A stretch of DNA of 64,000 bases from Extensimonas perlucida (lineage in GTDB: Bacteria; Pseudomonadota; Gammaproteobacteria; Burkholderiales; Burkholderiaceae_C). Positions 1-64,000 of this stretch are shown here, piece after piece. The stretch's first letter is position 1. Each line of letters begins with the position of its first letter. Below the pieces are notes generated by a model. It did not search any database and had not been told where the DNA came from. It was given only the letters and a program-made list of their open reading frames with translations. Location: assembly GCF_007655255.1 (NCBI RefSeq), contig NZ_VMYE01000018.1:1-64000 (forward strand), written 5' to 3'. A program made the position numbers and the translations under genes.

Positions 1-553
1 GCCCACAGCCCTCCACGATGGTGAGAAAAATCTCCAATACACTGCCGACGTCTACAACGATTCGACTCGTTGCGCCTCGCTGCTTTTTGCGGGGGCTTCA
101 GGCTCATACCTGATTTGGAAAAGACTCAATCATCGGGCAAGTTGATGATGACAGTTAAAAGCTATTAATAGAGCGCTTGCTGCGCAATGCCAGGGACGCT
201 TCCCGGACAGCAGCAGCCGCTTCTCAAGAGGAAGATTCGCGCTCAACGGCTTATCTGCTTGGTATGCGTGTCTGCTTCTCTCGCCGGCAGCGTACAAACG
301 CGGGCGGCAGCTGGCTGTGCCAGCAAACCGTGATGGTTTCTGGTTACCGCTACAGTTACCGCCACCCGAGTTCCCATTTATCCGGGTTCTGTATTTCGGG
401 AATTCCGAAAATGATCAGCCGGAAAAAGTGGGGAAATCCGTGTACCCGTTGGCGCCGCCGCCGTAATAGACGCTGCTGTCAGCAGCCGCCAATGGCTGGT
501 TGCCGCGCAGTCGCTCGACAAGGTCAGGATTGCCGATGAACGGCCGGCCAAAC
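1..553. other. ICE region without a supportable gene
   Basis: No reading frame here has a convincing start, ribosome site and protein-like composition together. Frames can be drawn on both strands but their translations look like frame shadows. The segment has an AT-rich patch near 140-175 and two tandem near-identical 12-base units at 343-354 and 355-366 (GTTACCGCTACA then GTTACCGCCACC). It lies just beyond the terminator of the leftward small-gene cluster, so it probably holds control sequences for genes further left. Confidence 0.4.
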
Positions 554-554
554 G

Positions 555-576
555 AAAAAGCCCCTCGAAAGGGGCT
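555..576 (-). terminator. Rho-independent terminator after the 584-862 gene
   Basis: Perfect 7-base stem (AGCCCCT/AGGGGCT, loop 566-569), followed on the minus strand by a run of T at 559-555. It sits 8 bases past the stop codon of the leftward gene and closes the small-gene cluster. Confidence 0.85.
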
Positions 577-583
577 GGTTGGG

Positions 584-862
584 TCAGGCTTGGTACACGA
601 AGTAGTGTTCGCGCTGACGTGGAAAGAACACGTGCTTCCACGTGTCGCCGCCGGTGTTGCCACCGTCGAAAACGACCATTTCGTAGTCGTCAATGTCGGT
701 GTCGGCCAGATCGGCGCTGGCGATATGGCGCATGTGCAGCGTGCCACTCAAGCGCTCGAATACCAAGATCTGGCCGATGGCGTCGTCCTGGCCCATGGCG
801 TTGACGCAGGCTCCAAGCTGATGCTCGAAGTCGCGTGCGGGCGAGATGAGGTCGGGGAACAT
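584..862 (-). CDS. Hypothetical ICE protein (92 aa)
   Basis: I do not recognise a family. The 92-aa product is acidic, with a central stretch rich in Asp and Val (DTDIDDYEMVVFDGG) and no membrane segment or signal peptide. The start is supported by a good ribosome site, AGGAG six bases before the ATG. The gene is the last of five or more small leftward ICE genes and is closed by a terminator immediately downstream. Such small soluble genes are typical of the accessory stretch of this ICE family. Function unknown; the translation looks like a real protein rather than a frame shadow. Confidence 0.7.
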   Translation of the reverse strand: MFPDLISPARDFEHQLGACVNAMGQDDAIGQILVFERLSGTLHMRHIASADLADTDIDDYEMVVFDGGNTGGDTWKHVFFPRQREHYFVYQA

Positions 863-884
863 AAAGTGCTCCTATGAAATTGGA

Positions 885-916
885 CCAGCCCGGCTCCTAG
901 AAAGGAGACGGGCTGG
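885..916. repeat. Intergenic hairpin between two small ICE genes
   Basis: Two 14-base arms (885-898 and 903-916) pair at 13 of 14 positions around a 4-base loop. There is no T run on either side, so it may act as an RNA-stabilising 3' hairpin or attenuator rather than a classical terminator. Confidence 0.6.
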
Positions 917-956
917 CATGGAGGGCAAAGAGGAAGGTGGGCTCGTGGTGTGTTTG

Positions 957-1694
957 CTAGGACTCGGCCAGCGGCAAGCCCGGCAACACGGGCGCGTCGG
1001 CGTCGAGGATGAGGATGCGCACATCGGCCTGGCCAGCCAGTTCCAGGATGTTCGCGAGGTCGTCTGGCATGCCCTTGCTGCGGTGCTCCTGCCGAAGCTG
1101 CTCGGCGGTGATGCCATCGGCGTGCTCCAGGTTCTGGTCCGTCCAGGGCGTTGAGATCAGCTTGACGCCGATCGCCGGGCTGTACGGAACCCGAAAGGCG
1201 ATGAACAAAAAGGCCTCCGGCGTGGCGAGGTCCGCCAGATTGGCGAGGTACTGGCCGGTTTCCTGGCTGATGTGCGCGCTGCTGATTTCCCAGCAGCGGC
1301 TGTAGTAGCCGGTCTCGAAACTCAGGCGCTGCACGATTTCCCGCGCGGCCTCGACCGAATAGCTGTCACCGACGTGGATCAGGCGATCGTCGAAGTCCTC
1401 GCCATGAATGGCATAGACCACGGCACCGATCACGCCTTCGCCGTTAACGCCCTCATCGGCATCGCATTCGGCCAGCACCTCGGCGCTTATAGGTTCAGAG
1501 CCGTTCGTGACCACCGCGAAATCGCTGGTGACGATGCAGGAAGATGAAATCAGTTCCTGGTCGGAAAGATGTTGCTGGCTCGGGTGGATATTTCGCCAGA
1601 CATGCGGGCTTCCGTCCTCGTAGCTGATGGACAGCGTGCGGACGATTTTCAAGTTCCAGTAGCCGCGAACAAAGGGATTGGGATTCTGAGACAT
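957..1694 (-). CDS. Hypothetical ICE protein, DUF5983-like C-terminal region
   Basis: A 245-aa soluble protein without signal peptide. Residues about 130-185 (RCWEISSAHISQETGQYL and the following hydrophobic strand) resemble the short DUF5983 module seen in proteins of integrative elements; this match is from memory and uncertain. The first half is acidic with no motif I recognise. GGAGC before the ATG supports the start. It lies in a leftward series of small ICE genes, each separated by a strong hairpin. Role unknown. Confidence 0.65.
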   Translation of the reverse strand: MSQNPNPFVRGYWNLKIVRTLSISYEDGSPHVWRNIHPSQQHLSDQELISSSCIVTSDFAVVTNGSEPISAEVLAECDADEGVNGEGVIGAVVYAIHGEDFDDRLIHVGDSYSVEAAREIVQRLSFETGYYSRCWEISSAHISQETGQYLANLADLATPEAFLFIAFRVPYSPAIGVKLISTPWTDQNLEHADGITAEQLRQEHRSKGMPDDLANILELAGQADVRILILDADAPVLPGLPLAES

Positions 1695-1721
1695 GGGAAC
1701 GCTCCAGATTGAATAATGGAG

Positions 1722-1745
1722 CCAATTCCCGCCACCGGGAATTGG
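1722..1745. repeat. Perfect 10-base intergenic hairpin
   Basis: Arms CCAATTCCCG (1722-1731) and CGGGAATTGG (1736-1745) with a 4-base loop, just upstream of the 957-1694 gene. It belongs to a series of hairpins between the small leftward ICE genes. Confidence 0.6.
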
Positions 1746-1835
1746 ACCCAGTGGGTTGAAAAGGGAAAATGCGTCAGTCGGCGCTGATCGTTGGCTTTGA
1801 TTCAGCCGCTTTACGCTGGGCTACGGAAAGGAAAT

Positions 1836-1869
1836 CGAGGGACATGGCCGTGTGGACGCATGTCCCTCG
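1836..1869. repeat. 11-base stem hairpin downstream of the 1907-2299 gene
   Basis: Arms CGAGGGACATG (1836-1846) and CATGTCCCTCG (1859-1869) are perfect inverted copies around a 12-base loop. The hairpin lies 38 bases past the stop codon of the leftward gene. The minus-strand sequence after it is only mildly T-rich. Confidence 0.6.
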
Positions 1870-1906
1870 TGGGGAACGAAAAGACGGGGGTGTGCCCGAA
1901 ACGGGC

Positions 1907-2299
1907 TCACCAGCCGCTGTAGTTCACCATCAAGTCGGCGATGACCTTGCGGCGTTGCAGATCGAGGCCGTCGAAGTCCGACAGCCCGTCGAAGTGGCAG
2001 CGCTTGAGCATGGCACCGCCCTCGCGCGCGTTGTAGAAGCTGACCATGGCGGACAGGAACATGCGTTCGCCGCTGCTCAGGACGCCGAGGGCATCATTGA
2101 GCAGCAGCATGTTGGGACGCAGATCCCACTTGCTCTTGGCCTGGTTCAGACCTTCACGGGTGCCGTCGCCGAACCACTCGGGACCAGCAATCTCGGCACC
2201 ACGCTTCCAGGCCTCGAAGAAGGCTTGGGGCGCGGCAGCGAAATGCTGCTCTTCCCGCATGATCTGATCGACGACGTCCTGCGGCAGCAGTTGATTCAT
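1907..2299 (-). CDS. Hypothetical ICE protein (130 aa)
   Basis: A 130-aa soluble protein with mixed helical composition and no signal peptide or membrane segment. I do not recognise a named family. The start is well supported by GGAGG eight to nine bases before the ATG. The C-terminal part (GLDLQRRKVIADLMVNYSGW) looks like a helical tail. Its neighbour on the upstream side ends 21 bases away, so the two are probably co-transcribed. Function unknown. Confidence 0.68.
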   Translation of the reverse strand: MNQLLPQDVVDQIMREEQHFAAAPQAFFEAWKRGAEIAGPEWFGDGTREGLNQAKSKWDLRPNMLLLNDALGVLSSGERMFLSAMVSFYNAREGGAMLKRCHFDGLSDFDGLDLQRRKVIADLMVNYSGW

Positions 2300-2320
2300 G
2301 GCGTGATTCCTCCAGTTGGA

Positions 2321-2533
2321 TCAGGGAATGGCGAGCTGGGACCAGCCGCCTCTTTCGAGGGCACGTTGAGCCGCCGCATGGCTGCGGAAGTATTCGTGCG
2401 ATTCCCGCGAAACGGGACCTTCGGTATCGCGCGTGCCGATGTAGTGGCCGGCGGCGCTTTGCAGGACTTCGAGCGGCAGGAACTTGCCGCAATAGGTCAA
2501 GGCCAACTGGCCGAAAGAGGCTTTGTGGGACAT
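2321..2533 (-). CDS. Small hypothetical ICE protein (70 aa)
   Basis: The frame stays open upstream to 2707, but the start at 2533 is preferred because AGGAG lies eight bases before that ATG and the upstream translation is low in protein character. The 70-aa product (beginning MSHKASFGQLALTYCGKFLP) is basic and soluble. I do not recognise a family. It is 21 bases from the next gene in the leftward cluster and likely shares its transcript. Confidence 0.6.
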   Translation of the reverse strand: MSHKASFGQLALTYCGKFLPLEVLQSAAGHYIGTRDTEGPVSRESHEYFRSHAAAQRALERGGWSQLAIP

Positions 2534-2806
2534 GGGTAGGCTCCTTGAAAAAGCGAGGCCTTGTCCCTCACGGGATGGCAGCTCCCGCACGCGGTGGATA
2601 AAAAGCATCGGCGTCAGGGGACGCACGTCCGCAGACTTGATGCGATACGGACTGGCGGGTAGCGCGGAAAGAATCCGCGGCAGCCTGGAAACTCTGGCTG
2701 CTGGCATGGTGCTGACGAATCAGCGACACATGCGGGCAGCTTCATGCGCGAGGCGAGCCGCGTCAGCCGGAAATCGGCATTTGCAACAGCCCCGATTGGC
2801 GAACGC

Positions 2807-2840
2807 GGAAAAAAGAAAGCCCCGCAATAAGTGCGGGGCT
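2807..2840 (-). terminator. Rho-independent terminator after the 2866-3177 gene
   Basis: An 8-base GC-rich stem (AGCCCCGC/GCGGGGCT, arms 2818-2825 and 2833-2840) is followed on the minus strand by a T-rich tract, 2817-2807. It ends the transcript of the gene that stops at 2866. Confidence 0.85.
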
Positions 2841-2865
2841 GTCAGGAGGATGAGGCGAAACTGGG

Positions 2866-3177
2866 TCAGCGAGGCCTGTCGCCCAGTACATGCTGCTTCC
2901 ACAGGGCGAATGCCTCGTCCGGTCCCAGCTCTGCGAGGATGACGATGGGCTGGCCCCGACGGGCACGCAGCGATGCGAAATACGCTGGCCGGTCGGCGAT
3001 GGCGTTGAGCTTGATGCCCTTTAGGAACAGCAACTGGCGGGGGCGAACTTTGGTGGTAACGCAGGCATGATTGCGCTTGTTTGGGGCAAAAGGGCCAGCG
3101 AAGCGGGCGGACACGGCCAGAAAACCGCGACGAACTACTTGTACTTGCCAGGCGAGGCGAACGGGTGACATCAGCAT
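2866..3177 (-). CDS. Hypothetical ICE protein (up to 103 aa)
   Basis: A basic protein of up to 103 aa. The N-terminal part is rich in Arg/Lys and Val, and the C-terminal part has a conserved-looking stretch (GQPIVILAELGPDEAFALWK). No family recognised. The start is uncertain: two in-frame ATG codons lie close together at the 5' end and no strong ribosome site separates them. The gene is followed by a clear terminator, which supports it as a real transcription unit separate from the genes to its left. It lies between the small-gene cluster and the metal cargo. Confidence 0.55.
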   Translation of the reverse strand: MLMSPVRLAWQVQVVRRGFLAVSARFAGPFAPNKRNHACVTTKVRPRQLLFLKGIKLNAIADRPAYFASLRARRGQPIVILAELGPDEAFALWKQHVLGDRPR

Positions 3178-3329
3178 ATCGCTATGCGGTAAAGAAGACC
3201 GTCCTAAAGCTTGCAGGATCCCGGCATAGCTTCATCATCACCTCTCCGTGACGGCTCATTGGAACGAAAAAGGCCAGCATCGCCGTGATGGACTTTCATA
3301 ATTGCCAGGTCAACTGGCTTGCGTGCTGT

Positions 3330-3488
3330 TTATTCACAGCAAGGCATTGCGACGTCGTTGCAGCAATCGCCGCCATCGCAACAGGGCGTTGCAGCAAAAG
3401 CGGCGGTGGGCGCTAGCATGAGGGCCAAGCCGCGGCCGCTCATGCTGGGGGCCGTTCTCTTCAGATTGGTGTCCTGCACCGTGTGCAT
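3330..3488 (-). CDS. Small cysteine-rich peptide at the end of the cadA-lspA operon (52 aa)
   Basis: A 52-codon frame starts 25 bases after the lspA stop codon and reads the same way. The N-terminal half has basic residues (NLKRT) followed by a hydrophobic stretch ending in AFAA, like an export signal. The C-terminal half carries three Cys-Cys pairs in 14 residues (CCDGGDCCNDVAMPCC). Six paired cysteines with acidic residues between them suggest soft-metal (Cd, Pb, Zn, Hg) binding. A second in-frame ATG 15 codons in would still keep the hydrophobic stretch. Only a weak GGAAA-type ribosome site precedes the first ATG. The location directly behind a metal-exporting ATPase and LspA supports a role in metal resistance, but this is inference; I do not recognise a named family. 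Confidence 0.62.
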   Translation of the reverse strand: MHTVQDTNLKRTAPSMSGRGLALMLAPTAAFAATPCCDGGDCCNDVAMPCCE

Positions 3489-3513
3489 TGCGAATTTCCG
3501 GATCGTCCCAATG

Positions 3514-4014
3514 TCACTGGGACTCCTTTGTGGCGGCCGGGTTCTCCACGCTCATGAACGACTGGGCCACCAGCGCGATCGCCCCGCCCACGATGGCCAT
3601 GTCAGCGATGTTGAAGGCGGGCCAGTGCCAGCCGTGCAGGTGAAAGTCGATGTAGTCGATAACGTGCCCGCGCGTGGCGCGGTCGAACGCGTTGCCCAAT
3701 GCGCCGCCCAGAATGAGGCTGTACGAAAGGCCTTCCGTTTTGCGCAGCGGCCGGGAGAGCAGCCATGCGAGCCATGCCGATATTGCGAACGCGATCGCCA
3801 GAAAAAACCACCGCTGCCAGCCGCCCGCGCCAGCAAGGAAGCTGAACGCCGCGCCGGGATTGAGAGCGTGAACTAGGTTGAAGAATGACGCCACCTCGTG
3901 CGACCAACCCAAGGGAGTTGTCGCGTCAATGTAGCTCTTAGCTGCCTGATCGCCGGCGAATATAACGATCGCGAGTGAGTACCACTGCGTCTTGCGAAGA
4001 GATGGTTCATCCAT
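3514..4014 (-). CDS. lspA: Signal peptidase II of the metal-resistance operon
   Basis: An integral membrane aspartyl protease that cleaves lipoprotein signal peptides. At 166 aa it has the usual length, four hydrophobic segments, and the two catalytic motifs: Asp120 in DRATRGHVID and Asp138 in FNIAD. It starts three bases after the stop codon of the P-type ATPase gene, so the two are translated from one transcript. A dedicated LspA next to a Pb/Cd ATPase is known from the pbr and cad clusters of Cupriavidus and Pseudomonas, where it is linked to metal sequestration or lead phosphate export. It is a cargo copy; the housekeeping lspA should be elsewhere on the chromosome. Confidence 0.93.
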   Translation of the reverse strand: MDEPSLRKTQWYSLAIVIFAGDQAAKSYIDATTPLGWSHEVASFFNLVHALNPGAAFSFLAGAGGWQRWFFLAIAFAISAWLAWLLSRPLRKTEGLSYSLILGGALGNAFDRATRGHVIDYIDFHLHGWHWPAFNIADMAIVGGAIALVAQSFMSVENPAATKESQ

Positions 4015-4017
4015 TGT

Positions 4018-6930
4018 TCATGCCGCCTTGAACTTCAGGAGGCGCAGCCCATTGACGACAACCAAAAGACTTGCCCCCATGTCAGCGAACACAGCCATCC
4101 ACATGGTGGCATGCCCTGTGAACGTCAACGCAAGGAACACCGCCTTGATGCCAAGGGCCAGAACGATGTTCTGCGTGAGGATCGCCGCAGTGCTACGCGA
4201 CAGCCGGATGAAGGCGGGGATCTTGCGCAGGTCGTCGTCCATCAGGGCGACGTCGGCTGTTTCGATCGCGGTGTCGGTGCCGGCCGCGCCCATGGCGAAG
4301 CCGATGTCGGCACGGGCGAGCGCGGGCGAATCGTTGATGCCGTCGCCCACCATGCCCACCTGGCCCTCGCCGCCGACCAGGCTTTCGATGGTCTTGAGCT
4401 TGTCTTCGGGCAGTTGGTCACCACGGGCTTCAGAGATTCCGACCTGGGCAGCGATGGCCGCGGCCGTGTGCTGGTTGTCCCCCGTCAGCATCAGCGTGCG
4501 CACACCCAGCACCTGCAGGTCGGCCACCGCCTCACGGCTGGTTTCCTTCACGGTGTCGGCCACTGCAAAAATGCCGAGCACGGTCGCATCGTCCATCAGC
4601 AGGATCGCTGTCTTGCCTTGGCGCTCCAGGGTCTCCAGCCGAGCCTGGAGCGTCGCTTCGCTCAGGCCCAGCTCCTGGGCGAGCCTGTGGTTGCCCATGT
4701 GCAACATGCGCCCGGCGACGCGGCCGCGCACGCCGCGGCCAGGCAGCGCCGCGAAGTCGTCGACCTCGTGCAGCGCGATGCCGTCACGGTTCGCCTTGCG
4801 GGCGATGGCCTGAGACACAGGATGGTCCGAGCGTGCCGCGAGGCTTGCGGCCCAGGCGGCAACTTCCTGCGCCTCGCCGATCAGCGGCACGAAGTCGGTC
4901 TGCTCGGGCTTGCCATGTGTGAGTGTGCCGGTCTTGTCCAGGGCCAACGCCTTGAGCTTGCGCCCGCCCTCCAGGTAGACGCCACCCTTGATCAGGATGC
5001 CGCGTCGGGCGGCAGCGGCCAAGCCGCTGACGATGGTGACCGGCGTGGAGATGACCAGAGCGCAGGGGCAGGCGATCACCAGCAGTACCAGGGCCTTGTA
5101 GACCCAGTCAAACCATGCGCCGCCGAAGGCGAGCGGCGGCACGACGGCAACCAGCACGGACACCGCGAACACCGCCGGCGTGTAGACGCGGGCGAACTGG
5201 TCGACGAAGCGCTGCGTGGGCGCACGGCTGCCCTGCGCGGACTCCACGGCATGGATGATGCGCGCGAGCGTCGAGTCGCTGGCGCCTGCGGTCACCTTGT
5301 ATTCGAAAGAGCCGGTCTCATTGATGGTTCCGGCGAAGACCTGGTCACCTTCGGCCTTCTCGACGGGCAGGCTCTCGCCGGTGATGGGCGCCTGGTTGAT
5401 GGCCGATCGACCCGAGGTGATCAGGCCGTCCAGTGCGATGCGCTCGCCAGGACGCACGCGGACCACCGCGCCCTTTGCGACCTCCTTGGCCGGCAGCTCT
5501 GTCCATGAGCCATCGGCCTGCCGCACGGTCGCGGTCTCGGGCGCCAAGTCCATCAGCCCCCGAATGGCGTTGCGGGCGCGGTCCAGCGACTTCGCCTCGA
5601 TCACTTCCGCCAACGCGAACAGGAACATGACCATGGCGGCCTCCGGCCAGTGGCCGATCGCCATGCCGCCGGTGACCGCGATGGCCATCAGGGCGTTCAT
5701 GTTCAGGTTGAGGTTCTTCAGCGCGATCCAGCCCTTCTTGTAGGTGCTGAGGCCGCCGGTGAAGATCGAAACCAGTGCCAGCACGATCACGGCCCAATGA
5801 TTGCCGTCGTTGACCCAGTACACGCCTTCGGCGGCCACCGCCGCAACGCCCGAAACCGCCATCGGCCACCAATTGGTCTTGTGCGCGGCCACCGGGGCAT
5901 CGCGCGGCTCATCAGTCCTCTGGACCTCGGCTTCCATGCCCAGCGATTCGATGGCTTCGACTGCCGGCTTGATCGCGTCGGGTGTGTGCCGAACCGTGAG
6001 CGTGCGCTGCATCAGGTTGAAATCCATTCCCTGCACGCCCGGCATGCCTTGCAGCTTGCCGCGGATCAGACTTTCCTCGGTCGGACAGTCCATCTTCGCG
6101 ATGCGAAGTACCGTGGTGGCTGTCTGCATGTCCTGCCGCGCAGCCTGCATTCCAATGGAAGCAAGCGCCTTCTCGATCGGCGCTGAGGTCGCCAGCGTGT
6201 GCTGGACTCCCAGCACACGCTGCATCAGATTGAAGTCGAGCGCGGTCACACCCGGCAGCTTGCCCAGCCGGTCGCGGATCAGCGCTTCTTCCGTCGGGCA
6301 ATCCATGTTCTCGATCCGGTACGTCACCCGCTCGCCGATCGGCGGCGCGGAAACGGCAGCGGTTGGTTGCTGCTGCAGGGCCGAGGATGGGATCACAGCC
6401 GCGGCTTCGATCGGCCCCGTGTGGCCGAAGGTCTGCTCCTTGGCGCGCATGCCGATCGAGGCCAGGACCTGCTCCATCTGCGCGCGTGCCTGAGCGAGGT
6501 GTTTCACCGACAGGGTGCGCTCAGCGAGGTCGAAGTCGAGGTCCTGAATTCCCTCGACTGCCCCGAGGTGCGAGCGGATGAGTTTCTCCTCGCTCGGGCA
6601 GTCCATGTTCTCGATGCGGTAGGTGGTCGACACGGCGGCGTCTCGGACAGCCTGAGCCTTCATGCCCACCGAATTCAGCGCTTGCTCCAAGGCATCGGCC
6701 GAGACTTCGCGGTGCGAAATGGTCAACAAACGCTGCGGAAGATCGAACAGGAGCCGCTCGACACCGGGCATGCCCTCCAGCGTTCGCCGCACCAGTGCTT
6801 CCTCATTGCGGCAATCCATGTTGCTCACGTGGAAAACGGTGGTTTCAGTGCTGGCCTGCTCACTGGCGCACGCCGTCTGTTGGCCATTGCCGCCGGAGCA
6901 GGCGCATGGGCTGGAAGGTTCTTTGTTCAT
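4018..6930 (-). CDS. cadA: Heavy-metal P1B-type ATPase (Cd/Pb/Zn efflux) with four HMA domains
   Basis: A membrane ATPase that pumps divalent soft metals out of the cytoplasm. The chosen start gives 970 aa. Four tandem heavy-metal-associated domains lie at about residues 31-97, 102-167, 202-266 and 272-336, each with a MDC..EE motif (Cys40, 111, 211, 282), instead of the one or two usual in CadA/PbrA. After a Cys-rich tail at the extreme N-terminus and these domains come the membrane and P-type core: CPC at 621-623, phosphorylation site DKTGT at 665-669, GDGIND at 862-867, and Asp950 in the last membrane segment, as in ZntA-type pumps. An ATG at 6972 is also possible, but it overlaps the -10 of the regulated promoter, so 6930 is preferred. 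Divergent from the MerR regulator and followed by lspA. Confidence 0.93.
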   Translation of the reverse strand: MNKEPSSPCACSGGNGQQTACASEQASTETTVFHVSNMDCRNEEALVRRTLEGMPGVERLLFDLPQRLLTISHREVSADALEQALNSVGMKAQAVRDAAVSTTYRIENMDCPSEEKLIRSHLGAVEGIQDLDFDLAERTLSVKHLAQARAQMEQVLASIGMRAKEQTFGHTGPIEAAAVIPSSALQQQPTAAVSAPPIGERVTYRIENMDCPTEEALIRDRLGKLPGVTALDFNLMQRVLGVQHTLATSAPIEKALASIGMQAARQDMQTATTVLRIAKMDCPTEESLIRGKLQGMPGVQGMDFNLMQRTLTVRHTPDAIKPAVEAIESLGMEAEVQRTDEPRDAPVAAHKTNWWPMAVSGVAAVAAEGVYWVNDGNHWAVIVLALVSIFTGGLSTYKKGWIALKNLNLNMNALMAIAVTGGMAIGHWPEAAMVMFLFALAEVIEAKSLDRARNAIRGLMDLAPETATVRQADGSWTELPAKEVAKGAVVRVRPGERIALDGLITSGRSAINQAPITGESLPVEKAEGDQVFAGTINETGSFEYKVTAGASDSTLARIIHAVESAQGSRAPTQRFVDQFARVYTPAVFAVSVLVAVVPPLAFGGAWFDWVYKALVLLVIACPCALVISTPVTIVSGLAAAARRGILIKGGVYLEGGRKLKALALDKTGTLTHGKPEQTDFVPLIGEAQEVAAWAASLAARSDHPVSQAIARKANRDGIALHEVDDFAALPGRGVRGRVAGRMLHMGNHRLAQELGLSEATLQARLETLERQGKTAILLMDDATVLGIFAVADTVKETSREAVADLQVLGVRTLMLTGDNQHTAAAIAAQVGISEARGDQLPEDKLKTIESLVGGEGQVGMVGDGINDSPALARADIGFAMGAAGTDTAIETADVALMDDDLRKIPAFIRLSRSTAAILTQNIVLALGIKAVFLALTFTGHATMWMAVFADMGASLLVVVNGLRLLKFKAA

Positions 6931-6970
6931 AGATCGCTCTTCATTGACAAGGTTTTCCCCGGATGCCATC

Positions 6971-7001
6971 ATTAGAAAACCTCTAGTAGATATAGAGTCA
7001 A
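6971..7001 (-). promoter_or_regulatory. MerR-type promoter/operator of cadA
   Basis: Reading leftward: -35 TTGACT (7001-6996), a 19-base spacer, and -10 TCTAAT (6976-6971). The long spacer is the hallmark of promoters activated by MerR-family proteins, which bind the spacer dyad (CTCTATATC...CTAGAG). It lies in the gap between cadA and the divergent regulator gene, so it probably also represses the regulator. Confidence 0.85.
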
Positions 7002-7021
7002 GTTTTTTATAGGAAGCAACC

Positions 7022-7420
7022 ATGATGCGGATCGGTGAACTGGGCAAGAAGGCAGATTGCTTGGTGCAGACCGTGCGCTTTTACGAGTCAGAAGGCTTGC
7101 TGCCCGAGCCTGCACGTAGCGAGGGCAACTTCAGGCTCTATGACGAAGTCCATTTGCAGCGCTTGCTGTTCATCCGCCGCTGCCGGGCGAAGGACATGAC
7201 GCTGGATGAGATCCGTCAACTGCTGAACTTACGGGATCGGCCAGAGTTGGGCTGCGGCGAGGTGAACGCGCTGGTCGACGCTCATATCGCGCAAGTGCGG
7301 ACCAAGATGAAGGAATTGCGCGCCTTGGAGCGCGAGTTAATGGATCTGCGACGCTCCTGCGATAGCGCCCGAACCTCGCGCGAGTGCGGCATTCTCAACA
7401 GCTTGGCCGAGCCCGCCTGA
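7022..7420 (+). CDS. cadR: MerR-family Cd/Pb-responsive regulator (CadR/PbrR type)
   Basis: A 132-aa cytoplasmic activator that binds the dyad between the -35 and -10 of the metal-efflux promoter and untwists it when metal is bound. The N-terminal winged helix (MRIGELGKKADC...VRFYESEGLLPEPAR) is typical. The metal site is formed by Cys78, Cys113 and Cys122, the spacing known from PbrR and CadR, with Cys78 at the start of the long dimer helix. The ribosome site AGGAAG precedes the ATG at 7022; a second ATG follows at once. It is divergent from cadA. Whether it responds mainly to Cd, Pb or Zn cannot be read from the sequence. The His-rich tail of some CadR proteins is absent. Confidence 0.92.
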   Translation: MMRIGELGKKADCLVQTVRFYESEGLLPEPARSEGNFRLYDEVHLQRLLFIRRCRAKDMTLDEIRQLLNLRDRPELGCGEVNALVDAHIAQVRTKMKELRALERELMDLRRSCDSARTSRECGILNSLAEPA

Positions 7421-7874
7421 AGCTCGAGCGTGTCATCGGTGCTGGAAGTGATCGGGTCCAGTTCTGAGAGCCACGTGCCGCGCTCCATCATGCGAAAGCG
7501 CGCGATTCTGACGTTTTGAGACGGCGTGCGACCGAGGGCGTGGCCCACAGGAGCCAGCGCGAGCCGGACGACCTGCGCGCCGCAATCTCCGCCACCTTAC
7601 GGGTTCTCCAGGCCAGACCGAGCATCGCGGCGTGGCTGCGCAGGTGCAGGTGCAGGCCAAGGTAGCAGTGCGCCACGACGCGGCCCGACTCATGGGCACG
7701 CCACGCAACTCGCGATCGCTTCGCAAGAAGCCGCAAGGCCCGACTCGCGCAAGAATGCGACGTGGGCAAGATCGTATAGCCAGCAGCGCAAGCGTTTGCC
7801 GCTGCTGGCCGGCTCCGGAAGGGATAGACAAGCTGCGGGCCGTAGTCCATTGGAAAGTCCATCTTTCTTGAGTG
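7421..7874. other. Stretch without a supportable gene between cadR and the decayed desaturase
   Basis: About 450 bases. Open frames exist on both strands but none has a good start with a ribosome site, and the translations do not resemble a family I know. On the minus strand the pieces (for example LARWL-like and DLAHVAFLRESGLAA segments in different frames) could be the remains of a decayed gene downstream of the pseudogene. I see no clear terminator or repeat. Confidence 0.4.
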
Positions 7875-8338
7875 TCACTCTTTGGCGCCCAGCGTGTGCT
7901 TTTGCGACCGGAAAGCGCTGAACAAGTGGCCCCCGGGCATCCAGAAATCGCCGTAGTTGACTTGGGCGTCTTCGTGCTCACGCTTGTGATGCCAGCGATG
8001 GGCTTCAGCCACCCCGATCAACAATCCCAACGGCCCGACCCGGTATCCCAGATTGGAGTGCTGGAAGGCCAGATGCACGACCAAGAAGCCGAGCCATGCG
8101 CCGACGGCCAACCACAGCTTGGAACGCCGCTACTGGCTCAACGGGGAGTGGAAAGGCCGCCCGCCCTCTAGCAAGGCGGCACAAGCGAGCGCGACGATCA
8201 CTGTGAGTAGCTCCGTCGGAAAAGACGGCCGGCCGGTCGCGAGCTCGCCGAAGAGCACAACCGCAGTGGCGCCACGGATCAGTGGATAGCAGCCATACCG
8301 GATGACAGTCGCAATGAAGGGGGCGCATTGGTGCTCAT
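7875..8338 (-). pseudogene. Decayed fatty-acid/sterol-desaturase-like gene
   Basis: Reading leftward from ATG 8338, the first codons (MSTNAPP) run into a five-C tract (8323-8319). Adding one base there restores a membrane-protein frame (FIATVIRYGCYPLIRGA...). The same frame meets an amber codon at 8132-8130 where the residue before WRR or RRS would normally be Tyr or similar. Beyond it the frame continues with FQHSN and HRWHHKREHEDAQVNYGDFW, the C-terminal histidine boxes of the desaturase/hydroxylase superfamily. The central histidine boxes are missing, so there is also an internal deletion. Two disabling lesions plus the deletion argue for a pseudogene. A MerR-type operator in front (8366-8396) shows it once belonged to the metal regulon. 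Confidence 0.75.
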
Positions 8339-8365
8339 CTGTTCTGTCCTAAAGCTCTGACTGGA

Positions 8366-8396
8366 TTGGAAAACCTTCTAGCTACGGTAGAGTCAA
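8366..8396 (-). promoter_or_regulatory. MerR-type promoter/operator facing the desaturase pseudogene
   Basis: Leftward -35 TTGACT (8396-8391), 19-base spacer and -10 TTCCAA (8371-8366). The spacer dyad (CTCTACCGTAGCTAGAAGG) closely follows the cadA operator in sequence and spacing. Confidence 0.72.
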
Positions 8397-8440
8397 GGGC
8401 GTCCGGGAAGACCCTGTGGCAAGTTCGTTGCATCTGCGCC

Positions 8441-8471
8441 TTGACTCTCCAGCCGCTACAGGCTTCAGCAT
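8441..8471 (+). promoter_or_regulatory. MerR-type promoter/operator of the CDF exporter gene
   Basis: Rightward -35 TTGACT (8441-8446), 19-base spacer (8447-8465) and -10-like CAGCAT (8466-8471). The -35 and the first half of the dyad match the other two operators in the cluster; the -10 is weak, as expected for an activator-dependent promoter. Confidence 0.68.
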
Positions 8472-8495
8472 CCATCGATTTGGAAGGAACAATGC

Positions 8496-9131
8496 ATGGC
8501 TGAAAACCACAGAAATCACGAAAACGACGAGTTGGGCCGCCTAGATGCGAGCGATGCGAAGGACCGAAAGATTCTTCTGACTGTGTTGCTGATCAACCTG
8601 ACGCAGTCCGCCGCCGGCATTGCCCTTGGCATCTGGGCTGGCTCTACGGCGCTGATGGGCGCCGGGTTGGACAACCTCGCCGATGCGTCGGTCTATGCGG
8701 TTAGCCTGTATGCCGTCGGTCGTGCGGGAACGGTCAAGGTGGGCGCGGCCCGCTTGTCGGGTTTCTTGCTAATCGGCCTGGCCGCGCTGCTGCTGTTGGA
8801 AGTCCTACGCCGCTTCGCTGGAGGGGAAGAGCCTGTCGGCCCAGCCATGATGGCCATGGCCGCGCTGAACGCGGCTTTGAACCTAGTGTGCCTCAGACTA
8901 CTGCGCCGCCATCGCGGGGAAGATGTGAACTTCAAGGCGTCAGCGATCTTTACCAGCAACGACTCCATCGTCAATGGTGCGATTGTGCTGTCCGGGGTGC
9001 TGGTGATGGGGTTCGGGTCGAACATCCCGGATCTGGTGCTGGGCGTCATCGTGGCCGCAATCGCAGCGAATGGGGGGCGGGAAATCCTGCGCGAAGCATC
9101 GGAAACAGCTCGCCGTAAGGCGGGCACATAA
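8496..9131 (+). CDS. Cation diffusion facilitator family metal exporter
   Basis: A 211-aa membrane protein that exchanges Zn, Cd or Co for protons. It has about six hydrophobic segments after a short His-rich N-terminus (MAENHRNHENDE). The two metal-site motifs of the CDF fold are visible: DNLADAS in the second helix (Asp-x-x-x-Asp) and SNDSIVNGAI in the fifth, followed by the NIPDLVLGVIVA signature. The usual cytoplasmic C-terminal domain is missing, so it is a short CDF, a form common in metal-resistance islands. GGAAGG precedes the ATG. Its own MerR-type promoter lies 25 to 55 bases upstream, pointing to control by the CadR-type regulator of this cluster. Confidence 0.88.
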   Translation: MAENHRNHENDELGRLDASDAKDRKILLTVLLINLTQSAAGIALGIWAGSTALMGAGLDNLADASVYAVSLYAVGRAGTVKVGAARLSGFLLIGLAALLLLEVLRRFAGGEEPVGPAMMAMAALNAALNLVCLRLLRRHRGEDVNFKASAIFTSNDSIVNGAIVLSGVLVMGFGSNIPDLVLGVIVAAIAANGGREILREASETARRKAGT

Positions 9132-9854
9132 GGCATGTTTTCGCCCAGTTCATCCCGAGGTTTACCTCTGCAAAAGAGGTAGTCCAGCCTTTGGGCTACG
9201 GCCTCGGCTGCAGCCGAGCGTACCATTGGCGATGGCCGCGCGATAGGCGGGCATGCCGTTCTCGACCTCCGTCTGCCGTACAGCAGCGGTGCGCAAGGTT
9301 GAGGGTGCATGTCGTCTCTCCTGTTCGTGTGGCCCAGGCCAATGGCCGGGCCGGGACGTTGATGGGCAGGAGAATGGCGCCGAAGGCCCAACGGCCTTCG
9401 GCTCGGGAGAAAAGAGGAACCACCCGTGGGCTGATTGGCAGGCCCGGTCGTCGCTAGAACCGTCTGCTCATCAAGCAATCACACCCGGCCCATGTCGTGG
9501 CTGGGGCCGGCATCGTCTGGCGCACATCCGCGCACAAAGGGAGCCCGTTTTTGCACCGGCGGGCACCGGCACCGATTACCGCTGACCACGAAGGGTCTCC
9601 CGGTGGCTCGTGCAGCCTGGCAAGCCACCGGGAGACCCTTCGCAGAGGGCGGAAGAAACGCAGATCAACAGAACGCGCGTGGTGCGGCTCGCAGAGAAGC
9701 TACCTTCAGGTCCCGCGGCCGGGGACGGCTGGGCGGGACGCGCACACGGATCAAGAAGGCGTTGCGCGCTGGGCGTCCCGCAGGGCATGCGGCGGAGTGC
9801 GGGACAGGGGCCACGCCGCCGAAGGCGGGCACGGCTCACGGGGAACGGGGGCGG
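9132..9854. other. Non-coding junction between cargo and ICE backbone
   Basis: About 720 bases without a supportable gene. A minus-strand patch around 9130-9260 has some protein-like character (AAAEAVAQRLDYLF) but no start, and may be a gene remnant. A 9-base hairpin (CCGAAGGCC/GGCCTTCGG) lies near 9380-9402 and a 20-base perfect inverted repeat at 9589-9642. The segment is downstream of both the CDF gene and topB, which converge on it. Confidence 0.5.
9589..9642. repeat. 20-base perfect inverted repeat
   Basis: Arms 9589-9608 (CGAAGGGTCTCCCGGTGGCT) and 9623-9642 are exact inverted copies around a 14-base loop. It lies about 210 bases past the topB stop codon. No T run follows on either strand, so a simple terminator is not certain; a bidirectional transcription barrier or a protein site is possible. 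Confidence 0.8.
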
Positions 9855-11885
9855 TCAGGAGCCTTTGCGGCCGCTACGGCGCGGGCGCGAGGCGCCGCGC
9901 TTGGAGCTGCCGGATTCGACTGGCAGCGTGCCTTTGCAGTCCGGGTAGCGGCTGCACGACCAGAACGGGCCGCTCTTGCCGCTGCGCTGGCGCGTGGGTG
10001 CGCCGCACTGCGGGCATGCCGGCCCTTGGGGAACCTTGATGGACAGGGAGGCGCTGCCGTACTGCGCAATCAACTGCGAAATCCACGCGGCCTGCTTGCC
10101 GATGAACACGTCCAGGGTGAGCTGTCCGGCCTCGATCATGTCGAGCGCCTGTTCCCAGACGGCGGTGGTGCCAGGGTCGGCAATCGCCGCAGGCACGGCA
10201 TCGATCAAAGTGAAAGCCGCATCCGAGGCGCGGATGGCGCGCCCCTTCTTCACGAGGTAGCCGCGAGCGATCAGGCCGCCGATGATGTTGGCCCGCGTCG
10301 CTTCGGTGCCGATGCCAACCGTATCCTTGAGCTTCTGCTTCAGGCGGGGATCGGACACCAGCTTGGCGACGCCTTTCATGGACTTGACCAACTCGCCTTG
10401 CGTGTACGGTTTGGGCGGCAGCGTCTTGAGTGCCTTGAGATCGACGTCGGCCACCTGGCATGCCAGGCCCTCATACAGTTTCGGCAGCGCGGGCAGCACC
10501 TGGGCGCGGACCGCAGTATCGCCCTCGCCATCACCGTCTTCGGCCTGCGGCTCGGCGAGCACCTGGCGCCAACCCGGGATGACAACCTGCTTGCCCGTGG
10601 CCGCCAGGTTCTGCCCCCCGCACGAAAACTTGGCCACAGTGCGGTCGAACTCGTGGTGAGGGAGGAACTGCGCCAGGTAATGCGACCGGATGAGCCTGTA
10701 CACGGCCAGTTCCTTCTCGCTCATGGCGGAGAGCTTCGCCGGTTCGAGCGTCGGGATGATGCCGTGGTGCGCCGTGACCTTGCCATCGTTCCAGGCGCGC
10801 GAGCGCTGCGAGCGGTCGAGCTGGCCCATGATCGAGCGCAGCGAGGGATCGGTCTTGAGCAGGCTGTCGAGAACGGTGGGCACTTCGGCAAACATGCTCT
10901 CGGGCAGGTAGCCGGAGTCCGAGCGGGGGTACGTCGTGGCCTTGTGCGTCTCGTACAGGGCTTGGGCAATCTCCAAGGTTTCCTGCACGTCCAGCCCAAG
11001 CTGCTTGGAACACACTTCCTGCAAGGTGCCCAGGTCGAACGGCAGCGGCGGGCCTTCGCGGACACGCTCAGTCTCCACCGACACGACGTGGGCACTGCCC
11101 GCAGCGCGGATCTGCTGCATGGTCTGCTGTGCGACCGGCTGCCGCAGGCAGCGGCCTGCGTCGTCGGTGCACGCATCGGGTGGAACCCATTGCGCGGCGA
11201 AAGTCGAACCGCCTGCGAACAGGGACACGGCGATGGCCCAGTATGGTACGGACACGAAGCGCGCGATCTCGCGGTCGCGGTCCACAACGAGCTTGAGCGT
11301 CGGGGTCTGTACGCGGCCGACCGACAGCACGCCGTCGTAACCCGCCTGTCGCCCCAGCACCGTGAACAGCCGGCTCAGGTTCATGCCCACGAGCCAATCC
11401 GCACGGGAGCGCGCCAGCGCCGAGTGGTACATCGAAAGCGTCTCGGCCGAAGGCCGCAGCTTGCCCAGTGCCGCCCGAATGGACGCATCGTTGAGCGCCG
11501 ACAGCCACAGGCGTTCGATGGGGCCGCGGTAGCCGCAAAGCTCCACGATCTCGCGGGCGATCAATTCGCCCTCGCGGTCGGCATCGGTGGCGATAACCAG
11601 GTGAGTCGCCTTCGCCAAGAGCGCCTTGACGACCTTGAATTGCGTGGCGGTCTTCGGTTTGACCTCGACCCGCCAGTGCTGGGGAATGATGGGCAACTGC
11701 TCAACGGACCATCGTTTGAGCTGCTCGTCGTAGGCCTCGGGCGGCGCCGCCTCCACGAGATGGCCGATGCACCAGGTGACCGTGACGCCGGAACCGTTGA
11801 GGCAGCCTTCACCGCGCTGCGTGGCGCCGAGAATCCGGCCAATGTCTTTGCCCTGGGAGGGCTTCTCGCACAAGAACAGCCGCAT
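9855..11885 (-). CDS. topB: DNA topoisomerase III of the ICE
   Basis: A type IA topoisomerase that decatenates and relaxes single-stranded-region DNA; ICE copies are thought to help replication and transfer of the element. The start is set at MRLFLCEKPSQGKDIG, the usual TOPRIM opening; the frame is open further upstream without a family match. This gives 676 aa, the normal length. Visible are TOPRIM acidic residues (VIATDADREGELIAREI), the active-site region (VGRVQTPTLKLVV) and the catalytic Tyr region (TTYPRSDSGYLPE). A C-terminal zinc-ribbon-like segment (CPQCGAPTRQRSGKSGPFWSCSRYPDCKGT) ends in a basic tail. It is the last gene of the leftward ICE replication module, behind ssb, and has a shared palindromic box in its upstream region. 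Confidence 0.95.
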   Translation of the reverse strand: MRLFLCEKPSQGKDIGRILGATQRGEGCLNGSGVTVTWCIGHLVEAAPPEAYDEQLKRWSVEQLPIIPQHWRVEVKPKTATQFKVVKALLAKATHLVIATDADREGELIAREIVELCGYRGPIERLWLSALNDASIRAALGKLRPSAETLSMYHSALARSRADWLVGMNLSRLFTVLGRQAGYDGVLSVGRVQTPTLKLVVDRDREIARFVSVPYWAIAVSLFAGGSTFAAQWVPPDACTDDAGRCLRQPVAQQTMQQIRAAGSAHVVSVETERVREGPPLPFDLGTLQEVCSKQLGLDVQETLEIAQALYETHKATTYPRSDSGYLPESMFAEVPTVLDSLLKTDPSLRSIMGQLDRSQRSRAWNDGKVTAHHGIIPTLEPAKLSAMSEKELAVYRLIRSHYLAQFLPHHEFDRTVAKFSCGGQNLAATGKQVVIPGWRQVLAEPQAEDGDGEGDTAVRAQVLPALPKLYEGLACQVADVDLKALKTLPPKPYTQGELVKSMKGVAKLVSDPRLKQKLKDTVGIGTEATRANIIGGLIARGYLVKKGRAIRASDAAFTLIDAVPAAIADPGTTAVWEQALDMIEAGQLTLDVFIGKQAAWISQLIAQYGSASLSIKVPQGPACPQCGAPTRQRSGKSGPFWSCSRYPDCKGTLPVESGSSKRGASRPRRSGRKGS

Positions 11886-12094
11886 ATCCGTCCATCCCGA
11901 TTCCTGTTGTTCATGGAGTTGCTGGGATCGAGGATGCCGAGCGCAGCCCCTGGCAGCAGCAAACAAGCCGCATGCGGCAGCGACCGCTTTCACGCCGATG
12001 AAATGGCGAGTGCGGGGAAGGTGCGTGGCCGGAAGTGTGCGGGCCGAGAGCCGCGATTTCCGGGAGCGCGCGTGGAACTCGGTGGACGTTGGTG

Positions 12095-12117
12095 GAGCTA
12101 TCCCCTGGGGATAATTC
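12095..12117. repeat. TATCCCC palindrome, copy 1 (upstream of topB)
   Basis: GAGC followed by the 15-base palindrome TATCCCCTGGGGATA (12099-12113), which is also found twice at 14113-14275. It lies about 210 bases before the topB start and 50 bases past the ssb stop, a position fitting an operator or promoter element. Confidence 0.75.
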
Positions 12118-12168
12118 GCAGCGCATGGAGGGCGGCGAAGCACTGCGGCAGCCGCCCTCCATGCCCGA

Positions 12169-12609
12169 TCACTTCCTGCGCTTGGTCTCTTTCGGCGCCG
12201 TCGATTCCTGGGTGGCCTGGGGCTTCGGCTCTGCCTCCTGTGGCTTCGGGCTGAGGGCCACAGACTCGATGCGGTACGGCAGGATGCCGACACTGCGCGC
12301 GTTGACCTGCCAAGTCTCACGCGGCTGATCTTCGTTGTCCGTCCAGGGGTCGCGCTCCATGCGGCCGACGACCAGCACCCGCATGCCCTTCTGGTAGAGC
12401 TGCTGCCAGCGGTCGGCGTCGTGGTGCCAGAGTTCCACCGGCGCCCAGAAGCCGCCGCGGTCCTCGAACTCGCCGCCCTTGGTGGGGACGGGGTTGTCGA
12501 AGTACACGTTCAGCCGGAGCAACCGGCGAGGATCGTCGTTGCCATTGGGGAATTCGCGGTACTCGGGAGGCGATCCGATGTTGCCCTCGCCGATGAATTG
12601 TGTGCTCAT
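12169..12609 (-). CDS. ssb: Single-stranded DNA-binding protein of the ICE
   Basis: A 146-aa protein related to SSB but of the ICE-specific type. It starts MSTQFIGEGNIGSPPEYREF, has the OB-fold core (LLRLNVYFDNP..., WAPVELWHHDADRWQQLYQKGMRVLVVGRMERDPW) and a Pro/Lys-rich tail that lacks the usual acidic DDxPF tip. In ICEclc relatives such an SSB coats the transferred strand. The gene is between the DUF3158 gene and topB, reading leftward with short gaps, and a purine-rich ribosome site precedes the ATG. Its tail ends in KRRK, so partner binding through the canonical SSB tip is unlikely. Confidence 0.9.
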   Translation of the reverse strand: MSTQFIGEGNIGSPPEYREFPNGNDDPRRLLRLNVYFDNPVPTKGGEFEDRGGFWAPVELWHHDADRWQQLYQKGMRVLVVGRMERDPWTDNEDQPRETWQVNARSVGILPYRIESVALSPKPQEAEPKPQATQESTAPKETKRRK

Positions 12610-12682
12610 GTTGGAATCTCCGTGGTGGTTGAAATACCCGTGCCTCGTTGGGCTCGGGCGCGTGCTCGGATGGCAGGCGCAA

Positions 12683-13210
12683 TCACCGATCGCGCACTGC
12701 GGCAGGAACGGACGCGAGCCGGCGCAGGTAGGTGTTGTCCGCCTGCGCGGCCTTGCTGGCGCATTCCTGTGCTTGCCTGCCCAGGGTGTGCAGCAGGCTG
12801 ATCTGCATGTTCAGCATGACGCGCTGCAGTTCGATCTCGTGCAGGTCGTGCAGCAGGTTGACCGGCGTGCTGGGGCTCGCCATCAGCTCCTGCCACAACG
12901 CCACGCCCATGGCCGATCGATCGTGCTTGCGCCAGCGAAGAAAGGTCGTGCCTGCGCCAGTGGTCTGCTGGGCCAGCTCGACGGGAAGCAGGTGGAAGGG
13001 ATGCCCGCACGCCTGTGGCAGCACCTGTCGCTGCGCCAGGGCAATCAACTCGTCGCGCATGGCGAAGCACTGGCTGGCCCAGGCCTCGAAGTCCCCTTTA
13101 CCTTTAAAAGGCTTTAAAAGGCCTTTTAGAGAGGCCGCGTGTTCCAGCCGCATGAAGGCTGGCTGTTCCAGACGACGGAAGTAGCGCGGTTCGCGGTTCG
13201 GGTCGCTCAT
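12683..13210 (-). CDS. DUF3158 family ICE protein
   Basis: A 175-aa soluble, helical protein that occurs in the same place in ICEclc/PAGI-type elements, between the PFL_4669 protein and SSB. Function unknown; the company of ssb, topB and the replication protein suggests a role in ICE DNA processing. The start codon overlaps the stop of the preceding gene by 4 bases (ATGA), indicating translational coupling. Within the gene, at 13101-13130, is a tandem AT-rich repeat that encodes the LLKPFKGKG segment. No enzyme motif is visible. Confidence 0.85.
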   Translation of the reverse strand: MSDPNREPRYFRRLEQPAFMRLEHAASLKGLLKPFKGKGDFEAWASQCFAMRDELIALAQRQVLPQACGHPFHLLPVELAQQTTGAGTTFLRWRKHDRSAMGVALWQELMASPSTPVNLLHDLHEIELQRVMLNMQISLLHTLGRQAQECASKAAQADNTYLRRLASVPAAVRDR

Positions 13211-13995
13211 GCCGGTTCGTCCTCGCCGGCGGCTGTGGACTTGGCCTCGGCCGAATCGGCGGCAGCGCCTTCGTCGGTGGGAGATGCGGCTGCGGCAGCG
13301 CTATCACCACGCTGTTGCAGACCACGGCGCACGACGGGCGGCGCAAACTTCGAGCGGCGCATGCCTTCGAGCACGTCCTGCGGCAGTTCGCCGAACTTCT
13401 CCAATGCTGCCCGAGCTGCGGCGTTCTTGGCCGCGAAGTCGTCGCGGGTGCAGCCCGAGTAGCGGTATTGCTGGGCCAGGCTGAACAGGCTGCGCAGCGC
13501 GTGGGCACCTTCGTTGAGCCAGCGCTCCAACGTCGAGCGATCGATCAGCGCGGTGTGGTGGGCGAGGATCAGCTTGCGGGCGATGTCGTCGTAGTCGGCC
13601 AGCAGATAGACGGCGGCAAAGCCGAGCTGCGCGTTCACGAACAAGGGGAGCTTCACCGGCTGCACGTTGAGGTTCTCACCCAGGCTCAACGCCGCAGGCA
13701 CGCCGGCCAGTGCCTGGTCAACCTGCTCGCGCAGCGATTGCAACGTGGTCCTGGTCTGGTCGAGCTTTTCCTCGATGCGCAACATCCACCAGTCGCTGTA
13801 CGGGTCGTCCTGCTCCGAGCCGCGCTTCATCTTGTTCATCACGGCGATGTAGCCGTTCAGGCCGACGATGCCGGGTCGCCCCTCGGCGGCGGCGCGGCCA
13901 TGCCAGATGCGCGAGGCGTGGTGGGTGTGAAGCGTCAGCGACATCGCGCTGCGCAAAGAGCCGAGATTGAGTTGCAGAGGTTCGTTGGTTGCCAT
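13207..13995 (-). CDS. PFL_4669/TIGR03761 family integrating conjugative element protein
   Basis: A conserved protein restricted to this ICE family; molecular role unknown. With the ATG at 13995 it is 262 aa. A GTG at 14037 would add 14 residues, but neither start has a strong ribosome site; the ATG (MATNEPLQLNLGSLRSAMSL) is chosen for its family-like opening. The protein is mainly helical, with a long DxWW-containing segment (YSDWWMLRIEEKLDQ) and an Ala/Glu-rich low-complexity tail. It overlaps the DUF3158 gene by 4 bases. The upstream gap of about 330 bases carries two copies of the TATCCCC palindrome, so this gene probably heads the 13995-9855 operon. Confidence 0.88.
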   Translation of the reverse strand: MATNEPLQLNLGSLRSAMSLTLHTHHASRIWHGRAAAEGRPGIVGLNGYIAVMNKMKRGSEQDDPYSDWWMLRIEEKLDQTRTTLQSLREQVDQALAGVPAALSLGENLNVQPVKLPLFVNAQLGFAAVYLLADYDDIARKLILAHHTALIDRSTLERWLNEGAHALRSLFSLAQQYRYSGCTRDDFAAKNAAARAALEKFGELPQDVLEGMRRSKFAPPVVRRGLQQRGDSAAAAASPTDEGAAADSAEAKSTAAGEDEPA

Positions 13996-14112
13996 GGCGT
14001 CCGCTCGCTTGGGAAAAGGAGCGGTCAGGATCGGCACGCAACGGAAGGCAGTCAGTCAACAAACCGAAATGAACCGGGACCCGGTTGTCGTGGCAGCGGT
14101 GGCCTGTGACAC

Positions 14113-14135
14113 GAGCTATCCCCAGGGGATAGCTC
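14113..14135. repeat. TATCCCC palindrome, copy 2 (perfect, 23 bases)
   Basis: GAGCTATCCCC, one central A, and the exact mirror of the first 11 bases. It lies 118 bases before the PFL_4669 start codon. This is the longest of three copies and could be the full operator. Confidence 0.8.
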
Positions 14136-14258
14136 CATCGAAAGCCATGGAGCGCTGCTCGCGCAAATGGTGCGTGCGCTCATGCAACCGACGCCATTAC
14201 GGCCCCCCTGGACCGAAGTGCCATGCCGTGCCTGTCGGCGTTACAGCTTGTAGTACAT

Positions 14259-14278
14259 CTATCCCCTGGGGATAGCTC
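14259..14278. repeat. TATCCCC palindrome, copy 3
   Basis: CTATCCCC, central T, GGGGATAG (14259-14275), extended on the right by CTC as in copy 2. It is 124 bases from copy 2 in the same intergenic region and 49 bases past the stop codon of the replication gene. Confidence 0.78.
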
Positions 14279-14326
14279 TACTGACGGCCATCGACGTCTG
14301 CTTCACGCCCTTGTCGCTCGTCGCGC

Positions 14327-15577
14327 TCAGCTACTGCGCAGAAGGTCGCGCAGCCGGTCAATGTGCTGCCGGGCCACCTCGGGTGGAACCACATTGCGCG
14401 GTGGTTCAGGCGGTGCATCTCGTGCAGGGGCAGGTGGCGGTGCTGACCCGGCTTGCTTGGCCCAGGCGTTGAACTCGCCACGGATGGCGCGCTGGATGAT
14501 GCCGAACAGGTAGCCTGCCGGGTTGCGGATGGTGCTGCCGCGACAGCGATCCGCCCATTCGTCCAGCACGGCCTGGCGTAGCGGAGCATCGACCTGCTGC
14601 AATGCCACGATGGCGGCGGCCTGCTGCTCTTCCTTCAAGCCGAGAAAGCGATCAGGCAGGCGAACTCCTGGCATCGCACGCGCCTGCCCACGCTCACGCG
14701 CGGTAGTACGTACTTCATTCATACGACTACTACGTACAGTACGGTCCTGCTTCGGATTCCGAAGAGCGCCGTCTGACGCGGGTTTCGGCCCTGCTTCGGA
14801 ATCCGAAGAGGGGTCATCAGAATTCCGAAGAAGGCTCGGCGCCCCTTCTTCGGAATCGTGAACCCTATCCTTCTGTGGATAACTCTCCTGCGACCCAATG
14901 CCCTGGCTCGCGAGGCGTTCGGCAAGGACCTGCAGCCGCGAGGGCAACGTGCGGCCAGACAACAACGGGTCTTCGGCGATTTCCTTGAGGGTGTGCAAGC
15001 CCACGACCTGGACGGCCTTGGCCGAATGGCCCAGGGCTTGGCTGACGAGCTCCAAGTAGTCCGGGTCGAGCTGCATCGCCTCGAAAGGCGTCAGGGGCTC
15101 ATCGTGCAGGACGTAGAGGTTGCCGAGGATGCGCCCGGTCTTGGGGTCACGCCTGCGGCGCACGAGACTCAACCAGCGAGTCAGGCGCAACAGCGTCAGC
15201 GCCCGTGCCACGGTCTCGTGAGAGGCCTGTCCGGCGCAGGGCATTGACGCGAGCCACGGGCGAAGTTGCTCATACGTCGGAAACGCCGTGACCCCATCCT
15301 CGTTGAGCATCATCCGAAAGACTTGCCAGGCATTGCGTTCCAGCGGCGTCAGGCGTCGGTCCAGGAACAGCCGTCGCGGCACGCTCTCGTGCCGATTGCC
15401 GCTGAACAGAAAACCGTCGCCGGTTGCGGAGACAGGAGATGTTGCGGATGCGGGAGCTGGCGCGGACGCGGGCGGGCGAGGTTTCGGTGCAAGGTCTTTC
15501 AGCGCGCTGTCGAACAGATCAGCGAGGGCGACCGGGCCTTGGCGTGGTGCTCGTGGTGCAGCGTCGTCCACGGCCAT
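14327..15577 (-). CDS. STY4528-family ICE replication protein
   Basis: A 416-aa protein of the family called pathogenicity island replication protein in SPI-7-like elements; it is thought to start replication of the excised element. An N-terminal winged-helix region (about 60-190: RLTPLERNAWQVFRMML..., TVARALTLLRLTRWLSLVRRRRD) is followed by a hydrophilic linker (about 230-300) and a C-terminal helical domain. The linker DNA contains paired palindromes and a consensus DnaA box, suggesting that the gene also carries its own origin. The start lies three bases after the DUF2857 stop codon, so the genes are co-transcribed. No catalytic motif is visible. Confidence 0.85.
   Translation of the reverse strand: MAVDDAAPRAPRQGPVALADLFDSALKDLAPKPRPPASAPAPASATSPVSATGDGFLFSGNRHESVPRRLFLDRRLTPLERNAWQVFRMMLNEDGVTAFPTYEQLRPWLASMPCAGQASHETVARALTLLRLTRWLSLVRRRRDPKTGRILGNLYVLHDEPLTPFEAMQLDPDYLELVSQALGHSAKAVQVVGLHTLKEIAEDPLLSGRTLPSRLQVLAERLASQGIGSQESYPQKDRVHDSEEGAPSLLRNSDDPSSDSEAGPKPASDGALRNPKQDRTVRSSRMNEVRTTARERGQARAMPGVRLPDRFLGLKEEQQAAAIVALQQVDAPLRQAVLDEWADRCRGSTIRNPAGYLFGIIQRAIRGEFNAWAKQAGSAPPPAPARDAPPEPPRNVVPPEVARQHIDRLRDLLRSS
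14703..14882. other. Candidate replication origin inside the STY4528 gene
   Basis: Within 180 bases: a GTAC-rich repeat block (14703-14742, with palindrome AGTACGTACT), two 15-base palindromes CTTCGGATTCCGAAG (14750-14764) and CTTCGGAATCCGAAG (14794-14808) exactly 44 bases apart, two related half-sites (14820-14833, 14845-14857), and TGTGGATAA (14874-14882), a perfect consensus DnaA box on the minus strand. The encoded peptide is a low-complexity linker, so the DNA pattern is not explained by protein constraint. Confidence 0.5.
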
Positions 15578-15580
15578 GAC

Positions 15581-16141
15581 TCAACCCAATCCCTGATCGA
15601 TCCAGTTCTTGATCGCAGCCCAGACCACCGACAGCGGCAGTTCCATGCCTTCGGCGAGGTCCATTGCCGCATCAAGAACCGAGGTCTCATCCTCCAGCTC
15701 GACATTCCTGCTGCTGGTCACGGCCTTCCAGCGTCGCCACAGCTCGGTGTCCTGCTCCTCGTCCAGAACCGGATGGCGCCCCTTGCGTTTGGGCAGGCCG
15801 AGAACTTCACGCCGTAGCGCGACTTCCTGGTGCGTCAGCCCATAAAAACGGCTCGCCATTTCCGTACTGGCCCCCAGGCGCAACATGCGATCGACGGTGG
15901 CGATCTCCTTCTCCACGTCCTGCGCCTGTTTGAGCAATCGCCGGAGCACTTCCCGGTTCACCGAGACAGAGCACCACGAGACGCTGGCATTGGCCAGTAC
16001 GCTGATCAGCGCCGGATGCTTGAGCGCATCCAATTCTTCCTCACCGAATCCCATCGCCTTGCAGCGGCGCAGTTGCCCGTTGCGCAGATCGTAGAGCGCC
16101 TGCGCGATGACGGCCTGGTTGAGTGGGTTAGGTGCGGACAT
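15581..16141 (-). CDS. DUF2857 family ICE protein
   Basis: A 186-aa soluble helical protein found next to ParB in ICEclc/PAGI-type elements. The middle (ASRFYGLTHQEVALRREVLGLPKRKGRHP) looks like a DNA-binding helix-turn-helix, and the end carries conserved Trp residues (VVWAAIKNWIDQGLG). A role as a regulator or replication partner is plausible but unproven. It lies 15 bases after parB and three bases before the replication gene, in one leftward operon. Confidence 0.85.
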   Translation of the reverse strand: MSAPNPLNQAVIAQALYDLRNGQLRRCKAMGFGEEELDALKHPALISVLANASVSWCSVSVNREVLRRLLKQAQDVEKEIATVDRMLRLGASTEMASRFYGLTHQEVALRREVLGLPKRKGRHPVLDEEQDTELWRRWKAVTSSRNVELEDETSVLDAAMDLAEGMELPLSVVWAAIKNWIDQGLG

Positions 16142-16156
16142 GCGGGCCTCCCTCGC

Positions 16157-17821
16157 TCAGGTCCCAGGACCGAGAGCGCCGGCTTCCAGATCCAGCAGGC
16201 GCCGGGCCAGCCGCAGCAGACGAAACAGCTTGACCAGCGCGGTGTCGCTCAATCGCCGGGCCCCGTCGGCATGACGTTGGCCTTGGCCGTGCAACAGCGC
16301 TGGCAGGTCGGTGACGAAGTGCCCGCCGTCCAAGCCCACGTCGGCCGACTGCTGACCGGCCAGGGAAACCAGCAGCGCGAGCACGGCACGTGCGAGCGGC
16401 GACGAAACCTGGGTCGGGGCACGACACGCGAACCCGATGCCATCTGAACGATCCTCGACACACGCGTCCAGGTCGACCTCGCCCGCGATCTCGCGCGCGA
16501 ACTGCGCGATGTGGACGCGCAGGCGGCCGGGTGCGTCGAGACCTGGGTCGATATGCCAGATGTCCGAGATGGGATAGAGGCCACCGGCCTGCACGGGAAT
16601 CGACTGCAGCACGTTGGCCGAGAAGTCGGGCGGAAGCGCATCGCCCAACTGGTCGGCGACCATGCGCTGGATGGACTGGAGCCGCTGCGTCGTGGGTGCC
16701 GGAGAGACGATGTGCTCGTCAAGTAGATCGCCAGCCGCTGCCGCAGGGGTGGCTGCGGATGCCTCACGCGGGGCCGCATCGTCCTGGGGCCTTGTCGGCG
16801 CGGCGGCAGAGTGGCCTGCAGAATGTGCTGCTGTGGCGGGGGACGGTGCCGGTTCAATCGGCGGCCGTGCGATGGCCCCAGGCTCAGGCAATGCCGGCGG
16901 CGCCGATGGCGGGGTTGGGTCGCTGACCAGGGCGCGGTGGCGGCTCTCGGATTCGGTCAGGTCCAGGGCAAGCACGTCGTAGTCGATGCCCAGCAGCTCG
17001 GACATCTGACCGATCAACTCGTCCTGCACACGCTGCGGCGAGAACTCGTCGGCCTGGGTATCGAACTGCGACAGCACTTCTTGGAAGAAACTGTCGAAGT
17101 CGAGCGGCAGGGAGCGGCCCTTGGCATAGTGCTCCCACGTGCGCTCACTGGCCTTGCGCATGACCGACAGCCGCTCGACCTGGTGGCGACCGAGGCCACC
17201 ATACAGCACGGTCGGGATCGCAGGCAGCAGGTAGCGCACCGCATCGGCCATGCGGCTGATGTGTGACTGCTGCACGGGGAAGCCGTCGGCGCCCAAGCGA
17301 CGGGCCAGCTCGGACTGGCTCAAGGTCGTGCTGCTTTCCGCTTCATAGAACTCGCGCGCCTTCTCGACGCCGAGGGCGCGCTCGATGAACGTCAAGCCGC
17401 CACGCAGTTCGTTCTCGGCGAGGTGCCCGGTCAGCGCGACGATCTCCCCGCGCGCAGGCCACGGCCGGAACAGGCACGATATGCGGAAGAAGCGCTCGTC
17501 CTTCGTTTCTGTCCAGAGTTCGCGCAGGATCGCCAGCCTGGTGTTGCCGCCGTTGCGGATGATGTAGTGCGCCTCGCCAGGACGGCGTGTGATGGCTGGC
17601 GCCGCATCCAGGCCGCGCTCGCGGATGGAGGCCTTGATTTCATCGTAGGCCGAGTTGCGCTTTTTGCGGGGATCGTGGTCGTAGGGCCGCAACTGGTCCA
17701 GCGTCACGACCATCGGCGTGTCGGCGATGGGGTCACTCAAAGCCGTGGCCGATGGCCCACTGCGCTCGAACCCGGCGGCAAGCAGCTTGCCGGCCATGTC
17801 CTGGGAGGTCATCTCAGCCAT
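16157..17821 (-). CDS. parB: ICE ParB-family protein
   Basis: A 554-aa protein whose first half is a ParB/Spo0J core: LDQLRPYDHDPRK, SIRERGLDAAPAITRR and the NTP-binding signature NGGNTRLAIL, then a helix-turn-helix (SQSELARRLGADGFPVQQSHISRM). The second half is ICE-specific, with a Pro/Ala-rich linker (about 335-425) and a C-terminal domain of unknown role. Together with ParA it should stabilise the element. The start MAEMTSQDM is chosen because it overlaps the preceding gene by 8 bases; upstream in-frame codons translate to low-complexity sequence. A cysteine-poor, very large ParB is normal for this ICE family. Confidence 0.9.
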   Translation of the reverse strand: MAEMTSQDMAGKLLAAGFERSGPSATALSDPIADTPMVVTLDQLRPYDHDPRKKRNSAYDEIKASIRERGLDAAPAITRRPGEAHYIIRNGGNTRLAILRELWTETKDERFFRISCLFRPWPARGEIVALTGHLAENELRGGLTFIERALGVEKAREFYEAESSTTLSQSELARRLGADGFPVQQSHISRMADAVRYLLPAIPTVLYGGLGRHQVERLSVMRKASERTWEHYAKGRSLPLDFDSFFQEVLSQFDTQADEFSPQRVQDELIGQMSELLGIDYDVLALDLTESESRHRALVSDPTPPSAPPALPEPGAIARPPIEPAPSPATAAHSAGHSAAAPTRPQDDAAPREASAATPAAAAGDLLDEHIVSPAPTTQRLQSIQRMVADQLGDALPPDFSANVLQSIPVQAGGLYPISDIWHIDPGLDAPGRLRVHIAQFAREIAGEVDLDACVEDRSDGIGFACRAPTQVSSPLARAVLALLVSLAGQQSADVGLDGGHFVTDLPALLHGQGQRHADGARRLSDTALVKLFRLLRLARRLLDLEAGALGPGT

Positions 17822-18074
17822 GGCCGCATCCCTCGGCGTTGGCGGGCCGGGCCATGCGGGCCTCGCGCTCGGCTCGGCGGATCTGCGCACGGGCATTGAG
17901 GTCTGCCCGGTAATCGCTCGCTGTCGAGCTGGTGTAGATGGCGGCGCAGCCGGTCTTGGTGAATTTGAGGTGTCCACCCCGAGTACGTTTGACGTGCCAG
18001 CCTTCGCTCACCGCAAACTCGATCAGGGCGCGCAGTCGCTTGTGGCCACGGGACAGTTCATGTGCGCTCGCCAC
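17814..18074 (-). CDS. HicA-like small protein between parA and parB
   Basis: With GTG 18074 as start the product is 86 aa. Residues 14-45 match the HicA mRNA-interferase pattern: an Ala-Leu-Ile helix, GW, then RGGHLKF with the conserved His35 after a Gly pair. A charged C-terminal helix follows. GGGAGG lies close before the GTG, and the gene overlaps parA by 17 bases and parB by 8, so it is tightly coupled to both. No HicB-like partner is adjacent, and the protein sits in a conserved ICE operon, so it may be a repurposed HicA fold rather than an active toxin. Confidence 0.72.
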   Translation of the reverse strand: MASAHELSRGHKRLRALIEFAVSEGWHVKRTRGGHLKFTKTGCAAIYTSSTASDYRADLNARAQIRRAEREARMARPANAEGCGHG

Positions 18075-18933
18075 GGGACCTCCCGGTTTCAATAGAACGT
18101 GGAGGACGGCCGGACACGCGGGCGAATCTGTCTTGCCACTGCGGGAACAGTTCGCCGGCGAGCGTGCGCATGGTGTCGAGCGCAGCGGGCGCAACTCTGC
18201 CTGGTGGCTGTCGATACTCGACGCGATGCACCGGCATGCCGCGGGTTGCAGCGCGCGGATAGGCTTCGATGGCCGGCACGTCGGTGCCCAGCACGCGGAT
18301 GCCCGTGTGATCCTGAAATAGGTCGTGCAGCGCCTGCTGGATCATGCGTGCGTTGGCGGACACGGGGTGGACACGATTGATGAGTAGGTGCAGCGGTGGC
18401 GGTTCGATGCCAAGGTGCCGATACGGCGCGATGTCCTCCAGCAACTGCATGGTGCCGCGCCGCAGTTCGCGGGCCGCAAGGATTTCCGGGGTCACGGGTG
18501 ACAGCGCCAGGCCGGAGGCGAGCACCGCCATCTCCAACAGCACCGAGCGCGCGCCTTGGGTGTCGATTAGCACCAGGTCATAGAGCGGCGCCAGCGCCGG
18601 CAGCAGGTGGCGCAACCGCAGGCGCCCGTCTGGCGCGTGCAGCAGCAAGGTGTTCAGTTCACCCCGGTGGTCGTTCGAGAGCACCAGGTCCAGGCCCGCG
18701 ATGATGGTGCGGGACACGAGCTGGTCGAGACCGCGCTCGTTGAACGCCAGCAGCTCATAGATGCCGCCGGGCGCGCGGTGAGCCAGATCGTAGTAGGAGG
18801 ACAAGGTGGGCTGCACGTCGAGATCGAGCAGCAGCACGCGCAGCCCCGCGTCCGCGGCGAGCCCGCCGAGGTTGGCGGCCGTGGTCGTCTTGCCGACGCC
18901 ACCTTTCGTTGAAATGATGGATACGACCTGCAT
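18058..18933 (-). CDS. parA: ICE ParA/Soj partition ATPase
   Basis: A 291-aa deviant Walker ATPase that with ParB maintains the element; the soj homologue of related PAPI-1 is needed to keep the excised circle. Visible are the Walker A motif KGGVGKTT (about residues 10-17), the Walker A' region (LLLDLDVQPTLSSYY) and Walker B (YDLVLIDTQGA). The C-terminal tail is Arg-rich. GGAGAG before ATG 18933 supports the start. It follows the AlpA-like gene and overlaps the HicA-like gene. Family length is typical. Confidence 0.94.
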   Translation of the reverse strand: MQVVSIISTKGGVGKTTTAANLGGLAADAGLRVLLLDLDVQPTLSSYYDLAHRAPGGIYELLAFNERGLDQLVSRTIIAGLDLVLSNDHRGELNTLLLHAPDGRLRLRHLLPALAPLYDLVLIDTQGARSVLLEMAVLASGLALSPVTPEILAARELRRGTMQLLEDIAPYRHLGIEPPPLHLLINRVHPVSANARMIQQALHDLFQDHTGIRVLGTDVPAIEAYPRAATRGMPVHRVEYRQPPGRVAPAALDTMRTLAGELFPQWQDRFARVSGRPPRSIETGRSRGERT

Positions 18934-18975
18934 GGCGCTCTCCGTTTGGCGATGGGAAGTCCGAGGGGGAGCGAG

Positions 18976-19188
18976 TCAGGTGCGGTTGTTAAGGCGTTCG
19001 GCGATCCACTGATCGATCTCGACCGAATCCCAGCCCACCGCGCGCACGCCAAGGCGCAACGCCTGTGGAAACTGGCGCTTCTTCATCAGGTTGTAGATGT
19101 GGGCGCGTTTGAAGCCGGACTTCGCTTCAACTTCATCGAGCCGCAGGATGCGGCGCTCGTGCGGTGGCAGTACAGGTACTTGCGACAT
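18976..19188 (-). CDS. AlpA-family excisionase/regulator
   Basis: A 70-aa winged-helix DNA-binding protein (LRLDEVEAKSGFKRAHIYNLMKKRQFPQALRLG, then WDSVEIDQWIAERL), the typical AlpA/phage regulator pattern. In integrative elements such proteins activate or direct excision. The ATG at 19188 is preferred because AGGAG lies eight bases before it; a GTG three codons upstream is an alternative. It is the gene before parA, 42 bases away. The region ahead holds the palindrome ATTGCAAATGCAAT (19262-19275), a possible operator. Confidence 0.85.
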   Translation of the reverse strand: MSQVPVLPPHERRILRLDEVEAKSGFKRAHIYNLMKKRQFPQALRLGVRAVGWDSVEIDQWIAERLNNRT

Positions 19189-19261
19189 GGCGGTCACTCC
19201 TGAACGCTCAGTGGCGTTTGTTGGCGTGACCTCTATTCAATAGACATGGCTGCAAAAAGAC

Positions 19262-19275
19262 ATTGCAAATGCAAT
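19262..19275. promoter_or_regulatory. Palindrome ahead of the AlpA-like gene
   Basis: ATTGCA-AA-TGCAAT, a 14-base near-perfect dyad in the 118-base gap between the 248-aa gene and the AlpA-like gene. Its position 75 bases before the start codon fits an operator for the alpA-parA-parB operon. Confidence 0.45.
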
Positions 19276-19306
19276 CTCCGAGACTGCACATACAAGATGG
19301 AAGAAT

Positions 19307-20053
19307 TCACGCGGCTGCGCTACGCACATTCTTCCTGGCGTTGGCGAACTTGCCGTTCAAGGTTCGCTCCGTGATGCCCATGGTGCCGCCATAGTGGGCG
19401 AGCAATGCGGTGACGATTGCCTCCTGCGTCTTGAAGCTGGAGTACGGCACACCCGATGGGGATTGACCCAGCATCAGCGTCAGCATGCCACCGATGATGT
19501 TCAGGTACGTGGTCTCCGCTCGATCACTGATCGCGCACTGCTTGGATGCCAACAGCACCGCGGACTGCTTGAGCAAGGCTTCGTGTTGCGCTTGAAGTTT
19601 GCGCATCTCACGCCGGCTATGGTCCAGCGCGGCCTGCAGAGCCTGCCGTTCCAGCAGGATTGCCTGTCCTGTTTCCAGGGTGATGGAGGGATGCGCCATG
19701 CGCTCGCTGCGGCTGAACAGGAATCCGGGTCGATGCTCAGGATAGTGAGTGCGCATCCAGCGTTTCAGATCGACGTGGCGGATGGTCAGATCGGGTGAAC
19801 TCACCAACTCTGGGTCATTGAGCGTGATCCCGTTCTTGCCAAAGGGCAGTTCCGAGTTGAGGATGCCGTCGTAGATGCGTTCCGAGTACAGCCGACACTC
19901 GTTCCATCGCGGGCAGTCCAATGTCTGCGGCAGGCACCGCGGTGATGCGATCGAGGCGAGGATCGACGCCTTGTACCGCAACAACCCAGCCCACCGTATG
20001 GCAGCTTCGATGGGACGATAGAACACCTTTGATAATGGTGGCTCCTTGTGCAT
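19307..20053 (-). CDS. Hypothetical ICE protein (248 aa)
   Basis: A soluble 248-aa protein that I cannot assign. The N-terminal third has CPRWNECRLYSERIYDGI and HVDLKRWMRTHYPEHRPGFLFSR; the middle (about 125-165) is a predicted coiled coil (LERQALQAALDHSRREMRKLQAQHEALL); the C-terminus is short and basic (GITERTLNGKFANARKN), resembling a helix-turn-helix of ICE regulators. The start is strong: AAGGAG eight bases before ATG 20053. It is the first gene inside the right end of the element and is a common neighbour of alpA-parA in this family. Possibly a regulator, but that is inference. Confidence 0.75.
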   Translation of the reverse strand: MHKEPPLSKVFYRPIEAAIRWAGLLRYKASILASIASPRCLPQTLDCPRWNECRLYSERIYDGILNSELPFGKNGITLNDPELVSSPDLTIRHVDLKRWMRTHYPEHRPGFLFSRSERMAHPSITLETGQAILLERQALQAALDHSRREMRKLQAQHEALLKQSAVLLASKQCAISDRAETTYLNIIGGMLTLMLGQSPSGVPYSSFKTQEAIVTALLAHYGGTMGITERTLNGKFANARKNVRSAAA

Positions 20054-20784
20054 GTTTTCGTCTCCTTTCGGAAGCGCTACATCACCGGCTCCTTTCTCGC
20101 CCTGCCAAGGGCTGTTGTGTCGTTATGCCTGTGGCGGATGCCAGGGACGAATGCCCCGGAACGTGGGCGGACGAGATCATGGCATCCGCCACAGGTGGCC
20201 CTCTCTTGCTCAATGTGCAAGAATCGACCAGTTGCCGGCCCGTCGAGTAACAAGGAAGAAGCACGCTCGACAATGGCGCTCACGGTGCCAGCGTCATGGG
20301 GTGCGTCAGGCGTATCAAGACCGATTCGCTATGGTCTGATATCCCTACGGTTTCACAAGTCGCGCTGGGGCGCAGTCGTTGCTCAACGTCCAGAGGGACG
20401 CAGAGAAAACCGCGCGTGTGATGCTTGTTCTGGCATCCTGATATATCGACATAGCATCCAGCGATCCTGGGCTGTGGCCAGTTTGAGGCTGTTGCGCGCC
20501 GCTCCCACACGGTCGCCAGCTGACCAGGTGATGTGAACATGCGCCCCATCTTTCCTTGCTCGCCGCTTGGCCTTCATCACGAACAGCCTTGGGCTGTGGT
20601 GCGCACGGCATCAAACCAAGCGCGGTCTCAACGTTCGATGCTGATGCCATTCCTGACGCAAGGAGACCTGAGTGTCGAGCGGCGTTGCAGGGGCGGGCCT
20701 CTGGTAGCCGTGTATTCTGCGTCGGTTGTCAGGGGATGAAATGGCAGTCCTTGGACGCTGATGGAAGTTGTTGGATGAGTTTTG
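20054..20784. other. Non-coding right-end region of the ICE
   Basis: About 730 bases with no convincing gene; frames drawn here lack ribosome sites and overlap randomly on both strands. It contains the 16-base inverted repeat at 20128-20195 and, at its right edge, the outward promoter. In the ICEclc family this end region carries sites for integrase and regulators. Confidence 0.5.
20128..20195. repeat. 16-base perfect inverted repeat near the ICE right end
   Basis: Arms CCTGTGGCGGATGCCA (20128-20143) and its exact inverse (20180-20195) enclose 36 bases. It lies 75 bases upstream of the 248-aa gene and close to the par operon. It has no T run, so a centromere-like ParB site or a recombination site is more likely than a terminator. 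Confidence 0.75.
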
Positions 20785-20813
20785 TTGCCGAGGGCGAAGA
20801 ACAAGGCTATAAT
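20785..20813 (+). promoter_or_regulatory. Outward-facing promoter at the ICE right end (Pcirc-like)
   Basis: TTGCCG (20785-20790), a 17-base spacer, and a perfect TATAAT (20808-20813), pointing out of the element toward the attachment site about 70 bases away. In ICEclc an outward promoter at this end drives the integrase gene once the element circularises. In the integrated state it would read into the chromosome toward tRNA-Leu. Confidence 0.75.
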
Positions 20814-20881
20814 TCAGGCCTTCGCTGCTCACGGCGGCGAAGAATGTGATTGGGAAACAAGGATTTAGCGCCCTAGTGCCT

Positions 20882-20899
20882 GTCTCGTTTCCCGCTCCA
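20882..20899 (+). mobile_element. attR: ICE right end in the tRNA-Gly(GCC) 3' terminus
   Basis: GTCTCGTTTCCCGCTCCA is identical to the last 18 bases of tRNA-Gly(GCC), including the CCA-proximal stem, and to the attachment sequence I know for ICEclc (glyV). The rest of a tRNA-Gly gene is absent upstream, so this is the duplicated end left by integration. The intact tRNA-Gly is expected at the other end, left of the window. Confidence 0.93.
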
Positions 20900-20906
20900 A
20901 CATTGC

Positions 20907-20932
20907 AAGGGAAGCTCAGGCTTCCCTTTTTT
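20907..20932 (+). terminator. Terminator of the interrupted tRNA-Gly gene
   Basis: Stem GGGAAGC/GCTTCCC (20909-20915 and 20920-20926), 4-base loop TCAG, then six T. It lies 8 bases past the tRNA-Gly 3' end and is chromosomal. Confidence 0.9.
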
Positions 20933-20934
20933 CT

Positions 20935-20967
20935 TGGGCTGCGGCCATTGCCAATGGTTGCAGCCCA
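20935..20967 (+). repeat. Long hairpin immediately before tRNA-Leu
   Basis: A 33-base nearly perfect palindrome (TGGGCTGC...GCAGCCCA, centre at 20951). The only mismatches, GG opposite TT, would be G-U pairs in RNA. It abuts the mature 5' end of tRNA-Leu at 20969. Confidence 0.7.
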
Positions 20968-20968
20968 G

Positions 20969-21062
20969 GCCCCGATGGTGAAATTGGTAGACACAGCGGA
21001 CTTAAAATCCGCCGCTTACCTGCATAAGGGGCGTGCCGGTTCGATTCCGGCTCGGGGCACCA
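20969..21062 (+). tRNA. tRNA-Leu (anticodon UAA)
   Basis: Acceptor stem GCCCCGA (20969-20975) pairs with TCGGGGC (21052-21058), followed by A and an encoded CCA at 21060-21062. The D-arm (GGTGAAATTGGTAGACAC), the anticodon loop CTTAAAA with anticodon TAA, a long variable arm typical of Leu, and the T-loop GGTTCGATTCC are all present. It is an intact chromosomal gene just outside the ICE. Confidence 0.97.
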
Positions 21063-21073
21063 GGGTGAAAATC

Positions 21074-21691
21074 ATGTCAAGTTACAACGCTCCTTTTGAA
21101 ATCCATGTGCACGGCCAGGTGCCTTTGCGGGCCGATGTGCGCTTCGAGCAGTTGCAACAGGCGCTCAAGCCGCTGTGGAAGTACGCCGGGGCGCGCTCCT
21201 TGGCCGATGGCGCTACCAGCCTTTACGAAGAAGAGCCTGGCATTCAGTTCGACCCCAAAGAACATGTGCTGCAGATGTGCTGGACGGTGGAGGGGGATGA
21301 AGACTTCCGCCAATCGCTCGATGACCTGTGCATGGGCCTCAATGAACTCGCCGAGAGCGGGGCGGCCATAGAGGTGAGCTTTTACGACATCGAGTTCGAC
21401 GAAGAAGACGAAGACGACGGTACCGAGGCGCGTGACGACTTTCTGATGCTCTTCGTCGGCCCCACGCCTGCGGCCATCATGCAGGTGCAGCGCGACCTGC
21501 TCGTGCAGGACGTGGTGAACCTGATGGAGCGCCACTTCGACGCATCCGAACTCGGTGGCGTGGTGGCCGAGATCGACAAGCTCTTCACGCAGCGTTTCGA
21601 CGCGCTCGTCAATTCGCTAGAGATCAGCAAGCCGCCGCGCGGTCCGGGCGGTGGCCATGGCGGCGGACGCCGCCCGCGCCATCTGCACTGA
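21074..21691 (+). CDS. DUF6806 family protein
   Basis: A 205-aa acidic cytoplasmic protein that I know only as a conserved unknown of Comamonadaceae. There is an acidic run in the middle (YDIEFDEEDEDDGTEARDD) and a Gly/His/Arg-rich tail (GGGHGGGRRPRHLH) that could bind metal or nucleic acid. The frame is open back through the tRNA, so ATG 21074 is the first start outside it. The start lies 12 bases after the tRNA, so both may share a transcript. Confidence 0.8.
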   Translation: MSSYNAPFEIHVHGQVPLRADVRFEQLQQALKPLWKYAGARSLADGATSLYEEEPGIQFDPKEHVLQMCWTVEGDEDFRQSLDDLCMGLNELAESGAAIEVSFYDIEFDEEDEDDGTEARDDFLMLFVGPTPAAIMQVQRDLLVQDVVNLMERHFDASELGGVVAEIDKLFTQRFDALVNSLEISKPPRGPGGGHGGGRRPRHLH

Positions 21692-21722
21692 TTTTCGAGA
21701 CTTCCCTTCGGAAGAGACCTTC

Positions 21723-22577
21723 TCAAGGCAGGGCAATGCGCTCGCACTGCTGCGCGGGCAGTTGCAGCCAGCGCTGCGCCGCGGCTTGCAGCGGCGCCAG
21801 CGCGCCTGTGGTCAGCAATTGCACGGCACCTGCGTCTCCCGGCAAAAATTCCGGCGCCAGTGTCGCAACTTGCGCCAGCAAACGCCGGGTCTGCCGCGCC
21901 ACGGGATCGCCGGTGTCGATGATCTGCACCTGTGGACCGACGAGCGCGCGCAAGGTGGGCAGCGCAAAGACGTAGTGCGTGCAGCCTAGCACCAGCGTGT
22001 CGATCTGGCCGGCTTCATTGCCAAATTGGCCCATAGCGCTGATGTAGCGGGCACAAAGCGCTCTCACTTCAGGAGTTTCTGCGCTCCCATGCAATGCTTG
22101 CTCTGTGCTGCGCTCTATGGCGTGGGCGAGGCCGTCGCAGGCCTGCAGGATGAATTCGACCTGTCCGGCCAGGCTGGCGTGCAGTGCGCGGAATTTCTCG
22201 CTGCCCAGGGTGCCGCGGGTGCCGATCACGCCGATGCGCTTGGTCTGGCTTTGCTGCACGGCCGGCTTGAGTGCGGGCTCCACGCCCACGAGCGGCAAGT
22301 CTGGGTGGCTGCTGCGCACTTCGTGGATGGCGGCGGCGGTGGCCGTGTTGCAGGCGACCACCAGCGCCTTGATGTGGTGCTGCGCGCGCAGGTAGGCGGT
22401 GATGGCATGCGTGCGCTGGGCGACGAAGCGCGCGTCGCGCTCGCCGTAGGGCGCGTGGCCGCTGTCGGCCAGATAGACGAAGCGCTCGTGCGGCAGCTCG
22501 GCGCGCAGCGCGCGCAGCACGCTGAGGCCGCCGATGCCGCTGTCGAAGACGCCTATGGGACGCTCGGCAAGTGGCAT
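21723..22577 (-). CDS. murI: Glutamate racemase
   Basis: Makes D-glutamate for peptidoglycan. The chosen start, MPLAERPIGVFDSGIGG, gives 284 aa, the normal length; the frame is open upstream into fumarase territory but without family match. The substrate and proton-transfer residues are present: Asp12-Ser13 in FDSGIGG, Cys76 in ACNTATA and Cys199 in GCTHY. The gene lies 46 bases after the fumarase gene in the same direction, an arrangement seen in related Burkholderiales, and converges on DUF6806. Confidence 0.95.
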   Translation of the reverse strand: MPLAERPIGVFDSGIGGLSVLRALRAELPHERFVYLADSGHAPYGERDARFVAQRTHAITAYLRAQHHIKALVVACNTATAAAIHEVRSSHPDLPLVGVEPALKPAVQQSQTKRIGVIGTRGTLGSEKFRALHASLAGQVEFILQACDGLAHAIERSTEQALHGSAETPEVRALCARYISAMGQFGNEAGQIDTLVLGCTHYVFALPTLRALVGPQVQIIDTGDPVARQTRRLLAQVATLAPEFLPGDAGAVQLLTTGALAPLQAAAQRWLQLPAQQCERIALP

Positions 22578-22623
22578 GGGCGATGGCCGCACGAAGTGGC
22601 GCGCTGGCGCGGGCGTCAGGGAA

Positions 22624-24180
22624 TCAGGCCTGGGCGATGCCAATGCCTTTGAACTCGCCCGTGGCGATGCGTTTTTGCCACTCGGCCGGGCCGACGATGT
22701 GCGCGCTGGTGCCGCTGGCATCGACGGCCACGGTCACCGGCATATCGACGACTTCGAATTCATAAATGGCTTCCATGCCCAGGTCGGCAAAGCCGAGGAC
22801 TTTGGCGCCCTTGATGGCCTTGGAGACCAGGTAAGCCGCGCCGCCCACGGCCATGAGGTAGGCGCTCTGGTGCTTTTTGATCGCTTCGATGGCGGTGGGG
22901 CCGCGCTCGGCCTTGCCTATCATGGCGATCAGGCCGGTGTGGGCGAGCATCATTTCGGTGAACTTGTCCATGCGCGTGGCGGTGGTCGGGCCGGCGGGGC
23001 CCACGACTTCATCGCGCACCGGATCGACGGGGCCGACGTAGTAGATCACGCGGTTGGTGAAGTCGACCGGCAGTTTTTCGCCCTTGGCCAGCATGTCCTG
23101 GATGCGCTTGTGTGCGGCGTCGCGCCCCGTGAGCATCTTGCCCGTGAGCAGCAGGGTTTCGCCGGCCTTCCAAGTGGCGACCTCGGCCTTGGTCAGCGTG
23201 TCGAGGTTCACGCGCTTGCTCTTGTTGTAGTCGGGCGCCCAGTGCACGTCGGGCCAGAGGTCCAGGCTCGGCGGGTCGAGATAGACCGGCCCCGAGCCAT
23301 CGAGCACGAAATGTGCGTGGCGCGTGGCCGCGCAGTTGGGGATCATGGCCACGGGCTTGCTGGCCGCGTGCGTGGGGTACATGGCGATTTTCACGTCGAG
23401 CACGGTGGTCAGGCCGCCCAGGCCCTGCGCGCCTATGCCCAGGGCGTTGACCTTTTCGTACAGCTCCAGGCGCAGCTCCTCGACGCGGTCGAGCTTGGCG
23501 CCCGACGCGGCTTTGGCTTGCAACTCGTACATGTTCAGGTCGTCCATCAGGCTTTGCTTGGCCAGCAGCGCGGCTTTTTCGGCGGTGCCGCCTATGCCTA
23601 TGCCCAGCATGCCGGGCGGGCACCAGCCGGCGCCCATGGTGGGCACGGTCTTGAGCACCCATTCGACGAGGTCGTCGTTGGGGTTGAGCATGGCGAGCTT
23701 GGACTTGTTTTCCGAGCCGCCACCCTTGGCCGCGACGGTGACATCGACGGTGTTGCCAGGCACGATCTCGGTGAAGATCACCGCAGGGGTGTTGTCCTTG
23801 GTGTTTTTGCGCTCGAACTGCGGATCGGCGACGACACTGGCGCGCAGTGTGTTGTCAGGGTGGTTGTAGGCGCGGCGCACGCCCTCGTTGATGGCGTCGT
23901 CGAGGCTGCCCGTGAAGCCCTCCCAGCGCACATCCATGCCCACTTTCAGGAACACGTTCACGATGCCCGTGTCCTGGCAGATCGGGCGGTGGCCCACGGC
24001 GCACATGCGGCTGTTGGTGAGGATTTGCGCGATCGCGTCCTTGGCCGCGGGGCTTTGCTCGCGTTCGTAGGCGCGCGCGAGGTGCTCGATGTAGTCGGCG
24101 GGGTGGTAGTAGCTGATGTATTGCAGCGCGCCGGCGATGGATGCGATCAGGTCGTCCTGGCGGATGGTGGTCGTGGTCAT
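22624..24180 (-). CDS. fumA: Class I fumarate hydratase (iron-sulfur)
   Basis: Interconverts fumarate and malate in the citric acid cycle using an oxygen-sensitive 4Fe-4S cluster. The 518-aa length and the three cluster cysteines fit the family: Cys68 in ICQDTG, Cys187 in GWCPPG and Cys283 in PNCAATRH, with spacing close to that of E. coli FumA. The N-terminal (alpha) and C-terminal (beta, GPTTATRMDKF...) parts are fused in one chain. The upstream neighbour in the same direction is apbC, an iron-sulfur carrier, 84 bases away. Confidence 0.96.
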   Translation of the reverse strand: MTTTTIRQDDLIASIAGALQYISYYHPADYIEHLARAYEREQSPAAKDAIAQILTNSRMCAVGHRPICQDTGIVNVFLKVGMDVRWEGFTGSLDDAINEGVRRAYNHPDNTLRASVVADPQFERKNTKDNTPAVIFTEIVPGNTVDVTVAAKGGGSENKSKLAMLNPNDDLVEWVLKTVPTMGAGWCPPGMLGIGIGGTAEKAALLAKQSLMDDLNMYELQAKAASGAKLDRVEELRLELYEKVNALGIGAQGLGGLTTVLDVKIAMYPTHAASKPVAMIPNCAATRHAHFVLDGSGPVYLDPPSLDLWPDVHWAPDYNKSKRVNLDTLTKAEVATWKAGETLLLTGKMLTGRDAAHKRIQDMLAKGEKLPVDFTNRVIYYVGPVDPVRDEVVGPAGPTTATRMDKFTEMMLAHTGLIAMIGKAERGPTAIEAIKKHQSAYLMAVGGAAYLVSKAIKGAKVLGFADLGMEAIYEFEVVDMPVTVAVDASGTSAHIVGPAEWQKRIATGEFKGIGIAQA

Positions 24181-24264
24181 GGCGGGTGGTGGTGTGAAGA
24201 GAAGGACGGGCAGGATTATCTCTCTGCGCCCACTGCAGGCGGCGCCTGTAGACGACGGTGGGCG

Positions 24265-25356
24265 TCAGCCGCCCTGCTGCACGCTGATGGGTGGGAACTT
24301 GGCCGAATAGTCCTTGCCTTGCAGCGCGATGCGCGCAGCCACGCTGCGCGCGATGTGCCGGTAGGTTTGCGCGGCCTCGCAGGCCGGGTCGGCCACCACG
24401 GTAGGCTGGCCGCGGTCGGCCTGCTCGCGGATGCGCAAGTCCAGCGGCAGCGCGCCCAGGTAGGGCAGGCCGCATTCGGCGGCCATTCTCTTTCCGCCCT
24501 CGGCGCCGAAGATGTGCTCGGCGTGGCCGCACTGGCTGCACACGTGCACGGCCATGTTTTCGACGATGCCGAGGATGGGCACGCCGACTTTTTCGAACAT
24601 GGTGATGCCTTTGCGCGCGTCCAGCAGCGCGATGTCCTGTGGCGTGGTGACGATCACGGCGCCTGTGACCGGCGTGCGCTGGCTCAACGTGAGCTGGATG
24701 TCGCCGGTGCCGGGTGGCATGTCCACGACAAGATAATCGAGGTCTTGCCAGTGCGTCTGGCGCAGCAGCTGCTCGAGCGCCTGCGTGGCCATGGGGCCGC
24801 GCCAGATCATGGCCTGCTCGGGCTCGACCAGAAAACCGATGGACATGACCTGCAGGCCGTGATTTTGCAGCGGCTCCATGGTTTTGCCGTCCAGGCTTTG
24901 CGGCTTGCCGCTGAGGCCCAGCATCATGGGCTGGCTCGGGCCGTAGATGTCGGCGTCGAGCACGCCCACGCGCGCGCCTTCGGCCGCCAGCGCGAGCGCA
25001 AGGTTCGCCGCAGTGGTGCTCTTGCCCACGCCGCCCTTGGCCGAGGCCACGGCGATGATGTTTTTCACCTCGGGCAGCAGCGGCACGCCGCGCTGCACGG
25101 CGTGCGCTTGCACTTTGCTCGTGATCTCCACGGCCACCTGCTGCACGCCGGGCACGCTGCGCGCGGCGGCCGTGAGGCTTTGCTGCAAAGAGGGAACGAG
25201 GCTTTGCGCGGGGTAACCGAGTTCGAGCGCGAAGGACACATTGCCACCATCGACGCGCAGATTGCGCAGCGCGCGCGTGCTGACGTAGTCCTGGTCGGTG
25301 TGGGGGTCGCGCACCTGCGCGAGGGCTTGTAAAAGCGTTTCAGTACGGACGGTCAT
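24265..25356 (-). CDS. apbC: Iron-sulfur cluster carrier protein (Mrp/ApbC)
   Basis: A P-loop NTPase that binds and hands on 4Fe-4S clusters. The product is 363 aa: an N-terminal DUF59/MIP18 domain (about 1-85), then the ParA-like ATPase with Walker A at [10 protein letters not shown] (about 105-114) and the cluster-binding CSQC motif in the C-terminal part ([11 protein letters not shown]). The start [12 protein letters not shown] is chosen for family fit. It precedes the Fe-S fumarase and is divergent from metG. Confidence 0.95.
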
Positions 25357-25598
25357 GCGAAAAATCCGAAAAATGCCAAGGTGGATCACGATGCGGTGAG
25401 AGAAGGCGCGATTGTCCGCGCTCTGCGCCACGGGCGCGCAAACACCTGCGGCGCATGGTGTTGCTCGGTGGCGTGTGCGACAGGGGGAGGGCGCGGCACG
25501 CGGCTGCGGCCGCGGGCCCTAAAATGCAGGGTTTCCCTGCCCGGCGCGAGGGGGTCATCGAGTGCCTGCTTTGCCCAACCACGAAAGCCATTTTTTGC

Positions 25599-27671
25599 AT
25601 GTCTGACCGCAAACTGTTCGTCACCACGGCCTTGCCGTATGCCAATGGCAACTTCCACATCGGCCACATCATGGAATACATCCAGGCCGACATCTGGGTG
25701 CGCATGCAGCGCATGCACGGGCATGAGGTGTATTTCGTCGGTGCCGACGACGCGCACGGCGCGCCCATCATGATCGCCGCCGAAAAGGCCGGCAAGACGC
25801 CGCAGCAGTTCGTGGCCGAGATCGCCGCGGGGCGCAAGCAGTACCTCGACGGCTTTCACATCGCGTTCGACAACTGGCACAGCACCGACGGTCCTGAAAA
25901 CCACGAACTTGCCCAGGCGATCTACCGCGACCTCAAGGCCAACGGCCTGATCGTCACCAAGACGATAGAGCAGTTTTTCGACCCGCAAAAAGGCATGTTC
26001 CTGCCAGACCGCTTCATCAAGGGCGAATGCCCCAGGTGCGGCGCACAGGACCAGTACGGTGACAGTTGCGAAGCCTGCGGCGCCGTCTATGCGCCGACCG
26101 AGCTCAAAAACCCGTACTCGGCGCTCTCGGGCGCGACGCCGGTGCTCAAAAGCTCGGAGCATTATTTCTTCAAGCTCTCCGACCCGCGCTGCAGCGCCTT
26201 TCTCGAAGCCTGGACGAGCGAGCCCGGGCGCCTGCAGCCCGAGGTGCTCAACAAGATCCGCGAATGGTTCGTGCCCGACGAGGAAGGCAAGAGCCGCCTC
26301 GCCGACTGGGACATCAGCCGTGACGCGCCGTACTTCGGCATCGAAATCCCCGACGCGCCGGGCAAATACTTTTACGTCTGGCTGGACGCTCCCATAGGCT
26401 ACCTGGCCTCGCTGAAAAACTACTTCGGCAAGATCGGCAAGGACTACGACGCCTTCATGGCCGACCCCGAGGTCGAGCAATACCACTTCATCGGCAAGGA
26501 CATCATTTACTTTCACACGCTGTTCTGGCCCGCCACGCTGCATTTTTCGGGGCGCAAGACGCCGACCAAGGTGTTCGTGCACGGTTTTCTGACCGTGAAC
26601 AACGGCGAAAAGATGAGCAAGAGCCGCGGCACCGGGCTCGATCCGCTCAAGTATTTGCAGCTGGGCATGAACCCCGAGTGGCTGCGCTACTACCTCGCGG
26701 CCAAGCTCAGCTGCCGCAACGAGGACATCGACTTCAATGCCGACGACTTCATGGCGCGCGTCAACGCAGATTTGGTGGGCAAGTACGTGAACATCGCCGC
26801 GCGCGCGGCGGGCTTCATCGCCAAGCGCTTTGATGGCGTGCTGGGCGAGGTGTCGGCCGATGGCGACGCGCTGCTCGACCACTTGCGCACCAGCGTGCCT
26901 GCGATTGCCGAGCTGCTCGCCGAGCGCGACTACGGCAAGGCGCTGCGTGAAACCATGCTGCTGGCCGACCGCGTGAACGAGTACGTGGACCAGAACAAAC
27001 CCTGGGAGCTCGCCAAGCAGCCCGCGCTGCAAGAGCGCCTGCACGACGTGTGCACCACCTGCATAGAGGCGTTCCGCCTGCTGACCATCGTGCTCAAGCC
27101 CGTGCTGCCCGCGCTCGCGGCGCAGGTCGAAGCCTTTTTGCGCATCGCGCCGCTCACGTTCGCGAGCGCTGAGCAGGCGCTGGGCGTGGGGCACCAAATC
27201 GGCACCTACGAGCACCTCATGCATCGCGTGGAGCGCGCCCAGCTCGAAGCCCTTTTTGCGCCTCCGTCGCAGGTGGAATCTGCGCCTGCAGCTAGCACAG
27301 GCATAGCGCCTGGCGGCGAGCCGATCGCGCCGACCATCACCATCGACGACTTTGCCAAGATCGACTTGCGCATCGCCAAAATCGTCGATTGCGCGCCCGT
27401 CGAGGGCTCGACCAAGCTGCTGCGCCTCACGCTCGACGTGGGCGAGGGGCGGCTGCGCAATGTGTTTTCGGGCATCGCCAGCGCCTACCAGCCGGCCGAC
27501 CTGGTCGGCAAGCTCACCGTGGTGGTGGCCAACCTCGCGCCGCGCAAGATGAAGTTCGGCGTCAGCGAGGGCATGGTGCTCGCCGCGAGCCACGCCGACG
27601 AAAAGGCGCATCCGGGTATTTACGTGCTGAGTCCCTGGCCCGGCGCCGAGCCGGGGATGCGGGTGCGTTGA
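25599..27671 (+). CDS. metG: Methionyl-tRNA synthetase
   Basis: Charges tRNA-Met. The 690-aa chain starts [23 protein letters not shown] with the HIGH motif at about 20-23. The zinc knuckle [17 protein letters not shown] is of the two-Cys-pair type, the KMSKS loop is [10 protein letters not shown], and a C-terminal tRNA-binding/dimer domain ([17 protein letters not shown]...) follows an Ala/Pro-rich linker near 560-585. The frame extends upstream to 25455, but the family start is at 25599. A TAAAAT element about 80 bases upstream could be its -10 box. Confidence 0.97.
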
Positions 27672-27724
27672 GCGTGCGCTGAAATAGCTTTTCCCGTCCT
27701 TCTTCTACCAAAGGTTGTCACGCC

Positions 27725-27940
27725 ATGTCGCTTTTCCGCCGTCCTGACTACGAGTCTGAAACCACGCAGTTCCTCAAACAGCTCAAGCAGCAAAAGCCCG
27801 CGCTCGAGGAGCAGCAGCGCGCGGGCCGCGCCCTGCTGTGGGACAAAAAGGTCGATAGACGTCTGTGGCGCGAGTACCGCGCCGCGGCCGTGCCGCAAAA
27901 GCCTTACGTCTATCAGACCGAGCCTAGTCCCGAACATTGA
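27725..27940 (+). CDS. DUF3460 family protein
   Basis: A 71-aa basic protein conserved in Burkholderiales, usually beside scpA; function unknown. It is helical and rich in Lys, Gln and Arg (QFLKQLKQQKPALEEQQRAGRALLWDK), with an aromatic tail (PYVYQTEP). Sits 53 bases after metG and 64 before scpA, likely in one operon, with a dispersed repeat in the gap to scpA. Confidence 0.85.
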   Translation: MSLFRRPDYESETTQFLKQLKQQKPALEEQQRAGRALLWDKKVDRRLWREYRAAAVPQKPYVYQTEPSPEH

Positions 27941-27941
27941 G

Positions 27942-27997
27942 CATGTTTTTGGCCTCTAGCCCTTATGTATCAAACGCTAGCAGCTATGAAAATAGTA
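27942..27997 (-). repeat. Comamonadaceae dispersed intergenic repeat, copy 1
   Basis: On the minus strand it contains ATAGCTGCTAGCG, a TTGATACATAA core and GGGCTAGAGGCCAAAAA, the pattern of a short AT-richer repeat common between genes in this bacterial family. It lies between DUF3460 and scpA. Confidence 0.6.
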
Positions 27998-28004
27998 AAT
28001 TCAC

Positions 28005-28841
28005 ATGCCCGCCGGGCCACTGCTTGATGCGCACGCCGAGGCATCTGCCGGCGAAGCCGATGCCGTGGCCTTTGCGCGCCTGTATGGCGAGCCGCTGTTT
28101 GCGCTGCCGGCTGACCTCTACATTCCGCCCGACGCGCTCGAAGTCATCCTCGAAGCCTTCGAGGGGCCGCTGGACTTGCTGCTGTACCTGATCCGCAAGC
28201 AAAACTTCAACATTCTCGACATTCCCATGGTCGAGCTCACGCGCCAGTACCTCGCCTACGTCGAGGAGGTGCGCAGCCGCAACCTGGAGCTTGCGGCCGA
28301 GTATTTGCTCATGGCGGCCATGCTGATCGAGATCAAGTCGCGCATGCTGCTGCCGCCGCGCAAACAAGCCGAGGGCGAGGAGCCTGAAGACCCGCGCGCC
28401 GAGCTCGTGCGCCGCCTGCTCGAATACGAGCGGATCAAGCGCGCCGCCGCGCAGCTGGGCGAGCTGCCACAGCAGGGGCGGGACTTTTTCCCGGCGCGCG
28501 CCTGGTTCGAGCCCGGCGCGGCACCGCGCTTTGCCGACGTGCACGTGGCCGACCTGCAGGCCGCGTGGCGCGACATCCTCGCGCGTGCGCGCCTCGTGCA
28601 GCACCACAAAATCAGCCGCGCGCAGCTCAGCGTGCGCGCATACATGAGCCGCGTGCTCAAGGCGCTGCAGGGCCGGCGCTTCGTCACCTTCGAATCCTTG
28701 TTCGAGCCGGCCGAAGGCCGCGCCGTGCTCGTGGTCACCTTCGTCGCGCTGCTCGAACTGGCCAAGGAGACCTTGATCGAAATCACCCAGGCCGAAGCCT
28801 TTGCGCCGATATACGTGCGTCTGGCCTACGTGCCGGCTTGA
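28005..28841 (+). CDS. scpA: Segregation and condensation protein A
   Basis: The kleisin subunit of the bacterial SMC-ScpAB complex, which folds and helps separate the chromosome. At 278 aa it has the N-terminal signature (FEGPLDLLLYLIRKQNFNILDIPMVELTRQYLAY) after a 45-residue extension, and the C-terminal winged helix (VVTFVALLELAKETLIEITQAEAFAPIYV). No scpB is adjacent in this window. The ATG at 28005 is the first in frame; its ribosome site is weak, and a start slightly downstream is possible. Confidence 0.93.
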   Translation: MPAGPLLDAHAEASAGEADAVAFARLYGEPLFALPADLYIPPDALEVILEAFEGPLDLLLYLIRKQNFNILDIPMVELTRQYLAYVEEVRSRNLELAAEYLLMAAMLIEIKSRMLLPPRKQAEGEEPEDPRAELVRRLLEYERIKRAAAQLGELPQQGRDFFPARAWFEPGAAPRFADVHVADLQAAWRDILARARLVQHHKISRAQLSVRAYMSRVLKALQGRRFVTFESLFEPAEGRAVLVVTFVALLELAKETLIEITQAEAFAPIYVRLAYVPA

Positions 28842-28911
28842 CAATGGCGCAAGGCTTTCCCAAAGTCCGACAGACGGCCAGTCCCATTTTTCTGCGCTAC
28901 GCTCTTTCTCC

Positions 28912-30501
28912 ATGATTACCCATGATTTCGACGTTTTGATCGTCGGCAGCGGCCTCGCGGGGCTTTCCGCCGCGCTGCACCTCGCGCCCACGCACCGCGT
29001 GGCCGTGCTCACCAAGCGCTCGGTGTTCGACGGCTCGAGCAGCTGGGCGCAGGGCGGCATTGCCGCCGTGCTGGCCGACGACGACAGCTTTGCCGCGCAC
29101 ATCCAGGACACGCTGGTGGCCGGCGCGGGCCTGTGCGACCTTGCGGCCACGCGCTTCGTGGTCGAAAACGCGCCCTCGGCGATCGCCTGGCTGCGCGGCC
29201 TGGGCGTGCCGTTCACGCTCGAGGGCGAGCACCTGCACCTCACGCGCGAGGGCGGCCACAGCGCGCGCCGCATCGCCCACGTCACCGACGCCACGGGCGC
29301 CGCGGTGCAAAAAACGCTGATCGACGTGGTGCGCGCCACGCCGGGCATCACGCTGTTCGAAAACCACATGCTCGTGGACCTGGTCACGAGCCGCAAGCTC
29401 GGCCTCGCGGGGCACCGCTGCCTGGGCTTGTACGCGCTCGACGAGGACACCGACGAGGTCATCACCTTCCGCGCGCCGCAGACCATCCTGGCCACGGGCG
29501 GCGCGGGCAAGGTCTATCTCTACACCACCAACCCCGACACCTCCACGGGCGACGGCATCGCCGCGGCCTGGCGCGCGGGCTGCCGCGTGGCCAACATGGA
29601 ATTCATCCAGTTCCACCCCACGGGCCTGTACCACCCCAAGGCCAAGTCCTTCCTCATCAGCGAGGCCGTGCGCGGCGAAGGCGGCGTGCTGCTGCTGCCG
29701 CCGCAGGCCGGCGGCGGGCGCTTCATGCCCGCGCACGACCCGCGCGCCGAGCTTGCCCCGCGCGACGTGGTGGCGCGCGCCATCGACTTCGAGATGAAGC
29801 GCCACGGGCTCGACTACGTGCTGCTCGACATCTCGCACAAAAGCCCCGAGTTCTTGCACGAACATTTCCCCAACATCCTCGCCTACTGCGCCGAGCTCGG
29901 CATAGACATCACCAAAGAGCCCATTCCCGTCGTGCCCACAGCGCATTTCACCTGCGGCGGCGTGCTCACCGACCTGTCAGCGCGCACCGACCTGCCGGGC
30001 CTGTTCGCCGTGGGCGAGACGGCCTACACCGGCCTGCACGGCGCGAACCGCCTGGCGAGCAATTCGCTGCTCGAGTGCATCGTGTTTGCGCGCGCCGCCG
30101 CGCAGACCATCGCCGCAGCGCCGCGCACGCCCATCCCCTCGCTGCCGCGCTGGGACGACAGCCGCGTCACCGACGCTGACGAAACCGTGGTCATCTCGCA
30201 CAACTGGGACGAGCTGCGCCGCTTCATGTGGGACTACGTGGGCATCGTGCGCACCAACAAGCGCCTGGATCGCGCCGCGCACCGCATCAGCCTGCTGCAG
30301 GATGAAATTCAGGAGTTTTACGCGCACTTCCACGTCACGCGCGACCTGCTCGAGCTGCGCAACCTCGTGCAGGTGGCCGACCTGATCGTGCGCTCGGCCC
30401 AGCTGCGGCGCGAAAGCCGCGGCCTGCATTACAGTCGCGACTACCCCGAACTGGCCGCGCCCGCCGCGCCCACCGTCCTCGTGCCGCCGGTTTCATACTG
30501 A
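28912..30501 (+). CDS. nadB: L-aspartate oxidase
   Basis: A FAD enzyme that oxidises L-aspartate to iminoaspartate, the first step of NAD synthesis from aspartate. At 529 aa it shows the FAD-binding GSGLAG motif at the start, [11 protein letters not shown], the active-site region ([13 protein letters not shown]) and the Arg/His residues of the fumarate-reductase fold ([24 protein letters not shown]). Start [14 protein letters not shown] is clear. It lies 70 bases after scpA and is followed by panD, which also uses aspartate. nadA and nadC are not in the window. Confidence 0.96.
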
Positions 30502-30547
30502 CGCACTGCACCCGCCACATCCATTGCCACCACCCGGAAACCCCGCG

Positions 30548-30952
30548 ATGTACCGCACCCTGCTCAAGTCCAAAATCCACCGCGCCACCGTCACCCACTG
30601 TGAGCTGCACTACGAAGGCTCCTGCGCCATCGACGAAGACCTGCTCGACGCCGCCAACCTGGTCGAAAACGAACAGGTGCACATCTGGAACATCAACAAC
30701 GGCGAGCGCTTCATCACCTACGCCATCAAGGGCGAGCGCGGCAGCGGCATCATCTCGGTCAACGGCTCGGCCGCGCGCCGCGCCGCCGTGGGCGACCTGA
30801 TCATCATCGCCGCGTTTGCCCAGGTGCCCGAGTCACAGGTGGCGGCGCACCGCCCGCAACTCGTGTTCGTCGATGCGACAAACCGCCAGACCGGCCTGCG
30901 CGACCACGTGCCCACGCAGCCTGCGCAGGCGCACAACGCCGATGAATGCTGA
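30548..30952 (+). CDS. panD: Aspartate 1-decarboxylase proenzyme
   Basis: Makes beta-alanine for pantothenate and coenzyme A. The 134-aa proenzyme cuts itself between Gly24 and Ser25 (YEGSCAID), giving the pyruvoyl group at the new N-terminus; both residues and the catalytic Lys9 and Tyr58 regions ([22 protein letters not shown]) are present. Length is slightly above typical because of a C-terminal tail. Only 46 bases from nadB, so likely co-transcribed. Confidence 0.96.
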
Positions 30953-30997
30953 GCCTTGTCCCTGTCTTTCCGTCTGCGTTTCCCAAGGATTGATCCC

Positions 30998-31357
30998 ATG
31001 CCTCATCTGATCGTCGAATATTCCGCCAATCTGCCCGCCTTCCCCGAGGCGCAAGCCCTGGCAGAGCTCAACGCCGCCGTCGTGGCCAGCCCCGAAGTCG
31101 CGAACGAAGCCGACCTCAAGTCGCGCCTCGTGCGCGTAGGCAGTTTTCAGGTCGGCACGCAACCCGCGCAGCGCGCCTTCGTGCACGCACAGTTGCGCCT
31201 GCTGGCCGGGCGCACGCCCGAAGCCAAGCAAGACCTGGCCGAGCGCGTGGCCGGCGTGCTGCGCCGCCTCACGCCGCGCCCTGAGGGCGTGCTCGTGCAG
31301 CTGAGCGTGGAGATCGTCGATATGGACCGGCCGTCTTACATCCGGGAGCGGCTTTGA
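30998..31357 (+). CDS. 5-carboxymethyl-2-hydroxymuconate isomerase-like tautomerase
   Basis: A 119-aa member of the CHMI branch of the tautomerase superfamily. Pro2 directly after the start (MPHLIVEYSANL) would be the catalytic base after Met removal, and the C-terminal VEIVDMDRPSYIRE is typical of this family. CHMI acts in homoprotocatechuate breakdown, but no other hpa gene is in the window, so the substrate here is open. It follows panD by 45 bases. Confidence 0.82.
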   Translation: MPHLIVEYSANLPAFPEAQALAELNAAVVASPEVANEADLKSRLVRVGSFQVGTQPAQRAFVHAQLRLLAGRTPEAKQDLAERVAGVLRRLTPRPEGVLVQLSVEIVDMDRPSYIRERL

Positions 31358-31401
31358 TGCGTTGAATGGGTGGTTTGAGCCCATGCAGCCTGCGCAAGGC
31401 G

Positions 31402-32292
31402 CTACGCAGGCAATAGCGCCTCTTGCTGCGCCTGCACCGTCTGGCGGACGAAATCCCACACCGCCTGCATGCGTGCGACGTGCTTGTTTTCGGCGGGCAT
31501 GGACATCCAGAAGGTGCGCGTGAAGCGCGCCGCGTCGGGCAGCACGGCGCACAGGCTCGCGTCCTGCGCGGCGACGAAGGCGGGCAGCACGGCCAGGCCG
31601 GCGCCTGCGCGTGCGGCCTCGTACTGCGCGAGGATGCTGGTGCTGCGCAGCGTGTAGCGGCTCGGGCGGTGCAGCTCGTCGAGGATTTGCAGCTCTTTGC
31701 TGAACAGCAGGTCGTCCACGTAGCTGATGAAGGGGTGGCCCTGCAAATCCTCGGTGCGCGTGATGGGCGCGTGCTGCGCGAGGTAGCTGCGCGCGCCGTA
31801 GAGCTGCAGCCGGTAGTCGGTGAGCTTGACCACGAGCACGGCGCCGCGGCTTGGGCGTTCGAGCGAGATCACGATGTCGGCCTCGCGGCGCGACAGGTGC
31901 ACGAGGCGCGGCAGCGAGAGCAGATCGACCACCAGCCCCGGGTGCGCCTGCGCAAAGCGCGCGAGCTGCGGCGCGAGCACCAGGTTGCCGAAGCCCTCGG
32001 TGCAGCCTATGCGCACCAGCCCTTGCAGGCCCTGGCGCACGCCGGGCGTGGCGTTTTCCACGGCCAGAAAGGCGGCTTCCATGGCTTCGACCTGCGGCAG
32101 CAGCTGGCGCCCGGCTTCGCTCAGGCGGTGGCCGCCGGCCTCGCGCGCGAACAGCGCCGAGCCGACTTGTTTTTCGAGCGCCTGGATGCGCCGCGCCACC
32201 GTGGTGTGATCGACGCCCAGGCGCCGCGCTGCGCCCACCAGCGTGCCCGCGCGTGCGAGTTCCAGAAAGTAGCGCAGGTTGTCCCAGTCCAT
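31402..32292 (-). CDS. LysR-family regulator divergent from mmsA
   Basis: A 296-aa transcription factor: N-terminal winged helix (MDWDNLRYFLELARAGTLVGAARRLGVDHTTVARRIQALEK) and an effector-binding domain. It is transcribed away from mmsA with a 170-base gap that contains a dyad at 32387-32407, the classic layout for a LysR gene and its target, so it may control valine catabolism. The start is the usual short MDWD- opening of this LysR group. The effector is unknown. Confidence 0.9.
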   Translation of the reverse strand: MDWDNLRYFLELARAGTLVGAARRLGVDHTTVARRIQALEKQVGSALFAREAGGHRLSEAGRQLLPQVEAMEAAFLAVENATPGVRQGLQGLVRIGCTEGFGNLVLAPQLARFAQAHPGLVVDLLSLPRLVHLSRREADIVISLERPSRGAVLVVKLTDYRLQLYGARSYLAQHAPITRTEDLQGHPFISYVDDLLFSKELQILDELHRPSRYTLRSTSILAQYEAARAGAGLAVLPAFVAAQDASLCAVLPDAARFTRTFWMSMPAENKHVARMQAVWDFVRQTVQAQQEALLPA

Positions 32293-32386
32293 GGTGTGCG
32301 GGTGCGGTAGGGTGGGTGCGGTGTTGCGGGCGGCGCGTGTGAGGCAAAAAACGCGGCTTTGCGTTTTTGCAAATCTGCTGCGCGCA

Positions 32387-32407
32387 ATTGTCTATTGTCT
32401 CGACAAT
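32387..32407. promoter_or_regulatory. Dyad operator between the LysR gene and mmsA
   Basis: ATTGTCT (32387-32393) followed directly by ATTGTCTCGACAAT (32394-32407), a perfect 14-base palindrome with an extra half-site. It is 56 bases before the mmsA start codon. A second inverted repeat, GCAAAAAACGC/GCGTTTTTGC, lies at about 32344-32370. Confidence 0.6.
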
Positions 32408-32462
32408 TCTGCACAGTTACGATCGCCAGGTTTTGGCTCTGTTTCACCCAGGAGATGTTTGC

Positions 32463-33986
32463 ATGAATGCACCCAGCAACGTGGCCGCGCTGGCCCCTAC
32501 CGTCAAGCTGCTGATCGGCGGCAAGTTCGTCGAGTCCAAGAGCACCGAATGGCGCAACGTGGTCAACCCTGCCACGCAGGAAGTGCTCGCGCGCGTGCCT
32601 TTCGCCACGCCCGACGAGATCGAGGCCGCCGTGGCCTCGGCCAAGGAAGCCTTCAAAACCTGGCGCAAGACGCCGATCGGCGCGCGTGCGCGCATCTTCC
32701 TCAAGCTGCAGCAGCTGATCCGCGAGCACATGGCCGAACTCGCCGCGATCCTCACCGCAGAGCAGGGCAAGACCTTGCCGGACGCCGAGGGCGACGTGTT
32801 CCGCGGCCTCGAAGTGGTCGAGCACGCGGCTGGCATCGGCAACCTGCAGCTTGGCGAGCTCGCCAACAACGTCGCCAACGGCGTCGATACCTACACGCTG
32901 TTGCAGCCGCTGGGCGTGTGCGCGGGCATCACGCCGTTCAACTTTCCGGCCATGATCCCGCTGTGGATGTTCCCCATGGCGATTGCCACGGGCAACACCT
33001 TCGTGCTCAAGCCCTCCGAGCAAGACCCCATGGTCACCATACGCCTGTGCGAACTCGCGCTCGAAGCCGGTATTCCGCCCGGCGTGCTCAACGTGGTGCA
33101 CGGCGGCGAGGCCGCGGTGAACGCGATTTGCGACCACCCCGACATCAAGGCGATCTCCTTCGTCGGCTCCACGCGCGTGGGCACGCATGTCTATAACCGC
33201 GCGAGCCTGGCCGGCAAGCGCGTGCAGTGCATGATGGGTGCGAAGAACCACGCTGTCATCCTGCCCGATGCGAACAAGGAGCAGACGCTCAATGCGCTCG
33301 TGGGCGCGGGTTTTGGTGCCGCCGGGCAGCGCTGCATGGCAGTGTCGGTGGCCGTGCTCGTGGGCGAGGCGCAGCAGTGGATTCCCGAAATCGTCGCCAA
33401 GGCCAAGACGCTCAAGGTGAGCGCGGGCACCGAAAAAGGCACGGATGTGGGCCCGGTCGTGTCCTGCGCCGCGCTCGCGCGCGTCGAGGGCCTGATCGAG
33501 AAAGGGATTGCCGAAGGCGCCAAGCTCGAGCTCGACGGCCGCAAGCCGCACGTGCCCGGCTACGAAAAGGGCAACTTCGTGGGCCCGACCATCTTCTCGG
33601 GCGTCAAGCCCGGCATGTCGATCTACGACCAGGAGATTTTTGGCCCCGTGCTTTGCATCGCAGGCGCCAACAGTCTCGACGAAGCCATCGAATTCATCAA
33701 CGCGAACCCGCACGGCAACGGCACCGCGATCTTTACGCAAAGCGGCGCTGCGGCGCGCAAGTTCCAGGAGGACATCGACGTGGGCCAGGTCGGCATCAAC
33801 GTGCCGATTCCCGTGCCCGTGCCGATTTTCTCGTTCACCGGCTCGCGCGCGTCCAAGCTCGGCGACCTCGGGCCCTATGGCAAGCAGGTCGTGCTGTTCT
33901 ACACCCAGACCAAGACCGTCACGGCGCGCTGGTTCGACGACAGCACCACCGCGCAGGGCGTCAACACCACCATCAGCCTGCGTTGA
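32463..33986 (+). CDS. mmsA: Methylmalonate-semialdehyde dehydrogenase (CoA-acylating)
   Basis: Converts methylmalonate semialdehyde to propionyl-CoA at the end of valine breakdown. The 507-aa chain begins [20 protein letters not shown] and carries the catalytic Cys in [11 protein letters not shown] and the MmsA-type [18 protein letters not shown] tail. GGAGATG precedes the ATG. It opens the mmsA-acad-mmsB block and is divergent from a LysR regulator. Unlike general aldehyde dehydrogenases it lacks the general-base Glu of the hydrolytic type, as expected for the acylating group. Confidence 0.96.
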
Positions 33987-34141
33987 ACGAGCGCGGCAGG
34001 CAGGGCAGGGCGCAGCAAGGGCAGCGCCTTGCTTGCAATGGGTTCGATAGCTTGCAGTGCCCGCCCTGTCTGCCTGAAGTGGCAAAAACATCGAATTTTT
34101 GCCGCTGCGCAACTGCACACACCACGAGGAGACGCACCCCC

Positions 34142-35308
34142 ATGGACTTCGAGCTGAGTGACGATCAGCGGGCCTTTGCCGACACGGCGCGGCAGTTTGC
34201 CCAGGCAGAGCTTGCACCGCACGCGGCGCGCTGGGACGCCGAAGGCATTTTTCCGCGCGAGGCCATCGCCAAAGCCGGCGAGCTCGGTTTTTGCGGCCTG
34301 TACGCACCCGAGAATGCGGGCGGCCTGGGCCTGCCGCGGCTCGACGCCACGCTGGTGTTCGAGGAAATGGCCGCCGTCGATCCTTCGACCACGGCCTTCA
34401 TCACCATCCACAACATGGCCACCTGGATGCTCGGCACCTGGGCCACGCCCGCGGTGCGCGAGCATTGGGGGCCGCTGCTCACGCGCGGCGAAAAGCTCGC
34501 CTCGTACTGCCTGACCGAGCCGGGCGCGGGCTCGGACGCGGCCGCGCTCAAGACGCGCGCCGAGGCCATCGGGCACGAATGGGTGATCAACGGCAGCAAA
34601 GCCTTCATCTCGGGCGCGGGCAGCACCGACATGCTGGTGCTCATGGCGCGCACGGGCGACGCGCAGTCGGGCGCGGGCGGCATCTCGGCCTTTGCCGTGC
34701 CGGCCGACACGCCGGGCATCAGCTATGGCAAACGCGAGCACAAAATGGGCTGGAACAGCCAGCCCACGCGCACCATCAGCTTCGACAACGTGCGCATTCC
34801 GGCGGACCATTTGCTCGGCCGCGAGGGCGAGGGCTTCAAGATCGCCATGAAGGGCCTGGACGGCGGGCGCATCAACATCGCCACCTGCTCGGTCGGTGCG
34901 GCGCAGGGCGCGCTCACGCACGCGCAGCGCTATCTGCACGAGCGCCGGCAGTTCGGCAAGCCGATCGCGAGCTTTCAGGCGCTGCAGTTCAAGCTCGCCG
35001 ACATGGCGACCGAACTCGTCGCGGCGCGCCAGATGGTGCGCCTGGCGGCCTGCAAGCTCGACGCCGGCGCGCGCGACGCGAGCACCTATTGCGCCATGGC
35101 CAAGCGCTTTGCCACCGACGCGGGCTTTGCCGTGTGCAACGAGGCGCTGCAACTGCACGGCGGCTACGGCTACCTGAACGACTTTCCGCTCGAGCGCCTG
35201 GTGCGTGATGCGCGCGTGCACCAGATCCTCGAAGGCACGAACGAGATCATGCGCGTGATCATCGCGCGGCGCATGCTCGAAGGCGACGCGCCCGAGGTGA
35301 TCCGCTGA
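34142..35308 (+). CDS. Acyl-CoA dehydrogenase, likely isobutyryl-CoA dehydrogenase
   Basis: A FAD flavoenzyme of 388 aa starting MDFELSDDQRAFADTARQFAQ. The catalytic Glu is at about 364 in LEGTNEIMR, the short/medium-chain type position. SYCLTEPGAGSD and RQFGKPIASFQALQFKLADM are the usual signatures. Lying between mmsA and mmsB, it most likely oxidises isobutyryl-CoA in valine catabolism; that substrate is inferred from context. The 155-base gap after mmsA holds a small hairpin (GGCAAAAA/TTTTTGCC, 34081-34103). Confidence 0.88.
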   Translation: MDFELSDDQRAFADTARQFAQAELAPHAARWDAEGIFPREAIAKAGELGFCGLYAPENAGGLGLPRLDATLVFEEMAAVDPSTTAFITIHNMATWMLGTWATPAVREHWGPLLTRGEKLASYCLTEPGAGSDAAALKTRAEAIGHEWVINGSKAFISGAGSTDMLVLMARTGDAQSGAGGISAFAVPADTPGISYGKREHKMGWNSQPTRTISFDNVRIPADHLLGREGEGFKIAMKGLDGGRINIATCSVGAAQGALTHAQRYLHERRQFGKPIASFQALQFKLADMATELVAARQMVRLAACKLDAGARDASTYCAMAKRFATDAGFAVCNEALQLHGGYGYLNDFPLERLVRDARVHQILEGTNEIMRVIIARRMLEGDAPEVIR

Positions 35309-35344
35309 CCGGCGTTGACCGGCGCGACGGCAGGCTTGCCAAAA

Positions 35345-35407
35345 AACTTTTGTTTCGATAGCTGCTTGCGCAGGTATATCAAGCGCTGGAGGCATATTTG
35401 ATACTTA
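35345..35407 (+). repeat. Comamonadaceae dispersed intergenic repeat, copy 2
   Basis: GATAGCTGCTTGCGCAGG, TATATCAAGCGCTGGAGGC and flanking T-rich tracts match copy 1 on the opposite strand. It lies between the acyl-CoA dehydrogenase gene and mmsB. Confidence 0.65.
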
Positions 35408-35433
35408 ACCACTTGCACTCAGGAGACCTCATC

Positions 35434-36327
35434 ATGCACATCGCATTCATCGGTTTGGGCAACATGGGCGGCCCCATGGCGCTGAATCTGCACAAGGCCG
35501 GCTACAGCGTGCGCGGCTTCGACCTCTCCAAGCCCGCGTGCGACAAACTCGCCGCCGAGGGCCTGGTGATTGCACCCAGCGCCGCAGAGGCCGCGCAGGG
35601 CGCAGCTGTGGTCATCAGCATGCTGCCCGCGAGCCCGCATGTCGAGGCGCTGTTCCTCGGCGACGGGCGCGCGCCGGGCTTGCTCGCGGCATTGAGCGCG
35701 GGCACGCTGGTCATCGACAGCTCGACCATCGCCGCAGCCACCTCGCGCAAGGTGGCCGAGGCCGCGGCGGCGCGCCAGATCGACTTCATCGACGCGCCCG
35801 TCTCGGGCGGCACGGGCGGCGCGATTGCCGGCACGCTGACCTTCATGGTCGGCGGCGAGGCGGCAGCCCTCGAGCGCGCGCGCCCGCTGCTCGAGAAAAT
35901 GGGCAGCAACATCTTCCACGCCGGCGCCGTGGGCGCGGGGCAGACGGCCAAAATCTGCAACAACATGCTGCTGGGCATCCTCATGGCGGGCACCAGCGAG
36001 GCGATCGCGCTCGGCGTGGCCAACGGGCTCGACCCCAAGGTGCTCTCGGAGATCATGCGCCGCAGCTCGGGCGGCAACTGGGCGCTCGAAAAATACAACC
36101 CCTGGCCCGGCGTGATGGAAAACGCGCCCGCCTCCAAGGGCTACGCGGGCGGCTTCGGCACCGATCTGATGCTCAAAGACCTGGGCCTCGCACAGGAAAA
36201 CGCCACCGCCGTCAAGGCCGCGACGCCGCTCGGTGGCCTGGTGCGCGGCCTGTACGCGGCGCACAGCCTCGCGGGCTACGGCGCGCAGGACTTTTCGAGC
36301 ATCATCAAGCTGGTGGCCAAGGGCTGA
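35434..36327 (+). CDS. mmsB: 3-hydroxyisobutyrate dehydrogenase
   Basis: Oxidises 3-hydroxyisobutyrate to methylmalonate semialdehyde, the substrate of MmsA. The 297-aa protein has the NAD-binding GLGNMG at 8-13 (MHIAFIGLGNMGGPMALNL), the substrate motif DAPVSGGTGGA and catalytic Lys in KICNN. AGGAG lies before ATG 35434. Third gene of the valine block. The 3-hydroxyisobutyryl-CoA hydrolase needed between the dehydrogenase and this step is not in the block; the crotonases at 48.7-50.4 kb are candidates for nearby steps. Confidence 0.95.
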   Translation: MHIAFIGLGNMGGPMALNLHKAGYSVRGFDLSKPACDKLAAEGLVIAPSAAEAAQGAAVVISMLPASPHVEALFLGDGRAPGLLAALSAGTLVIDSSTIAAATSRKVAEAAAARQIDFIDAPVSGGTGGAIAGTLTFMVGGEAAALERARPLLEKMGSNIFHAGAVGAGQTAKICNNMLLGILMAGTSEAIALGVANGLDPKVLSEIMRRSSGGNWALEKYNPWPGVMENAPASKGYAGGFGTDLMLKDLGLAQENATAVKAATPLGGLVRGLYAAHSLAGYGAQDFSSIIKLVAKG

Positions 36328-36511
36328 CACGGCCCGAAAGGCTTTTCGATGGTGGGGGCCCGGGGTGTGGTCGCCGGCCTCGTCGAAGAGCGCTGGCAAG
36401 TGCGGGACAGCGCGCTCGGCGCATCCTTTCTACAATGGCCTTGCACCGCCGCGGCCCGCCCTCGCCGGCCAGCGCGCGGCGCCCCATCATCATTCCCGCA
36501 CGTCCCTGCCC

Positions 36512-37591
36512 ATGTCCTCTGCTGCCGAACTCGAACGTGCCTTGCACTACCCGCTTGCCGACCGCCTGCCGCCGCGCGGCGGTGCGATCGAAGTGGCGCC
36601 GGGCGTGCTCTGGCTGCGCATGTCCCTGCCGTATGCGCTTGACCACATCAACCTCTGGCTGCTGCGCGACCACATCGACGGGCGCGACGGCTGGAGTGTG
36701 GTCGATTGCTGCATAGACCGCGCCGAGTCGCGCGCCGATTGGGAGCAGGTGTTTGCAAGCCAGTTGCAGGGGCTGCCGATTCTGCGCGTGATCGTCACGC
36801 ACATGCACCCCGACCACATCGGCCTCGCGCACTGGCTGTGCGAGCGCTGGAGCACGCCCGTGCACGAATGCCAGCTGTGGATCAGCGCCACCGACTACCA
36901 GGCAGGGCTCTACAACTCCGCGGTGGTGGACGACGTGCGCGCCGAGCGCTCGGCGCAGTTTTTTGCGAGCCACGGCCTGCGCGATCCGGACGAGCTCGAA
37001 AAAATCCGCCAGCGCAAGAGTTATTACAGCAGCCACGTGCCGGCCGTGCCGCCGACCTTCCGGCGCCTCATGGACGGCAACGTGCTGCGCATAGGCGCGC
37101 ATGAGTGGCGCTGCATCGTCGGCTACGGCCACGCGCCCGAGCACATGGCGCTGTATTGCGCGGCGCTGGGCCTGTTGATCAGCGGCGACATGATGCTGCC
37201 GCGCATCTCCACCAACGTGAGCGTCTATGAGGGCGAGCCCGAGGCCGACCCGCTCACACTGTTCCTCGACTCGATCGACCGCTTCGAGGCGCTGCCCGCC
37301 GACACGCTGGTGCTGCCCGCGCACGGCAAGCCCTTCGTGGGCCTGCACACGCGCATCGCGCAGCTGCACGAGCACCACCGCGCGCGCCTGGCCGACGTGC
37401 TCGTCACGGCACGCGAGCACCCCGTGACGGCCCACGAGCTGCTGCCGGTGCTGTTCCATCGCCAGCTCGACTTGCACCAAACCACCTTTGCGATGGGCGA
37501 GGCCGTGGCGCATCTGCACCGCCTCTGGTACGCGGGAGAGCTGCGCCGCACGCGCGACGCACAAGGCGTGTGGCGCTTCGCGTTGGCGTGA
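36512..37591 (+). CDS. MBL-fold metallohydrolase with C-terminal winged-helix domain
   Basis: A 359-aa metal hydrolase. The metal-binding motif is THMHPDHIG (His97, His99, Asp101, His102), with further ligands at GHAPEHMALY and GD(M) in LLISGDMML, and PAHGKPF near the end. The C-terminal 80 residues form a helix-turn-helix-like domain (HELLPVLFHRQLDLHQTTFAMGEAVAHL) as in LACTB2/RNase Z-like hydrolases. Start MSSAAELERAL is in family position. Substrate unknown; hydrolysis of a thioester or a lactone would fit the neighbouring acyl-CoA genes but is only inference. Confidence 0.88.
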   Translation: MSSAAELERALHYPLADRLPPRGGAIEVAPGVLWLRMSLPYALDHINLWLLRDHIDGRDGWSVVDCCIDRAESRADWEQVFASQLQGLPILRVIVTHMHPDHIGLAHWLCERWSTPVHECQLWISATDYQAGLYNSAVVDDVRAERSAQFFASHGLRDPDELEKIRQRKSYYSSHVPAVPPTFRRLMDGNVLRIGAHEWRCIVGYGHAPEHMALYCAALGLLISGDMMLPRISTNVSVYEGEPEADPLTLFLDSIDRFEALPADTLVLPAHGKPFVGLHTRIAQLHEHHRARLADVLVTAREHPVTAHELLPVLFHRQLDLHQTTFAMGEAVAHLHRLWYAGELRRTRDAQGVWRFALA

Positions 37592-37648
37592 GCAACTGGC
37601 GTGTGAATTTTGGGAGCAGGCGCGGCGCGCGCGTGGCGGACCTGACGC

Positions 37649-38647
37649 TTACACCGTCAATGTGTTGGCCAGTTGAGCGAGTGACGGCCCGTCTTTCTGA
37701 AGCCCCCAAAATTCCGTGCCAGGGATAGCGCTGATTGGAGGCTGGATCTGGTTGCGCAAGTGCAGCGTCAAGTCGGTCAAGGATGAAAACTCCCTGCCGT
37801 TCCAGCGCACCTTACCCTCGCCCAGGTAAATCGCCTGCCGCTCGCTTTCTGCCAGGGGCGGCAGGTTTTTATGGATGGGCTTGACGAGGTACAGTGCGTC
37901 GCCCGTGCGAAGTTTGCCTGCGGCCTCGAGCAAGGGGCAGGTGCGCTGACGTCGGGCGGATGCAACGGCGGTTTGTCGTGCCATAGCGGCGTTGCGATCG
38001 CGCACCTGCACCAAGTAGTCTTCTTGCTGTGGCAGTGGAATCAGCAAGTCGATATATAGCGCATGGTTTCCGTTGCCCAAGGCGTACAGCTGTACCGTGA
38101 AGCAATACATCTTGAAGCCGTCCATGCGCTCCATGAGCCACATTGCGGTCGTGGTGATTTCGGGGCTGAAGTCGCGTGCCACCAGGATGACCTGGGGCGT
38201 CGTGCCCAGCTTGACAGTGGAGATATCCGGTTCGCCTAAAAACTCCAAAATTTCCGCTTGTGCCTCATCCCTACGGGCATCGGTGCGCTTTTTCAGAAGC
38301 TGATGATGTCGCGCATCTACGACATGCTCGATGGTGTGGTTGGAGAGCATGGCCGCGTATCGCAGGGCCTGTAACTCCGCGTGCCCACCGTCGCCGGTGC
38401 GCTTGATTTCGACGACGTACAGCTGGGCTTCTTCGTCCATGGCCAGCAAATCGATCGATTGCTTGGCGTTGCTCCAGGCGCCATATTCGGCGGCGATCAC
38501 CATCAGCGGTTGCGCAGGTAGTAGGCAGGGAAGGTGTTGCTCTAGTAGATCACGTAAACGCGCCTCCAGCAGCTGTTCGGATTCGAACGTGGTGGGCTCC
38601 AGCAAGCTGGATTGGCTGAGGTCGGCTTGACAGGTAAAAAGCGGCAT
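37649..38647 (-). CDS. PD-(D/E)XK nuclease-like protein with RAMA-like C-terminus
   Basis: The 332-aa protein starts MPLFTCQADLSQSSLLEP; the frame is open far upstream but only in the shadow of the MFS gene. Residues about 25-110 look like the NucS/DUF91 nuclease fold: ERLRDLLEQHLPCLL-type helix, then IDLLAMDEEAQLYVVEIKR with the Asp and Glu-x-Lys of the active site. The C-terminal part (VRWNGREFSSLTDLTLHLRN...GTEFWGL) resembles the RAMA/DUF4357 domain often attached to restriction-modification proteins. Codon choice is looser than in the neighbours, suggesting a mobile origin. No methylase is next to it. Function not established. Confidence 0.75.
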   Translation of the reverse strand: MPLFTCQADLSQSSLLEPTTFESEQLLEARLRDLLEQHLPCLLPAQPLMVIAAEYGAWSNAKQSIDLLAMDEEAQLYVVEIKRTGDGGHAELQALRYAAMLSNHTIEHVVDARHHQLLKKRTDARRDEAQAEILEFLGEPDISTVKLGTTPQVILVARDFSPEITTTAMWLMERMDGFKMYCFTVQLYALGNGNHALYIDLLIPLPQQEDYLVQVRDRNAAMARQTAVASARRQRTCPLLEAAGKLRTGDALYLVKPIHKNLPPLAESERQAIYLGEGKVRWNGREFSSLTDLTLHLRNQIQPPISAIPGTEFWGLQKDGPSLAQLANTLTV

Positions 38648-38743
38648 GATCGATGCTCGAATTCGGGTGTGGCGTGGCAGCGCTTGGAGTGTAGTGCCAC
38701 CACCGCGAGAATGATCCTGCCCCACCATTTCGATGCCATTGCC

Positions 38744-40123
38744 ATGACCGAAGCCCCTTCCCCACCCCGCCCGAGCAACCAGTTTGCCCTGCTGCGCGAG
38801 CGGCGTTTTGCGCCATTTTTCTGGGCGCAGTTTGCCGGCGCGGCCAATGACAACCTGTTCAAGTTTGCGCTCACGGTGCTGGTGACCTACCAGTTGCACG
38901 TGGCGTGGCTGCCGCCTGCGCTCGCGGGGGTGGTGATAGGGGCGCTGTTCATCCTGCCGTTCGTGCTGTTTTCGGCCACCAGCGGGCAGCTCGCCGACAA
39001 GTTCGACAAGACCACGGTGATCCGCCTGGTCAAGAACCTCGAGATCGCCATCATGGCGCTGGCGGCCTGGGCCTTTTTGGAGGAACAGGTGCCAGTGCTG
39101 CTGGCCTGCGTGTTTTTGATGGGGCTGCACTCCACGCTGTTCGGCCCGGTCAAGTACGCCTACCTGCCGCAGGTGCTCGACGAGCGTGAGCTCACGGGTG
39201 GCAACGGGGTGGTGGAGGCGGGCACCTTCGTCGCTATTTTGCTTGGCAACGTCGCCGGGGGGATGCTGGTGGCAGTGCCGCAACGGGGGCATGTGTATGT
39301 GGCCGCGGCCTGCGTGGCGCTGGCCCTGGTGGGGCGCGCGGCGGCGCAGCGCATCCCTGCGGCGCCGGCGACCGATCCGGGCCTGCGCATCTGCTGGAAT
39401 CCGGTCAGCGAAACCTGGCGCAACCTGCGGCTGGCGCACGCGCAGGCGGTGGTGTTCCGCGCGCTGCTGGGCATTTCGTGGATGTGGTTCTTCGGCGCCA
39501 CGTTCTTGAGCAATTTCCCGGCCTTTGCCAAGGAGGTGCTGCACGGCAACGAGCAGGTGGCGTCGCTCTTGCTGCTGGTGTTTTCGGCGGGCATAGGACT
39601 TGGCTCGCTGCTGTGCGAAAGGCTCTCGCACCGGCATGTGGAAATCGGCCTCGTGCCGCTGGGTGCCATCGGCATGACGGTGTTTGCCATCGATCTTTAC
39701 TTTGCCGCGCGCGGGCTGGTGCCGCCGACGGGCCTTGATGCGGGCGCGGGTGTGGATGGGGGTGCTGCTGCGGCGTACACGCTGCGCAGCTTCGTGGCGC
39801 AGGCCGCACATTGGCGCGTGATGGCGGACCTGGCGCTGCTCAGCCTCAGCGCGGGCCTTTACAGCGTGCCCATGTACGCGCTGATCCAGCTGCGCAGCGC
39901 GCCCACGCACCGCGCACGCATCATCGCGGCCAACAACATCCTGAACGCGCTGTTCATGGTGGCCAGCGCCCTCATCGCCGCGGTGCTGCTGCAAAGCGGC
40001 TTTTCCATTGCGCAGCTATTCCTGCTCACCGGCCTGGCCAATGCCGCGGTGACCGGCGCCATCTTCTGGCTGGTGCCCGAATACCGGCTGCGCTTCGTGG
40101 CTTGGGTGCGCGGGCGCGGTTGA
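38744..40123 (+). CDS. MFS transporter, LplT-like
   Basis: A 459-aa inner-membrane protein with about 12 hydrophobic segments. The opening (FALLRERRFAPFFWAQFAGAANDNLFKFALTVLVTYQ) and the loop SGQLADKFDKTTVIRLVKNLEI match the lysophospholipid flippase LplT and the MFS half of the Aas-LplT fusion. In this lineage such transporters import lysophospholipids or related lipids. The start at 38744 (MTEAPSPP) is preferred; another ATG lies 11 codons upstream. Divergent from the nuclease-like gene. Confidence 0.87.
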   Translation: MTEAPSPPRPSNQFALLRERRFAPFFWAQFAGAANDNLFKFALTVLVTYQLHVAWLPPALAGVVIGALFILPFVLFSATSGQLADKFDKTTVIRLVKNLEIAIMALAAWAFLEEQVPVLLACVFLMGLHSTLFGPVKYAYLPQVLDERELTGGNGVVEAGTFVAILLGNVAGGMLVAVPQRGHVYVAAACVALALVGRAAAQRIPAAPATDPGLRICWNPVSETWRNLRLAHAQAVVFRALLGISWMWFFGATFLSNFPAFAKEVLHGNEQVASLLLLVFSAGIGLGSLLCERLSHRHVEIGLVPLGAIGMTVFAIDLYFAARGLVPPTGLDAGAGVDGGAAAAYTLRSFVAQAAHWRVMADLALLSLSAGLYSVPMYALIQLRSAPTHRARIIAANNILNALFMVASALIAAVLLQSGFSIAQLFLLTGLANAAVTGAIFWLVPEYRLRFVAWVRGRG

Positions 40124-40172
40124 TGGGGGCATTGGAGGAGATTCCAATTTGCCGCACCCCGGTTTTCCCGAG

Positions 40173-41612
40173 TCAAAAAGATTGCCTGGCCAACTCACCG
40201 ATACGGCACAAGGCTCGCCGCTCCGTGTCGGACCAGCATCCTGCAAAGCTCAGGCGCAGGCAGTGATCGAAACGATCGGTGGCGCTGAACAGGGAGCCAG
40301 GGCTGAAAACGATACCTTCCTCCCGGCACGCATGAAACAAGACCATGGTGTTGCACGGTTGTGGCAACTCCAGCCATAAAGTGAACCCGGAAGGTGGCGC
40401 ACTGACCCTCGTTCCTTTTGGGAAACTCGCGGCGATGAGCTTTCTCGCCTCTGCCAGACGCACGCGCATGTGGTCGCTCAGGCGGCGCATGCGGGACTCA
40501 TAACCTACCTGCGTTACCAGGTCTGCCAGCGCATATTCGAGCACCTGATTGGTCGCAATGCCATGCACCCGCTTCAGTCGATGCACAGACTCTTTCCACC
40601 GACCTGCTTCGACCCAGCCCAGACGGACACCGGGCGCAACCGTCTTGGAAAACGAGCCGCAGACCATCACACCCCCATCGGCATCAAAAGATTTGGCCGC
40701 TCTGCGGCGTTCATCCGAAGCCAGGAGGTCGTTGAAGACTACGTCTTCAATCAGCGGGACTTGCTTCTCGGTCAGCATTTTGACCAGAGCCTGTTTATCG
40801 CTGTGGCGCATCACTGACCCGAGCGGATTGGAAAGGGTAGGAACCACCAGCACGGCCTTGACCGGCTGCGTGTCCAAGGCCAGTTGCAGTGCCGCCAGTG
40901 AAATGCCCTCCTTGGGATGCGTGGGAATTTCGAGCGCGCGCAGATTCAGCGATTCCAGCAAGTCCAAAAAGCCAAAGTGCGTCGGTGACTCCAGGGCCAC
41001 GATGTCACCTGGTTTGGTGACTGCCCGCAGGCACAAACTGACGGCATGAATGCAGCTGGCCGTCACCACGATGTTGTCGGCCTTGAGCTGGCATCCGAGG
41101 TGAAACGCCCTTTGGGCTACCGCCTCACGCAGAGCCGAAGTACCGGGGGAATCGCTGTACTCCACCAAGGTGAAGCGGTGCACGCGCGTCGCGCGCTGGA
41201 TCGCCGTGCGCACCCTGGCTTCATCGAAGAAAGTCGGATCTTTGGGGCAAGCGCCACCAAAACTGACCGCATGGGTGGTGTCGGTCACCGTGAAAATCAG
41301 TTCTGCGCGGCTTTGGCGCTCCACGAGCAGGCTGTGCCGCGGCGGACGGCTGACCGCCGGCAATGCAGGCGCCTTGCCGGCCGGCGCCACGAAATAACCG
41401 GCCTTGGGTTTTGCCGCGACGAGTTTGCGCTCCTCCAGCCAGCGCAGCGCCTGCACGGCCGTGGAGATGGACACACCGTTGGTGGCCGCGAGGTCACGCA
41501 CCGACGGTAAGCGCTGACCGGGCTTGAACGCCCGGCTGTCGATCAAGTGCGCCATCCGCTGGGCGATCTGCGCATAGAGCGGCAGAGAGGAATGCTGCGT
41601 CTCGGCGTTCAT
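40173..41612 (-). CDS. MocR-type regulator (GntR domain fused to an aminotransferase-like domain)
   Basis: A 479-aa transcription factor: an N-terminal GntR winged helix (SLPLYAQIAQRMAHLIDSRAFKPGQRLPSVRDLAATNGVS) and a class I aminotransferase-like domain with the PLP-binding Lys in CGSFSKTVAPGVRLGWV and NPLGSVM. Such proteins sense PLP or amino-acid aldimines; PdxR, GabR and TauR are examples. The divergent neighbour is a DUF2917 gene, with a 184-base gap between the starts. Target and ligand unknown. Confidence 0.9.
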   Translation of the reverse strand: MNAETQHSSLPLYAQIAQRMAHLIDSRAFKPGQRLPSVRDLAATNGVSISTAVQALRWLEERKLVAAKPKAGYFVAPAGKAPALPAVSRPPRHSLLVERQSRAELIFTVTDTTHAVSFGGACPKDPTFFDEARVRTAIQRATRVHRFTLVEYSDSPGTSALREAVAQRAFHLGCQLKADNIVVTASCIHAVSLCLRAVTKPGDIVALESPTHFGFLDLLESLNLRALEIPTHPKEGISLAALQLALDTQPVKAVLVVPTLSNPLGSVMRHSDKQALVKMLTEKQVPLIEDVVFNDLLASDERRRAAKSFDADGGVMVCGSFSKTVAPGVRLGWVEAGRWKESVHRLKRVHGIATNQVLEYALADLVTQVGYESRMRRLSDHMRVRLAEARKLIAASFPKGTRVSAPPSGFTLWLELPQPCNTMVLFHACREEGIVFSPGSLFSATDRFDHCLRLSFAGCWSDTERRALCRIGELARQSF

Positions 41613-41796
41613 GGTGCAGTAAATGTACTGGTTCTATGTGCCACAAAATCAGCAATCAACCAATACAGATTGCCGGAGTTTGTGGCCATACAGAGGGTCG
41701 AACAAAGCCTCTTGCGCAGCACAGCCTGGCGGTTTTCTGTGTCTTTTTTCCAGAGGTGATTCGATTGACAGTGGCGCTATCCACATGGAGGCCACT

Positions 41797-42105
41797 ATGT
41801 CCACACGCGCAATCCAATGCGTCATACACCCAGGCCAGACGATGTGCCTGAAGCCGCAAGACGGCGCAGTGCTAACCGTAAAGTCGGGACGACTCTGGGT
41901 TACCCAAACCGGCGATCCGCACGATTACTTTTTGGAAGCCGGCCAGCAATTGAGACTGCGCCAAACCCGCACCGTCCTTGAGGCAGAAAACGATACATCC
42001 GCTCTTTGCCTTTGGACGCATGAAGCTTCCAAACGCCGCTTCTTCTCGTGGATCTGGGCGAAGACACTTGATCCCTCCGGCGATCAGCGCTTAATTGGAA
42101 TCTGA
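41797..42105 (+). CDS. DUF2917 family protein
   Basis: A 102-aa small beta-rich protein with the DUF2917 core: LKPQDGAVLTVKSGRLWVTQTGDPHDYFLEAGQQLRL. The family is common in Burkholderiales and looks like a cupin-type fold; function unknown. GGAGG six bases before ATG 41797 supports this start over ATG 41785. Divergent from a MocR regulator, which may control it. It ends 49 bases before dnaE. Confidence 0.82.
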   Translation: MSTRAIQCVIHPGQTMCLKPQDGAVLTVKSGRLWVTQTGDPHDYFLEAGQQLRLRQTRTVLEAENDTSALCLWTHEASKRRFFSWIWAKTLDPSGDQRLIGI

Positions 42106-42154
42106 CCCCAATTTTGGTGGCTGCGCGGGAGGGCGGTTTTCTACAATGCCGGCC

Positions 42155-45100
42155 ATGTTTGTCCACCTGCGCCTGCACACTGAATTTTCCGTCGTTGACG
42201 GCACCTTGCGTATCGACGATCTGGCCCAGGCGGCGGCTGCGGATGGGCAGCCGGCGCTGGCGGTCACGGACTTGAACAACCTTTTTGGCGCCGTCAAGTT
42301 TTACAAGGCGCTGCGCGGCAAGGGCGTGAAGCCGATTTTGGGCGCCGAGGTTTTCGTCGAGGGCGAAGCCGGCGCGACGCCCAGCCGCATGCTGCTGCTG
42401 GTGCAAAACCGTGAGGGCTACCTCCACCTGTGCGAGCTGCTCACGCGCGCCTGGACGCGCAACGTGGTCAAGGCGCAGGGCGTGTGCACCTGGGGCTGGC
42501 TGCAGGAGCTGAACGCGGGGTTGATTGCGCTCTCGGGCGCGCAGGCTGGGCCCGTGGGGCAGGCGCTGCTCAAGGGCGACGAGGCGGGCGCGGCGCAGTT
42601 GGCGCTGCGGCTGGCGGGCATCTATGCGCACCGCTTTTACCTAGAACTGCAGCGTGCCGGGCGCAACGACGACGAGGCCCACGTCACGGCGGCGGTGCAG
42701 CTCGCGGCGCGGCTGGGGCTGCCCGTGGTGGCCACGCACCCGGTGCAGTTCGCCACCGAGGACGACTACGAGGCGCACGAGGCGCGCGTGTGCATCGCCG
42801 AAGGCGAGATTCTGGGCAACCAACGGCGTGTGCGCAGGTTTACGCGCGAGCAGTATTTCAAGCCCCAGGCCCAGATGCAGGCGCTGTTTGCCGATGTGCC
42901 CTCGGCGCTCGAAAACACGCTGGAGATCGCGCGCCGCTGCAGCCTGACCCTGGTGCTGGGCAAGCCCCAGCTGCCAGACTACCCCACGCCGGGCGGCATG
43001 CCGATCGACGAATACTTTCGCATCGCCTCGTTCGAGGGGCTGGAGCAGCGCCTCGCGCAGCGGTACCCCGATGCTGCGGAGCGTGAACGCCAGCACCCGC
43101 GCTACGTGGAGCGCCTGGAGTTCGAGATTGCCACCATCCTGAAGATGGGCTTTCCGGGCTACTTTTTGATCGTGAGCGACTTCATCAACTGGGCCAAGAA
43201 CCATGCCTGCCCCGTGGGGCCGGGGCGCGGCTCGGGCGCGGGCTCGCTGGTGGCGTATGCGCTCAAGATCACGGACCTCGACCCGTTGCAATACAACCTG
43301 CTGTTCGAGCGCTTCCTGAACCCCGAGCGCGTGTCCATGCCCGACTTCGACATCGACTTCTGTCAGGCCAACCGCGACCGCGTGATCGACTATGTCAAGG
43401 AAAAGTACGGCAAGGACGCGGTGAGCCAGATCGCCACCTTCGGCACCATGGCGGCGCGCGCGGCGATCCGCGACGTGGGCCGGGTGCTGGACATGAGCTA
43501 CACCTTTTGCGACGGCATCAGCAAGCTGATCCCCAACAAGCCGGGCCAGCACATCACCATCGCCGGGGCGATCGAGGCCGAGCCGGCGCTGGCCGAGCGC
43601 CTCGCGCGCGAGGACGAGGTCAAGACCTTGCTCGCGCTTGCGCAAAAGCTCGAGGGCCTCACGCGCAACGTGGGCATGCACGCGGGCGGCGTGCTCATCG
43701 CGCCGGGCAAGCTCACCGACTTTTGTCCGCTGTACCAGCAGCCCGGCAGCGACTCGGCCGTGAGCCAGTACGACAAGGACGACGTGGAGGCCATCGGCCT
43801 CGTGAAGTTCGACTTTCTGGGCTTGGCCACGCTGACGATTCTGGAACTTGCGCGCGAATTCATCGTGCAGCGCCACCAGGGGCAGGCGCATTTTTCGTTC
43901 GAGCAGATCCCGCTCGACGACCCTGCGACCTACCGGCTGTTCCAGGAGGGCAAGACCGAGGCCGTGTTCCAGTTTGAAAGCCGCGGCATGCAGGGCATGT
44001 TGCGCGAGGCGCGGCCCACGCGGCTCGAAGACCTGATCGCGCTGAACGCGCTCTACCGCCCCGGCCCCATGGACCTGATTCCGAGCTTCGTTGCGCGCAA
44101 GCATGGCAAGGAGGCCGTCGAATACCCGCACCCGCTGGTCGAAAAGGTGCTGGCCGAGACCTACGGCATCATGGTCTATCAGGAACAGGTGATGCAGACC
44201 GCGCAGGTGCTGGGCGGCTACTCGCTCGGCGGCGCCGACATGCTGCGCCGCGCCATGGGCAAGAAAAAGCCCGAGGAAATGGCCCAGCACCGCGCCATTT
44301 TTCGCGAGGGCGCAGCCAAGAACGGCATCAGCGAGCAAAAGGCCGACGAGGTGTTCGACCTCATGGAAAAGTTCGCGGGCTATGGCTTCAACAAGTCGCA
44401 CGCGGCCGCGTACTCGCTGCTGGCCTACCACACGGCCTGGCTCAAGGTGCATTACACGGCCGAGTTTTTCTGCGCCAACATGACCATCGAAATGGACGAC
44501 ACCGACAAGCTCAAGGTGTTGTTCGAGGACGCGCAGAAGTTCGGCATCCGCTTCGAGCCGCCCGACATCAACCGCGGCAGCTACCGCTTCGAGCCGGTCA
44601 GCGACACGGTCATCCGCTACGGGCTGGGCGCCGTCAAAGGCACGGGGCAGCAGGCGATCGAGGCCATCGTCGCGGCGCGCGAGGGGCGCGGCAGCGGGCC
44701 GCAAGCGGCGACCGCGGGGCCGTTCAAGAGCTTGTTCGACTTTTGCGTGCGCGTCGATCGCACGCGCCTGAACAAGCGCACCGTCGAGGCGCTGATCAAG
44801 GCCGGCGCCTTCGATGCGCTGCATCCCGACCGCGCCGCGCTCGTCGCGTCCATAGACCGCGCATTCGAGTTTGCCGCCGCCACGCTCGCCAACGCCAACC
44901 AGGGGGGGCTGTTCGACCTCATGGGCGACGACGCGCAGGGCTCGAGCACACAGGAGCCCGAGCTCGTGGCGGTGCCGCCCTGGGGCGTGCGCGAGCGTCT
45001 CCTGCACGAGAAAACCGCGGTGGGCTTTTACCTCTCGGGCCACTTGTTCGACGAGGTTGCCGCCGAAGTGCGCCGCTTCGTGCGCACGGCCATTGCCGAG

Positions 45101-45649
45101 CTGCAGGACAGCCGCGAGCCGCAGCTGCTGGCGGGCATCGTGAGCGACTTTCGCGTGATCAACGGCCAGCGCGGCAAGATGGGGCTGTTTCGCCTCGACG
45201 ACAAATCGGGCGTGATCGAGGCCTCGGCCGACGAGGCGCTGCTGAGCGCCTGCCGCAACCAGCTCAAGGACGATGAATTCATCGTCGTCAGCGGCCGTGT
45301 GCAGCAAGACCATTTCAGCGGCGGCCTGCGCCTCAAGGTGCAGCAGGTCTGGGACTTGCCTGCGGCGCGCTGCCGCTTCGGCAAATACCTGCATGTGCCT
45401 TTGGGTGCGCAGCGGCCCGACGTAGGGCGCCTGCTCGGCGAATTTCCGCCGCGCCGCGAGACTACGCCCGAGGCCGAGCTGCTGCACGGCCTGCGCGTGC
45501 GCCTGGAGTTGCGCTGCACCGATGGACAGGGCGCGGCCGTGGCCGAGCTGCAGTTGGGTGACGCCTTTCGCGCCTTTCCGTCGGATGCGGCTTTGGCCGC
45601 CTGGAGCGCACACACCGAGGGCCGGGCCGCGTCGGTTGTGTATGAATGA
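42155..45649 (+). CDS. dnaE: DNA polymerase III alpha subunit
   Basis: The replicative polymerase, 1164 aa. An N-terminal PHP domain (MFVHLRLHTEFSVVDGTLRIDDL) is followed by the polymerase core with the catalytic aspartates in PDFDIDFCQ, GPGRGSGAGSLVAY before it, and fingers (RPGPMDLIPSFVARKHG, QEQVMQTAQ, RRAMGKKKPEEM). A C-terminal OB fold completes it. An ATG at 42146 is also in frame; MFVHLRLHTEF is the usual opening. A TACAAT box (42142-42147) ends 7 bases before this ATG, so the mRNA may be nearly leaderless. Confidence 0.97.
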   Translation: MFVHLRLHTEFSVVDGTLRIDDLAQAAAADGQPALAVTDLNNLFGAVKFYKALRGKGVKPILGAEVFVEGEAGATPSRMLLLVQNREGYLHLCELLTRAWTRNVVKAQGVCTWGWLQELNAGLIALSGAQAGPVGQALLKGDEAGAAQLALRLAGIYAHRFYLELQRAGRNDDEAHVTAAVQLAARLGLPVVATHPVQFATEDDYEAHEARVCIAEGEILGNQRRVRRFTREQYFKPQAQMQALFADVPSALENTLEIARRCSLTLVLGKPQLPDYPTPGGMPIDEYFRIASFEGLEQRLAQRYPDAAERERQHPRYVERLEFEIATILKMGFPGYFLIVSDFINWAKNHACPVGPGRGSGAGSLVAYALKITDLDPLQYNLLFERFLNPERVSMPDFDIDFCQANRDRVIDYVKEKYGKDAVSQIATFGTMAARAAIRDVGRVLDMSYTFCDGISKLIPNKPGQHITIAGAIEAEPALAERLAREDEVKTLLALAQKLEGLTRNVGMHAGGVLIAPGKLTDFCPLYQQPGSDSAVSQYDKDDVEAIGLVKFDFLGLATLTILELAREFIVQRHQGQAHFSFEQIPLDDPATYRLFQEGKTEAVFQFESRGMQGMLREARPTRLEDLIALNALYRPGPMDLIPSFVARKHGKEAVEYPHPLVEKVLAETYGIMVYQEQVMQTAQVLGGYSLGGADMLRRAMGKKKPEEMAQHRAIFREGAAKNGISEQKADEVFDLMEKFAGYGFNKSHAAAYSLLAYHTAWLKVHYTAEFFCANMTIEMDDTDKLKVLFEDAQKFGIRFEPPDINRGSYRFEPVSDTVIRYGLGAVKGTGQQAIEAIVAAREGRGSGPQAATAGPFKSLFDFCVRVDRTRLNKRTVEALIKAGAFDALHPDRAALVASIDRAFEFAAATLANANQGGLFDLMGDDAQGSSTQEPELVAVPPWGVRERLLHEKTAVGFYLSGHLFDEVAAEVRRFVRTAIAELQDSREPQLLAGIVSDFRVINGQRGKMGLFRLDDKSGVIEASADEALLSACRNQLKDDEFIVVSGRVQQDHFSGGLRLKVQQVWDLPAARCRFGKYLHVPLGAQRPDVGRLLGEFPPRRETTPEAELLHGLRVRLELRCTDGQGAAVAELQLGDAFRAFPSDAALAAWSAHTEGRAASVVYE

Positions 45650-45832
45650 CGACAAAAGCGGCATAGCGCTGGCGCCGCTGCGACCGCACCTTAGGGGCGC
45701 CGCGCTGCCAGGCTGCGGTTGCGCAGAGCCGACCGCGGCCCGAATTTTGCTTACCCCCAGCTTGAATTCCCCTTTGCCGGCATTACATCCCGTCTGAGGC
45801 AGCGATCTTCGCGGCTCGCTAGAATCATTTTC

Positions 45833-46192
45833 ATGGCTACACAATCTCCGTCCTCACCTCTCGCGCCGCCCGCCGTCCGGCCCACACCGGATGAAGGTGA
45901 TGCCGTCGTGCTCGAAAGAGTGCCGCAGAAAACCGAGCCACCCAAGATGTACCAGGTGGTGATGCTCAACGACGACTACACGCCCATGGAGTTCGTCGTC
46001 GTGGTGTTGCAAGAATTTTTCGGGAAAGACCTGGAGACAGCGACGCAGATCATGCTCAAAATCCACCTTGAGGGCAAAGGCGTTTGCGGCGTGTATTCGC
46101 GCGACGTTGCAGGCACCAAGGTGGATCAGGTGCTCGACGCCGCGAACAAGGCCGGGCACCCTTTGCAATGTGTCAGTGAGCCCGTGCATTGA
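45833..46192 (+). CDS. clpS: ClpA adaptor protein ClpS
   Basis: The N-degron adaptor that hands proteins with bulky N-terminal residues to ClpAP. The 119-aa protein has a flexible Pro-rich N-terminus (about 35 residues) and the conserved core [22 protein letters not shown], with the Asn/Asp substrate pocket and Met gate. Fifty-seven bases before clpA in the same direction, as usual. Confidence 0.96.
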
Positions 46193-46249
46193 GGGCTCAT
46201 CCATACCGGTTTATAAATATCCCTTCCACGCAAGCACAAAGGAGTTCAC

Positions 46250-48574
<2,325 letters not shown>

Positions 48575-48604
48575 AGGGGCGACGCCACCACGGCCGCCAC
48601 AGTG

Positions 48605-48645
48605 AGGGCCGGCAAGCTGAAAAGGCTTGCCGGCCCTTCGTTTTT
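48605..48645 (+). terminator. Rho-independent terminator of clpS-clpA
   Basis: A 13-base perfect stem (AGGGCCGGCAAGC/GCTTGCCGGCCCT, arms 48605-48617 and 48625-48637) is followed by TCGTTTTT. Located 31 bases past the clpA stop codon. Confidence 0.95.
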
Positions 48646-48727
48646 GCGAACGGCAACACCACGTTGTGCCGTGACAAACTACCGAACGTTTGTTATAAAA
48701 GCGCTTTCCATAGAAAGAGAGCACACC

Positions 48728-49489
48728 ATGCGCATCGGCAGCGTCGAATTCGAAAAAAAGGGGCGTATCGCCTACATCACCCTCGATGAGCCTTCCAAGC
48801 TCAACGCCTTGTCCGCGGGCATCCGCGAGGGCGTGACCGAGAGCCTGGCCAAGATCGAGGCCGACGATGAAATCCGTGTCGGCATCATCACGGGCCGCGG
48901 CGACAAGGCCTTTTGCGCGGGGGCCGACATCAGCGGCTTTCCCGTCACGCCCGAGCAGACGCGCCAGTTCATCGCCACCATCTTGCCCTTTTTGCAGTCG
49001 CCCGAGCGCTGCCGCAAGCCCTTGATCGCGGCCGTCAACGGCATGGCTTTCGGCGGTGGTTTTGAGCTCGCGATCGCCTGCGACTTCATCCTCGCCTCGG
49101 AGCGCGCCAAGTTCGGCGTGCCCGAAATCCAGCTCGGCCTGCTGCCGGGCTTTGCCGTGGTGCGCTTGCACGAGATCGTCGGCCGCCCCAAGGCCAAGGA
49201 GCTGAGCATGCTCGGCGAGCCCATAGACGCGGCCGAGGCCGTGCGCCTGGGCATTGCGCTGCGCACCGTGCCGCACGAAAAGCTGCTCGAAGAAGCCACG
49301 GCCTTCGCCGAAAAGCTCGCGGCCAAACCGCGCATGGCCGTGGAAATGGCCAAGTCGTTCTACAACCGCGGCCTGGGCGGCGAAGAAATGCGCTATGCGA
49401 GCGACGCCTTCCCGTTCCTGTTCCTGACCGAGGACGTCAAAGAGGGCGTCTCGGCCTTCCGCGAAAAGCGCAAGCCGCAATTCGGCTGA
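48728..49489 (+). CDS. Enoyl-CoA hydratase (crotonase)
   Basis: A 253-aa crotonase that adds water across the 2-enoyl-CoA double bond. The oxyanion-hole motifs KAFCAGADISGF and NGMAFGGGFELAIACD are present, and both catalytic glutamates are visible: Glu in GGGFELA and Glu in FGVPEIQLGLLPG. AGAGAG precedes ATG 48728. It heads the 48.7-52.9 kb acyl-CoA block, with its own gap from clpA. The substrate is not evident; the full set of residues indicates an active hydratase. Confidence 0.9.
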   Translation: MRIGSVEFEKKGRIAYITLDEPSKLNALSAGIREGVTESLAKIEADDEIRVGIITGRGDKAFCAGADISGFPVTPEQTRQFIATILPFLQSPERCRKPLIAAVNGMAFGGGFELAIACDFILASERAKFGVPEIQLGLLPGFAVVRLHEIVGRPKAKELSMLGEPIDAAEAVRLGIALRTVPHEKLLEEATAFAEKLAAKPRMAVEMAKSFYNRGLGGEEMRYASDAFPFLFLTEDVKEGVSAFREKRKPQFG

Positions 49490-49588
49490 GCCAACACCTT
49501 GGGCTCGCCGGCAAGCCGGCACACGGGTGCTTGTCGCATGCAAAAGTGCCCGGCCGTTCGAGAAAGCCATGCCAAGGAGACGAAAGCA

Positions 49589-50359
49589 ATGACGATTCGC
49601 GTAGAAACCGTGGGCGGTGTCGCCAAGGTCACCATAGACAACCCGGCACAGAAGAACGCGCTCACCAACGACATGAAGGTGCAGCTGCTCGACGCTTTTC
49701 GCGGCTTTGCCGACGATGACGCCGTGCGCGCTGTCGTCCTCACCGGCGCGGGGAATGCGTTTTGCGCGGGCTCGGACGTGAGCTCCATGGGCAAGGCGGA
49801 CATTCGCGGCGGGCGGCACCGGCTGCATGTGGCGCATTCCATGCTGCGCGCCATGGTGCACCTCGAAAAGCCCATCCTCGCGGCCGTGCGTGGGCCCGCG
49901 GTGGGCGTGGGCTGGAGCCTGGCCATGGCGTGCGACTACATCCTCGCCTCGCCGCAAGCGCGGTTCGGGCAAGTGTTCAAAAAGGTCGGCTTGGCGCCCG
50001 ACGGCGGCTCGGTGTTTTTGCTGAGCCAGTACGTGGGCGTGCTGCGCGCGAAGGAGCTGGTGCTGTCGGGGCGCATGCTCTCGGGCGAGGAGGCGCTGAA
50101 GCTCGACCTCGTGACCGAGCTCGTCGAGGACGAGCGGCTCGAGGCGCGCGCGATGGAGCTCGCGAGCGACTGGGCGCAGTCGGCCACGCTTGCGCTGGGC
50201 ATGGCCAAGTGCATGTTCGTGGGCGCGGCGGGGGTGAATTTCGACACTTTCCTCGAGCTCGAATCGCATGTGCAAAACCAGCTGCTCGTGACCCACGACC
50301 ACAAAGAGGGCGTCGCGGCCTTCCTTGAAAAGCGCCCGCCTAAGTTCATTGGCTCCTGA
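49589..50359 (+). CDS. Enoyl-CoA isomerase-like crotonase (PaaG type)
   Basis: A 256-aa crotonase-fold protein. Start ATG 49589 has AAGGAG ahead. The oxyanion-hole part (NAFCAGSDVSSM) is kept, but the two hydratase glutamates are missing: the first place reads GVGWSLAMACD and the second GQVFKKVGLAPDGGS. Instead Asp in LAPDGGS sits where PaaG (1,2-epoxyphenylacetyl-CoA isomerase) and dienoyl-CoA isomerases have theirs. It is therefore more likely an isomerase than a hydratase. Lies between the hydratase and two acyl-CoA dehydrogenases. Confidence 0.87.
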   Translation: MTIRVETVGGVAKVTIDNPAQKNALTNDMKVQLLDAFRGFADDDAVRAVVLTGAGNAFCAGSDVSSMGKADIRGGRHRLHVAHSMLRAMVHLEKPILAAVRGPAVGVGWSLAMACDYILASPQARFGQVFKKVGLAPDGGSVFLLSQYVGVLRAKELVLSGRMLSGEEALKLDLVTELVEDERLEARAMELASDWAQSATLALGMAKCMFVGAAGVNFDTFLELESHVQNQLLVTHDHKEGVAAFLEKRPPKFIGS

Positions 50360-50449
50360 AGTTTTGGGCGCCGCAGATACGGCCGGCACTGCCACTGCGC
50401 TTTTTTCCTTGGTGGCAACCGGCTGTCCCTATTTTCAGAGCAAGACACC

Positions 50450-51631
50450 ATGACATCTCCCCACATTCCCGCCGGCGAGCTCGAAGAGTTCCGCGCGGCC
50501 GTGCGCAAGTTTGCCGTCGATGCGTTCGCCGCCAAGGCCGCGTACTGGGACGAAAAAGAAGAATTCCCGCAAGAAAACCGCGACCTGCTCGCCAAACTCG
50601 GTTACCTGGGCCTGGTCATTCCTGAGCAATACGGAGGCTCGGGTTTGTCGATCTTGCACGCCACGGTGTTCCTCGAGGAAATCTCGCGCGTGTGCTTCAA
50701 CACCGCGCTGGTGTGTCAGGTGGCAATCAACGGCCCCTCGCGTGCGATCGAGATTCTGGGCACCGAGGAGCAAAAAAAGCGTCTGCTGCCCAAGTGCGTG
50801 TCGGGCGAATACATGTTCGGCATCGGCATGAGCGAGCCCGGCGCAGGCTCGGCCACCACCGACATGATCACCTCCGCCACACCCGACGGCGACGGCTGGC
50901 GGCTCAATGGCCACAAGGTGTTCTGCACGGGCGGCCACCTGGCTACGCACATCCTCGTGTTTGCGCGCTTTGGCAAGACCAAGGGCGCGCACGGCATAGG
51001 CGCGGTGATCGTCGAAAAAGGCATGCCGGGCTTTTCCGTCGGCAAGCCGGACCGCAAGATGGGTGGGCGCGGCGTGGCCGAGGCCGAGTTGTATTTCGAC
51101 AACGTGCGCATCCCCAAGGAAAACGTGCTCATGGTCGGCGATGAAAACTCGACCAAGAGCTTTCGCGTGCTCATGAGCTCCTTCGGCCCCGAGCGCGTGG
51201 GCAACGCCGCGATGTGCCTGGGCGTGGCGCACGAGGCGCTCGAACTCGCCGTCGCCTACTCCAAGGAGCGCCACCAGTTCGGGCGGCCCATCTGCGAATT
51301 CCAAGGTATCCAGTGGAAGATCGCCGACATGGCCACGCAGATCCACGCCACGCGGCTCATGGTGCACCACGCGGCCACGCACCTCGAAAACGGCTTTCCG
51401 AACCCGCTCGCGGCGGCGCAGGCCAAGCTCTATGCGAACGAGATGGTGCAGCGCGTGACCAACGAGGCGTTGCAAATTCACGGCCACTATGGCTTTACGC
51501 GCGACTTCCCGCTCGAGCGCATGGTGCGCGACTCGCGCGGCTTTGCGCTCGGCGGCGGCACGGTGGAGATTCTGCGCAACACCATCGCCTCCATCGTCTA
51601 TGGCCGCAGCTTCAACCAGCGGCGCGATTGA
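50450..51631 (+). CDS. Acyl-CoA dehydrogenase with internal catalytic Glu
   Basis: A 393-aa FAD enzyme (MTSPHIPAGELEEFRAAVRKFAV...). MFGIGMSEPGAGSATTD and RHQFGRPICEFQGIQWKIADM are family marks. At the usual C-terminal site the sequence is LGGGTVEILRN, with Gly in place of the Glu of short and medium-chain enzymes. A Glu is present instead at 248 (SSFGPERVGNAA), the position used by isovaleryl-CoA and long-chain dehydrogenases. Substrate unknown; a branched or cyclic acyl-CoA is plausible. Ninety bases after the isomerase gene. Confidence 0.88.
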   Translation: MTSPHIPAGELEEFRAAVRKFAVDAFAAKAAYWDEKEEFPQENRDLLAKLGYLGLVIPEQYGGSGLSILHATVFLEEISRVCFNTALVCQVAINGPSRAIEILGTEEQKKRLLPKCVSGEYMFGIGMSEPGAGSATTDMITSATPDGDGWRLNGHKVFCTGGHLATHILVFARFGKTKGAHGIGAVIVEKGMPGFSVGKPDRKMGGRGVAEAELYFDNVRIPKENVLMVGDENSTKSFRVLMSSFGPERVGNAAMCLGVAHEALELAVAYSKERHQFGRPICEFQGIQWKIADMATQIHATRLMVHHAATHLENGFPNPLAAAQAKLYANEMVQRVTNEALQIHGHYGFTRDFPLERMVRDSRGFALGGGTVEILRNTIASIVYGRSFNQRRD

Positions 51632-51642
51632 TGCAAGGATTT

Positions 51643-51700
51643 TGACTCAAAAACAGGAGCTTCTTGTGCTGTATGAATAAGCGCTTATCGGCATTTTTAT
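51643..51700 (+). repeat. Dispersed intergenic repeat, diverged copy 3
   Basis: CAGGAGCTTCTTGTGCTG, then TATGAATAAGCGCTTATCGGC and T-rich flanks. It shares the GAGCT-CTTG-GCT and AAGCGCT elements of the other two copies but is more diverged. Between the two acyl-CoA dehydrogenase genes. Confidence 0.5.
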
Positions 51701-51766
51701 GGTCAGAAATTTGCTATTGAAAAAGTAGCGTTTTGCCCTGTCCGCAGCGGCACGAAAGGACACCCG

Positions 51767-52918
51767 ATGGACTTCAGCTTTACCGAAGAACAGAACATGC
51801 TGCGCGAGAGCGTGCGCAAGATGCTCGACCGCGTCGCCACGCCCGCCTACGTGCGCGCGATGGACGAAGAGGCGCGCTACCCCTACGAGGTCTATGACGC
51901 GATCGTCGAAATGGGCCTGATCAGCATGGTCTTTCCCGAGCAGTACGGCGGCCTGGGCGGCAGCGTGATCGACTTCGCCATCATCGCCGAGGAGCTCGGG
52001 CGCAAGAGCTACGACCTCATGGGCGCCTATGGCACCTCGGTGTTCAACGGGCTCAATCTGCTGCACAACGGCAGCGAGGCGCAAAAGCGCCACTACCTGC
52101 CCCGGCTGATGTCGGGCGAGATCCGCATGTCGATCTCCATGACCGAGCCCGACGCGGGCTCCGACGCCGGCGCCATGCGCACCTTTGCGCGGCGCGAGGG
52201 TGACGAGTGGGTGATCAACGGGCAAAAAGTGTTTTCCACCGGCGCGGGCGCCAAGAACAACATCATCTCGCTCTACGCCAAGACCGACAACAGCGTGCAC
52301 TACCGCAAGGGCATCTCGCTGTTTCTCGTGGACAACACGCTGCCGGGCATACGGCTGCGCAAGCTCGACACGCTGGGGCGGCGCTCGCTGGGCACCTACG
52401 AGGTGTTTTTCGACAATGTGCGCATTCCGGCCGACTGCATCGTCGGCGAGCCCAACCGCGGCTGGGACTACATGCTCTCGGGCCTGCAGCTCGAGCGCCT
52501 CATGACCACGGCGGCCTATTGCGGCGCGGCGCAGGACGTGGTCGATCAGGCCCTCGCCTACGCCAAGGAGCGCAAGCAGTTCGGCAAGCCGATCGGCAAC
52601 TTCCAGGCGATCGCGCACATGCTTGCCGACATGCAGACCGAGGTCGAGGCGAGCCGCCTGCTGATGCTGCACGCGGCCTGGCTGCTCGCGCAGGGCAAGG
52701 ACGCGCTCAAGGTGCTGTCCATGGCCAAGCTGTTCGGCTCCGAAGCCTACGTGCGCGCCGCGAACAACGGCATGCAGATCATGGGCGGCTACGGCTACAT
52801 CAAGGAATTCGACATGCAGCGGCACTTCCGCGATGCGCGCGTGACCACGATCACCGCGGGCACCTCGCAGGTGCAGCGCAACCTCATCGCCAAGCTGATG
52901 GGGCTCGATCCGAAGTAA
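51767..52918 (+). CDS. Second acyl-CoA dehydrogenase with internal catalytic Glu
   Basis: A 383-aa FAD enzyme (MDFSFTEEQNMLRESVRKMLDRV...). The usual C-terminal catalytic Glu is replaced (TTITAGTSQVQRN, Ala before Gly-Thr), while LSGLQLERLMTT supplies a Glu in the helix-G position of isovaleryl-CoA dehydrogenase. MSISMTEPDAGSDAGA and RKQFGKPIGNFQAIAHMLADM are intact. It is 135 bases from the preceding dehydrogenase with a dispersed repeat in the gap. Substrate unknown; together with its neighbour it suggests a pair acting on successive or related acyl-CoAs. Confidence 0.88.
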   Translation: MDFSFTEEQNMLRESVRKMLDRVATPAYVRAMDEEARYPYEVYDAIVEMGLISMVFPEQYGGLGGSVIDFAIIAEELGRKSYDLMGAYGTSVFNGLNLLHNGSEAQKRHYLPRLMSGEIRMSISMTEPDAGSDAGAMRTFARREGDEWVINGQKVFSTGAGAKNNIISLYAKTDNSVHYRKGISLFLVDNTLPGIRLRKLDTLGRRSLGTYEVFFDNVRIPADCIVGEPNRGWDYMLSGLQLERLMTTAAYCGAAQDVVDQALAYAKERKQFGKPIGNFQAIAHMLADMQTEVEASRLLMLHAAWLLAQGKDALKVLSMAKLFGSEAYVRAANNGMQIMGGYGYIKEFDMQRHFRDARVTTITAGTSQVQRNLIAKLMGLDPK

Positions 52919-52980
52919 GAAGTGACGCGGCGCACGAAGGTCTGGCGCGAAAATGCCGTAAGCTGGGAAGCTGCCGTGCG

Positions 52981-54147
52981 CTACAGCCTGCGCAGCCGCT
53001 GCAGTGCCGTGCGCAGCGTTTCGTCTTTTTTGGCAAAGCAAAAGCGCACCACGCGCTGGTCGAAACCGTCTCCATAAAAAGCCGAGAGCGGGATCGCGGC
53101 CACGCCGATTTCGCGCGTGAGCCATTGGCAGAAGTCGGCCTCGCCCAAGTCGCTCACGGCCGAAATATCCACGCACTGAAAGTAGCTGCCGGCGCAAGGC
53201 AGCAGGCGCAGGCGCGAGCCGGCCAGCCCCGCGCGGAACAGGTCGCGCTTGGCCTGATAGAACGCGGGCAGCTGCAGGTAGGGCGCGGGGTTTTGCAGGT
53301 AGCTGGCCAGGCCGTGCTGCATGGGCGTGTTCACGGTGAAGACGTTGAACTGGTGCACCTTGCGAAACTCTGCCGTGAGCGCTGCGGGCGCCGCCACGGT
53401 GCCGACCTTCCAGCCTGTGACGTGGAAGGTCTTGCCGAAGCTCGAGACGATGAAGGCGCGCGCCGCGAGCCCCGCAAAGCGTGCGGCGCTCTGGTGTTCG
53501 GCGCCGTCGAACACCATGTGTTCATAGACCTCGTCGCTGATCAAGAGCACGTCGGTGGGCGCGAGCAGCTCCTGCAATGTGAGCATGTCCTGCGCGCTCC
53601 AGACCGTGGCGCTGGGGTTGTGCGGGCTGTTGATGAGCAGCGCGCGCGTGCGCGGCGAGAGCGCCGCGGCAATTTTGTCGAAGTCGGGCCGAAAGCTCCC
53701 GGGCGTGAGCGGCACGCGCACCACGCTGCCGCCCGCGAGTGCGATGTTGGGCGCGTAGCTGTCGTAACAGGGCTCGAGCACGATCACTTCGTCACCCGGG
53801 CGCACGCAGGCGAGGATCGCCGTGAGGATCGCCTGCGTGGCCCCGGCGGTGATGGTGATTTCGCTATCGGCGCTGTATTTGCGACCGTGCAGCGCTTCTA
53901 TTTTGGAAGCTACGGCGCTGCGCAGGGAGGGCACGCCGGGCATGGGCGGGTATTGGTTGTGGCCCGCGCGCATGGCCTGGCACACGGCCTCGACGAGTGC
54001 CGGGTCGCAGTCGAAATCGGGAAAGCCCTGGCCCAGGTTCACCGCGCCCACTTCTGCGGCAAGCGCCGACATCACGGTGAAGATGGTGGTGCCGACTTCG
54101 GGCAGTTTGCTGTGCAGCGCGGGCGTGCGGGCGATGGGCGCGGTCAT
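52981..54147 (-). CDS. Methionine/aromatic aminotransferase (YbdL-like)
   Basis: A 388-aa PLP enzyme of fold type I. The PLP Lys is in SSFGKTFHVTGWKVG, with the SPHNPSATVWS and DEVYEHMVFDG motifs. MTAPIARTPALHSKLPEVGTTIFTVMSALA matches the YbdL/MtnE-like methionine aminotransferases, which make 2-keto-4-methylthiobutyrate. It lies 31 bases after the CysB-like regulator gene in the same direction, consistent with sulfur amino acid metabolism. ATG 54147 gives the family start. Confidence 0.88.
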   Translation of the reverse strand: MTAPIARTPALHSKLPEVGTTIFTVMSALAAEVGAVNLGQGFPDFDCDPALVEAVCQAMRAGHNQYPPMPGVPSLRSAVASKIEALHGRKYSADSEITITAGATQAILTAILACVRPGDEVIVLEPCYDSYAPNIALAGGSVVRVPLTPGSFRPDFDKIAAALSPRTRALLINSPHNPSATVWSAQDMLTLQELLAPTDVLLISDEVYEHMVFDGAEHQSAARFAGLAARAFIVSSFGKTFHVTGWKVGTVAAPAALTAEFRKVHQFNVFTVNTPMQHGLASYLQNPAPYLQLPAFYQAKRDLFRAGLAGSRLRLLPCAGSYFQCVDISAVSDLGEADFCQWLTREIGVAAIPLSAFYGDGFDQRVVRFCFAKKDETLRTALQRLRRL

Positions 54148-54178
54148 GGTGTTGGAGAGGGTGATGGATAGGAGGCTG

Positions 54179-55120
54179 TCAGAGTTCGTAGTCGTGCACA
54201 TGCCCGGTCATGGCGCGGGCGATGAGCTCACGGCTCAGGCGCGGACTCAGCAGTTCGGCAAAGCGATAGACGAAATTGCGCAGGTAGGCGCCGCGCTTGA
54301 AGGCCACGCGCGTCACGTTCTGCCCGAACAGGTGGCCGAGCGGACGCACCACGAGGTCGCCCACGGGGTCTTCCTTCATGGCCATTTCGGCCACGATGCC
54401 TATGCCCAGGCCCAGGCGCACGTAGGTTTTGATCACGTCCGAGTCTATGGCTTCGAGCACGATGCGCGGCTGCAGCTGGCGCGTGGCAAACGCCTGGTCG
54501 ATCTTGCCGCGCCCGGTGAACGAGGGGTGGTAGGTGATGAGCGGCTCGTGCGCGATGTCTTCGAGGCCCACGCGCTCTTTGTGCCCCAGTGGGTGCGCGG
54601 GCGGCAGCACCAGCACGTGCGTCCATTCGTAGCAGGGCAGAGTGACGAGGTCGGGGTAGTCGGCCAGCGACTCGGTGGCGATGCCGATTTCCGCGACTTC
54701 GTCGAGCACCATGCGCGCCACTTCCTGCGGCGTGGCCTGGTGCAGGCTGATATTCACCTTGGGGTAGACCTCGCGCAGGCGCGCCACCGACGCGGGCAGC
54801 ACGTAGCGCGCCTGCGTGTGCGTGGTGGCGATGCTCAGCGTGCCGCTGTCCTGCGCGCTGAATTCGTCGCCGATACGCTTGAGGTTGCCGACCTCGCGCA
54901 GGATGACCTGAATGCTTTGCAGCACCTGCTGACCCGGCTCAGTGATGCGCTTGAGGCGCTTGCCGTGGCGCGCAAAAATCTCGATGCCGAGCTCTTCTTC
55001 GAGCTCGATGATGGCCTTGGAGACGCCCGGCTGCGAGGTGTGCAGGGCCTTGGCCGCCTCGGTCAGGTTGAGGTTGCGCCGCACGGCCTCCTGGACGAAA
55101 CGGAATTGATGCAGGTTCAT
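54179..55120 (-). CDS. cysB: CysB-family sulfur assimilation regulator
   Basis: A 313-aa LysR-type factor of the CysB/Cbl/SsuR group: MNLHQFRFVQEAVRRNLNLTEAAKALHTSQPGVSKAIIELEEELGIEIFARHGKRLKRITEPG is very close to CysB. The effector domain shows ATTHTQARYVLP and the Thr/Gln residues that bind O- or N-acetylserine or sulfate. It activates sulfate or sulfonate uptake genes; here it lies between a sirohydrochlorin chelatase and a methionine aminotransferase, both sulfur-related. Whether it is CysB or Cbl is not certain. Confidence 0.9.
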   Translation of the reverse strand: MNLHQFRFVQEAVRRNLNLTEAAKALHTSQPGVSKAIIELEEELGIEIFARHGKRLKRITEPGQQVLQSIQVILREVGNLKRIGDEFSAQDSGTLSIATTHTQARYVLPASVARLREVYPKVNISLHQATPQEVARMVLDEVAEIGIATESLADYPDLVTLPCYEWTHVLVLPPAHPLGHKERVGLEDIAHEPLITYHPSFTGRGKIDQAFATRQLQPRIVLEAIDSDVIKTYVRLGLGIGIVAEMAMKEDPVGDLVVRPLGHLFGQNVTRVAFKRGAYLRNFVYRFAELLSPRLSRELIARAMTGHVHDYEL

Positions 55121-55163
55121 GATGTTTTGATTCTAAAGAATCGCATCATTATGCAAGGAGTGT

Positions 55164-55541
55164 CTATGGCGGCGACTCGCAGGCGATGGCCGCGAGGAGC
55201 GCTGTGACGCGCGGGTCTTCACCGATGGCGGGCTGCAGCGTGAAGCGCACCGCCGGATGGGCCGCCTGCAACTGCGCGAGCAAGGCCGGAAGGTCTTCGC
55301 GGGCGTGCCTGCCTGTACCCAAAAACATCGGTATGACGCAGACATGCTGCGCGCTTTGCGCTATCAACTCTGATGCTGCCTCGGCCAGCGTGGGGGCGCA
55401 GCATTCGAGGTAGGCGCAGCGCACCAGGCGTTCGGGGTGGTGCTGGCGGATGTACGCCGCCACCGCCTCTATGGGCGCACGCCAGAGCGGATCGCGCGAG
55501 CCGTGCGCAAACAGGACGATGGCCGGGGCACTGTGCGGCAT
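55164..55541 (-). CDS. cbiX: Small sirohydrochlorin chelatase (CbiX type)
   Basis: A 125-aa half-size chelatase that inserts iron or cobalt into sirohydrochlorin for siroheme or cobalamin. LFAHGSRDPLWRAPIEAV holds the active-site His, and VIPMFLGTGRHAREDLP the second His pair. Siroheme is the cofactor of sulfite reductase, fitting the next gene, cysB, 43 bases away. Ten bases after lptG. Confidence 0.9.
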   Translation of the reverse strand: MPHSAPAIVLFAHGSRDPLWRAPIEAVAAYIRQHHPERLVRCAYLECCAPTLAEAASELIAQSAQHVCVIPMFLGTGRHAREDLPALLAQLQAAHPAVRFTLQPAIGEDPRVTALLAAIACESPP

Positions 55542-55551
55542 GGGCGTCTCT

Positions 55552-56661
55552 TCAGCGGCGCAACACCAGCCAGCCGAAGGCCGCGAGCGACAGCAGCGAA
55601 TAAATCAGGCTGGGCGCCGCGGCGGCGATCCAGGGCGACAGGTTTTGCAGGTTGCCCACGTGGCTGAACAGGTTGTTGAGCAGGAAAAAGCTCAGCCCCG
55701 CCATGATGCCGCCGAACACCTGCGCCGAAATGCCGCCCGAGCGGAAGTGCAGGTACGCAAACGGCAGCGCCAGCACCACCATGACCAGGCAGCTCAGCGG
55801 GTAAAACACCTTGCGGCCGAGTTCGATCTCGTAGCGCTGCGCCGTCTGGCCATTGGCCTTGAGGTGGCGGATGTATTCGAACAGGTCGAGCGTGGTCATG
55901 CGCTCGCGCTTGCGCAAGGTGGCTGAAACCATTTCGGCCTTGATGTGCGTGGGCCAGGCCAGGCTGGCCGCCTGCGTGCGCTCGACCCAGGCGTGGGCCT
56001 CGTCCTCGAGGTGAAAGCGGCTGCGCTGCGCCTGCTCCAGCATCCAGGACGCCCCATCTTCGCCAAACTGCGCAGACGCTGCGTGCGTGTGGGAAGCGAG
56101 CTGGCCCGTGGCGTCGAACTCGAAAATGCGCACGTCCAGCATCTTGCCGTCCGGTGTGAGGGCGCGCACGTTCACGGCAAAGGAGTTTTCCTGCTGGCGT
56201 TCCTTGAGCCAGGCGCCCATGGCTTTGGAGCTGATGCGCCCGGTGAAACGCATTTTGAGGGTCTCGGCCAGGCGATCGCTTTGGGGTGCCACGTAGTCGC
56301 CCACGACGAAGGTCAGCACGACGAAGAATCCGCCCAGCAGCAGCAGCGTGCGCAAGGCCTGCCCCGGCCCCATGCCGCTGGTGCGCATGATGGTGAATTC
56401 GGAGCTTTGCGCGAACCGCGCCATCACAAAAATGGTGCCAATGAGCACCGTGATGGGCAGCAGCTCATACAAATGGCCGGGCACGGTCAGCGCCGTGACG
56501 AGGAGCGCGCGGGCAAAATCGTAGCCTTGCGTGCTGTAGCGGTTCACCGAGCGCAGTTCATCGACCAGGTCGAAAAAGAAGAACAGCGCCAGGAAGACCA
56601 GCGTGGCATACGCGACGGACACGAGGGCCTCGCGGTGGATCATGCGGCGCAGGGTTTTCAT
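55552..56661 (-). CDS. lptG: LPS export permease LptG
   Basis: Half of the inner-membrane LptFG pair that pulls lipopolysaccharide from the membrane toward LptC/LptA. At 369 aa it has N-terminal segments (VSVAYATLVFLALFFFFDLVDE), a periplasmic beta-jellyroll (about 135-265) and C-terminal helices. Start MKTLRRMIHREALVS overlaps the lptF stop by 4 bases (ATGA), showing translational coupling. Other upstream in-frame sequence belongs to lptF in another frame. Confidence 0.95.
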   Translation of the reverse strand: MKTLRRMIHREALVSVAYATLVFLALFFFFDLVDELRSVNRYSTQGYDFARALLVTALTVPGHLYELLPITVLIGTIFVMARFAQSSEFTIMRTSGMGPGQALRTLLLLGGFFVVLTFVVGDYVAPQSDRLAETLKMRFTGRISSKAMGAWLKERQQENSFAVNVRALTPDGKMLDVRIFEFDATGQLASHTHAASAQFGEDGASWMLEQAQRSRFHLEDEAHAWVERTQAASLAWPTHIKAEMVSATLRKRERMTTLDLFEYIRHLKANGQTAQRYEIELGRKVFYPLSCLVMVVLALPFAYLHFRSGGISAQVFGGIMAGLSFFLLNNLFSHVGNLQNLSPWIAAAAPSLIYSLLSLAAFGWLVLRR

Positions 56662-57749
56662 GCGTGCCTCCTGGACCACCATGTGCGCCAGGACCAGCCA
56701 TTGTGCCGCGCGGCGAGCACGAGGGCGCCCAGCGCCAGCATGCCGGCGTGCAACAGCAGCATGAAGGGGATGAAGCGCACCCTGCCTGCGGCAACCCAGG
56801 TCTGCCCCAAGGTCATGCAGTTCAAATAGACGATGAAAGCCAGCAGGGCCAGCACCAGACTGCTGCTGCGCCCCGCGCGCGGATTGACGCTGGCCAGCGC
56901 CAGCCCCAGCACCACGAGGTTGAAGGCCGCAAGCATTTGCCCCAGGCGCCAGCCCAGCTCGCCCAGGTTCAGGGGCGTGGGCTGCGCGATCAGCCGCTGC
57001 GTGGGGAGCGTGTTGACGTCCGGGTTGTCTATGGGACTGGGCGGCGCGGCGCCGATTCGGATGCCGTATTCGGCGAACTCGCTCACGCGCAGCGTCGGCT
57101 GGTCCTGCGCCGATTCCAGGCGCTGCCCGTGGCTGAGCAGGGCAAAGCGATCTGGCCCCATGGTCTGCAGCCGTGCGCTGCGTGCCGAGGTAATCGATTC
57201 GGACATGCCCTTTTGATCCACCACGAGCACGTTGTTGCCCCTTTGTTTGCCCTCGGGGTCTTTCTCGATGAAGAACACGCGGCTGCCGCTGGCCGATTCC
57301 TGAAATTCGCCGGGGGCGACGCGATCGACGTCGCCACGCTGCTCGTAGCGGACTTTCAGTTCCTGAATCTGGGCATTGGCCCAGGGCCAGACGCCCAGTG
57401 CGAGCACGGCCACGACCGCGATCACGGGCCAGGCAAAGCGCAGCAGCGGCGGCAGCAGACGCGCAAGCCCCTGGCCGCTCGCAAACCATATGACCATTTC
57501 ACTGTCGCGGTACATGCGCGAGAGCACGGCAACCACGGTGATGAAGAGGCTCAGGCTCAGGATGGTGGGCAGATAGCCCAGCACCGAAAAGCCCATGACC
57601 AGCGTCACATCGGCAGGGTTGACGCTGCCGCGCGTGGCCTGGCCGAGGGTGCGGATCAGCACCATGGTCATGACCACCGTCACCAGCACCACGAGGGTGG
57701 CGCCGAAGCTGCGCGCGAGCTCCTTGCGTAGAGATGAATCGAATAACAT
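56658..57749 (-). CDS. lptF: LPS export permease LptF
   Basis: Partner of LptG in lipopolysaccharide transport, 363 aa. N-terminal helices (SFGATLVVLVTVVMTMVLIRTLGQATRG), a periplasmic domain (about 125-260) and C-terminal helices are visible. Starts MLFDSSLRKELARSF. Divergent from pepA with a 114-base gap, the common arrangement lptF/pepA in gamma- and betaproteobacteria. Confidence 0.95.
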   Translation of the reverse strand: MLFDSSLRKELARSFGATLVVLVTVVMTMVLIRTLGQATRGSVNPADVTLVMGFSVLGYLPTILSLSLFITVVAVLSRMYRDSEMVIWFASGQGLARLLPPLLRFAWPVIAVVAVLALGVWPWANAQIQELKVRYEQRGDVDRVAPGEFQESASGSRVFFIEKDPEGKQRGNNVLVVDQKGMSESITSARSARLQTMGPDRFALLSHGQRLESAQDQPTLRVSEFAEYGIRIGAAPPSPIDNPDVNTLPTQRLIAQPTPLNLGELGWRLGQMLAAFNLVVLGLALASVNPRAGRSSSLVLALLAFIVYLNCMTLGQTWVAAGRVRFIPFMLLLHAGMLALGALVLAARHNGWSWRTWWSRRHA

Positions 57750-57863
57750 TGCTGTGAACCCAGATCGTTCATGAGGCGGTGCTGCGCGCTTACGCGGGCG
57801 CTGGCACCCTCGCCATCATCCCGCGTCCTCATGGACAATCCGGGTCAAAGGAAAACGCCAATT

Positions 57864-59372
<1,509 letters not shown>

Positions 59373-59410
59373 GCCTGATGGCAGGCGTGCGCCTTGGGAA
59401 GCGTTGACGT

Positions 59411-59851
59411 ATGACGGCGATTGCCTTTCACTTCAATGTGCCGGACAAACTCTCCTATGCCTGCCGGTTTGCACGCAAGGCCTTGCGCAGCGGTTCCCGG
59501 CTGGTGATCGTGGGCCCCGAGCAGACGCTTGCGCAGCTCGACGACATGCTGTGGCAGCTTGCGCCGCAGGACTTCGTTGCCCATTGCCGGGCCGATGCGG
59601 ATGTAGAGTTGCTGCATGCCTCGCCCGTGGTGCTTGCCCCCGCCGCGCAGCTCGCGCGGCACCGGGAGCTGCTGTTGAACATGGGCAGCACCGTCCCCGA
59701 TGGCTACGCGGCGTTCGCGCGGCTGGTGGAGGTCGTTGCCAGCAACGACGAGGCCGACCGCCGTCAGGCCCGCACGCGCTGGCGGCATTACGCGGCCCAG
59801 GGCCACGAGATCGAGCGCCACGATGTGGTGCTAGCCGGAGGAGCTGCCTGA
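59411..59851 (+). CDS. holC: DNA polymerase III chi subunit
   Basis: The 146-aa chi subunit links the clamp loader to SSB. Fold marks: IAFHFNVPDKLSYACRFARKALRSGSRLVIVG and LDDMLWQLAPQDFVAH. It follows pepA by 38 bases, as in many proteobacteria. Its stop codon overlaps the start of the next gene (TGATG). Confidence 0.92.
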   Translation: MTAIAFHFNVPDKLSYACRFARKALRSGSRLVIVGPEQTLAQLDDMLWQLAPQDFVAHCRADADVELLHASPVVLAPAAQLARHRELLLNMGSTVPDGYAAFARLVEVVASNDEADRRQARTRWRHYAAQGHEIERHDVVLAGGAA

Positions 59852-60189
59852 TGTCCTTTGCTGCCAAACCGCCATCCTCTTTGCCGCGTTTCGTGCCGAC
59901 GCTCACGGATGTGGTGCACGAGCCAGAGGTTCTGCCTTCAGACGCGCCTGCACCCGTCGCGCCTGCGCCCGTCGTGCCTGAAGGAATGGAGGAAGCCATC
60001 GTGCACCGCGTCATGCAGCGGGTGGACATGGCGCTCGATCAGCGCTTGCGCGAGGCGATTGCGCTCGTGGTGCAGGAGCAGACACGCTCCTTGCTGCCCC
60101 GTTTGCGCGAAGAGGTCGAATCGGTGCTGCGGCAAACCGTTTACGAAGCGGTGGCCGAAGAGCTGGCCGAGGGCAGCGCAAAAATGTGA
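59851..60189 (+). CDS. Hypothetical protein coupled to holC (112 aa)
   Basis: The start codon overlaps the holC stop, with GGAG ahead, so translation is coupled. The first 45 residues are a Pro/Ala-rich linker (PSDAPAPVAPAPVVPEG). The rest is a predicted amphipathic helix region (IVHRVMQRVDMALDQRLREAIALVVQEQTRSLLPRLREEVESVLRQTVYEAVAEE), resembling the C-terminal helices of pole- or membrane-linked proteins of DUF2497/DUF2486 type. I do not recognise the family with confidence. No signal peptide. Confidence 0.75.
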   Translation: MSFAAKPPSSLPRFVPTLTDVVHEPEVLPSDAPAPVAPAPVVPEGMEEAIVHRVMQRVDMALDQRLREAIALVVQEQTRSLLPRLREEVESVLRQTVYEAVAEELAEGSAKM

Positions 60190-60320
60190 TCCAGGTTTTC
60201 CCCTATCGTTTCGACGCCTCATGAACTGCACAACCCGTTGTCTGGCCCACAAATTGCGTTATGTTTCGCCTGTTGAGATATAAAAACACTCTCAGCATTC
60301 ATCTTTACTGGAGAATTTGT

Positions 60321-61451
60321 ATGCAACTGAAGTTGAAATTGACTGTGCTGGCTGCCATTGCCGCCGCTGCAGGTGCTGCCTCGGCGCAGGAACAAGTCAT
60401 CAAGATCGGTCACGTGGCGCCGCTTTCGGGCCCGCAGGCGCATTACGGCAAGGACAATGAAAACGGCGCGCGCATGGCCATCGAAGAGCTGAATGCACGC
60501 GGCATGACGATTGCCGGCAAGAAGGTCAAGTTCGAGCTGGTGGCCGAAGACGATGCTGCCGACCCGAAACAGGGCACTGCGGTTGCCCAAAAACTGTGCG
60601 ACGCCAAGGTTGCCGGCGTGGTCGGTCACCTGAACTCCGGCACAACGATTCCGGCTGCCAAGGTGTACAACGACTGCGGCATTCCGCACATCACGGGCTC
60701 CTCGACCAATCCCGCCCTGATGAAGCCCGGCTACAACACGTCGTTCCGCATCATCGCCAACGACAATGCGCTGGGTGCCGGTCTCGCGTCTTACGCGGCA
60801 GACACGCTCAAGCTCAAGACCGTGGCCATCGTCGATGACCGCACCGCCTATGGCCAGGGCGTGGCCCAGGCCTTCAAGAAGACCGCGCTTGCCAAGGGCA
60901 TGAAGGTCGTGGACGAAGAGTTCACCAACGACAAGGCCACCGACTTCATGGCCATTCTGACGGCCATCAAGTCCAAGAACCCTGACGCCATTTTCTTTGG
61001 CGGCATGGATCCGCAGGCTGGCCCGATGCTGCGCCAAATGGAGCAACTTGGCATGACCAAGACGAAGTTCTTCGGTGGTGACGGCGTCTGCACGACAGAA
61101 ATCGCCAAGCTCGCCGCAGGTGCCAAGACCCTGGAGAACGTAGTCTGTGCAGAGGGCGGCACCTCGCTCGCCAAAATGCCGGGCGGCCTGGCCTGGAAGG
61201 CGCGCTATGACGCCAAGTACCCTGGCCAGTACCAGATTTACAGCCCTTACACCTATGACGCGACCATGCTGTTCGCAGACGCCATGAAGCGCGCCAACTC
61301 TTGGGATCCCAAGGTTTACATCCCTGAGCTGCTGAAGTCCAATTACAAAGGAGTGACGGCCAACATTGCGTTCGAGCCCAACGGCGATATGAAGAACCCC
61401 GCCATTTCCTTGTACTACTACAAAGATGGCAAGAAGACGTCGCTGAACTGA
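60321..61451 (+). CDS. Branched-chain amino acid ABC transporter substrate-binding protein
   Basis: A periplasmic LivJ/LivK-like binding protein, 376 aa. A signal peptide (MQLKLKLTVLAAIAAAAGAASAQ) precedes the domain; IKIGHVAPLSGPQAHYGKDNENGARMAIEELNARG and GVVGHLNSGTTIPAAKVYND are typical. GGAG lies 7 bases before ATG 60321; an upstream ATG at 60261 would break the signal peptide. No permease or ATPase gene is next to it, so it may serve a transporter encoded elsewhere. A terminator follows. Confidence 0.93.
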   Translation: MQLKLKLTVLAAIAAAAGAASAQEQVIKIGHVAPLSGPQAHYGKDNENGARMAIEELNARGMTIAGKKVKFELVAEDDAADPKQGTAVAQKLCDAKVAGVVGHLNSGTTIPAAKVYNDCGIPHITGSSTNPALMKPGYNTSFRIIANDNALGAGLASYAADTLKLKTVAIVDDRTAYGQGVAQAFKKTALAKGMKVVDEEFTNDKATDFMAILTAIKSKNPDAIFFGGMDPQAGPMLRQMEQLGMTKTKFFGGDGVCTTEIAKLAAGAKTLENVVCAEGGTSLAKMPGGLAWKARYDAKYPGQYQIYSPYTYDATMLFADAMKRANSWDPKVYIPELLKSNYKGVTANIAFEPNGDMKNPAISLYYYKDGKKTSLN

Positions 61452-61474
61452 TCGCCTCGCGCTGGCTGCGTCGA

Positions 61475-61516
61475 GCCTGCGTCGCCCTTTGAATGCGGGG
61501 CGATGCAGGCTTTTTT
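61475..61516 (+). terminator. Rho-independent terminator after the binding-protein gene
   Basis: Arms GCCTGCGTCGCCC (61475-61487) and GGGGCGATGCAGGC (61497-61510), then six T. Lies between two convergent genes. Confidence 0.9.
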
Positions 61517-62580
61517 CATGTGGGGTCGGCGCTGTCCTCGTCCGTGGGGGCAAACAAATCCCAGCAGGCGATGAACAGTGCGGCGATCGTGGGGCCTATG
61601 ACGAACCCCGTGAGGCCAAACAGCGCCATGCCGCCCAGCGTCGAAATCAGCACCACGTAGTCGGGCATGCGCGTGTCCTTGCCGACCAGGATGGGGCGCA
61701 GCAGGTTGTCGATCAGCCCGATCACGCCCAGGCCAAACGCGGCGAGCGCCAGGCCCTGCCAGATGGCGCCGGTGGCCAGAAAATAGATCGCCACCGGCGC
61801 CCAGATCAAGCTCGCCCCTATGGCGGGCAGCAGCGACAGGAAGGCCATCAGCACCCCCCACAGCACGGGCCCCTGGATGCCCAGGACCCAGAAAATGAAT
61901 CCTCCGAGCGCCCCTTGACAGGCCGCGACGACCAGGTTGCCCTTGATGGTGGCGCGGATCACGGTGGTGAACTTGTCGGCCAATTGGCGTTTGTGGCTGT
62001 GGTCCAGAGGGATCGCGTGGCTGATGCGGGCAAGCAGTTCGGCACCGTCGCGCAGCAAAAAGAACAGCAGGTACAGCATCACGCCGAAGCCCACGAAAAA
62101 CTGCAGCGTGTTCTGGCCTATGCTGAGCACCCTGGTGGCGACGAACTGGCTGATCTGGCCCGCTGCGGACACCAGTCTGGCCTGCACTTCGCTGACCGTG
62201 GTGAGGTGAAAGCGGTCGAGCAGGGTGACCAGCCACGATGGCAGAGCATCTATGACCTGCTGCAGATACAGCCCGAAATTCAGTTGTCCGGAACTCACGC
62301 GCTCGTACACCGCGCTGGCCTCCTGAAGCAGCGAAACGCCGATCAGCGCCACCGGCAGGATCACGCCCAGCAGACACAGCACGAGCGTTGACAGCGCCGC
62401 GAGGTTGCGTCGGTCGGGCATGCGGCGCAGCAGCTTGCGATGCAGCGGCGTGAACAGTATCGCCAGCGCGCTGCCCCAGAAAATAGCGCCATGGAACTGC
62501 CACAGAATCGCACCAAAGGCCAAAGTGACCAAAGTCAGCAACAGGGCAAAGGTCTTGTTTTGCAATGCGGGGGAGCTCAT
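61516..62580 (-). CDS. AI-2E family transporter (PerM/YdiK type)
   Basis: A 354-aa inner-membrane protein with seven to eight hydrophobic segments. The conserved region (VVAACQGALGGFIFWVLGIQGPVLWGVLMAFLSLLPAIGASLIWAPVAIYF) and the C-terminal LRPILVGKDTRMPDYVVLISTLGGMALFGLTGFVIGPTIAALF identify the family; its substrates vary and are mostly unproven. Start MSSPALQNKTFALL is preferred over an upstream ATG. Converges on the binding-protein gene, with the shared terminator at its 3' end. Confidence 0.9.
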   Translation of the reverse strand: MSSPALQNKTFALLLTLVTLAFGAILWQFHGAIFWGSALAILFTPLHRKLLRRMPDRRNLAALSTLVLCLLGVILPVALIGVSLLQEASAVYERVSSGQLNFGLYLQQVIDALPSWLVTLLDRFHLTTVSEVQARLVSAAGQISQFVATRVLSIGQNTLQFFVGFGVMLYLLFFLLRDGAELLARISHAIPLDHSHKRQLADKFTTVIRATIKGNLVVAACQGALGGFIFWVLGIQGPVLWGVLMAFLSLLPAIGASLIWAPVAIYFLATGAIWQGLALAAFGLGVIGLIDNLLRPILVGKDTRMPDYVVLISTLGGMALFGLTGFVIGPTIAALFIACWDLFAPTDEDSADPT

Positions 62581-62801
62581 ACGGCAGATGCGGTGGAGGG
62601 GCGGGTGGTGGAGCAATGCGCAGACGCCACACTGTAAGCGACTTGCCCATGCGCACGCATTCGGTATTTTTCAGTGGCAGAATGCAACCCTGCTTCCGGC
62701 CCTTCCCCAGCCCAGTCGCATCCGCCAACCGGTTCAGCCGTGCCGCGGAAGGTTTTTCAACCAGCTCATGCCTCCTGCAGGGAGGCGGAGGTCAGCGCAA
62801 T

Positions 62802-64000
62802 ATGAGCGACACGTCATCTGTCTATCAAGCCTTTTTGGGCAACACCTATCTTTTCGGCGGCAACGCGCCCTACGTCGAAGAGCTCTACGAGAACTACCTC
62901 ACCAACCCCGCCAGCGTGCCGGAAAACTGGCGCGATTATTTCGACGCCCTGCAGCATGTGCCCGCCGTAGATGGCACGAACGCACGCGACATCCCGCACC
63001 TTCCGGTCATCAATGCATTCGCCGAGCGCGCCAAGCAAGGCGGCACCCGGGTTGTGGTGGCCAGCGCCGACGCCGAGATGGGGCGCAAGCGCACGGCGGT
63101 GCAGCAGCTCATCGCCGCGTACCGCAACGTGGGGCAGCGCTGGGCCGACCTGGACCCGCTCAAGCGCGCCGAGCGCCCGCATATTCCTGAGCTCGAACCG
63201 TCGTTCTACGGCTTCACCGATGCCGACCTCGAGACGGTGTTCGACACCAGCAACACCTTCTTCGGCAAGGACAAAATGCCGCTGCGCGACTTGCTCAACG
63301 CGCTGCACGAAACCTACTGCGGCACGTTGGGGGCGGAGTTCATGCACACCACCAACCAGGCGCAAAAGCGTTGGTGGCAGCAAAAGCTCGAGAGCATCCG
63401 CAGCAAGCCGCAGTTCGATGTACAAAAGAAAAAGCACATCTTGCAGCGGCTGACGGCCGCCGAAGGTCTGGAGCGCTATCTGCACACCAAATACGTGGGG
63501 CAAAAGCGCTTTTCGCTCGAAGGGGGTGAGAGCTTCATTGCGGCGATGGACGAACTGATCCAGCAGGCCGGCACCAAGGGCGTGCAGGAAGTCGTGATCG
63601 GCATGGCGCACCGTGGCCGTTTGAACGTGCTCGTCAACGTGCTGGGCAAGATGCCCGCAGACCTGTTCGCCGAGTTCGAGCACACCGCGCCGGAGGACTT
63701 GCCCGCTGGCGACGTGAAATACCACCAGGGCTTCAGTTCCGACGTGGCGACGCCAGGCGGGCCGGTGCACCTGTCGTTGGCCTTCAACCCGTCGCACCTC
63801 GAAATCGTCAACCCCGTGGTCGAAGGCTCGTCGCGCGCGCGCATGGATCGCCGCAGCGACCCCAAGGGCAGCGAAGTGCTGCCCGTGCTCGTGCACGGCG
63901 ATGCGGCCTTCGGCGGGCAGGGCGTGAACCAGGAAACCCTGGCGCTCGCGCAGACCCGCGGCTACACGACCGGCGGTACGGTGCACATCATCATCAACAA
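62802..64000 (+). CDS. sucA: 2-oxoglutarate dehydrogenase E1 (partial, 5' part)
   Basis: The first 399 residues of the thiamine-diphosphate-dependent E1 of the citric acid cycle; the gene runs off the window. MSDTSSVYQAFLGNTYLFGGNAPYVEELYENYLTNPASVPENWRDYF is the typical E1o N-terminus, followed by RFSLEGGESFIAAMDELIQ, EVVIGMAHRGRLNVLVNVLGK and FNPSHLEIVNPVVEG, all active-site regions. GGAGG precedes ATG 62802. sucB and lpd are expected downstream, outside the window. Confidence 0.96.
   Translation, partial: MSDTSSVYQAFLGNTYLFGGNAPYVEELYENYLTNPASVPENWRDYFDALQHVPAVDGTNARDIPHLPVINAFAERAKQGGTRVVVASADAEMGRKRTAVQQLIAAYRNVGQRWADLDPLKRAERPHIPELEPSFYGFTDADLETVFDTSNTFFGKDKMPLRDLLNALHETYCGTLGAEFMHTTNQAQKRWWQQKLESIRSKPQFDVQKKKHILQRLTAAEGLERYLHTKYVGQKRFSLEGGESFIAAMDELIQQAGTKGVQEVVIGMAHRGRLNVLVNVLGKMPADLFAEFEHTAPEDLPAGDVKYHQGFSSDVATPGGPVHLSLAFNPSHLEIVNPVVEGSSRARMDRRSDPKGSEVLPVLVHGDAAFGGQGVNQETLALAQTRGYTTGGTVHIIIN

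Follow-up and report, generated by a model that had tools for sequence, protein, structure and literature searches.

The gene at 37649..38647 (minus strand) of the window, by which we mean the whole stretch of 64,000 nucleotides analysed here, most likely encodes a restriction-type nuclease that acts alone in defence and would dock on DNA by its RAMA tail. Its 332-amino-acid product combines, according to sequence and predicted structure, a PD-(D/E)XK nuclease fold carrying an intact catalytic set with a C-terminal RAMA fold; it belongs to a family of defence candidates, and the gene stands alone at a site that varies between species. The reading frame is intact, running from an ATG at 38647 to a stop at 37649, and is present as a single copy in its own genome (3.58 Mb, 50 contigs). 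Restriction of incoming DNA is the best reading of its function; gating by a modified base is an attractive possibility.

Nuclease core and RAMA tail

The nuclease core covers about residues 27-204 (38036..38569, minus strand), as delimited by an AF2 model, superposition on EndoMS/NucS with VIA-align and a HMMER profile. The model was built from 60 sequences (the window protein and relatives from genome contigs) and reached a pLDDT of 90.5 and a pTM of 0.66 for the whole protein; as the pTM is modest, the relative placement of the nuclease and RAMA domains is left open. A nuclease fold is seen in this model. Among Foldseek's best 1000 structures, VIA-align superimposed EndoMS 5gke_A on residues 23-196 (Z 11.0, rmsd 2.6, 113 aligned) and NucS 2vld_A on residues 27-197 (Z 11.0, rmsd 2.2, 108 aligned). 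Foldseek itself placed NucS 2vld_A at the top of its PDB list (E 1.6e-3), followed by E. coli SduA; MPND 7ydw_B came sixth (E 0.075), and no PDB match of the model fell below E 1e-3. Sequence searches with the single protein gave fainter signals: sub-threshold Pfam matches only, to NucS_C (E 0.0028), DUF234 and Cas4, NCBIfam scores for NucS and Cas4 far under the cut-offs (NucS equivalogs at 18.7 of 216 and 16.5 of 252 bits), and no PDB sequence match at E<=1. The profile of the 60-row alignment, in turn, reached NucS 2vld_A in HMMER at E 0.00097, in an alignment where the D, E-x-K and Q positions coincide, and NucS_C was matched (E<=0.1) in 13 of the 15 RAMA-tailed members, window included, at best with 1.6e-6. 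Together with the superpositions, these matches bear out the NucS/DUF91-like PD-(D/E)XK region proposed earlier in a sequence-only reading of this DNA.

Residues D66, E80 and K82 form the putative catalytic core D66...E80-x-K82 (38402..38452, minus strand; codons 38450-38452, 38408-38410 and 38402-38404). They are invariant in 94/94 aligned family members, window included, and coincide in alignment with the NucS residues D, E and K, so that a conserved D, E-x-K catalytic set is present in the predicted PD-(D/E)XK fold; the "EIK motif" singled out in the earlier reading is E80-I81-K82. In the PD-(D/E)XK superfamily, residues such as these bind metal and cut DNA. The QxxxY motif Q93-A-L-R-Y97 (38357..38371, minus strand) is likewise found in all 94 members, a conservation that is partly due to selection, since the scan fetching L026-L105 required this motif. 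Both domains are joined by a linker with a long helix (residues 205-234; 37946..38035, minus strand), which DSSP assigns on the model as H208-234; the 10-residue mean pLDDT is 76-81 over residues 201-240.

In the case of the tail, residues 235-332 (37652..37945, minus strand), predicted fold and sequence profile agree on a divergent RAMA domain. VIA-align superimposed the RAMA domains of MPND (7ydw_B; Z 9.7, rmsd 2.2, 84 aligned) and CcrM (6pbd_A; Z 9.5, rmsd 2.5, 81 aligned) on these residues. The DALI Z published for MPND RAMA against CcrM RAMA is 10.4 (PMC9963953), and the modelled tail therefore resembles either of them nearly as much as the two resemble each other. A profile of 15 tails aligned by hhalign with five CcrM RAMA domains gave 80.1% (score 33.6), as opposed to 0.1% for DUF4268 tails, 0.5% for 'KYDV' and 0.1% for 'WSLE' tails and 3.7% for DUF2924; 50 column-shuffled RAMA profiles stayed at or below 2.5% and a score of 17.6. 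DUF2924, guessed by eye as the identity of the tail, was rejected on this comparison (3.7% versus 80.1%). Pfam's own RAMA model (PF18755) misses the tail: searched against the own genome (E<=0.001), the 15 RAMA-tailed members (E<=0.1) and the tail alone (E<=10), it returned no match. The designation "RAMA-like tail", made at first from the letters, thus stands on structural and profile matches.

The proposal that RAMA reads methylated adenine arose from sequence, and for MPND, a eukaryotic RAMA protein, two reports contradict each other (PMC9963953, PMC11037411). According to one of them, MPND bound double-stranded DNA with a KD of 1.5 uM, binding to single-stranded DNA was not detectable, 6mA did not significantly raise binding, and the RAMA domain of CcrM touches the DNA backbone only (PMC9963953). 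As MPND showed no clear 6mA preference in that study and the CcrM domain contacts only the backbone, the tail could act simply as a DNA clamp. A survey of BREX systems terms RAMA a reader module (PMC12839542), and RAMA is proposed as a reader where RAMA-Mrr-NTPase and GIY-YIG-RAMA fusions are named (PMC11037411). Accordingly, we regard DNA docking by the RAMA tail as likely and modified-base reading as plausible.

Family, tail types and distribution

PADLOC assigns the protein to PDC-S11 (PDLC04909, E 1.5e-62, residues 1-234), and five PDC-S11 models matched at E 1e-17 or better. The best model aligned over positions 1-224 of its 347 only, its C-terminal part being unmatched, so that the RAMA tail lies outside the PDC-S11 match and the likeness concerns the nuclease half. 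In the available portions of the literature found naming PDC-S11, no mechanism is described. In a panel of P. aeruginosa, PDC-S11 was carried by 10 strains, of which 90% resisted phages, a small sample of unspecified tail type (PMC10855318); in S. suis, PDC-S11 co-occurs with other systems (PMC12813430).

Relatives are present in 9/299 genomes of the family, own genome included, a count that takes in one marginal case (G234, E 8e-4 over 48 residues). Within the genus, the gene was found in one of three genomes and not in the other two. A universal core gene, which would have spoken against a defence role, is thereby rejected. Relatives were further detected in 340 of 72,556 plasmid records and in one of 50,697 phage records, a faecal scaffold without annotation that encodes a different tail. 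A single-protein scan of IMG/VR, able to find close relatives only, returned none, and the best match in BFVD was Gp54 of Bacillus phage G (E 3.5e-6). Besides the window, no RAMA-tailed copy was found in 398 sampled genomes of the phylum by a tail-only search, nor in 399 sampled genomes of the order by a full-length search, in which 27 genomes gave any match at all. L026 and L030, from Burkholderiales and Comamonadaceae MAGs by their titles, do carry a RAMA-tailed gene.

Of the 508 relatives found in genome contigs, the 80 nearest to the window protein were retained, and the tail proportions are therefore biased: 43 DUF4268, 22 'KYDV', 17 RAMA (window included), 8 'WSLE', 2 EVE/PUA-like by eye and 2 unclassified. 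Classes were assigned from seed sets picked by eye, 'KYDV' and 'WSLE' being labels coined here; L009 as well as L085 and L086 (without usable ORF) were excluded from the family set. The two EVE/PUA-like tails, which would represent another class of modified-base readers, belong to L060:10001-11152 and L099:10001-11119; Pfam detects no such domain in them. DUF4268 is a Pfam domain of unknown function, and Pfam found it in both of the two DUF4268-tailed members tested. It also occurs in homologues of the type IV system GmrSD (PMC4619093). For the DUF4268-tailed L047, an AF2 model (pLDDT 86.9) resembles type III secretion chaperones and YbjN-like proteins from about residue 220 to 366, with Z up to 8.7, a level that may reflect a common arrangement only. 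This modelled fold hints at a protein-docking role of the DUF4268 tail beside type I RM enzymes.

In a rapidly built tree of the nuclease part, 2 changes sufficed to explain the RAMA label, compared with a mean of 15.7 after shuffling (0/500 shuffles as low), and the nuclease and RAMA tail appear therefore to have mostly travelled together. All tail types taken together required 14 changes (minimum possible 4, shuffled mean 43.6), so that the other tails would have been swapped more often, on a tree with 35 weak branches among its 90 inner ones. Among the end branches several are long, that of the window protein included (1.27), which makes its exact placement unsure. The RAMA branch is minor yet spread over many phyla: it includes Pseudomonadota, Cyanobacteriota, Chloroflexota, Verrucomicrobiota and Thermodesulfobacteriota, and plasmid-borne RAMA-tailed members come from Halobacteria, Bacteroidota and Actinomycetota.

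Chromosomal site and gene neighbourhoods

The gene is flanked by an MBL-fold hydrolase gene on the left (36506..37591, plus strand; Pfam Lactamase_B) and by a divergent MFS transporter gene on the right (38744..40123, plus strand; Pfam MFS_1), both outside the system. None of the ten scanned neighbours between 31.4 and 49.5 kb is a defence, RM or methylase protein (Pfam, E<=1e-10). They comprise a LysR regulator, aldehyde dehydrogenase, acyl-CoA dehydrogenase, 3-hydroxyisobutyrate dehydrogenase, the MBL hydrolase, the MFS transporter, a GntR/aminotransferase regulator, DnaE, a Clp-type ATPase and enoyl-CoA hydratase; one further neighbour is DUF2917. With metabolic, transport, regulatory, DnaE and Clp proteins around it, the gene indeed has no methylase beside it, as had been noticed from the sequence. 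A search for sigma-70 promoters in 37500-38800 found none, with 0.4 expected by chance.

Comparison with a congener delimits a species-variable stretch of about 1.09 kb at the MBL hydrolase-MFS transporter junction (37624..38712), in which the nuclease-RAMA gene is the only gene recognised. The corresponding locus of congener G135, L130, aligns with the window on both sides, at 91.8% identity as far as 37623 and at 91.9% from 38713 onwards; the intervening 2.8 kb, enclosed by the same pair of flanking genes, is different DNA. Its cargo (L130:2833-5736) consists of a DUF1016_N/YhcG_C PD-(D/E)XK nuclease and an AlbA_2/Fic-like_C protein. Since G135 holds another nuclease here, the junction is a variable site with different nuclease cargo in two species. 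The YhcG_C match in L130 spans 81 of 157 positions only; this nuclease is perhaps truncated, and the cargo may be the remnant of a restriction island. Border repeats marking the insertion ends were not seen, the repeats found being short and partly degenerate. In congener G222, aroC presumably adjoins the MFS gene. The idea of an old, family-wide MBL-MFS site was rejected, as this adjacency was not found in 29/29 loci of other genera within about 1.5 kb of flank; aroC was seen in 0/29 of the same loci.

The different codon style reported earlier for the gene was recovered in numbers. Its GC content is 58.3%, compared with 68.3% and 66.7% in the two flanking genes, and its GC3 is 0.711 against a mean of 0.827 (sd 0.057), a value undercut by one of the 36 other called genes of at least 150 aa; by codon likelihood, 3/36 other genes lie further out. 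Another odd gene is that of the regulator at 40173-41612 (GC3 0.722). For this test genes were called by a custom script, with the MFS gene absent from the reference set and the acyl-CoA dehydrogenase missed by the caller. Horizontal transfer would account for the pattern. At the left end of the window, a lower-GC stretch (58-60%) holds a minus-strand ORF with a DUF5983 C-terminal domain (957-1694).

The neighbourhoods of relatives were surveyed with genes called by a custom script, and the context counts exclude eleven loci without called target. According to phmmer with a small reference set, restriction or methylase genes lie near 4/15 RAMA-tailed loci and near none in the remaining 11/15; three of these four match themselves, as they supplied reference sequences. 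L011 adjoins a type IIG-like methylase and L013 an MT-A70 methylase; for L012 the neighbour is a type I R gene, and for L028 type I M and S genes turn up no more than five genes away. With the same approach, type I RM genes were found near 14 of the 36 DUF4268-tailed loci with called neighbours; 14/36 versus 4/15 is not decisive for a difference between tail types. Among 101 neighbours within four genes of the 15 RAMA-tailed loci, the best 25 of 109 Pfam families included two HSDR_N, two ResIII and one C5 cytosine methylase, and the best 25 of 388 in PADLOC included three mad3, two PDC-S49, two RmrA, one type I R, one type II methylase and others. Another tally, of the best 25 of 102 families, took in 99 of 100 neighbours and left out L039:3056-9592. 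Several RAMA-tailed relatives nevertheless have surroundings like those of the window gene: ten neighbours from eight such loci were an acyltransferase, a KAP NTPase, gamma-glutamyltranspeptidase, NUDIX, P450, nitroreductase, GFO/IDH and DUF5131 proteins and two unmatched ones. Solitude in the RAMA branch is not strict, and relatives with other tails sit in BREX and type I RM operons. At two cyanobacterial loci (L027:7927-9867 and L028:7917-9947), the RAMA-tailed gene is divergent from a KAP-family NTPase gene, at a distance of 133 and 53 bases, respectively.

Proposed function and alternative readings

On balance, we favour a stand-alone, horizontally moved defence nuclease in which RAMA grips double-stranded DNA and selects the target, while the PD-(D/E)XK domain cuts it. 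The C-terminal RAMA domain would grip double-stranded DNA, and the N-terminal NucS/EndoMS-type domain, probably dimeric, would cut with Mg2+ via D66, E80 and K82. Which DNA is cut would most likely be decided by the RAMA tail, in the manner of a modification-dependent (type IV style) restriction enzyme. The host would be spared by lacking the target mark in its own DNA, and for this reason no cognate methylase would be needed; a RAMA domain reading the host's own marks would be harmful. We infer DNA cleavage, metal use, dimerisation, phage restriction, horizontal transfer and modified-base reading. The PADLOC match, the two folds in one confident model, the invariant catalytic residues, the patchy spread, the site with another nuclease in a congener, the odd codons, the relatives in BREX and type I RM operons, the P. 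aeruginosa panel and the two papers treating RAMA as a reader speak for this reading. The suggestion of a stand-alone defence candidate is strengthened by the PADLOC entry, which lists PDC-S11 as a single-gene candidate, and by the other nuclease at the same junction in the congener.

Other fusions of RAMA with endonucleases, RAMA-Mrr-NTPase and GIY-YIG-RAMA, are proposed modification readers, and RAMA-HNH is said to be under study (PMC11037411, PMC12707154). The window protein shares the joining of RAMA to a nuclease, but its nuclease partner is another one and an NTPase is lacking. PMC11037411 does not use the word NucS, and titles and abstract openings among the matches listed for RAMA with nucleases, phage or restriction contain no description of a NucS-RAMA fusion. 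NucS-RAMA might be a new, methylase-free architecture of modification-dependent restriction, with RAMA as a true base-modification reader licensing the cut and the family as a nuclease chassis with exchangeable tails, a broader proposal that we consider less likely than not. On such a chassis, a RAMA tail would confer stand-alone DNA reading, and the secretion-chaperone-like DUF4268 fold would dock to partners, e.g. type I RM enzymes, with further roles for other tails. The RAMA-nuclease fusion turns the reader question into a cleavage assay: if cutting proves mark-dependent, RAMA is a reader, and if the assay works, PDC-S11 gains its first mechanistic handle.

Shedu (SduA) is the PD-(D/E)XK nuclease of a one-gene defence system; the window protein, which gave no Pfam SduA_C match, differs from it in its C-terminal RAMA tail. 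RAMA could correspondingly be a non-specific clamp on a Shedu-like lone nuclease, possibly acting by abortive infection, with self and non-self told apart by the form of the DNA (ends, unusual structures) or by a phage trigger. We judge this unlikely. E. coli SduA 8ps5_A is a partial structural match to the core (Z 8.0, rmsd 5.5), SduA_C matched weakly in 2/15 RAMA-tailed members (best E 0.057) and at E 0.001 in one relative with another tail, and the binding of MPND, not significantly raised by 6mA, points the same way. However, NucS superimposes better than SduA (Z 11.0 versus 8.0), and in the other endonuclease fusions RAMA is proposed as a reader (PMC11037411). We find it distinctly less probable that the protein belongs, as an accessory or degraded component, to a host RM system encoded elsewhere and works only with host methylases or type I enzymes. 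This would suit the type I RM genes beside 14/36 DUF4268-tailed relatives, the methylases at L011 and L013, and six N6_N4_Mtase matches on other contigs of the own genome. Against it, RM proteins account for 0/10 scanned window neighbours and 11/15 RAMA-tailed loci lack RM genes by the small reference set; the window protein differs from the DUF4268-tailed type I RM accessory nucleases in having no DUF4268 match (tail profile 0.1%), and the DUF4268 tail is predicted to fold differently, nearest to secretion chaperones and YbjN-like proteins. The counts for the two tail types are too small to prove a difference.

A DNA repair nuclease, i.e. a NucS/EndoMS-like mismatch or lesion endonuclease with RAMA as its DNA-binding domain, we consider very improbable. 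EndoMS/NucS are the closest solved structures of the core, and the likeness extends to the D, E and K catalytic residues. The defining part of NucS/EndoMS, however, is a domain N-terminal to the nuclease. The core starts at about residue 23-27 in the window protein versus 126-131 in EndoMS/NucS chains, and with only about 26 residues preceding it there is no room for this domain, in place of which the window protein has RAMA. The NucS equivalog scores lie far under their NCBIfam cut-offs, and the patchy, species-variable distribution and odd codon usage are unlike a housekeeping repair gene.

Four of the six N6_N4_Mtase matches lie in two similar gene pairs with methyltransferase domains and equal scores (C1:21128-23087 and C49:63881-65840). 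The C1 pair starts with a ParB-like domain by eye, and the pairs possibly belong to related prophages.
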